From: Candidatus Moraniibacteriota bacterium
Lineage (GTDB): Bacteria; Patescibacteriota; Minisyncoccia; Moranbacterales; UBA2206
Direction of reading: 5' to 3'
Assembly: GCA_013334765.1 (NCBI GenBank)
Contig: JAAXWW010000001.1
Coordinates: 1 to 39,815, forward strand
DNA: 39,815 nt
Positions 1 to 39,815 of this stretch are shown here, in pieces. A program made the position numbers and the translations under genes. The notes beneath the pieces are model-generated. The model saw only the letters and a program-made list of their open reading frames with translations, was not told the origin of the DNA and ran no database searches. How positions within the stretch are numbered: the stretch's first letter is position 1; every line of letters starts with the position of its first letter.

Positions 1-45
1 GTTGAGTTCGGCAATGAGGTAATACCCGATTTCTTTGGCTTTCAT
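1..45 (-). CDS. 5' end of a truncated gene, possibly speD-like
   Basis: An open frame starting with ATG at 45 runs leftwards off the window, giving MKAKEIGYYLIAELN. The pattern (short basic start, then G-x-x-LIAEL) resembles the N-terminus of prokaryotic S-adenosylmethionine decarboxylase proenzyme (SpeD, usually G-[RK]-H-[LI]-[LI]-x-E). Fifteen residues are too few to assign a function, so this is only a suggestion. There is no good ribosome-binding site. The gene would be divergent from the hydrolase at 252. Confidence 0.3.
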   Translation of the reverse strand, partial: MKAKEIGYYLIAELN

Positions 46-251
46 GGGAGAGATAGATATTGGTTAATTCGACTCCCTAGCCTAGCATAGGGGTGTCCAA
101 TATGTATCTCATCTTATTCAATTATCACTAAACATAAAGGAAAAACAGTCTCGACAGCTTCCCTCCGGCGTGCTAAATTATATGCAGCAAGTTTTGCGCA
201 GTTTTTAATCAATAAGACTGATAGATACTATCCGGTCCAACACAAAAACCT

Positions 252-911
252 ATGAATATCCAATATTACGGACATTCCTGTTTCAAATTGACAGTAAAGC
301 CGGCAGGCCGCGGACAAAATGACGTATCCGTGTTCATAGACCCGTTCGACAAATCGATCGGTCTCCGCCCGCCTCAAGGGCAGGCTGATCTGGTGCTCAT
401 AACCCATGACCATCCTGATCATAACAACAGCGCCGCGATCAAAGGCGACCCGAAAGTGGTCGATATTCCAGGCGAATATTCCATAAAAGGCATAAATATC
501 GTCGGAGTGGACTCCTTCCATGATGCGACTGACGGCAAAGAGCGCGGCAAGAACACCATATATGTACTGGAATCCGAAGACATAAAAGTCTGTCATTTGG
601 GAGATCTGGGTTCGGATCTTACGGAAAAGCAGCTGGAGGCGCTGACCGATATCGACATACTCATGGTTCCGATTGGTGGAAAATACACGATAGATTACAA
701 GAAAGCCATTGAAATAACCAAGAAGATAGAGCCGAAAATCATTATCCCGATGCACTACAAAATGGCAGGATCGACTCTGGACGCGGATGATGAGAAGAAA
801 TTCTGCCTGGAAATCGGAAACTGTTCCCCAGAAAGGCCTTCGAAAATGAACATAAAGAAAAAGGATCTAGAAGGAAAGAAGATGGAAACCGTCGTTATGA
901 GCATAGAATAA
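252..911 (+). CDS. MBL-fold metal-dependent hydrolase (UlaG/UPF0173-like)
   Basis: A 219-residue protein of the metallo-beta-lactamase fold, COG2220 type (L-ascorbate-6-phosphate lactonase-like/UPF0173). The metal-binding motif THDHPDH lies at residues 51-57, just after strands carrying YGHSCF at 5-11. A second metal-ligand region HLGDLG lies near 115-121, and the late His is in IIPMHYK near 170. Length fits the family. There is no signal peptide, so it is probably cytoplasmic. The substrate cannot be told from sequence because this subfamily is broad. It sits directly upstream of a small membrane protein (33-bp gap) and gyrA on the same strand, which could form one transcript. The start is the first ATG of the frame. 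No strong SD is seen, as for most core genes here. Confidence 0.85.
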   Translation: MNIQYYGHSCFKLTVKPAGRGQNDVSVFIDPFDKSIGLRPPQGQADLVLITHDHPDHNNSAAIKGDPKVVDIPGEYSIKGINIVGVDSFHDATDGKERGKNTIYVLESEDIKVCHLGDLGSDLTEKQLEALTDIDILMVPIGGKYTIDYKKAIEITKKIEPKIIIPMHYKMAGSTLDADDEKKFCLEIGNCSPERPSKMNIKKKDLEGKKMETVVMSIE

Positions 912-944
912 CGCTTCATTCTCTCTTTTTATCCTGATACTTAT

Positions 945-1238
945 ATGAATATCAAAAACAAAATAGAAGAAATACGCCAAAAGCCGGAGCATATCCGCCT
1001 TCGCTATGTCTGGGCGATGATGGCTATTTCCATGCTTTGCATACTGTTCGTCTGGTTTTTTTCGTTTCTGGCAGAGGAAAAAAGCATATCCCCTTCGATT
1101 TCAGCCGAGAGCGATCCGAACATCGAGAATATGAAGCAGTCCCAGCAGGAAATCCAGGGCGCTGCTTCAGGAATGAAGCAGACGTTGGACTCAGCCAAGA
1201 ACCAGATCCAGTCCGGATTGCAGGAACAGGGGCAATAA
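945..1238 (+). CDS. small single-pass membrane protein, unknown
   Basis: A 97-residue protein not recognised as a named family. Residues 1-20 are charged and basic. About 22-43 (YVWAMMAISMLCILFVWFF) form one transmembrane helix. Residues 45-97 are Gln/Ser/Glu-rich with a heptad-like pattern (MKQSQQEIQGAASGMKQTL) suggesting a short extracytoplasmic coiled coil. It lies between the MBL-fold hydrolase and gyrA, all co-oriented. Small single-pass proteins of this sort are common in Patescibacteria. Codon usage matches its neighbours, and the frame ends cleanly at TAA. Confidence 0.6.
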   Translation: MNIKNKIEEIRQKPEHIRLRYVWAMMAISMLCILFVWFFSFLAEEKSISPSISAESDPNIENMKQSQQEIQGAASGMKQTLDSAKNQIQSGLQEQGQ

Positions 1239-1434
1239 TCGCTAGCAGCATTTTGCGTGTTCATATCTGGCGGCCGGATTCCGGTCGCTATGCATGAGTT
1301 CGTAAAACTCAATAATTCAAGGAGGTTTCCAGGGCCGAATCGTTGCGGTTCTGGCTTATTGTAATGGTATTATTTGCAGCTTGGGCAAAAGCCGGCATCT
1401 GAAGCGGGCGTGTGCTGACAAGCAATAAAAGAAA

Positions 1435-3879
1435 ATGGAAGAGAAACTGCAGTTCGAAAATATCAGCAGGCGCGAAATAACCGAAGAGATCCAGCAGTCA
1501 TATCTTGACTATGCGATGAGCGTGATCGTTGCCCGCGCCCTTCCGGATGTCCGCGACGGGCTCAAGCCGGTTCACCGGAGGATCCTCTATTCCATGTGGA
1601 ATTCAGGGCTTCGCGCCAATTCCAAATTCAGGAAATCGGCCACTGTCGTCGGAGAAGTGCTTGGAAAATATCATCCGCACGGAGACATGGCGGTATATGA
1701 CTCGATGGTGCGCATGGCACAGGATTTTTCCCTTCGCTATCCCCTAGTCAAAGGCCAGGGAAACTTCGGTTCGATGGATGGCGACGGCGCTGCCGCCTAT
1801 CGTTATACCGAAGCCAAGCTCTCAAGCATAGCCGAGGAGATGCTTTTCGATATCGAGAAGGATACTGTCGATTTTGTGCCTAATTTCGATGGCCAGCACA
1901 AAGAGCCGACTGTTCTTCCTGCCAATCTTCCGCAGCTGCTCCTTAACGGTTCCATGGGAATCGCGGTCGGAATGGCGACCAATATCCCTCCTCACAATCT
2001 GACTGAGCTTATCGATGGGGTGAATCATCTGATTGATAACCCAGAGGCTTCCGTTGAGGACCTGGCAGAATTCGTCAAAGGCCCTGATTTCCCTACCGGA
2101 GGCATGATATACAACAAGAAAGACATCGTTGAGGCTTATCGTACCGGACGAGGGAAGATCCTTACCCGCGCTAAAGCCGAAATCTTCGAAACGAAAGCCG
2201 GCATGTTCCAGATCATCGTTTCTGAGATGACATATGCCACGAACAAATCCACCCTTATCGAAAAGATGGCGGATCTTGTGAAAGAAGGAAAAATCCTCGG
2301 AATCAAGGATATCCGCGATGAATCCGACAAAGAAGGCGTCCGACTGGTAATCGATCTCAAAAAGGATGCCTATCCGCAGAAAGTCCTCAACAAGCTGTAT
2401 TCCCTTACTGATCTCCAGAAGAATTTCGGAGTCAACATGCTGGCTTTGGTTGATGGGATCGAGCCGACCGTCCTTAACCTGAAATCCATCCTGGAGCAGT
2501 ATATCGCCCACCGGAAGATCGTTATCGTGAGGCGCACTCAGTTTGATCTGGAAAAAGCCAAAGACCGCGCCCATATCCTGGAAGGACTCAAAAAAGCCCT
2601 TGATCATATCGATGAAGTCATAGAAACCATCAAGAAATCGAAAACCAAAGAGGATGCCCACATAAACCTGATGAAGAAGTTCGGCCTTTCTGACAGGCAG
2701 ACGACGGCTATCCTTGAAATGAGGCTGCAGACCCTTTCCGGACTTGAAACGAAGAAAATCGAAGACGAACTGGCAGAAAAGAAGAAGCTGATTGCGGAGC
2801 TGGAAGCGATTCTCGCAAGCGAAAAGAAGATCCTGGGAATCGTTAAGGATGATCTTTCAAGAGTCAAAGAGAAATTCGGAGATGAAAGAAGGACTAAGAT
2901 CATAAAGTCAGGAGTAACCGAATTCCGTCAGGAAGATCTCGTTCCGAATGAAGAAGCGATCATCACTATTTCCAAGGAGGGCTATATCAAGCGCATGAAT
3001 CCGGACGTATACAAAGTCCAAAAGCGCGGCGGCAAAGGCGTCATAGGCGCAACGACCAGAGAGGGAGACGAAGTCGAGAAGCTCCTTGGCATAATGACTC
3101 ATGACAATCTCCTATTCTTCACCAATACTGGAAAGGTTTTCCAGACCAAGGCCTACGAGCTTCCGGAATCGACCCGTATCTCCAAGGGGCAATCGATCGT
3201 CAATTTCCTCCAGCTTTCGCAGGATGAGAAAGTGACCGCGATCATCACGCTCAACAAGGATGATGATTACAAATATCTCTTCATGGCTACCGTTTCCGGA
3301 ACAGTCAAGAAGACCGAAATAGGCGAATTCGACAACGTCAGGCGTTCCGGGCTCATAGCCATAAAGCTTGAAAAAGGCGATGAGCTTTCCTGGGTCAACG
3401 CGACTACCGGAACAGACGAAGTCGTCATATCGACTTCAGGCGGACAGGCGATCCACTTCAAGGAAAGCGATGTGCGCCCCATGGGAAGATCAGCAACCGG
3501 AGTCCGCGGAATAAAACTCAAAAAAGACGACACGGTTGTCGGAATGGATGTCGTTTTCAAAGGTCAGAAAGGCAATCAGCTGCTCATAATTACCGAAAAC
3601 GGCTATGGAAAGCGATCGGACCTGAAAGCCTATAAGATCCAAAAGCGCGGCGGCTCGGGAATCAAGACTGCAGCGGTGACCGCGAAGACCGGAAAGCTTA
3701 TCGGAGCCAATATCATCAATCTGGATGCTCTTGAAGCCGATCTTATCCTTACATCCGAGAAAGGGCAGATAATCCGCATCCCTCTTAAAAGTGTCTCATC
3801 CTTGGGACGGGCCACTCAGGGCGTCAGGGTTATGAAGCCTCAATCCGGCGACAAAGTAGCCGCTTCCACAGTTCTATAA
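1435..3879 (+). CDS. gyrA: DNA gyrase subunit A
   Basis: An 814-residue GyrA, the breakage-reunion subunit that with GyrB introduces negative supercoils. The N-terminal winged-helix/tower region has the canonical [20 protein letters not shown] block near 33-52. The catalytic tyrosine is Tyr124 ([11 protein letters not shown]). The quinolone-determining region reads [10 protein letters not shown] at 80-89, so the position equivalent to E. coli Ser83 is Met85, while the Asp87 equivalent (Asp89) is kept. The C-terminal beta-pinwheel carries a GyrA-box QKRGGKG at 529-535, separating it from ParC, and a related QKRGGSG at 736-742. It is slightly shorter than E. coli GyrA (875 aa), lacking the acidic tail. 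Start: ATG at 1435 with the expected [11 protein letters not shown]-type N-terminus. A bidirectional terminator follows. Confidence 0.97.
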
Positions 3880-3900
3880 CAGAATCAGAAACAAAATAAT

Positions 3901-3939
3901 AAAAACAAGACCTAACGAATAACATTAGGTCTTGTTTTT
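3901..3939. terminator. bidirectional rho-independent terminator
   Basis: A perfect 15-bp inverted repeat (AAAAACAAGACCTAA at 3901-3915 and its complement at 3925-3939) with a 9-nt loop. The A-run/T-run flanks let it terminate gyrA on the plus strand and the membrane-protein gene on the minus strand. The two genes converge here. Confidence 0.9.
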
Positions 3940-4025
3940 ATTTCGGAAATATAAAAGCTAAGAGATAGAACAATATTTATATTATAAAATAAAACTAGTA
4001 TATTGTAAAGTATACTGCAAGACAG

Positions 4026-5642
4026 CTAATTGTTCCACGTGGAACAATTAGTCTTAGGTCGTTCTTTCCTAAATAGTGAAAGCAGGAATAATGCAAATAA
4101 GATAAACCCAAATATGCCAAGCTCATTGTATACCAACAAGAATACATTATGGACTGGCTGATATTGCCAATCAGGAAGATTCGGAAGCATTTTATGAAAG
4201 CTATCTATGAACTCCCCCACGCCTACACCCAGTATCGGATGTTCGGAAATTGTTCCACGTGAAACATTCAAATATAATCCCCTTTCATCTAGTGATTTTG
4301 TGAATAAGGAATAAAGATCAACTTTCAATAAGAACAGTGTCACGATAATTGCGCTGCAAATCCCCGCAATCTTTATAAATGTTCCACGTGGAACATTTAT
4401 AAAGAATAACGCGACAATCAGTCCTATTATGGCTGATTTGGATACCGTCAATAGTAGAGCGATTGTTTGAAGGATAATTATGATTTTCAGAATTGCGATT
4501 GTTCCACGTGGAACAATTGTCTTATTGGGTGAAAGCGACGTTTTTTGGGAGGATTCAATAGCGGATATGTGTGATATTAGTTCTTTTGCTTGTTTTGGGT
4601 CTTGTAATTGTTCCACGTGGAACAATTGTTTGTAAAGCAGGGTTGTTATTATCGAAAAAAGAAGGAACCCGCCAAGGATATTAGGATGCGGCATAAAGCC
4701 ATAGGCTCTTATAATGCTGTGCGAATTCACGATGATTTTAGCAACTCCTGGAATAGCTGGTGAAATCAGGCTTTCTTTCAATTGAAACAATCCAAGTGAA
4801 TGCTGAAGAAAAACCTGTAATATGCCTGCTAAGGAGTTTATGATTCCTATGAGGATCATGATGATTAGGAATGGCTTCATGATATCCGTAATTGTTCCAC
4901 GTGGAACAATATTGCGATTGGTCTGAATATCAGCTCCGATCGTTTTTCTGTCGTAATTGTTCCACGTGGAACAATATAATCCCGAAGTAAACGCGCATGT
5001 TATCCAAAACAAGACTTGGCCTTGCCATATATCCCAAAAATAATGATCGAAAAACATTATGAAGATAAAACCAAGCAATATAGCCTTGAAATACCGAGCG
5101 ATGGTTTGTAACTGTTCCACGTGGAACAAGTCACTATACTTGACAATATAAGGAATAAATGACCTAATAATATAGGCGTATATCAAGAACAGCTCCGCTA
5201 GCCGTATGGATCTATAGATGGATACTGTCTTGTTTTCCGACCAGGATATGGAAACGAATGACAACAGGACTATGAGAAAGGGGATTATCAGCAGGATAAT
5301 CCCTTGCTTGATATCAAAAAAAGCTGCAGAACTTGTGGATAAGTCGCTATTCGGGAGTTGTCCACAGGTTTTAGGGTCATATTTCGGCTTAAATATAGCT
5401 ATATTTGACAAGTAATCTTTATTGTTATTTAATACAACAAGGATCCATGAAAGAATAGCCGCTACGAAAAGGATATCTGACATATAAACATATATGCCAG
5501 TGTATTCGTTGAATGTTCCTTGGATCGGGAAGTAGAACCATACTTTCCTGATATTGAAAGGGAAAGCAAAAAGAAAACCGAAAAAGAACCAAATGTCCGG
5601 TCTGTTTTTGATTTTGCCTGAAATGCTAAGAATGCTTCTCAT
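4026..5642 (-). CDS. O-antigen ligase/polymerase-like (Wzy_C) membrane protein with parS-like palindromes
   Basis: A 538-residue polytopic membrane protein with roughly ten or more hydrophobic helices. Near the C-terminus it has the O-antigen ligase/polymerase (WaaL/Wzy_C, PF04932) signature HPILGVGVGEF, followed by PVHNVFLLVYNELGIFGF. These proteins transfer or polymerise lipid-linked glycan on the outer face of the membrane. The gene is odd. Eight copies of the palindrome TGTTCCACGTGGAACA or a one-base variant lie inside it and are read in all three frames, giving the peptides VPRGT, FHVEQ and CSTWN (one variant VSRGT). These fall in hydrophilic stretches between helices. The last one overlaps the C-terminus (NCSTWNN-stop). 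The reading frame is intact throughout. The start is ATG at 5642. The gene converges on gyrA. Confidence 0.8.
   Translation of the reverse strand: MRSILSISGKIKNRPDIWFFFGFLFAFPFNIRKVWFYFPIQGTFNEYTGIYVYMSDILFVAAILSWILVVLNNNKDYLSNIAIFKPKYDPKTCGQLPNSDLSTSSAAFFDIKQGIILLIIPFLIVLLSFVSISWSENKTVSIYRSIRLAELFLIYAYIIRSFIPYIVKYSDLFHVEQLQTIARYFKAILLGFIFIMFFDHYFWDIWQGQVLFWITCAFTSGLYCSTWNNYDRKTIGADIQTNRNIVPRGTITDIMKPFLIIMILIGIINSLAGILQVFLQHSLGLFQLKESLISPAIPGVAKIIVNSHSIIRAYGFMPHPNILGGFLLFSIITTLLYKQLFHVEQLQDPKQAKELISHISAIESSQKTSLSPNKTIVPRGTIAILKIIIILQTIALLLTVSKSAIIGLIVALFFINVPRGTFIKIAGICSAIIVTLFLLKVDLYSLFTKSLDERGLYLNVSRGTISEHPILGVGVGEFIDSFHKMLPNLPDWQYQPVHNVFLLVYNELGIFGFILFALFLLSLFRKERPKTNCSTWNN
4031..5128. repeat. 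cluster of eight parS-like palindromes
   Basis: The 16-bp palindrome TGTTCCACGTGGAACA occurs at 4031-4046, 4380-4395, 4500-4515, 4609-4624, 4893-4908, 4958-4973 and 5113-5128. A variant, TGTTCCACGTGAAACA, lies at 4251-4266. Spacings range from 65 to 284 bp. No full copy was noticed elsewhere in the window. The sequence fits the bacterial parS family (TGTTNCACGTGNAACA, B. subtilis form TGTTTCACGTGAAACA), the site where ParB/Spo0J loads to organise the origin region. All eight lie within one coding gene next to gyrA, and DnaA-box-like sequences lie in the same gene. That they act as the chromosomal centromere is inferred from the sequence match and the clustering. Confidence 0.8.
5334..5366. 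other. two DnaA-box-like sites
   Basis: TGTGGATAA at 5334-5342 is the exact complement of the DnaA box TTATCCACA. TTGTCCACA at 5358-5366 is one base off the consensus in the opposite orientation. Both lie inside the membrane-protein gene, 200-250 bp from the last parS-like site. Two boxes do not make an origin, but with the parS cluster they suggest proximity to oriC. Confidence 0.4.
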
Positions 5643-5764
5643 GCATCAATCTTACTATAACTTGAGGATTTGCATAATAGCTGGGTCGTTATTGACTAAG
5701 TTTTCCTAGTTGCTATTATTTATTTTGTCAGGTATTGTTATATCTGTCATAGATAAATCCGCTA

Positions 5765-5837
5765 GGGCCATTAGCTCATCTGGTAGAGCGCATCCATGGC
5801 ATGGATGAGGTGGCCGGTTCGAGTCCGGCATGGTCCA
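5765..5837 (+). tRNA. tRNA-Ala(GGC)
   Basis: Full cloverleaf. The acceptor GGGCCAT pairs with ATGGTCC and includes the G3:U70 pair that marks tRNA-Ala. The anticodon loop ATGGCAT gives anticodon GGC. The T-arm is GCCGGTTCGAGTCCGGC. The CCA end is not encoded. First of three tRNAs in a row. Confidence 0.95.
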
Positions 5838-5870
5838 CTATATAAATTCTATTTCGGCTATTTGAAAAAT

Positions 5871-5944
5871 GGACGATTAGCTCAGTTGGTTAGAGCGCTA
5901 CATTCACACTGTAGAGGTCACTGGTTCGAGTCCAGTATCGTCCA
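5871..5944 (+). tRNA. tRNA-Val(CAC)
   Basis: Acceptor GGACGAT/ATCGTCC. Anticodon stem CTACA/TGTAG with loop TTCACAC gives anticodon CAC (Val, GUG). T-arm ACTGGTTCGAGTCCAGT. Discriminator A, and CCA is not encoded. Confidence 0.95.
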
Positions 5945-5951
5945 CGAATAA

Positions 5952-6025
5952 GGGCCTATAGTCTAGTGGTACGACGCCACATTCGCATTGTGGAGGCGGC
6001 AGTTCGATTCTGCCTAGGTCCACCA
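5952..6025 (+). tRNA. tRNA-Ala(CGC), CCA encoded
   Basis: Acceptor GGGCCTA/TAGGTCC with G3:U70. Anticodon stem CCACA/TGTGG with loop TTCGCAT gives anticodon CGC (Ala, GCG). The discriminator A at 6022 is followed by an encoded CCA (6023-6025). The last A is also the first base of the ATG opening the downstream hydrolase frame, so RNA processing and translation of the next gene are coupled or exclusive there. Confidence 0.93.
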
Positions 6026-6591
6026 TGAAAACAATGAAAAACAGAATCTTCTATATCCCAGGTTGGATGAATACTCTCGGCACATACGGCAATCCTTCCG
6101 GGATGGAGATATGGGATGGTGGGTTCGATTTGGATGCTGATATTGATTCAGTGTGTGTTGTGGGACACAGTATGGGAGCTAATTTCACCTTGATAAACAG
6201 GGCCAGAAGAGGGGAAGGCAAGATCATATTGGTAAATCCGTTGTTTCCAAGGAGAAATCTATTTGTTTGGTATATAAGATTGAAACTGTTTCATCTGAAA
6301 GAGGGGAAGAATGGGAATGCTGAGCATGCGAAAGGCTGGAGGAATTTTTTCTGCGGAATCAGGAATGCAGCGAGAATATTGTCTTTTGATCCGCGTGATT
6401 TATTGGAAAAAATTCCTAAAGAGGATATCGTTGTAGTCAGGGGCAGAGGGGATGAATTCCTTTGCAACGAGAAGGCAGTTGATTTTATTCGTGGTTTTGG
6501 TATAGAATTGATTGAGGTTGATGGTTCCGGCCATAGGTGGGACGGCAATATTCAAAAAACAGTGGATAAGTTGTTGGAAAGCTGGATTTAG
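6025..6591 (+). CDS. alpha/beta-fold hydrolase (RBBP9/YdeN-like)
   Basis: A 188-residue putative serine hydrolase of the alpha/beta fold, close in size and layout to the RBBP9/YdeN group. The nucleophile elbow is GHSMGA near residues 48-53. A likely acid lies in RGRGDEF near 145-151, and the catalytic His in DGSGHRWDG near 170-178. There is no signal peptide, so it is probably cytoplasmic; substrate unknown. The first ATG (6025) overlaps the CCA end of the preceding tRNA-Ala. A second ATG at 6034 (MKNRIFYIPGW) would avoid this and is an equally plausible start. Neither has an SD. tRNA-Arg follows immediately. Confidence 0.75.
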   Translation: MKTMKNRIFYIPGWMNTLGTYGNPSGMEIWDGGFDLDADIDSVCVVGHSMGANFTLINRARRGEGKIILVNPLFPRRNLFVWYIRLKLFHLKEGKNGNAEHAKGWRNFFCGIRNAARILSFDPRDLLEKIPKEDIVVVRGRGDEFLCNEKAVDFIRGFGIELIEVDGSGHRWDGNIQKTVDKLLESWI

Positions 6592-6603
6592 GGATAATTA
6601 TCT

Positions 6604-6675
6604 GTCTCCATAGCTCAATGGATAGAGCAAATCCGTCCTAAGGATGAGATGTAGGTTCGATTCCTACTGGGGACA
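6604..6675 (+). tRNA. tRNA-Arg(CCT)
   Basis: Acceptor GTCTCCA/TGGGGAC. The anticodon loop GTCCTAA gives anticodon CCT (Arg, AGG). The T-arm is GTAGGTTCGATTCCTAC. Discriminator A, and CCA is not encoded. Confidence 0.92.
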
Positions 6676-6724
6676 CACCGTGTTTTTTCTTGAAAAAATA
6701 GGCTTTCCGGGTTATGGTTAGCTT

Positions 6725-8323
6725 ATGGCAGAAGGTATGGAAAATGAAAGGGCATATATCCCAGAGAGCGTTCTGGGTGTCATAAGCGGCCTCAAAGCTG
6801 GCGGTTTTGAGGCATATGTCGTGGGCGGTTGCGTGCGTGATTTGATATTGGAACGTGTGCCGAAGGATTGGGACGTTGCGACCGATGCCAAACCGGACGA
6901 AGTGAAGGGGATTTTCCCTGACAGCGTCTATGAGAATCAATTCGGGACAGTGGGCGTGAAAGTGAGAAATGGGGAAATCAGGAAAGAGGCTCCTTTTGAG
7001 GAAGATAGTGCTGACGGATTGCCAGCGGATAAGGATGCGGTCGAGATTATCGAGGTTACGACATACCGCATCGAATCGAAATATAGCGATAAACGCCGAC
7101 CGGATGAGGTGAAATTCGCCAAAACGCTCGAAGAAGATCTTTCACGGCGTGATTTTACCATAAACGCCATGGCGTTCGATCCGACAGTCTCGGAATCGAA
7201 AGCGCTTTCTAAGGAACCTAAAGAAAATAAAACGATCACAATCGGTGGCAAGCAGTATGCGGTTATTGATTTTTTCGGCGGGCTTCAGGATATCCGGCAG
7301 AAAACTATCCGGGCAGTAGGGAACGCGCATGAAAGATTCGATGAGGATGCTCTTCGCATGATGCGGGCGATCCGTTTTTCCGTGCAGCTCGGTTTCGAAA
7401 TCGAGAAGGGCACCCTTTTGGCTATCAGGAACAATTCGAAACACATAGTGCATGTTTCATATGAGAGGATTCAGGATGAATTTTCCAAAATAATCCTTTC
7501 CGATGCTCCGGCCAGAGGGGTGGAGCTTCTTCACGAAGCCGGCATATTGGATGTGATAATCCCGGAAATAGGAGCGGGATACGACGTGACACAGAGCCAT
7601 CATCACTATTATGGCCCGTATAATACGGTCTATAAGCATCTGCTTGCGAGCCTTGAAAAATGCCCGTCCGAAAAGCTGGAAGTGAGGCTGGCAGCCATGC
7701 TGCATGATATCGGAAAGCCGAAATCCAAAAGAGGGGAAGGGGAGAATGCGACTTTCTATAATCACGAACATATCGGGGCAAGGATGGCGAGGAATATCCT
7801 TGAGCGTTTGAAATATTCCAGGAAGATAATCGACAAGGTAGAGCTTTTGGTGAAGAACCACATGTTCTATTATAATGTCGATGAAGTTGGGGAGTCCGGC
7901 GTGAGAAGGGTAGTGAAAAAGGCTGGATTGGAAAACATCAAAGATCTTATAGATGTCAGGATTGCGGATCGTCTCGGATCGGGCGTTCCCAAGGCTGTTC
8001 CATATAAGCTGAGGCATTTCCGTTTCATGGTAGATAAGGTGTCAAATGATCCGATCTCAGCGAAACAGTTGAGAATCAATGGGAATGACTTGATGAGGGA
8101 GCTTGGTATTGAACCGGGACCGAAAATCGGAGCTATTCTGGATGTCCTTTTGGCGAGAGTGATCGATGATCCGGCTTTAAATGAAAAGGAAAAGCTGCTT
8201 AATCTTGCCAAAGAACTTGCCAGGAACAATCCTGAGCAGTTGCGGGAAATGGCTAAGGAGAAAATAGAGGAAGAACGGGAGAAGGAGGAGAAGAATATCA
8301 AAAAGAGGTATCATGTAGGATAA
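6725..8323 (+). CDS. cca: CCA tRNA nucleotidyltransferase / HD-domain protein
   Basis: A 532-residue class II poly(A) polymerase/CCA-adding enzyme, which builds or repairs the 3' CCA of tRNAs. This is essential here because most tRNAs in the window lack an encoded CCA. The nucleotidyltransferase head has VVGGCVRD (32-39), the metal-binding DWD at 48-50, RRDFTINAMA (141-150) and FDEDALRMMRAIRF (205-218), followed by neck and body. An HD phosphohydrolase domain follows with MLHDIGKP at 325-332. The C-terminal tail ends in a Lys/Glu-rich helix (EKIEEEREKEEK). There are two possible starts, ATG at 6725 and ATG at 6740 (MENERAYIPESV). A good terminator overlaps the stop codon. Confidence 0.92.
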   Translation: MAEGMENERAYIPESVLGVISGLKAGGFEAYVVGGCVRDLILERVPKDWDVATDAKPDEVKGIFPDSVYENQFGTVGVKVRNGEIRKEAPFEEDSADGLPADKDAVEIIEVTTYRIESKYSDKRRPDEVKFAKTLEEDLSRRDFTINAMAFDPTVSESKALSKEPKENKTITIGGKQYAVIDFFGGLQDIRQKTIRAVGNAHERFDEDALRMMRAIRFSVQLGFEIEKGTLLAIRNNSKHIVHVSYERIQDEFSKIILSDAPARGVELLHEAGILDVIIPEIGAGYDVTQSHHHYYGPYNTVYKHLLASLEKCPSEKLEVRLAAMLHDIGKPKSKRGEGENATFYNHEHIGARMARNILERLKYSRKIIDKVELLVKNHMFYYNVDEVGESGVRRVVKKAGLENIKDLIDVRIADRLGSGVPKAVPYKLRHFRFMVDKVSNDPISAKQLRINGNDLMRELGIEPGPKIGAILDVLLARVIDDPALNEKEKLLNLAKELARNNPEQLREMAKEKIEEEREKEEKNIKKRYHVG

Positions 8324-8352
8324 AAAGGCGAGTATTATTGCGCCTTTTTTAT
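8322..8352 (+). terminator. rho-independent terminator after cca
   Basis: Stem AAAAAGGCG (8322-8330) and CGCCTTTTT (8341-8349) with a 10-nt loop and continuing T-run. It begins inside the cca stop codon. Confidence 0.85.
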
Positions 8353-8367
8353 TTTTCAAGGGTGCTC

Positions 8368-8373
8368 TATAAT
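8368..8373 (+). promoter_or_regulatory. possible -10 element TATAAT
   Basis: A perfect TATAAT lies just after the cca terminator and about 95 bp before the next gene. No convincing -35 box precedes it. Confidence 0.35.
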
Positions 8374-8467
8374 TAAGTAATAACAAGTTGTTTCTTTCAG
8401 CCCACCCACCCTTTGATGATTTTGATGATAATGTGAAGGAGATAATAAATTCCTAAAAAACAAGAAA

Positions 8468-9130
8468 ATGGCATCGCAGGTTTCCCATATCGTTTATGCT
8501 AAAAGGCTTTTCGATGCTCTCGAAGATAGCGAAAAGATAAGCTCTTTGCGCAATGAAAGGAATCTCCAGATCCCTGACGGTTTCGATAAGGACCTATTCC
8601 TTTTGGGGTGTACATTTCCAGATATCAGGAGGATCGATCGAAAGATTAAGAGAAAAGATACGCATCTTCGATTCGAGCCGTTGGATTTGGATTTTTCATC
8701 TCTCGGCTCTTTCGAGGCCGGATGGAAGTTCCATCTTTATTGCGACATGCGGCGGGAAGAAATCCTCAATGGGCACGGCTTCTATTCCTTGAAAGGCACG
8801 ACTGATTTTTTTTGTGGGCCAGCCAAATTATTGGAAGATGAGCTGATTTATAATGATTACAATAATTGGGAAAAGATAATTTCCTATTTCAGGAATGTTC
8901 CTTCTATTGAAATCGGTATTGATGTGGACAAGGAAACTTTTTCGCTTTGGTATGCTATTTTGGCTAAATATATGGAAGAGCAGCCGACCACTAAGACTAT
9001 GCGTGTTTTTATGAGCAAACAGTTCGGAATAGGTGGGGATTTGAACGATATAATGGAAACTGTCGACAATCTCAGGAAAAACAAGAAAGCGGTGGAAATC
9101 ATTTTGAAAATAAATAACGAGATAATCTAG
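8468..9130 (+). CDS. unknown protein, zinc-dependent phospholipase C-like pattern
   Basis: A 220-residue soluble protein, not firmly recognised. The opening SHIVYAKRLFDAL, then DLFLLGCTFPDIRRI (about 41-55), a TH at about 65-66, and FEAGWKFHLYCDMRREEIL (about 83-101) follow the order seen in the zinc-dependent phospholipase C/S1-P1 nuclease-like family (PF00882): an early His, an LG-x-x-xPD motif, and a later His/Asp helix. Several metal-ligand-type His and Asp are present, but the full ligand set cannot be confirmed by eye. There is no signal peptide, unlike secreted members. The start is ATG 8468; the frame is closed upstream by a stop at 8429. It may be co-transcribed with the YjbQ-like gene 31 bp downstream. 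Confidence 0.55.
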   Translation: MASQVSHIVYAKRLFDALEDSEKISSLRNERNLQIPDGFDKDLFLLGCTFPDIRRIDRKIKRKDTHLRFEPLDLDFSSLGSFEAGWKFHLYCDMRREEILNGHGFYSLKGTTDFFCGPAKLLEDELIYNDYNNWEKIISYFRNVPSIEIGIDVDKETFSLWYAILAKYMEEQPTTKTMRVFMSKQFGIGGDLNDIMETVDNLRKNKKAVEIILKINNEII

Positions 9131-9161
9131 ATAGTTGCTTCTAATAATTAAACCCAAAAAA

Positions 9162-9605
9162 ATGAAGGTAATAAATCACGTCATCAAACTGACTACTTCC
9201 GCAACGCTCGATTTCATCGATATCACGGAAAAGGTCAAAAGGATCGTCAAGGATAAAGGAGTGAAAAACGGGGTCATCAATATCCAATCCCTCCATACCA
9301 CTATGGCAGTCATTGTTCAGGAAGCTGAGCCTCTGCTCTTGGGCGACCTCAAAAAGGTGCTCGAGAAGGCGGCGCCGAGAACGATGCGCTATATGCATGA
9401 CAATTTCAAAGTCAGGACGGTCAATATGCACCCGAATGAACCGGTCAATGGTCACAGCCATTGCAAGGCGCTCTTCCTGACGCCGGGAGTTTTCCTGAAC
9501 GTGCTCGATTCGAAGCTGCAGCTCGGGCAGTGGCAGCACATTTTCGCAGTCGAGCTGGACAATTCCAGGCCAAGGAAGATTGCGATTCAGATAATGGGGG
9601 AATAA
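9162..9605 (+). CDS. YjbQ/UPF0047 family protein
   Basis: A 147-residue member of the YjbQ/UPF0047 family. Some homologues have weak thiamine-phosphate synthase activity, and the real cellular role is unsettled. Signatures are SLHTTMAVIVQEAEP (43-57), NGHSHCKAL (96-104, likely metal-binding His97-type cluster) and a C-terminal QHIFAVELDNSRPRKI (125-140). Length matches the family (about 135-150). The start ATG at 9162 is chosen because an in-frame TTG at 9135 adds only nine residues unlike the family. It converges on rarA across a long inverted repeat. Confidence 0.88.
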   Translation: MKVINHVIKLTTSATLDFIDITEKVKRIVKDKGVKNGVINIQSLHTTMAVIVQEAEPLLLGDLKKVLEKAAPRTMRYMHDNFKVRTVNMHPNEPVNGHSHCKALFLTPGVFLNVLDSKLQLGQWQHIFAVELDNSRPRKIAIQIMGE

Positions 9606-9613
9606 GAACATAG

Positions 9614-9767
9614 GGCTTTGCGCAGTTGCATATGCCAACTAATGTTCCGGCCTGTTAGTTTGTAGCGGCAGCATAGTTGGCTCCACTTGCGGTGAGGCCT
9701 TCTTATGATTTAAGAGTTTGTCGATTTGCCTCCATTGATTAGTTGCCATATGCAACTGCGCAAAGCC
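9614..9767. repeat. 154-bp element with 30-bp near-perfect terminal inverted repeats
   Basis: Left arm 9614-9643 begins GGCTTTGCGCAGTTGCATAT. Right arm 9738-9767 is its reverse complement with a single mismatch. The 94-bp centre has no ORF. It fills the gap between the convergent YjbQ-like gene and rarA. It could be a MITE-like element or an unusually long transcription-stopping hairpin. No target-site duplication was obvious and no second copy was noticed in the window. Confidence 0.8.
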
Positions 9768-9781
9768 TGCAAATGAAAAGT

Positions 9782-10963
9782 TTATAGATATCTTCTTCCT
9801 TTGAGCTTTTCAGGTAAATAAGTTTGTTCAGAACTGTCTTCCATGGGCGTGTACTTGTATCCTTTGCCATAATCTAGCTCTTTCATGAGCTTGGTCGGGG
9901 CATTTCTCAGATGGAGAGGGACGGGAAGATTGGTGAATTCAATGGCATCTTTCTTGGCTTTCTGGTAAGCGGCATAGGCGGTGATGTCCTTTTTCGATTT
10001 GGCAAGATATATGACGCATTGGGCGAGGTGGACGTTGCACTCGGGATATCCGAGCTTATGGCAGGCATCGAAGACGGCATTGGCGAGGATGAGGGCGGTG
10101 TTGTTGGCAAGTCCGATGTCTTCGGATGCGAAACGCACCAGGCGCCTGGCGATATATTTCGGGTCCTCTCCGCCTTCGACCATTCTGGCCAGCCAATAAA
10201 GCGCCGCGTCAGCATCGCCGCCACGCATGGATTTGTGAAGAGCTGAGATGATGTTGTAGTGTTCTTCTCCCATCTTGTCATAGAGTAGGTGCGCCTTCTG
10301 AAGCGCCTTCTGAATGAGTTCCGGGGTTATGTTCCGGTTCTGTTCCAGGCATGCCTCAAGGGTGTTGAGCGCCATCCTGGCGTCCCCGTTGGCGGACAGC
10401 GCCAAGAGCTTCAAGGCTTCTTTCGATATCTTGGCTTTCGGCTTCTTGTTTTCGCTATTGATTATTTCCAGCGCCCGTTCGATGATCGACTCCAGATCTT
10501 TTTCCTGGAGCCTTTCCAAAACGAAAACGCGCGTCCTGGAAAGAAGGGCGCTGTTGACTTCGAAGCTCGGGTTTTCGGTGGTGGCGCCGATGAGGGTGAG
10601 TGTTCCGTTTTCAACATAGGGGAGAAGGGCGTCTTGCTGCGCTTTGTTCCAACGGTGGATCTCGTCTATGAACAGGATGGTTTTCTTTCCGGCAGACTTG
10701 CTCTTTTGGGCCTCCGCGATTATTTCCATTAGCTGTTTCTTGCCGGAAGAGACAGCGCTTAGTTTTATGAAGGCGGATTGGGTTTCTGAGGCGATGATGT
10801 TGGCGATGGTGGTTTTTCCTGTTCCGGGAGGCCCCCAGAGGATCATTGATGGGACGGAATCGCTTCTGATGGCACGAAGAAGATAGGAATCTTTTCCGAT
10901 CGTTTTTTCTTGTCCGATGAATTCATCGATTTTTTTGGGGCGGATGAAGTCCGGGAGAGGCAT
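9782..10963 (-). CDS. rarA: replication-associated recombination protein RarA (MgsA)
   Basis: A 393-residue AAA+ ATPase of the RarA/MgsA/WRNIP1 family that acts at stalled replication forks. The N-terminus PDFIRPKKIDEFIGQE is family-typical. Walker A is GPPGTGKT (44-51) and Walker B is LFIDEIHR (97-104). Sensor 1 is GATTENPSFEVNSALLSR. The C-terminal tetramerisation domain includes the block MRGGDADAALYWLARM. Length fits (E. coli 447; many bacteria 400-440). The start ATG at 10963 has no SD. A promoter with a palindromic -10 region lies just upstream. Confidence 0.95.
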   Translation of the reverse strand: MPLPDFIRPKKIDEFIGQEKTIGKDSYLLRAIRSDSVPSMILWGPPGTGKTTIANIIASETQSAFIKLSAVSSGKKQLMEIIAEAQKSKSAGKKTILFIDEIHRWNKAQQDALLPYVENGTLTLIGATTENPSFEVNSALLSRTRVFVLERLQEKDLESIIERALEIINSENKKPKAKISKEALKLLALSANGDARMALNTLEACLEQNRNITPELIQKALQKAHLLYDKMGEEHYNIISALHKSMRGGDADAALYWLARMVEGGEDPKYIARRLVRFASEDIGLANNTALILANAVFDACHKLGYPECNVHLAQCVIYLAKSKKDITAYAAYQKAKKDAIEFTNLPVPLHLRNAPTKLMKELDYGKGYKYTPMEDSSEQTYLPEKLKGRRYL

Positions 10964-10985
10964 ATATGAAAAAATTTGTTCTTAT

Positions 10986-11019
10986 AGTGATATTGTATCA
11001 CTTTATATTATGAAAGCAA
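10986..11019 (-). promoter_or_regulatory. rarA promoter with palindrome over the -10
   Basis: On the minus strand there is a -35-like TTGCTT (11019-11014), a 16-nt spacer and -10 TACAAT (10997-10992). The -10 is embedded in the inverted repeat AGTGATA-ttg-TATCACT (10986-11002 in plus-strand reading), a possible operator. It sits between the upstream terminator and rarA. Confidence 0.5.
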
Positions 11020-11032
11020 GAACTTTTTTTTG

Positions 11033-11096
11033 GGAAATAAAAAAGCCCCCGGGAGAACTCTTGGTCGCATGTTGGCGATTGAGTTCTCCGTGGGGG
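11033..11096 (-). terminator. strong terminator of the unassigned unit
   Basis: Read on the minus strand: CCCCC, then GGAGAACTC (11089-11081), a 20-nt loop, GAGTTCTCC (11060-11052), GGGGG and CTTTTTTATTT. The unit therefore ends before the rarA promoter. Confidence 0.8.
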
Positions 11097-11154
11097 TGGA
11101 TTCGCTCAGGGGCATCACCGGCAGCTAGTTAGCTGCTAGTAAAGGTGATTGCCC

Positions 11155-11187
11155 CTACATAGGCTGAAATAGTTTCCGGCAGGGCAT
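11155..11187 (-). CDS. possible 10-residue peptide (second small ORF)
   Basis: ATG at 11187 preceded by AAAGGAGACAAAAA, a good SD at correct spacing. It reads MPCRKLFQPM then TAG. The stop abuts the next hairpin stem. At ten residues it may be a leader peptide or chance. The SD quality, unlike the core genes nearby, is the only support. Confidence 0.3.
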   Translation of the reverse strand: MPCRKLFQPM

Positions 11188-11249
11188 TTTTTGTCTCCTT
11201 TTTTCGGCGCTGCCTCGCGATCGATGGCGAGGCAGCCGCCGGCGCAGGG

Positions 11250-11330
11250 TTAGACCAAGGACAGGGCGGCACAGCGATGATCCCGATGATCCTCCAGGTT
11301 GGGGGCGGCGTGCGGGCTGAAATTGGGCAT
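11250..11330 (-). CDS. possible 26-residue peptide (first small ORF)
   Basis: ATG at 11330 preceded by GGAGGACAA, one of the best SD sites in the window. The 26-residue product begins MPNFSPHAAPNL, is rich in His, Arg, Ala and Pro (includes HRDHR) and ends SLV-TAA. No transmembrane segment or known family is seen. The first in the unassigned unit; function unknown. Confidence 0.4.
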   Translation of the reverse strand: MPNFSPHAAPNLEDHRDHRCAALSLV

Positions 11331-11387
11331 TTGTCCTCCAGATGTTATCCATCAGCGCAACGCATGATTGCATCACGCTGACTTGAT

Positions 11388-11415
11388 TGTATAGCATGCC
11401 TGAAAATATTGTCAA
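11388..11415 (-). promoter_or_regulatory. consensus sigma-70 promoter
   Basis: On the minus strand: perfect TTGACA (11415-11410), a 16-nt spacer, and -10 TATACA (11393-11388) with an extended TGC just before it. Predicted start near 11382. One of the strongest promoters in the window. Confidence 0.8.
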
Positions 11416-11518
11416 GCGTTTGTTCAAGCTATTTTTCACGAAATCGATATTTTGCTTAATTTCAGCCAAAAAACAAAAGCATAAAATCACATTTTTTAGG
11501 CTAATAATTTTTTTGTGG

Positions 11519-11524
11519 TATACT
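11519..11524 (+). promoter_or_regulatory. probable folD -10 element
   Basis: TATACT about 16 bp before the folD start cluster. The -35 region is AT-rich without a clear match. Confidence 0.4.
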
Positions 11525-11539
11525 TGAGCAGTAAAAATC

Positions 11540-12415
11540 ATGATGATGAAAACTATGTCCGGAAAGGTAATCGATGGCAGGAAAATAGCTCGGGAAGTCG
11601 GTGGGGGTCTCAAAAAAGAGGTGGAAACCCTGGGGAAAAGGGGGATTGTTCCGCGTGTTGCTGTCATTCTGGCAGGGAACGATCAGGCTTCCGAGATATA
11701 TGTCAGGAACAAACGGCGGAAAGCCGGGACTCTCGGAATCGAATCGGAGCTCTTTCGTTTCGGGTCCGATGCTTCTCAGGAAGAAATCGAAGATTGTATC
11801 AGGAAATTGAATAATGACAAGAATGTGCATGGAATCCTGGTGCAGCTGCCGCTTCCGGGACATATCGACAGGAACAAGATAGTGAGCCTGATCGATCCGG
11901 GAAAAGATGTTGATTGCTTTCATCCCGAGAATGTCGGCAAAAACACCATCGGAGGAATGAATTCGACAATGGTTCCGGTGACGGCGACAGGAATAATGAA
12001 GCTGCTTGAATTTTCAGGAATCCCAATAGAAGGAAAAAAAGCGGTCGTGGTCGGGAGGAGCAATGTGGTCGGGAAACCGACAGCGATCCAGCTGCTTCAT
12101 GCCGGTGCTACTGTCACGGTTTGTCATTCCAAGACGGAGGATCTCAAAAAAGAATGTCTCGAGGCGGATATTTTGGTTGTTGCGACAGGACACGCCGGTC
12201 TCGTGACGGCGAATATGGTCAAAGACGGCGCGGTTGTCATTGATGTTGGCATAAGCGCGCTTCCGGAGGGCGAAATGGTCGGGGACACTGATTTTGAAAA
12301 AGTGAAAGAGAAGGCGAGCTTCATCACTCCGGTTCCGGGAGGCGTGGGACCGATGACGATCATTATGCTTATGAGAAATGTTGTTGAAGCAGCAAAGGCA
12401 CGAGAACAGGAATAA
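11540..12415 (+). CDS. folD: bifunctional methylene-THF dehydrogenase/methenyl-THF cyclohydrolase
   Basis: A 291-residue FolD, interconverting 5,10-methylene-, methenyl- and 10-formyl-tetrahydrofolate in one-carbon metabolism. Active-site residues are seen as Y54-x-x-x-K58 in SEIYVRNKRR. The conserved VQLPLPGHID and DVDCFHPENVG blocks follow. The NADP-binding region has VVVGRSNVVGKP, and the C-terminal family signature PVPGGVGPMTI is present. Length is usual (about 285). Start choice is loose: ATGs at 11540, 11543, 11546 and 11555 are all in frame, and MSGKVIDGRK at 11555 best matches homologues. Confidence 0.95.
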   Translation: MMMKTMSGKVIDGRKIAREVGGGLKKEVETLGKRGIVPRVAVILAGNDQASEIYVRNKRRKAGTLGIESELFRFGSDASQEEIEDCIRKLNNDKNVHGILVQLPLPGHIDRNKIVSLIDPGKDVDCFHPENVGKNTIGGMNSTMVPVTATGIMKLLEFSGIPIEGKKAVVVGRSNVVGKPTAIQLLHAGATVTVCHSKTEDLKKECLEADILVVATGHAGLVTANMVKDGAVVIDVGISALPEGEMVGDTDFEKVKEKASFITPVPGGVGPMTIIMLMRNVVEAAKAREQE

Positions 12416-12425
12416 CAAATATGCT

Positions 12426-12719
12426 ATGCAAATAAAAATCGATAATTTTCTTGGAAATCCGGTCAATGCTTTCCGTCGGGCGGGATATTCTTTTCAGAGG
12501 CAAGCTGGGGACGAGATGAGTTTCGCGAGACCTCTTGCGGCACAGGGTTATCCGAGGTTTCATATATATTCCAAAATAGAAAACGGAAGCCTTATCGCGA
12601 ATATTCATCTGGATATGAAAAAGGAAACATACGGCGACAACACCAGGCATCATGGGGAGTATGGGGATGAAGGGGCTTTGAAAGATGAGGTCAGAAGATT
12701 AGGAGCGGTGTTGGGGTAG
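12426..12719 (+). CDS. small conserved-looking hypothetical protein
   Basis: A 97-residue soluble protein of no family I can name. The start ATG at 12426 (MQIKIDNFLGNP) is preferred, 11 bp after folD. An in-frame upstream ATG at 12378 lies inside folD and adds an unlikely basic stretch. The pattern of FHIYSKIENGSLIANIHLDMK (about 50-70) suggests a beta-hairpin, followed by a conserved-looking KETYGDNTRHHGEYGDE with two adjacent His residues. It is probably co-transcribed with folD. No signal peptide or membrane helix. Confidence 0.6.
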   Translation: MQIKIDNFLGNPVNAFRRAGYSFQRQAGDEMSFARPLAAQGYPRFHIYSKIENGSLIANIHLDMKKETYGDNTRHHGEYGDEGALKDEVRRLGAVLG

Positions 12720-12750
12720 GATTTATTCGAAGTTGCATTATATATTTTGC

Positions 12751-13494
12751 GTGAAAAAACTCCCTGAAAACAAGAAAATAAAATCTATTGTAGTCCTTCC
12801 TGCATATAACGCTGAGAAGACATTACAGAGAACTATTGATGATATTCCTGCGGATTGTGTAGACGAGATCATCCTAGTGGATGATTTTAGCAGTGATAGG
12901 ACGGCTCAATTAGCAGAAGATTATGGGTTGATTGTATATAAACATCAATCAAATAAGGGATATGGGGCTAATCAAAAGACTTGTTATCGCTTAGCATTGG
13001 ATCATGGGGCGGATATTGTCGTTATGTTGCATCCTGACTATCAATATGATCCGAAACTTATAAAATATTTCATAGAATTCATTCGTGACGGATATTTTGA
13101 TGTGATGCTTGGCTCTCGTATACGGACACGCAGGGAAGCGATTCAGGGAGGAATGCCGAAATATAAATATTATGCGAATAGGTTTCTCACTTTCATTGAA
13201 AATGTGCTGAGCGGTCAGAATCTGTCAGAATGGCATACAGGGATGAGGGCTTATAAACGGGAAGTTCTTGAGAGTGTTGATTTTATGAAAAACTCTGATG
13301 ATTTTGTGTTTGATACTCAAATATTATTTGGAATCATAGAAAAGGGGTATCGGATAGGAGAGATACCTGTTCCGGTGAGATATTTTCCAGAGGCATCCAG
13401 CATTAATTTCAGAAGAAGTTTTAGATATGGATGTTTTACATTATTTGTAGCGTTTAGGTTTTTCATTAAAAGAGTGAAGAATAAATTGATATGA
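12751..13494 (+). CDS. GT2 glycosyltransferase (polyprenyl-phosphate sugar type)
   Basis: A GT-A-fold family 2 transferase of about 247 residues. The N-terminal nucleotide-binding strand is IVVLPAYNAEKTLQRTI, then EIILVDDFSSDRT. The acceptor/metal region is MLHPDYQYDPKLI (in place of a simple DxD), then MLGSRI and a C-terminal WHTGMRAYKREVL typical of dolichol-phosphate-type GT2 enzymes. A hydrophobic tail with basic end suggests membrane association. The GTG at 12751 is chosen as start; an in-frame TTG at 12733 is possible. It opens the AT-rich glycan island and overlaps the next gene by four bases (ATGA), so the two are translationally coupled. Confidence 0.85.
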   Translation: MKKLPENKKIKSIVVLPAYNAEKTLQRTIDDIPADCVDEIILVDDFSSDRTAQLAEDYGLIVYKHQSNKGYGANQKTCYRLALDHGADIVVMLHPDYQYDPKLIKYFIEFIRDGYFDVMLGSRIRTRREAIQGGMPKYKYYANRFLTFIENVLSGQNLSEWHTGMRAYKREVLESVDFMKNSDDFVFDTQILFGIIEKGYRIGEIPVPVRYFPEASSINFRRSFRYGCFTLFVAFRFFIKRVKNKLI

Positions 13495-14714
13495 TATCGG
13501 GAATATTCAAAAAGCGGTTGAGTGAACTGTTCAGAAATATCCCGATATATTATGCAGGATTATTTTTCTTGCTGGTGGTTTTTGTTTTGGATTATGCCCC
13601 AGGAGGGGAGCATCAATTTTCTTTTCTTGCGGAATCTTTTTTGAAGGGAAAGCTGTATTTTTTGTCGCAACCGGGTTCATGGCATGATGCCGTTTTTTTC
13701 AGCGGAAATTATTATTGGCCATTGGGACCGTTTCCTGCTGTCTTGTTGATGCCATTTGTTTATGTTTTTGACTTGATGGGAAGATTTTTTTATCAGGGAT
13801 ATTTGCAATTCTTCCTAGTAATAATGGTTTTCATGGGATGTTTCAAGATTTCAAGGAGGATCAGTTATTCAAAAAGTGATTCCATTTATCTTGCATATGC
13901 ATTCTGTTTTTCATCTGTATTTTTGGGAGTGGCATTGGTTCCTTCGGGTTGGCAATTCGCGCAAGTTGTTGCTACGCTTCTTTTATTTCTCTCTATTTTG
14001 GAGTTCTTTGGGAAAAAGCGATATTGGTTGTTGGGGATTATTATGGGACTAGTCGCTGCAACGAGGGCGACCGCAGGACTTGGAATAATATTATTTGCAC
14101 TGGAAATAATATTATCAAAAAAACATCTTAAAATAAAAGCGAAAGATATGTTGAGATTATCTATTCCTTTTGGCTTAGCTATAGCAGGTCTTCTTTTATA
14201 TGATTATTTTAGATTTGGAAATATTTTCGAACAAGGCTATGCATATCAACTGCTGAACGGAGAACTTGAAAAAGCGAGGAGCTATGGGATGTTCAGTTTT
14301 TCACATTTTCTTTCTAATATTTACTATTCTTTTTTAAGTATGCCATCTCCAGTATTCAAAGACAGTACCTCGGTTTTGATTTATCCCTTTATTCAAGCAA
14401 ATCCATGGGGTATGAGTATATTTCTAACATCCCCATATTTGCTGACTGTTTTTTTCTTGAAAAATAATGATAAGTTATCAAAGATATTGTTAATAGCTAT
14501 ATTTTTTATAGCGTTTCCGATCATGATGTATTATGGAATAGGGTGGTATCAGTTTGGATACAGATATGCGCTAGATTTCATGCCGTTTCTATTTCTGTTG
14601 TTCATGCTTAATTATCACAAAGAGAATAAGGTTTTGTCATGGAAAATCAAAGTAGTTATTTTGTTGTCATCTTTTCTGAATCTGCATTTGTTTTTTACTA
14701 TCTTTCATGGATAG
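13491..14714 (+). CDS. multi-spanning GT39-like membrane glycosyltransferase
   Basis: A 407-residue integral membrane protein with about nine to ten hydrophobic helices. After the first helix there is an extracytoplasmic segment with acidic and aromatic residues (VLDYAPGGEHQFSF...), fitting GT-C type (PMT/ArnT-like) transferases that use polyprenyl-phosphate sugars with a catalytic acid in the first loop. WPLGPFPAVLLMPF and LVAATRATAGLG are also reminiscent of these enzymes. No closer family could be named. ATG 13491 overlaps the upstream GT2 stop by ATGA; the GT2 enzyme may make the lipid-linked sugar this protein transfers. Confidence 0.7.
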   Translation: MISGIFKKRLSELFRNIPIYYAGLFFLLVVFVLDYAPGGEHQFSFLAESFLKGKLYFLSQPGSWHDAVFFSGNYYWPLGPFPAVLLMPFVYVFDLMGRFFYQGYLQFFLVIMVFMGCFKISRRISYSKSDSIYLAYAFCFSSVFLGVALVPSGWQFAQVVATLLLFLSILEFFGKKRYWLLGIIMGLVAATRATAGLGIILFALEIILSKKHLKIKAKDMLRLSIPFGLAIAGLLLYDYFRFGNIFEQGYAYQLLNGELEKARSYGMFSFSHFLSNIYYSFLSMPSPVFKDSTSVLIYPFIQANPWGMSIFLTSPYLLTVFFLKNNDKLSKILLIAIFFIAFPIMMYYGIGWYQFGYRYALDFMPFLFLLFMLNYHKENKVLSWKIKVVILLSSFLNLHLFFTIFHG

Positions 14715-14758
14715 CTTTGCTTTTTGGTGATAGATTATTAGTGGTTTGAATTCATGTT

Positions 14759-15493
14759 ATGAAAAAAATTTCCCTAATTATTCCTGCTCATAATGAACAG
14801 GAATATATAGAAAATACAGTACTGTCTTTTAATCATGAGTTGAAAAAGGAAAATATTCCTCACGATATTTTAGTGATAAATGATAATAGCTGCGATGAGA
14901 CAGAGGACGTGTTAAAAAGAATAGCTGTTAATATTCCCGAACTACGTTATATTAATAATTGTTTCCCAAGCGGCTTTGGCTTAGCGGTTCGCAGGGGATT
15001 GGATGAATTTAGGGGTGATTATGTCTCAGTAGTTATGGCTGATTTATCGGATCGGCCCGAGGACCTGGTCGCATATTATCGAAAATTGGAGGAGGGGTAT
15101 GATGCAGTTTTTGGTTCACGCTTTTCTATGGGCGGAAAGTCTCTTGGTTATCCAAAAACTAAATACGCACTAAATCGTTTCACGAATAATTTGATAAGGT
15201 TGTTTTTCGGTATTCGATATGACGATGTTACAAATGCTTTCAAGGCTTATAGCCGAGAAGCTGTTGATGGTTTGCGTCCATTTTTAAGTTCACATTTTAA
15301 TTTAACTGTAGAATTGCCGCTTAAGATAATTGTGCGAGGGTATTCATATGCCGTCGTTCCAAATCAATGGGTTAATAGAAGAAAAGGCAAATCGAAATTG
15401 AAAATTAAAGAAATGGGCAGCCGATATTTTTTTATTATTCTCTATTGCTTATTGGAAAAGTGGCTATCGAGAGGAGATTACAAGAAGAGGTAA
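14759..15493 (+). CDS. GT2 glycosyltransferase, dolichol-phosphate mannosyltransferase-like
   Basis: A 244-residue GT-A enzyme of the DPM1-like group. It has ISLIIPAHNEQEYIENTV (4-21), ILVINDNSCDETEDVL (about 39-54), the metal site VVMADLSDRPEDL (about 97-109; DLSD in place of DxD), AVFGSRF, TNAFKAYSREAV and a basic C-terminus with one hydrophobic helix (YFFIILYCLLEKWL). It likely makes a polyprenyl-phosphate sugar for the GT-C proteins on either side. Start ATG 14759 after a 44-bp gap. Its base composition is AT-rich like the rest of the island. Confidence 0.85.
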   Translation: MKKISLIIPAHNEQEYIENTVLSFNHELKKENIPHDILVINDNSCDETEDVLKRIAVNIPELRYINNCFPSGFGLAVRRGLDEFRGDYVSVVMADLSDRPEDLVAYYRKLEEGYDAVFGSRFSMGGKSLGYPKTKYALNRFTNNLIRLFFGIRYDDVTNAFKAYSREAVDGLRPFLSSHFNLTVELPLKIIVRGYSYAVVPNQWVNRRKGKSKLKIKEMGSRYFFIILYCLLEKWLSRGDYKKR

Positions 15494-15514
15494 TTTAATT
15501 TTTGTTCTCATGAT

Positions 15515-16172
15515 ATGAAAAAAGATTTGTCAAATATCTATCGGAATCGCTTCGGGGGGGGGTATTGATCACAAAAATAAAATCTGGAAAATTTTGTGCG
15601 AGGAATATTTTCAGAGATTTATTGATAGGGACAATGATACCATTTTGGATATTGCCGCTGGATACGGTGAGTTTTTGAATAATATATCGGCTAAGAAAAA
15701 AATCGCAGTTGATCTTAATGAGGATATAAAAAAATTTGTCGGGAAGGATGTTGAAGTTGTTATCTCAGACTGCAAAAAGATTGAGCAGCTAGGTAACGGC
15801 TCGGTTGATAAGATTTTTATCAGTAATTTTCTCGAACATCTCAATAATACGGACGAGGTTATAACAGTTCTAGATGAGTGTTATAGGATATTGAGAAAGG
15901 GCGGGAAAATAATGATATTGCAACCGAATATTCTTTATGTGAAAGAAAAGTATTGGTTTTTTATAGATCACAAAACACCGTTGACGCATAAAAGCCTCGC
16001 TGAGGCGCTTGAGGTTTCCGGTTTTAGGATCGTTATGATGAAAAATAAATTTCTCCCGTATTCCACAAAATCAAATCTTCCTCAGTCTGATTTCGTCATT
16101 AGGATATACTTGAAAATTCCATTGTTGCAGTTTGTTTTTGGAAAACAAACTTTTGTTATAGGAGTAAAATAG
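15515..16172 (+). CDS. class I SAM-dependent methyltransferase, frame broken at a G tract
   Basis: A methyltransferase with SAM motif I ILDIAAGYGEFL, acidic motif AVDLNED, motif SDCKKI, and post-motif FLEHL / ECYRILRKGGKIMIL. As sequenced, the ATG at 15515 gives MKKDLSNIYRNRFGGGY and then stops at TGA. The rest is open in the next frame from 15567 (DHKNKIWKILCEEYFQ) to 16172. A run of nine Gs at 15554-15562 lies at the junction, and eight Gs would join both parts into one 218-residue protein with a family-typical N-terminus. A TTG at 15594 could start a truncated 192-residue form that still has motif I. Either a sequencing error, a mutation, or slipped-strand phase variation explains it. Its place in a glycan cluster fits a sugar or lipid-carrier methyltransferase. 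Confidence 0.75.
15554..15562 (+). repeat. poly-G tract of nine
   Basis: Nine consecutive G residues 40 bp into the methyltransferase gene, in an otherwise AT-rich region. Eight would keep the frame open. Such mononucleotide tracts are classic sites of slippage. Confidence 0.85.
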
Positions 16173-16198
16173 ACAGTCTTTAAAAATATTTAAAAATA

Positions 16199-17755
16199 GT
16201 GAAAGATTTATTCATAGTTAAGGCAGTGAAAAATAATGCGATTATCCCGTTGTTTGTTATTGCTTTTTTTGTTCATGTTTTCTGCTCTTTTATCGGATGG
16301 AACAATAATTTGATAGATATTCATGGATTCAGGCAGACCCAAACGGCAATCTCTGTTTATTACTTAATTCAAGAAGGTTTTAAGATAAATTACATTACTC
16401 CCGTCCTGGGTGCTCCATGGTCGATTCCATTTGAGTTTCCTATTTACCATTGGGTGGTTGCTTTAATAGTTGTAATTTTTCATTTCCCCGTTGATCAATC
16501 CGGAAGGTTTGTTTCGTTATTATTTTTTTATTCATCCCTACTGACGTCCTATGCTTTTCTTAGGCTCTTCATAAAAAATAGGAATAAAGTTCTCTTGATT
16601 CTGATATTTGTATTATTGAATCCGATATATTTATTTTGGTCCAGGACTTTTCTTATGGAATCAACAGCTCTTTTTTTCGGAATTTCCTATTGTTATTTTT
16701 CGACAAAATTCTTTATAAGTAAAAAAAAGATCTTTCTTGTATTGGCCGCGTTTTTCGGAATTTTTGGAATCTTGACTAAAATAACAACATTTTCTATATT
16801 TCTCATACTTAATGGAATTTTATTTGTTGTTTTTTATCGGACAGCTTTTGGAGATGTATGCAAATCTTTGAATATAAAAAAAATAAAGGTCGTGTCTCTG
16901 ATCGTATATGTCATTTTCCTGACTCCTATTGTTTGTGGTTTGTCGTGGACAAAATTTGCCGATGTTCAAAAACAAACGAATCCCTTAGCAAGAAATTTTA
17001 TTGATTCGAAAAGTCTTAGTGTTTGGAATTTCGGCACAATTAATCAAAAAATTGACCCAAAGGTATGGGAGGGAATATTTAAGAACGCGACTCTGGCTTA
17101 TTTTCCATTGGGATCAATAGATTTTTTTGGATTGTTTGGTATTCCTAGTCTATTGATAATATTGTTGTTATTTTCCATAATAAAAAATAAATATCGTAAG
17201 GAAATCGGAATATCGCTAGCGCTGTTTCTTTCGGGACCATTAATATTCACTAATCTGTATTTCGTACATAACTATTATTCCTATGCCAATAGTATATTCC
17301 TCTCAGTGGCAGTTGGCTTGGCTTGTGCCTCATTATTGGAATCAAAAATAAAATATAAAAATACAATATCGCTTGTTATCATTGTTTTCTTTGGGTTATC
17401 AAACTTATATTCTTATGGAAACACTTACTATTATTCTCAAAAAAATGGTACAAGCCAATATATAATTAAGCTGGCAGATTTTATAAGGAAAAATACTAAT
17501 GAAGACGATGTGATTATGATTTTCGATATGGACTGGGATCCGTCATTATCATATTATTCTGAAAGAAGATCGATAATGGTCAGGGGAAGCTTTTCAGAAA
17601 AGCAGGTTGATGAATCATTAGCTAATCTTGGAGGTAGAAAAGTTTCTGCCATTGTAAAAGGGGTGATAACTCCTCCTGCTTTTGGCAACAAAAGGTATGC
17701 GTGTGATGACCCGGACTTTGTCGATGGAGGATATTCGGTCTGCTTGGTAAAATGA
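16199..17755 (+). CDS. GT39/ArnT-like membrane glycosyltransferase
   Basis: A 518-residue polytopic protein with about ten to twelve helices and a C-terminal soluble domain of about 100 residues. The first extracytoplasmic loop carries IDIHGFRQTQTAISVYYLI, a pattern seen in GT39/PMT-like transferases where an Asp/Glu-His region binds the polyprenyl-phosphate donor. The GTG start at 16199 has no SD. It is the last gene of the AT-rich glycan island, before the tRNA-Leu pair. Probably adds a sugar to a surface glycan or protein on the outer membrane face; the exact donor and acceptor cannot be told. Confidence 0.75.
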   Translation: MKDLFIVKAVKNNAIIPLFVIAFFVHVFCSFIGWNNNLIDIHGFRQTQTAISVYYLIQEGFKINYITPVLGAPWSIPFEFPIYHWVVALIVVIFHFPVDQSGRFVSLLFFYSSLLTSYAFLRLFIKNRNKVLLILIFVLLNPIYLFWSRTFLMESTALFFGISYCYFSTKFFISKKKIFLVLAAFFGIFGILTKITTFSIFLILNGILFVVFYRTAFGDVCKSLNIKKIKVVSLIVYVIFLTPIVCGLSWTKFADVQKQTNPLARNFIDSKSLSVWNFGTINQKIDPKVWEGIFKNATLAYFPLGSIDFFGLFGIPSLLIILLLFSIIKNKYRKEIGISLALFLSGPLIFTNLYFVHNYYSYANSIFLSVAVGLACASLLESKIKYKNTISLVIIVFFGLSNLYSYGNTYYYSQKNGTSQYIIKLADFIRKNTNEDDVIMIFDMDWDPSLSYYSERRSIMVRGSFSEKQVDESLANLGGRKVSAIVKGVITPPAFGNKRYACDDPDFVDGGYSVCLVK

Positions 17756-17820
17756 ATTCCTTATTGCAGATAAACAAACAATTTGCAAAAATCATCCCAG
17801 TAGGATATCCTGATTATTGC

Positions 17821-17904
17821 GGGGATATGGTGAAATTGGTATACACGCTAGCTTCAGGTGCTAGTGGCAGCAATGCCGTGAGAGTTCGAGTCTCTCTATC
17901 CCCA
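17821..17904 (+). tRNA. tRNA-Leu(CAG)
   Basis: Acceptor GGGGATA/TATCCCC. Anticodon stem CTAGC/GCTAG with loop TTCAGGT gives anticodon CAG. A long class II variable arm (GGCAGCAATGCC) is typical of leucine. Discriminator A, no encoded CCA. Confidence 0.95.
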
Positions 17905-17932
17905 CAGTATCCTCATAGTTTTTAGAAAATAT

Positions 17933-18015
17933 GCCTTGGTGGCGGAATGGTATACGCGCTAGTCTTAGGAACTAGTTCCCGGAAGGGATTGAGAGTTCGA
18001 GTCTCTCCCAAGGCA
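17933..18015 (+). tRNA. tRNA-Leu(TAG)
   Basis: Acceptor GCCTTGG/CCAAGGC. The anticodon loop CTTAGGA gives anticodon TAG. Long variable arm (TCCCGGAAGGGA). Discriminator A. The rluD-like gene starts only 5 nt downstream. Confidence 0.95.
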
Positions 18016-18020
18016 CCGAT

Positions 18021-18983
18021 ATGAAAATACTGACAGACGAAAAAAGCGCTGGAAAGCGCATCGATAAAGTTCTCTCCTCATACGCCAAAGTCACGGCGGA
18101 CAAAAAGGAGGGTGTTTTTTTTAATGGAGGCATTTCCAGGGTGGAGATAGCTGATTATATAAAAGAGGGAAAGGTTTTAGTGAATGGCAAGACTATAAAG
18201 CCAAGTTATATTCTCAAAGAGGGCGATCAGATCGAAATAACCTTTGATCTTGAAAAGAATGTCATTGTCAGTCCGAATCCAAATCTTAAAATAAGAATTA
18301 TTCACGAAGATGATGACATTATCATCATCGATAAGCCCGCAGGAATCAGGTCTCACGTTGATCTGCAGGATCAAGAAAACACCCTGGTCAATTTTTTGGT
18401 TGCTAGGTATCCAGAAATAGCTAGCATACATGATGGTTCAGAAGGTTCATGGATGCGGCCTGGAATAGTGCATAGATTGGATATGGACACGAGCGGAATA
18501 ATGGTTGTCGCTAGGAATGAAAAAACTCTTCGTGAGCTCAAGCGGAAATTTCAGGACAAGGAAATAGAAAAAAAATATTGGGCGCTGGCTATTGGGAGAT
18601 TCGAAGAAAAAGAGGGGATAATAGAAAAACCGTTAGCGCGCTCGTCTAGTTATAGAAAACAGGTCATAGCAACAAAAAGGACTAAGACGAAAATAAGGGA
18701 AGCCATAACCCACTATAAAGTTATTCAGGAATTTGACGGGTATGCGCTTTTGGAAGTCAGTCCGAAAACCGGAAGGATGCATCAGATAAGGGTTCATCTG
18801 GCTTCAATCGGACATCCGATTATCGGGGATGAGAAGTATTTGCCTAAGAATATGGAATCTGGCATCTCGCGTGCCGCTTCCCGGCATCTTCTTCACGCGA
18901 AAAGCATCCGTTTCTCCCTTTTCGGGCGGGATTATTTTTTCGATTCTGCCATTTCTGACGATTTTCGCGTTTTTCTTGACTAA
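18021..18983 (+). CDS. RluA/RluD-family pseudouridine synthase
   Basis: A 320-residue RNA pseudouridine synthase of the RluA family with an N-terminal S4 RNA-binding domain (about residues 12-75: GKRIDKVLSS...IKEGKVLVNGK). The catalytic motif HRLDMDTSG (151-159) has Asp154 as nucleophile. The conserved KYWALAIG and the C-terminal GRMHQIRVHLASIGHPIIGD block follow. It most likely modifies 23S rRNA (RluD-like) but could modify tRNA; the paralogue cannot be fixed by eye. ATG 18021 follows tRNA-Leu(TAG) by 5 nt and has no SD, so it is probably transcribed with the tRNAs and freed by tRNA processing. Confidence 0.92.
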   Translation: MKILTDEKSAGKRIDKVLSSYAKVTADKKEGVFFNGGISRVEIADYIKEGKVLVNGKTIKPSYILKEGDQIEITFDLEKNVIVSPNPNLKIRIIHEDDDIIIIDKPAGIRSHVDLQDQENTLVNFLVARYPEIASIHDGSEGSWMRPGIVHRLDMDTSGIMVVARNEKTLRELKRKFQDKEIEKKYWALAIGRFEEKEGIIEKPLARSSSYRKQVIATKRTKTKIREAITHYKVIQEFDGYALLEVSPKTGRMHQIRVHLASIGHPIIGDEKYLPKNMESGISRAASRHLLHAKSIRFSLFGRDYFFDSAISDDFRVFLD

Positions 18984-19021
18984 AAGCCGATAAAGCGGTA
19001 GTATGGGTAAAGTCAAAAAGG

Positions 19022-19070
19022 AAGCTCTAAAGAGCTTGGTTTTGGGACTAGCCGCAAGGCTTTTTGCTTT
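19022..19070 (+). terminator. tandem small hairpins, weak terminator
   Basis: AAGCTC-taaa-GAGCTT (19022-19037) is followed by AGCC-GCAA-GGCT (19050-19061) and a T-rich stretch. The second hairpin plus T-run could end the rluD transcript. The stems are short. Confidence 0.4.
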
Positions 19071-19094
19071 TAAATAACTATTTCGTGGTATAAT
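19064..19094 (+). promoter_or_regulatory. rplS promoter
   Basis: -10 TATAAT at 19089-19094. A -35-like TTGCTT at 19064-19069 is 19 nt upstream, slightly long. It leaves a roughly 36-nt leader before rplS. Confidence 0.55.
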
Positions 19095-19136
19095 TACAAA
19101 GCTTTCGGTGCCAAGCGCGCCTTAGGGAAAAAATAT

Positions 19137-19631
19137 ATGGACAAGAAGATTATCGAATTCAACAAGACTGAAAGAGGAGACAAGAAGATGGATTTTCAAG
19201 CCGGAGATGTCGTGAAGGTCTCGCTCAGGATCAAAGAAGGCGGAAAAGAAAGGATCCAGAACTTCGAAGGACTAGTCATTGCTGTCAAAGGCGGACAAAG
19301 CTCATCGCCGAAAATAACTGTTAGGAAAGTTTCCAACGGAGTGGGAGTGGAAATGATAATCCCCATCCTTTCAAAGAATGTCGAAAAGATCGAACTTATC
19401 AAGCGCGCCAAAGTGAGACGCGCCAAGCTTTATTATGTCAGAGGACTTACTACCAAGCAGAGCCGCATGAAATACAAGGATCTTTCCAAATATGCCGCAA
19501 CAGAGGAAGAGGAAGTGAAGGAAGAAGAAAAGGAAGAAGCGGCTGAAGAGAAGGCTGTGGAAGCTAAGGCTCCTTCTGAAGAAAAGAAAGCGGCTCCGAA
19601 AAAAGCAGCTGCCAAGAAGAAAGCCGAATAA
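19137..19631 (+). CDS. rplS: 50S ribosomal protein L19 with charged C-terminal extension
   Basis: A 164-residue L19. The conserved core is at about 18-115: FQAGDVVKVSLRIKEGGKERIQNFEGLVIAVKG, then the family signature KITVRKVSNGVGVE and SKNVEKIELIKRAKVRRAKLYYVRGL. Typical L19 is about 115-120 residues. The remaining 45 residues are a low-complexity Glu/Lys/Ala tail ending KKAAAKKKAE, as seen on several ribosomal proteins of Patescibacteria. ATG 19137 follows AGGGAAAA, a modest SD. Monocistronic, with its own promoter and tRNA-Leu(GAG) downstream. Confidence 0.95.
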   Translation: MDKKIIEFNKTERGDKKMDFQAGDVVKVSLRIKEGGKERIQNFEGLVIAVKGGQSSSPKITVRKVSNGVGVEMIIPILSKNVEKIELIKRAKVRRAKLYYVRGLTTKQSRMKYKDLSKYAATEEEEVKEEEKEEAAEEKAVEAKAPSEEKKAAPKKAAAKKKAE

Positions 19632-19697
19632 CCATTCGGCCGTGTGCTATAATGTTTTTATTGATTTGGGAATTTTGCATATGTGCGGGTCGCTTTC

Positions 19698-19714
19698 GTC
19701 CCGCTTAGCGGGAC
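19698..19714. repeat. GC-rich hairpin before tRNA-Leu(GAG)
   Basis: GTCCCGC-tta-GCGGGAC lies in the rplS-tRNA gap and is followed by ACTACGGC. A similar GC-rich block with hairpin GCGGGC-ttt-GCCCGC and ACTACGGC precedes tRNA-Gly (about 21087-21125). It could be a REP-like or processing structure. Confidence 0.45.
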
Positions 19715-19727
19715 TACGGCGGATCGA

Positions 19728-19812
19728 GGGCGGATGGCGGAATTTGGTATACGCGCAAGCTTGAGGTGCTTGTGGGAGCAATCCCTTGGAGGTTCGAGTC
19801 CTCTTTCGCCCA
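19728..19812 (+). tRNA. tRNA-Leu(GAG)
   Basis: Acceptor GGGCGGA/TTCGCCC (one G:U). Anticodon stem CAAGC/GCTTG with loop TTGAGGT gives anticodon GAG. Long variable arm (GGGAGCAATCCC). Discriminator A. Confidence 0.94.
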
Positions 19813-19826
19813 CAATTTTTGTTTCG

Positions 19827-19902
19827 GGATCCTTAGCTCAATGGCTAGAGCACCTCGTTTACACCGAGGGGGTTATAGGTTCGAGTCCTATAGGATCCAC
19901 CA
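19827..19902 (+). tRNA. tRNA-Val(TAC), CCA encoded
   Basis: Acceptor GGATCCT/AGGATCC. Anticodon stem CCTCG/CGAGG with loop TTTACAC gives anticodon TAC. Discriminator A at 19899, followed by encoded CCA. Confidence 0.94.
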
Positions 19903-19917
19903 CGCAAAGCGATGAAT

Positions 19918-20288
19918 GCCAGACTAGCTCATCGGTAGAGCGAAGGACTGATTTTCGGTCCGCTTAGCAGCAATGCTAAGTTGAAATTGGGTGAATTCGA
20001 GGAAGCCTAAAGTCGTAGCCGAAAAATGACCAAGGTAATCTCGAGCCAATCCTTCGCCGGGAGGCTACGGATTGCAAGCAAGTCTTGAATTGAAAAAAGG
20101 CTTTGCCTGCAGTAGCTTTAGCGGAGGCAGGTGTAGAGACTAGCAAGTGAGTCCCAACGATAATCTTGCGCTAGCGCCCAACTCCCTTGATTATATCCAG
20201 GGATGAAGAAATAGTCCGATCCTTGGGGAAACCCAAGAAAAGAAGAAGGAAAATCCTTGCGTGCCCAGTTCAACTCTGGGGTCTGGCA
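19918..20288 (+). tRNA. tRNA-Phe(GAA) interrupted by a group I intron
   Basis: Exon 1 is 19918-19949 and exon 2 is 20249-20288, giving a 72-nt tRNA. The acceptor GCCAGAC pairs perfectly with GTCTGGC (20281-20287). The anticodon stem AAGGA (end of exon 1) pairs with TCCTT (exon 2), enclosing CT + GAAAA, the classic Phe loop with anticodon GAA. The T-arm is CCCAGTTCAACTCTGGG. The intron sits between U33 and G34. An alternative reading as tRNA-Ile(GAT) was considered and rejected. CCA is not encoded. Confidence 0.88.
19950..20248 (+). ncRNA. group I intron in tRNA-Phe (299 nt)
   Basis: A self-splicing group I intron with no ORF. P1: the exon end GGACU pairs with intron GGUCC (19957-19961), with the required U:G wobble at the 5' splice site (U33). 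P10: intron UUUUC (19952-19956) pairs exactly with the 3' exon start GAAAA. The intron ends in G20248 as required. The P7 guanosine-binding strands are visible as AGACTA (20137-20142) and TAGTCC (20212-20217). A P2-like hairpin is CTTAGCA-gcaa-TGCTAAG (about 19963-19980). Its size is like the small tRNA introns of cyanobacteria and Azoarcus. The exact fold of P3-P9 was not worked out. Confidence 0.85.
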
Positions 20289-20301
20289 CAGTTGAAGAAA
20301 G

Positions 20302-20344
20302 ATTGAACCCATGATATGATTTATCCATCTATCATGGGTTCAAT
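20302..20344. repeat. 15-bp perfect inverted repeat before the HTH gene
   Basis: ATTGAACCCATGATA (20302-20316) and its exact complement (20330-20344) with a 13-nt loop, between tRNA-Phe and the HTH gene start. It could end the tRNA transcript or hide the ribosome entry site of the next gene. Confidence 0.75.
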
Positions 20345-20349
20345 TGTTT

Positions 20350-21030
20350 ATGAAAAAGCAAAAAGCAATAAAACTGAGAAAGCAAGGCAATAGCTATAAA
20401 CAGATTTCTGATAAACTGGATGTGGCCAAAAGCACCCTTAGCTATTGGCTCGGCAACATTGAAATTTCCAAAGAGGCTCAGGAAAAAATTTCAAAAAGAG
20501 CCAGTAAGATAAGCGCGGAGGCTCTTTTGAAAAGAAATAAGAAACAGACTGCTCTAGCTGCTGGAAGAGCTGAAAAGATAAGAGATGATTCTAGAAAGGA
20601 ATTTTCAAAACTCAAAGGCAACAAACTTTTTCTTGTTGGCGTGTCGCTATATTGGGCTGAAGGATATAAGAAAGGAGCCGAGGGTAGCAAATGGAAAAGT
20701 GTTGATTTTGCTAATTCTGATCCGGAGATGGTTATGATCATGATGAGATTTTTCCGGGAGATATGTGAAGTTGGAAATGAGAGAATAAAGATCCAATTGA
20801 TGACACATCCCAATGTTGAAATGGAAGAAGCGCTAAGATATTGGTCTGAAATAACCGAAATTCCTAAAAATCAATTCATGAGAACTTGTTGCGCCATAAG
20901 CAAAGCAAGCAATGGTAAAAGGCCGAATAGATTGACTTATGGGACAGTTCATATTAGGATAAATGATGTAAAATTATTCTTCAGGATTATCGGTTGGATT
21001 GATGGATTGAAAGAAATGATGAAGATATAA
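20350..21030 (+). CDS. HTH protein with possible LAGLIDADG-like homing-endonuclease domain
   Basis: A 226-residue protein. Residues about 1-40 form a resolvase/transposase-type helix-turn-helix (AIKLRKQGNSYKQISDKLDVAKSTLSYWL). A coiled, Lys-rich linker follows (about 45-85). The C-terminal 140 residues hold FLVGVSLYWAEGYKKG and, at the end, LFFRIIGWIDGLKE, which resemble the two helices of LAGLIDADG-type folds, though the match is loose. It lies 61 bp downstream of a tRNA carrying a group I intron, a natural place for an intron-mobility endonuclease, but the family also occurs alone. ATG 20350 is chosen; an in-frame TTG at 20344 adds two residues. Confidence 0.6.
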   Translation: MKKQKAIKLRKQGNSYKQISDKLDVAKSTLSYWLGNIEISKEAQEKISKRASKISAEALLKRNKKQTALAAGRAEKIRDDSRKEFSKLKGNKLFLVGVSLYWAEGYKKGAEGSKWKSVDFANSDPEMVMIMMRFFREICEVGNERIKIQLMTHPNVEMEEALRYWSEITEIPKNQFMRTCCAISKASNGKRPNRLTYGTVHIRINDVKLFFRIIGWIDGLKEMMKI

Positions 21031-21125
21031 GAATTTTAAAGTGAAGGTCGCTTCGGCGGCTGAATCCATCCTGCGTTTGCTTCAGCGGGCTTTGCCCGCC
21101 GAAGCCAAACTACGGCTTGGCGAAG

Positions 21126-21197
21126 GCGGGTATCGTATAGCGGCTATTATATTACCTTGCCAAGGTAGAGATACGGGTTCGACTCCCGTTACCCGCT
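21126..21197 (+). tRNA. tRNA-Gly(GCC)
   Basis: Acceptor GCGGGTA/TACCCGC. The anticodon loop TTGCCAA gives anticodon GCC. T-arm ACGGGTTCGACTCCCGT. Discriminator T. A terminator follows at once. Confidence 0.94.
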
Positions 21198-21204
21198 CAG
21201 GCAC

Positions 21205-21236
21205 AAAACAGGCTTTGTTTGAAGCCTGTTTTTTTA
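21205..21236 (+). terminator. terminator of tRNA-Gly (copy A of a repeated terminator)
   Basis: Stem AACAGGCTT/AAGCCTGTT with loop TGTTTG and a run of Ts. Nearly the same hairpin recurs at 21672-21702 and 24716-24749. Confidence 0.88.
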
Positions 21237-21263
21237 TAACAAAAGATAATTGGAGTATGGAAT

Positions 21264-21291
21264 TTGACATATCTGATAGCTGGTATATACT
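21264..21291 (+). promoter_or_regulatory. consensus sigma-70 promoter
   Basis: TTGACA (21264-21269), 16-nt spacer, TATACT (21286-21291), upstream of the small gene at 21330. Confidence 0.75.
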
Positions 21292-21329
21292 CAAATGTTC
21301 TACAATGTTAGAAAAAAAGGAGCGTCGTT

Positions 21330-21569
21330 ATGACAAGTATGAGGGACAAACTGATTGACTTGAAGGGAAAGATGCTGGCGGTTCAGAATCTTGACGATGG
21401 ATTGTACATCAAAGCTCCAATGGCAAAAACTTGGCATGAAAAGATAATCGAGGTGGGAGACGATTACTTCATTGTCGAGCATGTGTGGACGCCACCAAGG
21501 CAAAATGATCCAAGGAAACCAATCATCTGGGCTATAAGTGCAGTCAAAAAGATTAGTGGAGAAATATAG
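21330..21569 (+). CDS. small hypothetical protein of the accessory region
   Basis: A 79-residue soluble protein, family unknown. The pattern (LIDLKGKMLAVQNL...GLYIKAPM...VGDDYFIVEHVWTP) suggests a small all-beta fold with a charged, Trp-containing C-terminal half. Start ATG 21330 has a clear SD (AAAGGAG, 8 nt before). It has its own promoter and terminator, so it is a stand-alone unit. The strong SD and self-contained layout are unlike the core genes and shared with the following small genes. Confidence 0.6.
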   Translation: MTSMRDKLIDLKGKMLAVQNLDDGLYIKAPMAKTWHEKIIEVGDDYFIVEHVWTPPRQNDPRKPIIWAISAVKKISGEI

Positions 21570-21598
21570 TCAAGATTCTAGTTTGTTTTCTTAAATTC

Positions 21599-21630
21599 AA
21601 AGAGCTTCTTCATAAAAGAAGCTCTTTATA
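21599..21630 (+). terminator. rho-independent terminator
   Basis: Perfect stem AAAGAGCTTCT (21599-21609)/AGAAGCTCTTT (21617-21627) with a short loop, followed by ATATTT. Confidence 0.8.
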
Positions 21631-21639
21631 TTTAAAACT

Positions 21640-21727
21640 GGTTCTAATCGTATTAACTAACCAGCTCAGATAAAAACAGGCTTTGTTTGAAGCCTGTTTT
21701 TTGTACCCGTAAAGTTGGGTTAGAACC
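21640..21727 (+). repeat. attC-like palindromic element, copy 1 (contains terminator)
   Basis: An 88-bp element bounded by perfect inverted ends GGTTCTAA (21640) and TTAGAACC (to 21727). Inside are TCGTATTAACTAACCAGCTC, a stem AACAGGCTT/AAGCCTGTT with a T-run (21672-21702), and ACCCGTAAAG. Copy 2 (25792-25881) shares both flanks, with a compensating change at the ends. The layout recalls integron attC sites (short inverted core boxes ending in GTTAGAA) but no integrase is present. Confidence 0.6.
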
Positions 21728-21838
21728 GGAAGGGAACGGCTGCTGGACAGTTGACTTTGAGGAGCGATTATGCTATTGTTTAAAGTCCATATTCAAAGGA
21801 CATCCATCTTTAACAACCAAATTCTACCGGAGGATGCC

Positions 21839-22267
21839 ATGAACGCAATATCTTCCTATCTTTTTTCCGTAGTCTTGATCGCTCTCGCCTTCGTGGCCTG
21901 GCAAGCTCTTGCCAAGTTTTCGGAAGCGCCGAGCGCTTGGCTTGGTCCGATCGTCCTGTTCGGTTCACTTATCGGCGCGCTTGTGTTCGGTTGGCGCGAC
22001 ATGGCGACAACAAATCCTGACGTTACCTGGAGCTCGGTATTTATCCTTCTTGGTCTCGGACTCATTAATGGAGTGGCAATCTATTATAATGCCATCAATC
22101 TGACGAATGAGTCGATCAATGTCGGGACTTACCTCATGATCCTGACCGTTCTCATGGCGGTTTTCGCACCATTCATAAACGCGGTGTTCACGCGAACGCT
22201 TCCGAGCCTGTGGCAATTCGCTGCTATCGGTACGGGTGCGCTTACCATTTACCTCGCTGGCAAGTAG
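21839..22267 (+). CDS. four-helix membrane protein, EamA/SMR-like
   Basis: A 142-residue integral membrane protein with four helices (about 4-25, 33-53, 65-85 and 96-140 in two parts). Length and layout resemble a half-size EamA/DMT or small multidrug resistance-type transporter: early Trp (AWQAL), Gly-rich second helix, and a central GLGLINGVAIYYNAINLTNESINVGTYLMIL reminiscent of DMT repeats. Start ATG 21839 is chosen for its SD (CCGGAGG) and because the first helix follows directly. An in-frame ATG at 21770 with its own GAGGAG SD would add 23 polar residues. G+C-rich, like the next two genes. Confidence 0.65.
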   Translation: MNAISSYLFSVVLIALAFVAWQALAKFSEAPSAWLGPIVLFGSLIGALVFGWRDMATTNPDVTWSSVFILLGLGLINGVAIYYNAINLTNESINVGTYLMILTVLMAVFAPFINAVFTRTLPSLWQFAAIGTGALTIYLAGK

Positions 22268-22316
22268 CTGGCCGCGAAGTTCTGAAAAAACACAAGGGCA
22301 TAAAACGGAGGCTCCA

Positions 22317-22556
22317 ATGCCAATCGAAGTCTTAGGTCAGGAAGCGGTCAAGAAGATGCTTGAACTCGGTCGAAACCCCTATCGTCCGCCCGAAATCACC
22401 AAGCTTCAGGAGGAAATCCAGGGTGAAATGCGTGTTGCGGGGCTCCGCATGTCCGTTTACGGGATCATGAATGAGGAAGCGGTCGAAAGGATAACGCGCA
22501 TGAAGTTCGAGCTTGATGCGCTTTATGCGGCATGGTTTGAGGGAAGAATAGAATAG
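22317..22556 (+). CDS. small helical hypothetical protein
   Basis: A 79-residue protein, family unknown. The start ATG 22317 sits behind ACGGAGGC. Predicted mostly helical: EVLGQEAVKKMLELG, ITKLQEEIQGEMRVAGLRM, then EEAVERITRMKFELDALYAAWFEG. Soluble. It lies between the membrane protein and the GlcG-like gene, all co-oriented with short gaps (49 and 30 bp), so the three probably form one operon ending at the 23102 terminator. Confidence 0.55.
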   Translation: MPIEVLGQEAVKKMLELGRNPYRPPEITKLQEEIQGEMRVAGLRMSVYGIMNEEAVERITRMKFELDALYAAWFEGRIE

Positions 22557-22586
22557 AATATCCCAAAAACGCGAAGGAGCGAAAAA

Positions 22587-23078
22587 ATGAGCAGGATCAT
22601 CACCGAAGAGATGGTGCGTGAAGGCGTCCGTCTCGCAATGCCGGCTATCGACGCTATTCTGGCCAAGGAAGGGACGACCTGGGGTCCCAAGCTGGTGATG
22701 TGGTGCGTTAAAATTCCCGGGTCGGAAAACGATATCCACGGCGAGTCCTTCGGGGAGTCCGCCCGGTGGACCGACAAGAACTGGGAAGAAGGATGGGAAA
22801 GCACGGGCAAATTCCTCGCCATCGCCAGAAAGAAATTGGCCGTGGCCGAGCGGGAACGGATCGCGACCAGTGTTGTCGCCGCCACTCGTCCGTGGTGCCT
22901 GGAAGAAGGGGAATTCCTCTACCCCGGCGGTGTCTACTGTGACGGCGTTTCGGTAGCCGTGTCCGGTGCCAAGGGCGAGACCGACGAGGCGATAGCCTGG
23001 CTCATCCTCAATGCCATCCTGATGTTGACCAATCTCGACGCGAGGAAGCGCATTGAGGAGAAACAGATGGAGATTTAA
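22587..23078 (+). CDS. GlcG/HbpS-like protein
   Basis: A 163-residue protein whose C-terminal part (about 115-150: LYPGGVYCDGVSVAVSGAKGETDEAIA) matches the end pattern of the GlcG/HbpS family (PF03928), where a Gly-rich strand is followed by GVSG-x-x-x-x-x-D-x-x-I/E-A. The N-terminal half is less typical and includes several Trp residues (W59-type segment GTTWGPKLVMW). Some family members bind or degrade haem, others accompany glycolate oxidase; no role can be assigned. Start ATG 22587 has SD GAAGGAGC. Codon use is visibly richer in G+C than core genes, suggesting transfer. Confidence 0.55.
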   Translation: MSRIITEEMVREGVRLAMPAIDAILAKEGTTWGPKLVMWCVKIPGSENDIHGESFGESARWTDKNWEEGWESTGKFLAIARKKLAVAERERIATSVVAATRPWCLEEGEFLYPGGVYCDGVSVAVSGAKGETDEAIAWLILNAILMLTNLDARKRIEEKQMEI

Positions 23079-23101
23079 AGCTCGCAACGCGGGCAGCAAA
23101 G

Positions 23102-23144
23102 GCGGCAGATCCGTGATTCATGGGTCTGCTGCTATTTTTTTTTA
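23102..23144 (+). terminator. rho-independent terminator after the GlcG-like gene
   Basis: 11-bp stem GCGGCAGATCC/GGGTCTGCTGC (two G:U pairs) with a 9-nt loop, then a run of nine Ts. Confidence 0.85.
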
Positions 23145-23160
23145 TTCAGAAATCATAATT

Positions 23161-23184
23161 GGATTCTAACGGCATACGGCTAAA
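23161..23184 (+). repeat. possible degenerate third copy of the attC-like end
   Basis: GGATTCTAACGG...CTAA lines up with the left end of the two elements at 21640 and 25792. The TTCTAAC box is the exact complement of GTTAGAA. No matching right end was found. Confidence 0.3.
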
Positions 23185-23200
23185 TAGCTTAAGTATATGA

Positions 23201-23230
23201 AAAAAACGGATCAGAATTGATCCGTTTTTT
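23201..23230. terminator. bidirectional terminator
   Basis: AAAAAACGGATCA (23201-23213), loop GAAT, then TGATCCGTTTTTT (23218-23230). It serves the plus-strand side and the convergent minus-strand regulator gene. Confidence 0.88.
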
Positions 23231-23264
23231 TGTTTTATTTTATCGATGATAACTAATAACGATT

Positions 23265-24002
23265 CTATTTTTCAGCACCATCCCACATTACTTCGAATAT
23301 GGATTTCAGGGTGTTAAAGATGCTTTGGCTTGATATGACAACTCCGAATTTGTCTTTGTAGGAAATTATGCCGATTTGACTGCTTCCATAAAGGCAAATC
23401 TCGCATTCTATTTTGAATTTGTCGCTTGTGATGAAGCGGGATTGTCTTAGATGCTCAATGTTGTTATTAGCCAGCTCTCGCATCGATGGGTCATCCGGGT
23501 AAATAGAACGCAACCATATTTTCTTCGCTTTTCGCTGGGGGATGAAATATTCAAAGAAAAACTTTTCATCGAAATATCCCTTGTAGTCATTGGAATACCA
23601 AGACAGCATTTCAGAGTTCGGAACTCTGAGGATATCATTATAAATTTCCTTGATGCCACCTTCGCCTTCAAAGAATTTTACGTCAGGCTTTTTATCGATA
23701 AAGGCGAAACTGGCCAAAAGATTCGGCATTGCGTGCTGCAAAACTTCTTTTTTCTTCTCTAAATCATTCAGCATTTCTCTTGGATCCTCAGCATAATACA
23801 AAGTCTTGTTTTTCTTTGCTGTTAATAATAGCCTCCTATTTTTTAGCGATTTAATCGCTAGATATACCGTGCTTCTATTGATCCCTGATCGGTTGCTTAT
23901 TTGAGCTATATTGGCTTCTCCCATTTCAAGAATGGCTATATACACCTTGGCTTCTTTTTCTTTCAGGCCCGCTTCCTGGAGGTCTTTATAAAGTGTTTTC
24001 AT
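23265..24002 (-). CDS. TrmB-family transcriptional regulator
   Basis: A 245-residue regulator of the TrmB type common in archaea and Patescibacteria. The N-terminal winged helix (about 1-75) has EAGLKEKEAKVYIAILEMGEANIAQISNRSGINRSTVYLAIKSLKNRRLL. Next is a short coiled segment (DLEKKKEVLQHAMPNLL), then a C-terminal effector-like domain (about 105-245) with FFEGEGGIKEIYNDIL and SSQIGIISYKDKFGVVISSQSIFNTLKSIFEVMW. The ligand is unknown. It is transcribed divergently from the small gene at 24219, and two opposed GTGACATA sites between them are candidate operators. The start is ATG 24002. Confidence 0.85.
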   Translation of the reverse strand: MKTLYKDLQEAGLKEKEAKVYIAILEMGEANIAQISNRSGINRSTVYLAIKSLKNRRLLLTAKKNKTLYYAEDPREMLNDLEKKKEVLQHAMPNLLASFAFIDKKPDVKFFEGEGGIKEIYNDILRVPNSEMLSWYSNDYKGYFDEKFFFEYFIPQRKAKKIWLRSIYPDDPSMRELANNNIEHLRQSRFITSDKFKIECEICLYGSSQIGIISYKDKFGVVISSQSIFNTLKSIFEVMWDGAEK

Positions 24003-24016
24003 ATAATGATATTATT

Positions 24017-24092
24017 TATGTCACTATTTGCATAATAACATTACAAAGGTTATTTGTCCAATTATAAGCCATAATTTGTTATTTGTGACATA
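24017..24092. promoter_or_regulatory. opposed GTGACATA boxes in a divergent promoter region
   Basis: TATGTCAC at 24017-24024 and GTGACATA at 24085-24092 form an inverted pair about 60 bp apart, in the AT-rich 216-bp gap between the TrmB-like gene and 24219. Copies of TTATTTGT also recur. Possible binding sites of the regulator; no experiment implied. Confidence 0.4.
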
Positions 24093-24218
24093 CTAACTTA
24101 ATATATATGACAATATTATAACCATTTTTATATAGATGTGGCATAATTCAACGTTATGACAGGATTGGCCTGTCCTAGCGAAGATCCTTAAAAATCGGCA
24201 CAAAAAAGGAACGCTGTC

Positions 24219-24575
24219 ATGACACATTCCGATCTTCTTATTGGTTTGATGATCGATATGGTTCGAGACGGAACTCTTGAAGCGACAAGGAGGGAGGATA
24301 TCCTTTTAATGAGAGCTGTATTCCTTCGGTCCGGCTACTTCCTTGAAGCATTCATCAGGATTCCTATGCTATTGATGCAGCCGGCCGGCGAATCCCATTG
24401 GTATTTCCTTAGGATATTGTTTGGAAATAAGAGGGCCGAGGAACTCTTTCAAAGAGTAAACGACGGAGAGCCAAAGATCGGTGCGGAAGGAAAAAAGGAG
24501 ATAATCAAGCAGATTGAAAAGATGAGTCTAGAGCATTTTCTCAGAAGTCCGTTAGCACTGACGGACTTCGAGTAA
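24219..24575 (+). CDS. small helical hypothetical protein divergent from the regulator
   Basis: A 118-residue protein, family unknown. Start ATG 24219 has SD AAAGGAAC. Predicted largely helical, with amphipathic segments (LLIGLMIDMVRDGTLEATRRED, AVFLRSGYFLEAFIRIPMLLM) and a C-terminal KKEIIKQIEKMSLEHFLRSPLAL. No signal peptide. It lies divergently from the TrmB-like gene, so it may be the regulator's target. It ends before a good terminator. Confidence 0.55.
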   Translation: MTHSDLLIGLMIDMVRDGTLEATRREDILLMRAVFLRSGYFLEAFIRIPMLLMQPAGESHWYFLRILFGNKRAEELFQRVNDGEPKIGAEGKKEIIKQIEKMSLEHFLRSPLALTDFE

Positions 24576-24599
24576 AAAATCAAAAGGCTGAATGTTCAA

Positions 24600-24631
24600 G
24601 CCTCCTTGCTGAATAGTAGGGAGGTTTTTTA
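24600..24631 (+). terminator. rho-independent terminator
   Basis: CCTCC (24601-24605) and GGAGG (24620-24624) with a 14-nt loop, then TTTTTT. Confidence 0.7.
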
Positions 24632-24715
24632 TTTAATATATTGTAAATCACAAACCACCAAAAGATGGTCTTTTTTCATAAGCCCAAGTCTAAATGCATC
24701 CACCAAGGAAATTAG

Positions 24716-24749
24716 ATAAAAAGCAGGCTTTATTTGAAGCCTGTTTTTT
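24716..24749 (+). terminator. repeated terminator, copy C
   Basis: CAGGCTT-TATTTG-AAGCCTG plus TTTTTT, nearly the same as the hairpins at 21205 and 21672. No gene directly upstream explains it, so it may be a remnant of a lost gene or element. Confidence 0.7.
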
Positions 24750-24765
24750 CGGTATCTGTGTATGT

Positions 24766-24816
24766 AACTTTATAAAGATACATGGTATTTACAAACTTTA
24801 TAAAGTTTGATATAAT
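24766..24816 (+). promoter_or_regulatory. fic promoter with palindromic operators
   Basis: -35 TTTACA (24788-24793), 17-nt spacer, -10 TATAAT (24811-24816). The spacer holds the perfect 16-bp palindrome AAACTTTATAAAGTTT (24793-24808). A second copy of its core, AACTTTATAAAG, lies at 24766-24777. Likely bound by the XRE domain of the gene it drives. Confidence 0.75.
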
Positions 24817-24822
24817 CAGAAC

Positions 24823-25746
24823 ATGAATGCATCGGACAAGTTAAAACTTATAAAAGACCTTTCCGAATTGACTCAGGAAAAACTAGCCAAAGAATTGGGC
24901 GTGTCTTTTGTGACGCTCAACAGTTGGATTAATGGACGCTCTGTCCCTCGCAAAAAGAAGCAGATTCAAATAGACGAGCTATATGCCAGATATTCTGGGA
25001 CGAAAATAATTCCTGAAACCGTATTGGAGGCAAAAAAGAAAGTCCTTGAAAAGAAAAGCCGAAGTTATAGGAATATAGCGGCAACTATTTCGAACAATTC
25101 TGATATATATGATCAATTCGTTTTGTCATTGACATACAATACTAACAAGATTGAGGGGAGCACTCTTACTGAAGATGAGACGGCAGCTATTTTGTTTGGC
25201 AATGCTTCATTGCCCAATAGGACGCTGATTGAACAATTGGAGGCCAAAAATCATCAGACAGCTTTCAATTTCATGTTCGATTGGTTGAAAGAAAAAAAAG
25301 CTATAGATGAAGATCTTATCTTAAGACTTCACTCCATCCTCATGAACAGCATTCGGCCGGATGCTGGAACTTATCGCAGTCACGGAGTGCGTATCATGGG
25401 AACAAATATGCCGACAGCCAATTATTTGAAAGTGCCCGAGCTGATGAAAAAAATAATTAAAGATATCAATGTTAAAAAGGCTGATTTCATCTCTAAGCTG
25501 TCCAATATCCATAGCCGTTTTGAGCAGATCCATCCGTTTTCAGACGGGAATGGACGAATCGGCAGGCTTCTTATGCACGCGATGCTTTTGAAACAGAATT
25601 TTCCCCCAGCAATGATCCAGCAAAAAGACAAGCGGATTTATATGAAATACTTGAACAAATCCCAAATGACAGGGGATCTAAGCTTGTTGGAGGATTTTCT
25701 TTGCGACGCGATAATGTTGAGTTTCTCCGTCATGGAAAGAAGATAA
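24823..25746 (+). CDS. XRE-Fic fusion protein (AMP transferase with built-in inhibitory motif)
   Basis: A 307-residue Fic-family protein. Residues about 5-58 are an XRE/Cro-type helix-turn-helix (LTQEKLAKELGVSFVTLNSWINGRSVP). The Fic core carries the catalytic motif HPFSDGNGRIGR (237-248), with His237. The inhibitory helix motif TNKIEG at 107-112 ([S/T]-x-x-x-E-[G/N]) lies N-terminal to the Fic core, making it a class II self-inhibited Fic enzyme. A flap region (GVRIMGTNMPTANYLKVPEL) is present. Such enzymes add AMP or other nucleotides to target proteins. The N-terminal HTH and the palindromic operator in its promoter point to autoregulation. ATG 24823 begins only 6 nt after the -10, so the message is nearly leaderless. 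Confidence 0.9.
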   Translation: MNASDKLKLIKDLSELTQEKLAKELGVSFVTLNSWINGRSVPRKKKQIQIDELYARYSGTKIIPETVLEAKKKVLEKKSRSYRNIAATISNNSDIYDQFVLSLTYNTNKIEGSTLTEDETAAILFGNASLPNRTLIEQLEAKNHQTAFNFMFDWLKEKKAIDEDLILRLHSILMNSIRPDAGTYRSHGVRIMGTNMPTANYLKVPELMKKIIKDINVKKADFISKLSNIHSRFEQIHPFSDGNGRIGRLLMHAMLLKQNFPPAMIQQKDKRIYMKYLNKSQMTGDLSLLEDFLCDAIMLSFSVMERR

Positions 25747-25753
25747 AATTGGC

Positions 25754-25782
25754 AAGGCACTTTATCTTGTTAGGCCTTTTTT
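25754..25782 (+). terminator. weak terminator after fic
   Basis: AAGGC (25754-25758) and GCCTT (25774-25778) with a 15-nt loop, then T-run. Confidence 0.45.
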
Positions 25783-25791
25783 CATGAACTC

Positions 25792-25881
25792 AGTTCTGAC
25801 CGTATTAACTAGCCAGCTCATAACAGCAGAAACAGCCTCGTGTTTGGGCTGTTTTTGATACCCGTAAGGCGGGTTAGAACT
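25792..25881 (+). repeat. attC-like palindromic element, copy 2 (contains terminator)
   Basis: A 90-bp element bounded by AGTTCTGA and TTAGAACT. It shares CCGTATTAACTAGCCAGCTC and the ACCCGTAAGGCGGGTTAGAA end with copy 1 at 21640. The internal hairpin is ACAGCC-tcgtgttt-GGGCTGT plus Ts. Relative to copy 1 the outermost base pair changed from G:C to A:T on both sides together. Confidence 0.6.
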
Positions 25882-25901
25882 TAAGCCATTTTCCGACCGG
25901 C

Positions 25902-25930
25902 TTGCAATAAAATAATGTTTTTGCTAGTAT
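25902..25930 (+). promoter_or_regulatory. promoter of the structured RNA
   Basis: -35 TTGCAA (25902-25907), 17-nt spacer, -10 TAGTAT (25925-25930). The predicted start, near 25936, coincides with the start of the RNA's closing helix. Confidence 0.7.
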
Positions 25931-25935
25931 AAGGC

Positions 25936-26182
25936 TGATGACAACATGAAAGTCTTATCATCAGGGTCTGCGAATTAGTGGTACGTAAGCAAGTTTGCAG
26001 GATAAACCCGAGACTAAAGGGAAATAGGCCATCGAGCCTATGAAGCCCAGACTGGCAGCTAAGGTCAAAAACAAAAGCGAGCATGTTGCTTGCTTACCGA
26101 AGCTCCGGGCGCGGCGGTACCACGGCGCGGTAGTGCTGTCATCATTTTTATGGGACCGATGCTAACGCAAAGGTCCCTTTTT
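25936..26182 (+). ncRNA. structured RNA gene of unknown family
   Basis: About 210 nt of RNA plus terminator, not matched to any family I know. Colinear long-range pairings can be read directly. The closing helix is TGATGACA (25936-25943) with TGTCATCA (26137-26144); the next are GTGGTAC with GTACCAC and GTAAGCAAG with CTTGCTTAC. A local apical hairpin is ATAGGC-catcga-GCCTAT. The 5' strand of the closing helix can instead form a local hairpin, CTGATGA...TCATCAG, so two exclusive folds exist. A promoter precedes it and a GGGACC/GGTCCC hairpin with T-run ends it (26152-26182). There is no coding frame of note. The rod-like layout and size would suit a 6S-type RNA, but this is only a guess. Confidence 0.65.
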
Positions 26183-26217
26183 CGATGGCAATTTATAGCA
26201 CAAGGGAGGATAATCTC

Positions 26218-26394
26218 ATGAATCGGGATGCGATCTCAAAGAAAAATCGCGCTTTTTTCTTTACTACGATCGGGATGGCGCTGAATGACTCATCCTTCAG
26301 GCAAGCTCTTCTGCGCAGTCTTTCCAATGATGGTTCTGCTTTTTCCTTTTGCAATAAATACGAATATTCGATGATCAGAAAAGCCAAAATATGA
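26218..26394 (+). CDS. 58-residue hypothetical protein
   Basis: A small basic protein of unknown family. ATG 26218 lies behind AGGGAGG, a strong SD. Sequence starts MNRDAISKKNRAFFFTTIG and ends MIRKAKI. One moderately hydrophobic stretch (AFFFTTIGMALN), no clear membrane helix. It starts 36 bp after the terminator of the structured RNA, so it may be made from read-through only. It could be a real accessory small protein or a chance frame. Confidence 0.4.
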   Translation: MNRDAISKKNRAFFFTTIGMALNDSSFRQALLRSLSNDGSAFSFCNKYEYSMIRKAKI

Positions 26395-26436
26395 TACAAT
26401 CTAAGCATATTAATCTTATCCGATATATAAAATAAA

Positions 26437-27585
26437 ATGAATAAGAAAACAGGGCTGGCCATATTGGGTGTCTTGATGGTCCTTGGCATCGCAACGGTTT
26501 ATAAGATCAAAGGGAATAAGGCTCTGAAAGAGCAGGAAATGGCGGATCAGCAGCTGAAACAGGAAATCGGTCAAATGCTGATGATCGGTTTTCGCGGAAC
26601 GGAAGCTTCTGATGATTCATATGTGGCGAAGACGATAAGGGATCTGGGAGTGGGCGGGGTGATCCTCTTCGACATCGATGTGCCTGGCGGGCGGGCTTTT
26701 CCTAGGAATATTACCGAACCGGAACAGGTCAGGAACCTGGTCGGTGAATTGAAATCATTTTCCGCAACCCCGCTTTTGGTCGCGGTGGATGCCGAAGGTG
26801 GAATGGTGAACAGGCTTAAGGAAAAATACGGTTTCATTCCTGTGCCAAGCGCAAAGGAGTTGGGAGATGCCAATGACGCGGAAAAAACGAAAGAGGTTGC
26901 CAAGGGTCTTTCTGCTGAACTTAAAGATTTAGGGATAAATGTCGATTTTGCGCCGGTGGTGGATGTGAATGTCAATCCGGAAAACCCGGTCATCGGTTCG
27001 ATCGGCAGATCTTTCTCAAGCGACCCGGAAAAAGTAACCCAGCAAGCCGAAGCTTTCCTGGATGGCTTGCATGAAAATGGAGTGCTTTCTTCCCTAAAAC
27101 ACTTTCCAGGACACGGCAGTTCTGCTGCCGACAGCCATCTAGGACTTACGGATGTTACTAGCACCTGGAGCGATAAAGAGTTTATTCCCTATGAAAGGAT
27201 AATCAAGGACGGCAAGGCTGACATGATCATGACTGCTCATATCATGAATATGAATATCGACCCTGACTATCCGGCTACCTTGTCCTCCCGCTATATCCAA
27301 GAAATATTGCGTGACAAATTGGGGTTTCAAGGCGTGGTGGTTTCGGATGATATGCAGATGGGCGCGATTATGGAAAACTACGGATTCAAAGACGCGGTCA
27401 TCCGGGCAGTCAACGCCGGATGCGATATCCTGATCCTTTCCAATAATGGCAAGGAATATAGTGAAGAGATGCCTCAGGAAGCCCGTGATATCATTTTCGA
27501 AGCAGTCAAAAGCGGCGCGATCGCGAGGGAAAAGATTCAGAAGTCATACGGGAGGATAATGGAGATGAAAAGCGAGACGCAGTGA
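26437..27585 (+). CDS. membrane-anchored GH3 beta-N-acetylhexosaminidase (NagZ-like)
   Basis: A 382-residue glycoside hydrolase family 3 enzyme of the NagZ type, which cleaves terminal N-acetylglucosamine from muropeptides or glycans. One N-terminal membrane helix at about 6-22 anchors it outside the cell, as in Gram-positive NagZ. Signatures are LVAVDAEGGMVNRL (114-127), FAPVVDVN (171-178) and the general-acid loop KHFPGHGSSAADSH (221-234) with the Asp232-His234 dyad. The nucleophile region is VVSDDMQMGAI (301-311), with Asp304 or Asp305. There is no extra C-terminal domain. It may serve peptidoglycan recycling or attack on a host envelope. Start ATG 26437. Confidence 0.9.
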   Translation: MNKKTGLAILGVLMVLGIATVYKIKGNKALKEQEMADQQLKQEIGQMLMIGFRGTEASDDSYVAKTIRDLGVGGVILFDIDVPGGRAFPRNITEPEQVRNLVGELKSFSATPLLVAVDAEGGMVNRLKEKYGFIPVPSAKELGDANDAEKTKEVAKGLSAELKDLGINVDFAPVVDVNVNPENPVIGSIGRSFSSDPEKVTQQAEAFLDGLHENGVLSSLKHFPGHGSSAADSHLGLTDVTSTWSDKEFIPYERIIKDGKADMIMTAHIMNMNIDPDYPATLSSRYIQEILRDKLGFQGVVVSDDMQMGAIMENYGFKDAVIRAVNAGCDILILSNNGKEYSEEMPQEARDIIFEAVKSGAIAREKIQKSYGRIMEMKSETQ

Positions 27586-27648
27586 AGCTGTTGAAAAACG
27601 ATCGGTTCCGTGTTATTATATAGTCCCTTGATTTGTTAAGATGAAGCC

Positions 27649-28935
27649 GTGGATATATATACGGACAACAATTTTCACAACAAAAAACCGGAAAATCCCT
27701 TTTCTAGGATATCGGGATCCCTACTGCGTTTTCTGGGCGTGTTCTTCTTCTATTTCAAGGGGACTTTTTTCAGCACCAAAAGAAGGCGGGCTGTTTTTGT
27801 CCTCATTATCTCTATTCTATTGGCTTGGCAGCTCGGACCGTACGGAGCACTCAGAAGAAAAAACACGGCACTGATTATCCCGGAACGGGTTTATCATGTT
27901 CCTGAACCATCCGGGCACAATCTGGAAGAGGATGACTATTATACATATATTCCGGGCCCGATATCGATGGATAAGATGAAAAAACAAGGCTGCGTAGCGG
28001 ACGGACTGCTTTCCGGGTATGGAAGCGACACCAAAGAATCAATTGCTATGGTTAACCGTTCCAACTGCATGTATCTTCATAGGGCGCTTGAAACTTGGGC
28101 GGCTCCGCCGGATATGGAAAAGACCAGGGGAATAATGCGCGAAATCGACAGGCCAGGCATAATATACGGCATGTTTATCGCGGAGGCTTTGAAAAAGAAT
28201 GCCAACTATTTCTATCCGGATGAAAATCGCAATTTCGATTTTCGGGATATGTGCTTGCCTAGTTCGGATAATCGCTGGGGTGAGCACACTTGCATTCCCA
28301 GCTTCAAAAGAAAAGAATACCGCAAATACGTGGAATACATAACCAGCCAGGCAATGGATCTTGGAATCCAGAGCTTCCTATTCGGTCAGATCTATTATCA
28401 AGACGATCCGGATGATGCCAATGTCAGCGAGGTATTGAAGCATATGCGAGCATACGCTAAGAAAAAAGGGATCCAAATAGCGATCGGGGCGCAAACCGGG
28501 AGCATCACCAATGAGAAGTATCTGAAGATGTTTGACTATATCGAAGGCGGAGCCGGAATCGGCGATGACGGGACCGTCGAATCAGGTCCATGCTGGAGCC
28601 AGCTTAGCGGGTGCTGGGGGCTTCTTTGGAATGATACGTTCAGGTCCAAGGCCAATAATGTCCTGATTCATCTCGATTGGAGCGGTCTCAAATTCGATGA
28701 CATGAGTTCATTCGCCCGCATGGATAGCAGTGATAGAGCGGCAACGCTCAAGAATCTCTATTCCTATTTCACATCGAAAAACGTCGGGTTCCTGCTGCCG
28801 CTTATGGCAACCGTCAATAAGGACAATGGGGGATGTTTCGGCCACAAGAAGAACTTCTATTCTGCCAGCAATATCCATGGCTGCAAGGATGAAGGAGTCA
28901 TAAACGATTTGCTGAAGCTAAAAGGCAAGAGCTAG
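27649..28935 (+). CDS. membrane-anchored protein of unknown function
   Basis: A 428-residue protein I do not recognise. A basic cytoplasmic N-terminus (about 1-45) precedes one helix (AVFVLIISILLAWQLGPYG, about 48-66), so the bulk is extracytoplasmic. The external domain has many Cys residues (CVADG, SNCMY, DMCLP, HTCIPS, GPCWSQLSGCWG, GGCFGH, HGCKD) that could form disulfides. Acidic strands such as SFLFGQIYYQDDPDD and IAIGAQTG recall a TIM-barrel glycosidase-like fold, but that is weak. The start is GTG 27649; the frame from ATG 27641 is a different frame and short. It follows the NagZ-like gene by 63 bp. Confidence 0.6.
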   Translation: MDIYTDNNFHNKKPENPFSRISGSLLRFLGVFFFYFKGTFFSTKRRRAVFVLIISILLAWQLGPYGALRRKNTALIIPERVYHVPEPSGHNLEEDDYYTYIPGPISMDKMKKQGCVADGLLSGYGSDTKESIAMVNRSNCMYLHRALETWAAPPDMEKTRGIMREIDRPGIIYGMFIAEALKKNANYFYPDENRNFDFRDMCLPSSDNRWGEHTCIPSFKRKEYRKYVEYITSQAMDLGIQSFLFGQIYYQDDPDDANVSEVLKHMRAYAKKKGIQIAIGAQTGSITNEKYLKMFDYIEGGAGIGDDGTVESGPCWSQLSGCWGLLWNDTFRSKANNVLIHLDWSGLKFDDMSSFARMDSSDRAATLKNLYSYFTSKNVGFLLPLMATVNKDNGGCFGHKKNFYSASNIHGCKDEGVINDLLKLKGKS

Positions 28936-28947
28936 GCGGTATCCTTG

Positions 28948-28976
28948 TTTACATGTCATGCCGCATGACCTATAAT
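28948..28976 (+). promoter_or_regulatory. promoter of the signalling locus with palindromic operator
   Basis: -35 TTTACA (28948-28953), 17-nt spacer, -10 TATAAT (28971-28976). The spacer contains GTCATG-ccg-CATGAC (28955-28969), a perfect 6-3-6 palindrome, well placed for repression of the response-regulator gene. Confidence 0.75.
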
Positions 28977-29022
28977 TCAGGCATGGGGTGTTTTTTGTTT
29001 TCGCAACATAATTCCAAATCGA

Positions 29023-29694
29023 ATGCGCATATTGGTAGTTGAAGATAATAAGGAAATCGCCAGCTTTTTAAAGACTAGTTTGGAGGCGGAGTGCTTCGCT
29101 GTCGATGTCGCTGAAGACGGCGAGCAGGGAACATATCTGGGGCGCATAAACGCTTATGACGCCATAATCCTGGACAATATCCTTCCCAAGAAGCTGGGGA
29201 AGGACGTTTGCATTGCCATAAAGGAAAAAAACAAAGACGTCCCGATCCTGATGCTTTCCGTTAAGGCCGATGTGCCGACCAAGGTGGAAATGCTTAATAT
29301 CGGAGCGGATGACTACATGGCTAAGCCGTTTTCATTCAGTGAGCTGCTGGCTAGGATAAAGGCTATTCTGCGGCGTCCGAAAGGAGCGGTTTCCGAGATA
29401 ATGAGCATTGGTGACATCGCTCTCGATACCACGAAGCATCAGGTGAAAATCAAGGATGAGGAGATCCATCTTACGAGAAAGGAGTTCATGCTTCTCGAGC
29501 TCCTCATGAAGCGGAACGGAGAGGTCGTTTCAAGAGGAGAGATTTCCGAGCATGTGTGGGACATGAACCTTGATCCTTTTTCCAACACCATCGAGGCTCA
29601 CGTGAGAAATTTGAGAAAAAAGCTGAGCCTGGATTGCGACAACAAGGATTTTCTTTTGACGGTTCCCGGCAGAGGATATAGGATAAAGTGCTGA
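29023..29694 (+). CDS. OmpR/PhoB-family response regulator
   Basis: A 223-residue two-component response regulator. The receiver domain (1-118) has the acidic pair Glu7-Asp8, phospho-acceptor Asp51 (AIILDNILPKKLGKD), a Ser at the Thr switch position (MLSVKAD) and Lys101 (DDYMAKPFSF). The OmpR-type winged-helix DNA-binding domain (about 128-223) has IHLTRKEFMLLELLMKRNGEVVSRGEI and NTIEAHVRNLRKKL, ending in VPGRGYRIKC. Its partner kinase is encoded 318 bp downstream, with a small peptide gene between. Start ATG 29023. Confidence 0.95.
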   Translation: MRILVVEDNKEIASFLKTSLEAECFAVDVAEDGEQGTYLGRINAYDAIILDNILPKKLGKDVCIAIKEKNKDVPILMLSVKADVPTKVEMLNIGADDYMAKPFSFSELLARIKAILRRPKGAVSEIMSIGDIALDTTKHQVKIKDEEIHLTRKEFMLLELLMKRNGEVVSRGEISEHVWDMNLDPFSNTIEAHVRNLRKKLSLDCDNKDFLLTVPGRGYRIKC

Positions 29695-29804
29695 TAAGAC
29701 CGGATTTTATTTTTTCTTTATCAAAACTTTATTATTTTTTTATTACAATTAGTTCAGAACCGGGGTCGACGAGTTCCTTTAATAAAAAAACAGAATAAAG
29801 AAAC

Positions 29805-29912
29805 ATGAAAAAGGTTATCAAGAAAGTCCTCATGAGCAAGAAGGCAAGAAACGCTTCTGCTGTCGCTTCGTTGGCAGTCGCTGTGTCAGTCGTGAACGCT
29901 CCATGGGGCTAG
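29805..29912 (+). CDS. 35-residue signal-peptide-like peptide ending Pro-Trp-Gly
   Basis: A tiny gene between the response regulator and histidine kinase. The product has a Lys-rich start (MKKVIKKVLMSKKARN), a hydrophobic core ASAVASLAVAVSVVNA, and the end APWG. The V-N-A sequence fits a -3/-1 signal-peptidase site. The only Trp is the penultimate residue, as Trp is near the C-terminus of ComX pheromones (for example ...QWGD). Frame and stop (TAG at 29910) are clear. SD is weak. Too short for family assignment; the idea that it is a pheromone precursor rests on position and the terminal Trp-Gly. Confidence 0.5.
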   Translation: MKKVIKKVLMSKKARNASAVASLAVAVSVVNAPWG

Positions 29913-29958
29913 TTTCCGCCTAGGATTGGGATGTTCATTGTGCGTTTGAGTTATTTAT

Positions 29959-29987
29959 GCCATCCTGGTATTGTATGCCAGGATGGC
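29959..29987 (+). terminator. hairpin between the peptide and kinase genes
   Basis: Perfect 10-bp stem GCCATCCTGG (29959-29968) with CCAGGATGGC (29978-29987), followed by GTTTGTTAT. It could partly terminate transcription so that the peptide is made in excess over the kinase, or act as a processing site. Confidence 0.6.
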
Positions 29988-30011
29988 GTTTGTTATATAA
30001 GTATCTTGTCT

Positions 30012-31442
30012 ATGCTATCAAAAATAAAAAACTTGTTGGCGCTTATTTTCGAGCCGAAAAACAAGAGCAATGAGGATTTGGCGCGAAGGGAGTTCATTTT
30101 GAACGTGCTTCTTTCTGGGACGATCATTCTTTCTGTCGTGTGTGCCGTTGTTTCCGTTCTTCTCCTGCACATATATTATCAGGAAGCCCATGCGACTCCT
30201 TTTCCTATGCTGATAGGGACCATCATTTTCTTCGCTGCTCTTTATTATTTATCCAAGACTGGCAAGGCTAACATATCCGCGTATTTTTTTATCGGGCTTT
30301 ATTTGCTGTTTTCCGTATATACTTCTTACCGATGGGGCGCTTATGCTCCTCAGGCTCTCTTGATTTTCGCTCTGACCGTGGTTATGTCAGGGATATTGAT
30401 CAGCACGAGGTTTGCTTTTTTCCTGGTCATTTTTTCTTCGATTTGCATCTTCTCACTGTTTGATCTGCAGTCCAATGGAAGCATCAAGGCAGATCTGTAT
30501 TGGATGAACCCGGGAGGAATCAGCCGGGGGGATATAATAGTGTATGTGGCAACCCTTTTCGTTATTGCTGTCGTTTCATGGCTTTCGAATCGCGAGATTG
30601 AAAAATCCCTTCATCGTGCCAGAAAATCCGAGGCTGAACTCAAAAAAGAGCGTGACATGCTGGAAATCCGCGTTGAAGAAAGGACTGAGGAACTTAAGCG
30701 CGAGCAATATGAGAAGATGAGGCAGATGCATAAGTTCGCTGAATTCGGACGCATTTCTTCCGGGCTGTTCCATGACATCACTAATTATCTGACGGCGCTG
30801 TCTCTCAATCTTGAAATGGCCAAGGAGAATGGGAAAAAAGAAGTCGACAAGACGCGCAGCTATTTGGAACAGGCGCTCAAGACTTCTTCGAAGATGGAAA
30901 ATTTTGTTGAGGCCATACAGAAGCAGTTGAAAAATCAGGACAAGCTGGAGCGTTTTTCCCTGATTCAAGAAATCGAACAATCTATCCAAGTTCTCGGATA
31001 CAGGTCGAAATCTCAGAATGTTGAAATAGCTTTCCCTCACAAGGGGGAGTATTTCCTTGTCGGAAACAATTTCAAGTTCAGCCAGATAATAACCAATGTC
31101 ATTTCCAATGCTATCGATTCTTATTCTGGCATAGGAGAAGGCGTGAATAAGCAGGTGCTTATAAATATAGGAAAAGAGAATGAGGCGATCATGATAAGCG
31201 TTCAGGATCGAGGTTGCGGGATTTCGAAGGAGAATATGGAAAATATATTCACTCCTTTCTTCACTACGAAAAACGGAAATGACGGCACTGGAATCGGGCT
31301 TTCGACCATGCTGGAAATTCTCAAGAATGATTTTTCCGGCGAGATCGACGTCAGGAGCGAGGAGGGCAAAGGCACGACAATGAAACTGTATTTCCCGATA
31401 GCGAAAGGACTTGTGCAATCGCACAAGTCCTGGAATAAATAA
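30012..31442 (+). CDS. six-TM sensor histidine kinase
   Basis: A 476-residue membrane kinase. Six helices are visible (about 30-53, 64-82, 89-107, 113-131, 133-150, 175-192), with no large external domain, as in kinases that sense small hydrophobic or peptide signals at the membrane. A coiled-coil linker (about 195-240) leads to the dimerisation/H-box GLFHDITNYLTALSLNLE with His254. The catalytic domain has N-box NVISNAID (362-369), G1 DRGCGI (399-404), F-box IFTPFFTTK and G2 GTGIGLS (425-431). Start ATG 30012 is preferred; the longer frame from 29931 would run through the upstream hairpin. The terpene-cyclase-like gene starts 14 bp after its stop, so the two are co-transcribed. Confidence 0.92.
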   Translation: MLSKIKNLLALIFEPKNKSNEDLARREFILNVLLSGTIILSVVCAVVSVLLLHIYYQEAHATPFPMLIGTIIFFAALYYLSKTGKANISAYFFIGLYLLFSVYTSYRWGAYAPQALLIFALTVVMSGILISTRFAFFLVIFSSICIFSLFDLQSNGSIKADLYWMNPGGISRGDIIVYVATLFVIAVVSWLSNREIEKSLHRARKSEAELKKERDMLEIRVEERTEELKREQYEKMRQMHKFAEFGRISSGLFHDITNYLTALSLNLEMAKENGKKEVDKTRSYLEQALKTSSKMENFVEAIQKQLKNQDKLERFSLIQEIEQSIQVLGYRSKSQNVEIAFPHKGEYFLVGNNFKFSQIITNVISNAIDSYSGIGEGVNKQVLINIGKENEAIMISVQDRGCGISKENMENIFTPFFTTKNGNDGTGIGLSTMLEILKNDFSGEIDVRSEEGKGTTMKLYFPIAKGLVQSHKSWNK

Positions 31443-31455
31443 AAAAAATATTCGA

Positions 31456-33426
31456 ATGAAAAGAAAAACAGACTCTGCCATAAGGCGCGGCTTGATTTTT
31501 CTGTCCAGGGAACAGCGCGCGAATGGCAGTTTCTTCAGCTTGACCTCTGAAAAGAAGAATAATCTGGAAAATGGGACACACCACCGGTCGACATTCCCCG
31601 CCAGCTTGATCCTGTCTTGCCTTAGCGGATTGGCTGATTTCAAAGAAGTTGGAATCGTCCGCAAGAAGGCGGCAGGATTTCTGCTTGGACAGAAAAGCGA
31701 TTTCTGGTCTTTTAATTATTGGGAACGCGGTTCTTCGGATGAAAAGGAGGCTCCTTATCCGGATGATCTGGATGACACTTTTTCGGCGCTTTTTGCCATC
31801 CATGGGTATGATCAGAAGATCATAAAAGGCCGCGATATGGGCAAGATAGTCACTTTGCTGACGGCGACCGAGAAAAAGGAAGGCGGTCCTTATGCTACTT
31901 GGCTTGTCCCGAGGAATGCTGATAAGAAGTGGAGAGATATCGATTTGGCCGTTAATAGCAATGTCGCTTCTTTTCTGGCTAGTCAGGATGTGCATCTGGA
32001 TAGCATGGATTCGCTGGTCGAATCAGCTGTCAGGAAAAACGAATTCATTTCGCCATATTATTATTCTCAGCATTCGGTTATTTATTTCATTTCCAGATTC
32101 TATAAAGGGAAATACGTTAAAAAAATAGTAGACGATATTATTTCAAAAAAGCGCAGAGATGGCGGATGGGGGAATGTCCTTGAGACCGCTTTTTGCGTTT
32201 CCGCTCTTTTTAATTTCGGATGCGATTTGGAAATCGTCGAAGCAAGCATCGCATATCTTTTGAAAAATGAAAGCAAATGGAAGAAGGCCTATCCTTTCAT
32301 CATTGAATTAGTGAAAGGCGGAAATAATCACTATTCCGGCGCTCCAGCTCTGACAGCGGCCTTTGTCCTGGAGGCGCTTGGAAAAGCGAGAAGCAGCAGG
32401 ATCAGGAATGATTCTTTCAAGTCAGCTAATAGAAACAGCGAAACGAAAAGGGAAATGATCCATGAGAGGATCATAAGGAAGACGACTGATATTTTTCCGC
32501 AAAGCAAGGGATGTGCCTATAGCGCCCTTTCCAAACAAGCAAAAAAAATGAGCGAATCCTATTATGCTAAGAATATAACCCTTCTTCCTTATGAATTTCA
32601 TAAATCGCTAGACATTGCGATATCTTCTCGCATTGGGTCTTATGCAATTGAAGAATTCGGAGTTGCCAATCTTTTAGGCTGGATCGCTTATTCTGCTTAT
32701 GATGATTTTTATGATGGAGAAGGAAAAGCGTCTGAATTGCCTGCAGCTAATCTTTGCTTGCTTGAGCTGACGGCTATTTTCATGAAACATGCTGCTGGTA
32801 ACAAGGATTTTCTCTCCCTTTTCCATGAGATAATGATTTCGATAGAGGACGCTAATTTGTGGGAAATGGAAAACTGCAGAGCCTCTTTGTCTGGAAACGG
32901 TTTTCATTTGCCAAAAAGGCTTCCGGCCTATTCTGATTATTCGAGGTTGGCTGATCGCTCCATGGGTCATGCGCTTGGTCCGATTGCGATCGCTTCCATG
33001 CTCGGTTTCAAGAAAAGATCATCGGCAATGAACGGAATCGTAGGGATGTTCCGTTGCTATATAATAGCCAAGCAGCTTAATGACGACGCGCATGACTGGG
33101 AAGAGGATATCAGAAACGGGAGCTTGACGCCGGTAGTCTGCATGATTTTGAAGATTTGGCGCAAAAAAAATAAAAACAGAACGGAAATAAATCTCAGCAA
33201 AGACATCAGGACTTTCCAGGAGATTTTTTGGTATCAGGTTATCGGAATTGTTTGTAAGGACATTCTTTCCTATGCGGCTAAGGCCCGGGAACAATTGGGT
33301 CGCCTGGATATGGTGGAAAATAAGGATTTTTTTGATCGTATGATTGAAAAAGAGGAAAATTCGGCAAAAAAGGCAATCGAGGAGCGGAGCAACACTTTGG
33401 ATTTCATCAGATCTTTCGATAGCTGA
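31456..33426 (+). CDS. fusion of terpene-cyclase-like toroid (DxDD) and class I isoprenoid synthase domain (DDxxD)
   Basis: A 656-residue two-domain protein. Residues about 5-320 form an alpha/alpha toroid of the squalene-hopene cyclase/prenyltransferase type, with repeats such as AIRRGLIFLSREQ and the QW-like KKRRDGGWGNVLETAFCVSAL. It carries the class II cyclase motif DLDDT (104-108), a DxDD with acid Asp106. Residues about 365-600 form an all-helical class I isoprenoid synthase-like domain with DDFYD (416-420, DDxxD) and a second Asp-rich site AKQLNDDAHDWEED (538-551), like the QxxDDxxD of polyprenyl synthases and ComQ. Class II plus class I order mimics bifunctional diterpene synthases, but the toroid is short for one. 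It may instead prenylate a substrate. ATG 31456 is chosen over 31411, which overlaps the kinase gene. Confidence 0.75.
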   Translation: MKRKTDSAIRRGLIFLSREQRANGSFFSLTSEKKNNLENGTHHRSTFPASLILSCLSGLADFKEVGIVRKKAAGFLLGQKSDFWSFNYWERGSSDEKEAPYPDDLDDTFSALFAIHGYDQKIIKGRDMGKIVTLLTATEKKEGGPYATWLVPRNADKKWRDIDLAVNSNVASFLASQDVHLDSMDSLVESAVRKNEFISPYYYSQHSVIYFISRFYKGKYVKKIVDDIISKKRRDGGWGNVLETAFCVSALFNFGCDLEIVEASIAYLLKNESKWKKAYPFIIELVKGGNNHYSGAPALTAAFVLEALGKARSSRIRNDSFKSANRNSETKREMIHERIIRKTTDIFPQSKGCAYSALSKQAKKMSESYYAKNITLLPYEFHKSLDIAISSRIGSYAIEEFGVANLLGWIAYSAYDDFYDGEGKASELPAANLCLLELTAIFMKHAAGNKDFLSLFHEIMISIEDANLWEMENCRASLSGNGFHLPKRLPAYSDYSRLADRSMGHALGPIAIASMLGFKKRSSAMNGIVGMFRCYIIAKQLNDDAHDWEEDIRNGSLTPVVCMILKIWRKKNKNRTEINLSKDIRTFQEIFWYQVIGIVCKDILSYAAKAREQLGRLDMVENKDFFDRMIEKEENSAKKAIEERSNTLDFIRSFDS

Positions 33427-33447
33427 CGCGCGTTGAAAATCTGGCAT

Positions 33448-33477
33448 AAAAAACCGGAACTTCATCTCCGGTTTTTT
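33448..33477 (+). terminator. terminator of the signalling/terpenoid operon
   Basis: AAAAAACCGGA (33448-33458)/TCCGGTTTTTT (33467-33477) with an 8-nt loop. Symmetrical, so it can work on both strands. Confidence 0.9.
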
Positions 33478-33598
33478 GTTTTTTGGCTTAGGCATAGTAT
33501 TTTTGGATGATTTTAGAAAATAATCCCTTATTTAGGCTTTAGATTGGAATAGCCTGAAATATTAATGGCTTAAATCAGCCAATAATCGGAATATATGC

Positions 33599-33627
33599 TT
33601 GACTATTTGCTGTTTATTTGCTAGAAT
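33599..33627 (+). promoter_or_regulatory. promoter of the 3D-domain gene
   Basis: -35 TTGACT (33599-33604), 17-nt spacer, -10 TAGAAT (33622-33627). The 120 bp between the operon terminator and this promoter holds nothing recognisable. Confidence 0.75.
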
Positions 33628-33631
33628 GGTC

Positions 33632-33753
33632 AGTTGATTAGTGAGGAAGCGCCTCCGTCAACGATTAACAGCTAAGTCCCGCTTGCAGAAGAGGAATTAT
33701 CAGTGGCTTCCATTTTCGGCTCAAAACCGGCATGAAAGCTCATTGACGGGAAG
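33632..33753 (+). other. 120-nt leader with nested hairpin
   Basis: The leader of the 3D-domain gene begins with GTTGA...TCAAC enclosing GAGG-aagcg-CCTC (33632-33662) and ends GACGGGAAG before the ATG. Cell-wall hydrolase genes of this sort are often riboswitch-controlled (c-di-AMP or c-di-GMP), but I see no match to those consensus sequences. Confidence 0.4.
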
Positions 33754-34317
33754 ATGAATTTGCGAATGCGTATCATTAGCACGGGATCCGCTCTTATGAC
33801 ACTGGTTGCCATCCTGATCGTTTCAAGCATGGTGGCAGTAAAAGAAGCTGCGGCTAAGGAGTCTAATGAAATAAAAATAAAGTTCGAAGCCGAGAATGAC
33901 AGGATAATGCTTTCGGAGTCCGAAGATAGTAATTCCTTGCCTTTGTCTGCGGACGAGGGTCAGGAAGGTGACTCAGTGGAAGATGAACATTCCCAGAAAA
34001 ACAACAAGACAGAGCACAGCAATATTCCTAGCGGTCGATTCGTCATCAATGTTTCCGCATATACGGCTGCTGCTGATGAATGTGGAAAAAGTGACGGAAT
34101 AACTGCTTCAGGAGCTCGCGTGAAGGAGAACGAGACTATCGCATGCCCTAGGCAGTTCCCTTTCGGAACCAAATTGTTTATCGAAGGTTTCGGAACATAT
34201 ATCTGTCAGGATCGCGGAGGTGCGATCAAGGGAAACAAGGTTGACATGTATATGAAAACGAAAGCTCAGGCTTTCGCTTTCGGAAGACGCAATCTGTTGG
34301 CCCATGTAGTCGAATAG
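33754..34317 (+). CDS. 3D-domain (RlpA/MltA-like) cell-wall protein
   Basis: A 187-residue exported protein. Residues 1-35 form a signal peptide or anchor (IISTGSALMTLVAILIVSSMVAV, ending AAAKES). About 36-92 is an acidic, Ser-rich linker. The C-terminal 3D domain (about 98-187; double-psi beta-barrel, PF06725) has SAYTAAADECGKSDGITASGARV, CPRQFPFGTKLFIEGFGTYICQDRGGAIKGNKVDMY, with Asp153 and Asp164 as expected catalytic-type Asp residues. Family members are lytic transglycosylase-like or bind peptidoglycan. Starts at ATG 33754 or ATG 33766 (MRIISTG). Own promoter and terminator. Confidence 0.88.
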   Translation: MNLRMRIISTGSALMTLVAILIVSSMVAVKEAAAKESNEIKIKFEAENDRIMLSESEDSNSLPLSADEGQEGDSVEDEHSQKNNKTEHSNIPSGRFVINVSAYTAAADECGKSDGITASGARVKENETIACPRQFPFGTKLFIEGFGTYICQDRGGAIKGNKVDMYMKTKAQAFAFGRRNLLAHVVE

Positions 34318-34330
34318 TCAGATATTTCGA

Positions 34331-34358
34331 TCAAAAAGCGCTCCAGGGCGCTTTTTGA
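34331..34358. terminator. rho-independent terminator
   Basis: TCAAAAAGCGC (34331-34341)/GCGCTTTTTGA (34348-34358), 6-nt loop; symmetrical. Confidence 0.88.
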
Positions 34359-34444
34359 TTGCTTTTGGAAATTGACTTTGCTTTCCTGGTCTGATAGGAT
34401 TGATACATTGAAAAGCGTTTCAGAAGGTGTTTCCCGCCAAAAAC

Positions 34445-34515
34445 GGTCCGGTGGCCGAGTGGTTAGGCAAGGGTCTGCAAAACCCTGTACGACGGTTCAA
34501 TTCCGTCCCGGACCT
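34445..34515 (+). tRNA. tRNA-Cys(GCA)
   Basis: Acceptor GGTCCGG/CCGGACC. Anticodon stem AGGGT/ACCCT with loop CTGCAAA gives anticodon GCA. The discriminator T73 is the identity base of tRNA-Cys. Confidence 0.95.
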
Positions 34516-34531
34516 CATCTTGCACAAATTT

Positions 34532-34615
34532 GCCGCGGTGGTGGAATTGGTAGACACAAGGGACTTAAAATCCCTCGACCGCAAGGTCATGCGAGTTCGA
34601 TTCTCGCCCGCGGTA
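34532..34615 (+). tRNA. tRNA-Leu(TAA)
   Basis: Acceptor GCCGCGG/CCGCGGT (G1:U72). Anticodon stem AGGGA/TCCCT with loop CTTAAAA gives anticodon TAA. Long variable arm GACCGCAAGGTC. Discriminator A. No intron, though this tRNA is the usual host of group I introns in other bacteria. Confidence 0.95.
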
Positions 34616-34634
34616 CGAGGTTTGCATGCGAAAA

Positions 34635-34656
34635 ACAGCCCGAAGGCTGTCTTTTT
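34635..34656 (+). terminator. terminator of the tRNA-Cys/Leu pair
   Basis: ACAGCC-cgaa-GGCTGT (34635-34650) followed by CTTTTT. It ends where the convergent glycosylase gene stops (34655). Confidence 0.8.
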
Positions 34657-35239
34657 ATTTCCCGTTTTCTATTTTTTCCAGTATCTTGGGTATTCTCCTG
34701 AAATCCTTGATGAGCGTTTCCCGCATGCTGCCGTTATAAAGGGCGGCGGCGGGGTGATAAAGGGCATAGAAGACGCGCTTGCCGATATTCGGAAGCTCTT
34801 TCCTGAAGGCCTTGCCGTGCGTTTCGGAAATCTTCATGTTTGGGAAAAATCTTCCAAGCGAATGGCGTCCAAGAGTGACGATTATTTCAGGGTCGATTAT
34901 TTCGATCTGCTGTTCGAGCCACGGCCAGCAAGTCTCGATTTCTTCTGGGGTTGGGTCGCGATTTTCCGGCGGGCGGCATTTGATGACGTTGGCGATATAG
35001 ATGTCTTCTCGTTTCAGTTTGACGGTTCCAAGCATTTCGTCTAGGAATTTTCCAGCGGCTCCGACGAAAGGCCGTCCGGTCTCATCTTCTTTTTTCCCCG
35101 GAGCTTCCCCGATAAGCATGATTTTGGCTTCCGGATTTCCTTCTCCAGGAACGACTCTCAAGCAGCTTGAGCGAAGGGCGCAATTGGAGCACATGCTCAT
35201 GAGCGCGTCGAGCTGATCTAACTGTTCTTTCTTTGTCAT
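34655..35239 (-). CDS. family 4 uracil-DNA glycosylase (Fe-S)
   Basis: A 194-residue UDG of family 4, removing uracil from DNA. Four cysteines for the [4Fe-4S] cluster are Cys17, Cys20 (CSNC), Cys88 (KCRPP) and Cys104. The active-site motif GEAPGKKEDETGRPFVG (44-60), helix AAGKFLDEML and the second motif YHPAAALYN near the end are all typical. Length fits (about 190-220). It is the first gene of a four-gene minus-strand set with gaps of 4 to about 110 bp. Start ATG 35239. Confidence 0.93.
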   Translation of the reverse strand: MTKKEQLDQLDALMSMCSNCALRSSCLRVVPGEGNPEAKIMLIGEAPGKKEDETGRPFVGAAGKFLDEMLGTVKLKREDIYIANVIKCRPPENRDPTPEEIETCWPWLEQQIEIIDPEIIVTLGRHSLGRFFPNMKISETHGKAFRKELPNIGKRVFYALYHPAAALYNGSMRETLIKDFRRIPKILEKIENGK

Positions 35240-35243
35240 AGGG

Positions 35244-35750
35244 TTATTTCAGGCTATTGAGCCGCACTAGTTTGAATAGATCATTTTTTGTGTTCCAGAT
35301 GGCGAATGTCGGCGGATAGTGTTGGTTGGCGACATTCCCCGGATTCAATACCTTGCAATTTCCTATCATTTCTTCCCAAGGTTTATGGGTATGTCCATGA
35401 AAAACGAAATCGTATTTCCCAGTTTCGGCAAGTTCTCTCGCGGCTTCTGGAAAATGAACGAAGGCGACTCTTTTTCCATCGAATTCTTCTTCTCCGAAAC
35501 TTTCTAAAACTTTCGTTTTTCCGTATGCGTGATTCTTGAAGAGCTCTTCCGGGAAATGTCTTTGGTCGGCGTTTCCGAGCGCGAAGAATATCTCTCCTGA
35601 AAAGTTCTCGTTGAGATGGCCAAGCGTTTCAACTGTCATCAGGTCTCCGCAGCAGATCATCTTTCCTATTTTTTCTTTACGACAATAGTCCAATACTTTT
35701 TCAAGATTAGGGATATTGTCGTGGATGTCCGAGATTATGGCGATATGCAT
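35244..35750 (-). CDS. YfcE/MJ0936-type metallophosphoesterase
   Basis: A 168-residue calcineurin-like phosphodiesterase. Metal-binding motifs are SDIHDN (7-12; D-x-H), CGDLM (GD), LGNAD (GN-x-D), a lone His in FVHFP and GHTHKP (GHxH). Length matches the YfcE family, which hydrolyses phosphodiesters in vitro; the natural substrate is not known. The next gene, a DNA AP endonuclease, is 4 bp upstream, so the set is translationally linked. The product ends KLVRLNSLK. Confidence 0.92.
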   Translation of the reverse strand: MHIAIISDIHDNIPNLEKVLDYCRKEKIGKMICCGDLMTVETLGHLNENFSGEIFFALGNADQRHFPEELFKNHAYGKTKVLESFGEEEFDGKRVAFVHFPEAARELAETGKYDFVFHGHTHKPWEEMIGNCKVLNPGNVANQHYPPTFAIWNTKNDLFKLVRLNSLK

Positions 35751-35754
35751 GGGT

Positions 35755-36582
35755 TTATTTCTTATGGCGGATTCCTTTCAAAAGGGCGATATCTTCTTTG
35801 ACCGCGTCATGTTCGGTTTCCAGGATCATGGAAATATCATGTTCTTTGGCGAACGCTATTATTTTTTCAAAAGCTCCAAGGCCGATTTCGCCTTTCCCGA
35901 TATGTTCGTGGCGGTCTTTTTTCGAAGCGAACGCGGTTTTGGAATCATTGGCATGAATGAGTTTTATTTTTTCCAGGCCGATTTCTTCGCCTATTTTCCC
36001 CAGTGTATTTTCAGTATCGCGCCAATCGTATCCCGAGGCGAACGAATGCTGCGTGTCAAGGCATGTTCCTGTCAGCTTCGGGTGAGCGACGCCTTTCAGG
36101 ATGCGACTTATTTCCAAAAAATTATCGCCGATTATTTTCCCGGCACCGGCGCTGTTTTCGATGAGAAGCTCAGCGCTTCCGGCATATCCGTCGAGGGATT
36201 TTCTGAACATCTCGATGGTCTTTTCTATGGCGGCGTCCTTTTCCATTTCTCCGGCTGATCCGAGATGGGTCATGACATATCTGGCGCCGAGAAGGGATGC
36301 GCGCTCCAGTTCTTCGCGGATGACTTTTGCTGAACCATAGCGGATGCGGTTGTTTTCGGAGGCCAGGTTTATATAATAGGGGGTGTGAACGACAGTAAGT
36401 CTGATTTTATATTCGGATATGTTGCGCTGAAAGGATTCTAAAAGGCCGTCAGTGATTTCAGGCGCATTCCCGCCGCGAGGCGAGCGGGTGAATATCTGCA
36501 TCGCTTCAGCCCCAAGCGAAGACGCGCGTTCAGGCGCCTTGTCTATTCCTCCAGCAATTGAAACGTGGCAGCCGATCAGCAT
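35755..36582 (-). CDS. nfo: endonuclease IV (AP endonuclease)
   Basis: A 275-residue TIM-barrel AP endonuclease IV that nicks DNA 5' of abasic sites. It starts LIGCHVSIAGGIDKAPERA and has the usual zinc ligands: His in VHTPYYINLAS, His in MTHLGSAG, Glu in LIENSAGAGK, His in CLDTQHSFASGYD, and ILETEHD near the end. Pairs naturally with the uracil-DNA glycosylase two genes downstream for base-excision repair. Length is typical (about 280). A 112-bp gap separates it from the nrnA-like gene. Confidence 0.95.
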   Translation of the reverse strand: MLIGCHVSIAGGIDKAPERASSLGAEAMQIFTRSPRGGNAPEITDGLLESFQRNISEYKIRLTVVHTPYYINLASENNRIRYGSAKVIREELERASLLGARYVMTHLGSAGEMEKDAAIEKTIEMFRKSLDGYAGSAELLIENSAGAGKIIGDNFLEISRILKGVAHPKLTGTCLDTQHSFASGYDWRDTENTLGKIGEEIGLEKIKLIHANDSKTAFASKKDRHEHIGKGEIGLGAFEKIIAFAKEHDISMILETEHDAVKEDIALLKGIRHKK

Positions 36583-36694
36583 AGCATTTAAAGTTTCTTA
36601 TTATATGTTTGCGTATGCCATCCTTTGCCTAAAAGGCGCAAAAAACATGACGCGCGACATATACAAAATACCATATTTCGATGGCAAAATACAG

Positions 36695-37681
36695 CTATTC
36701 TATTCTCCAGCCGTCTTCTGTTTCGACTATCTTTCCTTTGATTTCGAATCCTGAAGCAAGCTTGTGCCCGCCGCCTCCGAATTGGGCGGCTATCTTGGAA
36801 ACATCCATGTCTTTGTATTTCTCGCTCCGGAGGCTTCCTTTTATGATGCCGTTATCGCGTTCGGAAAGGATGAGAGCGAATTTCGTTCCAGGAACGGTAT
36901 TCAGGATGCTCGCGACCTGAGCGATATCTTCAGAAGTCGCTTCGCATTCCTCAAGGTCGTTTTTGGTGAGAGCGGAAACTATCATTCCGTTTTTGGGGTT
37001 TATTTTGGCCTTGTCAAAAGCCCTTCCCCAAAGCTTGAGAGTGGATATCTTCTTATTGCTGAAAGAAGTTTCGACTATTTTCGATATTTGCGCGCCTTCT
37101 TTCATCAGGCTTGAAACTGCGTCGAGAACCTCAGGCGTAGTGTTGGAATGCTGGAGCATGCCTGTGTCGGAAAGGATCCCAAGCATGAGAGCCGTCGCGC
37201 CTTTCCTGCTGATTTTGACCTCGCTGAATCGGAACAAGTCATATATGATCTGACAGACAGAGGAATACGCGGGATCTATTATGTTTATGTCTCCGCGGAT
37301 GCTGATGTCAGGATGGTGGTCGATAAGGGCCGTTATCTGATCCGGTCCCAAAGAAGGAATCAGTTTTTCGAAACCTCTTTCAACGCTATCGGTTGCGATC
37401 AGGAGCTTGTATTTGCCGATTTCGAGCTGATCCGGATGGATGAATTCTTCTTGGAAAAGAGGCAGGAAGAAAGAAGGGAACTGGTCGAAGCAGCAGATGT
37501 CGGAGCGTCCGCCCAGAGCCTGGATATATTCCTTGAGCGCGACAACCGATCCTACGGTGTCGCCGTCCGGAGACGAGTGCGCGAAAAGAAGGATTCTTTC
37601 GGAACCTTTTATGGCATAGTTGAGAGTATGGAAATCTTTGGCGAATTTGTGCATCTGGTTGGGTCTAGCCGGCTTTATCAA
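36695..37681 (-). CDS. nrnA: DHH/DHHA1 phosphoesterase, NrnA-like
   Basis: A protein of 319-328 residues with the DHH-DHHA1 layout of NrnA (oligoribonuclease / pAp phosphatase). Motifs are AHSSPDGDTVGS (motif I), IATDS (motif II), IDHHPD (DHH motif), GILSDTGMLQHSNT and, at the C-terminus, AAQFGGGGHKLASG (DHHA1). It degrades short RNA to mononucleotides. The start is unclear: TTG 37681 gives the longest frame, while ATG 37654 (MHKFAKDFHTLNY) fits family N-termini better. It follows rbfA and infB on the same strand, a common arrangement. Confidence 0.88.
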   Translation of the reverse strand: MIKPARPNQMHKFAKDFHTLNYAIKGSERILLFAHSSPDGDTVGSVVALKEYIQALGGRSDICCFDQFPSFFLPLFQEEFIHPDQLEIGKYKLLIATDSVERGFEKLIPSLGPDQITALIDHHPDISIRGDINIIDPAYSSVCQIIYDLFRFSEVKISRKGATALMLGILSDTGMLQHSNTTPEVLDAVSSLMKEGAQISKIVETSFSNKKISTLKLWGRAFDKAKINPKNGMIVSALTKNDLEECEATSEDIAQVASILNTVPGTKFALILSERDNGIIKGSLRSEKYKDMDVSKIAAQFGGGGHKLASGFEIKGKIVETEDGWRIE

Positions 37682-37739
37682 AAAAAGCGACCGGGATATG
37701 GCCGCACCGAACGATCTTATAGCTGCCCTTGCCGGGCCT

Positions 37740-38069
37740 TTATAATTCCTTTAGGATATCTTCCACTTTCTGCGCTTCTGACTCGGTCGAGTCGATGAGG
37801 AAAGTGACGCGGGGAATCGGCTTCATATTCAGTTTTTTGTTGAGATTCCCCTGGATGCGGTAGATTTCATTCTGGAGGGCTTTTTTCGCGTATCCCGTCT
37901 CTTTTTCCGGGAAAATACTAACGAATACACGAGTATAGCGAAGATCAGGACTCGTGTCAACCTTGGAAATCGTGATGAAAACACCCGATTTCATATTGAG
38001 TTCCCGGGAGATGATTTCTCCCAGATGATTTTTTATAAGTTCGTTTATCTTTTCAACTCTAAGAGACAT
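37740..38069 (-). CDS. rbfA: ribosome-binding factor A
   Basis: A 109-residue RbfA, needed for 16S rRNA 5'-end maturation and 30S assembly. It starts SLRVEKINELIKNHLGEIISREL and has the KH-like pattern VDTSPDLRYTRVFVSIFP and RIQGNLNKKLNMKPIPRVTFLID. Length typical (about 110-130). It lies 11 bp downstream of infB, as in most bacteria. Confidence 0.94.
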   Translation of the reverse strand: MSLRVEKINELIKNHLGEIISRELNMKSGVFITISKVDTSPDLRYTRVFVSIFPEKETGYAKKALQNEIYRIQGNLNKKLNMKPIPRVTFLIDSTESEAQKVEDILKEL

Positions 38070-38080
38070 GTGGCGTTTTG

Positions 38081-39815
38081 TTAGAGGGTTTTCTTCTTAA
38101 GCTCCTCTTTGTATGAAGTGAGGATATCATCTTCTTTTATCTTGGTTTCTCCTAGGAACGTTATGCCGCATTCCTTGTTTTTGGCGCATTCATCCACGTT
38201 GACCTTGTTTTCCTGGAGATTTCCTAGTTTTCCCTTGCCGATCACGCGGTCTTCGCGAACGACTTCAATAAGCGAATCATTCACGATCTTGCCGCTCAAT
38301 ATCTTTCCTCCGACGATCATATCTTTCTTGCCGGTCTTGAATACGGCGAGCACTTTCAATTTTCCGAACTCGGTGCGCTCATATTCTTCAGGAAGGAGGG
38401 CAGTGAGCCTGGCTTTGATATCCTCAACCAGCTCATAGATGATCTTGTATGTCTTGATTTCGACTTTGCTGGCTTCGGCCATTCTCTTGGCGACAGGCGT
38501 CGTCTCGACATTGAAGCCGAAAACGACCGAATTGGAGCTTGATCCGAACCGGATGTCCGACTCGGTGATGTTCCCGATTCCGAGCGAGACGTAGTCGATA
38601 GCGACCTCGTCTGATTTTATTTCGCTAAGAATCTGCTGGATGGCTTCAAGAGAACCTTGAACGTCTGATTTCAATATCACGTTGAGCTTTATGGTCTTCT
38701 CGTTTTCGATCGATTTGTATATGGTTTTCGCCGTGACTGAATTCAGCTTATCCTCCGTCGATCCCTTCATGTGTTCCATCTGTGTTCTGGCTTGCGATTT
38801 GCTGCTGGCGACCTGGAGGATGTCGTTCGTGTTGGGGGTGGCGTTGAGTCCGATCAGGCTTATCGGCATCGATGGTCCGGCCTGGAGGACTCTTTTTCCA
38901 GTGAAGTCCTCGATTCTTCGCACGCGTCCGAAAGTTTCCCCGGCGATGATGTCCTGCCCTTCCTTGAGCGTGCCGGTCTTCACGAGAATAGTCGAAACCG
39001 GGCCTTTATTAGGATCAAGATGCGCTTCCAGAACCACGCCGAGCGCATCGCGTTCGTGGATTGCTTTGAAATCCTCCACTTCCGAGAGAAGCAGGATGTT
39101 GTCCAAAAGCTCATCGATCCCGATGTTCTGCTTGGCGCTTATTTTCGAACTCAGGACTTGTCCGCCCCATTCTTCGAGGAGGATTCCGTTTTCAGCCAGT
39201 TCCTGCTTGACGCGCTGAACATTGGCTTCGGGTTTGTCTATCTTGTTTATGGCGACAACGGTCGGTATTTTCTTAGCAAGCAGGTATTCGATAACTTCCT
39301 TGGTCTGAGGCCTTACTCCGTCGTCTGCCGCTACGACCAGGACCGCGATGTCAGCGATGGATACCCCGCGTTCACGCATGGCACTGAAGGCTTCATGTCC
39401 CGGAGTGTCGATGAAGGTTATGAGCTCTCCTTTCTTCCTGACCTGATAGGCGCTTATGTGTTGGGTTATTCCGCCGCTTTCTCCTAGGGCAACGCTGGTT
39501 TTCCTGATGGTGTCGAGAAGGGTTGTCTTTCCGTGGTCGACATGGCCGAGAATAGTGACGATTGGTGGGCGCTTTTTCAGATTCTCGTCAGACGCTCTTT
39601 CTTTCTTGACGATTTCCAACAGTTTCTCAAGCGTCATCCTGGTTTCAGCTTCTCTCACTTCCTCTTCCACTTTGTATCCGAGATCCTGGGCTATTATAGA
39701 GGCGGTTTCGAAATCTATGCGTTCGTTGATAGTGGCCAAAATGCCGTTTTTCATGAGTTCGGTTATGACGATGTTGACCGGCATGTCCAAAACCTCGCTG
39801 AATTTCTTCACGGTG
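38081..39815 (-). CDS. infB: translation initiation factor IF-2 (5' end cut)
   Basis: At least 576 residues of IF-2, the GTPase that places fMet-tRNA on the 30S subunit. An N-terminal IF2-N domain ([40 protein letters not shown]) comes first. Then comes the G domain with GHVDHGKTT (89-97), DTPGHEAF and NKID, followed by domains II-IV. The GTG at 39811 is probably an internal Val of a longer protein, because related proteins carry more N-terminal sequence and the frame is open to the window edge. So the gene is listed as 5' truncated. Confidence 0.94.

Follow-up and report, generated by a model that had tools for sequence, protein, structure and literature searches.

Does the spacer between rarA and folD hold a gene of its own, and if so, of what kind? 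The window, by which we mean the whole 39,815-nucleotide stretch of DNA analysed, covers the first 39.8 kb of a contig of 306 kb in a genome of 0.97 Mb. The closest named relatives of its RarA in the public collection are Moranbacteria and uncultured bacteria. A compact unit occupies 11415-11040 of the minus strand between the two genes (Table 1). It shares its strand with rarA, the start of which lies about 75 nt beyond the terminator of the unit. We read the unit tentatively, at a probability close to even, as a stand-alone small gene that has recently arisen in this spacer or arrived there as cargo, and that may function as an mRNA for peptides or as a small RNA (sRNA) with a dual function. 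The series of promoter, first SD, second SD and terminator is complete on one strand, which argues for such a gene. So do the unusual strength of its starts and of its folding, the outcome of a scan for like units, an analogous unit in G001, the promoters that rarA and folD keep where the unit is missing, and further small ORFs of this genome that have a strong SD and a terminator. Counted against it are the lack of a homologue, the intermediate coding statistics of ORF1, and the half-occluded state of its SD in the predicted fold.

Table 1. Features of the unit and of its neighbours, in window coordinates.
Feature	Position	Strand	Remarks
Sigma-70-type promoter, -35 TTGACA 11415-11410, -10 TACAAT 11391-11386	11386..11415	-	18-nt spacer, 11/12 match
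5' hairpin, 14 bp, at predicted transcript 5' end	11351..11382	-	mean pair probability 0.95
SD1, GGAGG, precedes first ATG (11330)	11335..11339	-	-9.3 kcal/mol to anti-SD
Micro-ORF 1, 26 codons, MPNFSPHAAPNLEDHRDHRCAALSLV	11250..11330	-	hexamer score between coding and non-coding
Hairpin separating the two ORFs, G+C-rich	11205..11241	-	pair probability 0.88-1.0
SD2, AAGGAG	11195..11200	-	-8.9 kcal/mol to anti-SD
Micro-ORF 2, 10 codons, MPCRKLFQPM	11155..11187	-	
Hairpin 3' of ORF2, covers ORF2 stop codon	11107..11157	-	pair probability 0.89-0.98
Intrinsic terminator, CCCCC/GGGGG + GGAGAACTC/GAGTTCTCC stem, then T run	11040..11096	-	-28.4 kcal/mol, probability 0.95-1.0
rarA promoter, separate, extended -10 TGA TACAAT, outside the unit	10987..11019	-	motif recurs before rarA in relatives
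rarA (MgsA/RarA AAA+ ATPase)	9782..10963	-	PF12002, PF16193; downstream neighbour of unit
folD	11540..12415	+	PF02882, PF00763; divergent neighbour of unit

The promoter is near-perfect, as the original prediction had it, and offers an alternative -10 element, TATACA at 11393-11388, at a spacing of 16 nt. RNA polymerase would start near 11380 and produce a transcript of about 340 nt, which would open with a stabilising hairpin, fold strongly and stop at its own terminator before reaching rarA. The predicted fold has four hairpins, with mean pair probabilities of 0.88-1.0: one at the 5' end, one in the middle, one separating ORF2 from the terminator, and the terminator itself. The strong stems and the strong terminator that had been claimed are both borne out. 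The two SD-led ORFs of the claimed lengths are likewise present. SD1 and SD2 would drive the synthesis of peptides of 26 and 10 residues, and the transcript would then be an mRNA for peptides or an sRNA with a dual function. Both peptides are hydrophilic (GRAVY -0.48 and -0.22) and have no membrane helix. In about half of the predicted ensemble, SD1 is paired with 11263-11257, inside ORF1, and this pairing would permit control of ORF1 translation. The analysis establishes the sequence signals and their excess over chance, the absence of relatives from the genomes compared and the variable content of the spacer; transcription, translation and any peptide or RNA function of the unit we infer from sequence signals of this kind. 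The two starts seem to share a repeat (SD-ACAAA-ATGCCC...ATTTCAGCC), but the resemblance is at chance level, reached in 160 of 500 shuffles (32%) in one test and in 90 of 1000 (9%) in another.

The pairing energies of SD1 and SD2, -9.3 and -8.9 kcal/mol, compare with a gene median of -3.3 kcal/mol. An SD as strong as SD1 precedes 6% of the 237 called genes on the contig, and one as strong as SD2 precedes 8%; the two thus outdo about 93% of the contig's genes. In the window, SD1 is equalled by none of the 22 called genes and SD2 by one, and they rank among its best, as had been stated. Folding of the unit is also exceptional, with a z-score of -5.4 against shuffled sequences and of about -3.6 when the terminator is left out, the lowest value among 80 coding segments of similar G+C content being -2.6. 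Strong structure and a terminator are what a purely regulatory, untranslated sRNA would have, one that acts as an antisense RNA on targets in trans or binds a protein and in which the SD-like stretches serve otherwise. The hexamer score of ORF1, intermediate between coding and non-coding, fits such an RNA as well. We nevertheless consider it improbable, because two SDs at functional spacing from an ATG are hardly expected by chance: only 1 of 300 dinucleotide shuffles places two such SD-led starts in the transcribed part. The G+C content of the unit, 0.58, had been described as above that of the surroundings; this holds against the AT-rich spacer (0.33-0.45), and the unit exceeds the adjacent coding DNA (0.50-0.56) only slightly.

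We scanned for units of the same layout, defined by a promoter matching at least 10 of 12 positions, an SD-led ORF of fewer than 60 codons within 160 nt, the absence of a longer SD-led ORF, and a terminator within 750 nt called by a folding-based finder. The strict scan returns three matches on the 306-kb contig and none on a reversed-sequence control, a contrast that is partly post hoc, as the rule was set after the corresponding unit of the related genome G001 was known. Of the other two matches, that at 28948 has a poor terminator and that at 165503 lies ahead of another gene. A relaxed scan of about 0.6 Mb of further contigs adds nine matches, again with none in the control; those inspected are mostly the starts or interiors of ordinary genes. 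The relaxed-scan match at C6 ~37100 (minus strand) is a similar intergenic unit with ORFs of 22 and 59 codons.

Relatives of the unit were sought at the level of sequence, structure and family. An Rfam scan, suggested together with the original prediction, assigns the unit to no family at gathering or relaxed thresholds, the best sub-threshold E-value being 0.17 or worse and chance-like. The frames of the unit have no Pfam match, and a tRNA/tmRNA scan finds neither kind of gene at its position. Blastn of the unit against 94 related genomes retrieves only the unit itself, as does a covariance model of its 3' half in 55 related genomes; single-sequence covariance models also matched the unit's own palindromic hairpin on the opposite strand. 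Blastn against phage and plasmid records gives chance scraps only, and exact 23-24-mers of the unit in viral contigs yield nothing beyond chance. A lack of conservation of both the ORFs and the stems had been named as an outcome that would refute the gene; neither is kept in any of the genomes compared, so that this outcome is reached for genus distance and beyond. Since no relative shares its sequence, the unit is probably a young, lineage-specific small RNA or peptide gene, or else a remnant.

The position of the unit, on the rarA strand and closely upstream of that gene, raises the alternative of a cis-acting leader of rarA, in which leader peptides and the terminator would attenuate read-through into rarA. 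The G001 unit stands in the same relation to rarA, as a leader would. In sequence, however, rarA has its own extended -10 promoter beyond the terminator, and this element (TGA TATAAT-like) is kept before rarA in family members with and without the unit; the unit is thus its own transcription unit and dispensable as a rarA leader. No competing anti-terminator hairpin was seen in the predicted fold, and the terminator pairs at a probability of 0.95-1.0. To our knowledge, rarA is not a biosynthetic gene of the sort typically under leader-peptide control, which also counts against a leader. We regard this alternative as very unlikely. The -10 element of the rarA promoter sits in a palindrome, GTGATACAATATCAC (10987-11001, minus strand), the equivalent of which in G001 is GTGATAGGATATCAC; the palindrome is a possible operator.

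The same spacer is occupied differently in related genomes. Genus g8 (L003, L004, L007, L009), nearer to the genome of the window than G001 by RarA identity, has a bare spacer of 70-90 nt. In G019 (L006) the spacer contains AT-rich DNA of about 320 nt, and in G007 (L005/L076) one further gene. Where the unit is missing, relatives still have both folD and rarA, each behind a promoter of its own. In G001 (L010), a different genus, the spacer holds an analogous unit about 580 nt long that points the same way. It has a TTGACA/TATACT promoter, an SD with a pairing energy of -8.6 kcal/mol, an ORF of 30 codons, a G+C-rich, strongly folded body (z about -5.4 without the terminator) and a CCCCC/GGGGG terminator. 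The two units have no detectable sequence relation, and the covariance models of the window's unit do not match the G001 units. Blastn of the G001 unit in 37 genomes finds no relative, and Rfam assigns the G001 loci to no family. A second orphan unit elsewhere in G001 (L059) has an SD of -12.8 and a 4-codon ORF, and the folding of its body is not unusual.

Bare, AT-rich, extra-gene, cassette and orphan-unit states together mark the spacer upstream of rarA, which in most of these genomes adjoins folD, as a variable site that takes different cargo. The unit would have arisen or arrived recently as such cargo, which differs between genera. Separate arrivals of the units in the window's genome and in G001 cannot be told from a single fast-evolving element. 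There is a small probability that Moranbacteria keep a fast-evolving class of micro-ORF RNAs that come to lie in fixed spacers, rarA/folD among them, a class that would be defined not by sequence but by position and by a layout of promoter, SD, micro-ORF, folded body and terminator. At L012, a GIY-YIG-like ORF, recognised by eye, lies upstream of rarA between copies of a tRNA-like sequence, an arrangement that resembles the invasion of a tRNA gene by a homing element.

The strongest rival to a stand-alone young gene is a decayed one-gene cassette, that is, a small orphan gene broken by deletions and frameshifts, with the micro-ORFs as remains at its starts. Moranbacteria UBA1362 (L078) has, directly upstream of rarA, an intact one-gene cassette some 200 codons long, complete with strong promoter, strong SD and terminator, and the unit in G001 has a frame free of stop codons over about 184 codons, which is not the frame of the SD-led start. 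Intact one-gene cassettes of like layout also occur in the window's own genome, among other small ORFs with a strong SD and a terminator; that at C1:264622-264518, for example, encodes 34 aa and, like the unit, has its own promoter, strong SD and strong terminator and no operon neighbours. These cassettes hold ORFs of 34-88 codons, whereas the unit has only 26 and 10. Against decay, coding-like hexamer use is absent from every frame of the unit at any length, no protein relative of its frames was found, and tblastx and Pfam searches for pseudogene traces give nothing convincing. Decay would also leave unexplained the second strong SD with its well-placed ATG, and folding stronger than that of any coding control. 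We therefore consider a decayed cassette rather unlikely, and retain the stand-alone gene as the preferred reading.

Small RNAs with short ORFs are the closest known counterparts of such a gene. A short coding ORF has been estimated to occur in no fewer than about 10% of bacterial sRNAs (PMC5521070), and VcdRP is an sRNA with an ORF for a 29-residue protein (PMC8672173). SgrS, RNAIII and VcdRP resemble the unit as small independent RNAs with a terminator and an SD-led ORF of 10-50 codons. By its sequence signals the unit combines an independent promoter and terminator with short ORFs whose SD strength points to functional translation starts. It differs from these RNAs in having two micro-ORFs, no sequence relation to them, and neither a known target nor a conserved region for base pairing, and its host is an uncultured Moranbacteria-like bacterium. 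The description of the unit as a complete gene of no known class stands in part: it is an orphan without Rfam or Pfam match and has its own promoter and terminator, and it is a candidate for a functional gene class whose ORFs and stems are not conserved in the genomes compared. "No known class" should moreover be softened, since sRNAs that contain a short coding ORF have been described before (PMC5521070, PMC8672173). We found nothing relevant in the literature on small RNAs of Patescibacteria.

Two other kinds of small transcript share parts of this layout. Type I toxin-antitoxin mRNAs (hok, ldr, ibs) are likewise short and folded, with a small ORF and an occludable SD, but encode hydrophobic peptides, unlike the hydrophilic ones of the unit; the promoter scan lists no plus-strand promoter-like sites within the unit. 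Leader-peptide attenuators also place a short, SD-led ORF ahead of hairpins and a terminator, with a gene lying downstream. The unit differs from them in the separate promoter of the downstream gene and in that neither a regulatory codon run nor an antiterminator was found.

If real, the unit is a compact and very young gene of a reduced-genome bacterium, in which a full set of expression signals surrounds hardly any coding sequence. The spacer in relatives is empty, filled or differently filled, and how small genes are born or die in Patescibacteria could then be tested directly.

Further small elements are present in the same genome. Stand-alone small ORFs that combine a strong SD with a promoter or a terminator lie at C1 21330-21569 (+), 264518-264622 (-), 272925-273113 (-) and 298328-298585 (+); the 34-aa ORF at C1 264622 is very hydrophobic (GRAVY 1.81). 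An intergenic gap at C1 231563-231660 (+) contains two very strong SD-led ORFs of 3 and 10 codons, with a hairpin and a T run behind them and no clear promoter. A LOOT RNA (RF03000) lies at C1 ~58248-58371 (-), in a 6.7-kb A+T-rich stretch (57326-64074) without called genes. In the window, a group I intron (Rfam RF00028, 77 bits) at 19940-20238 (+) directly follows a tRNA-Val gene.
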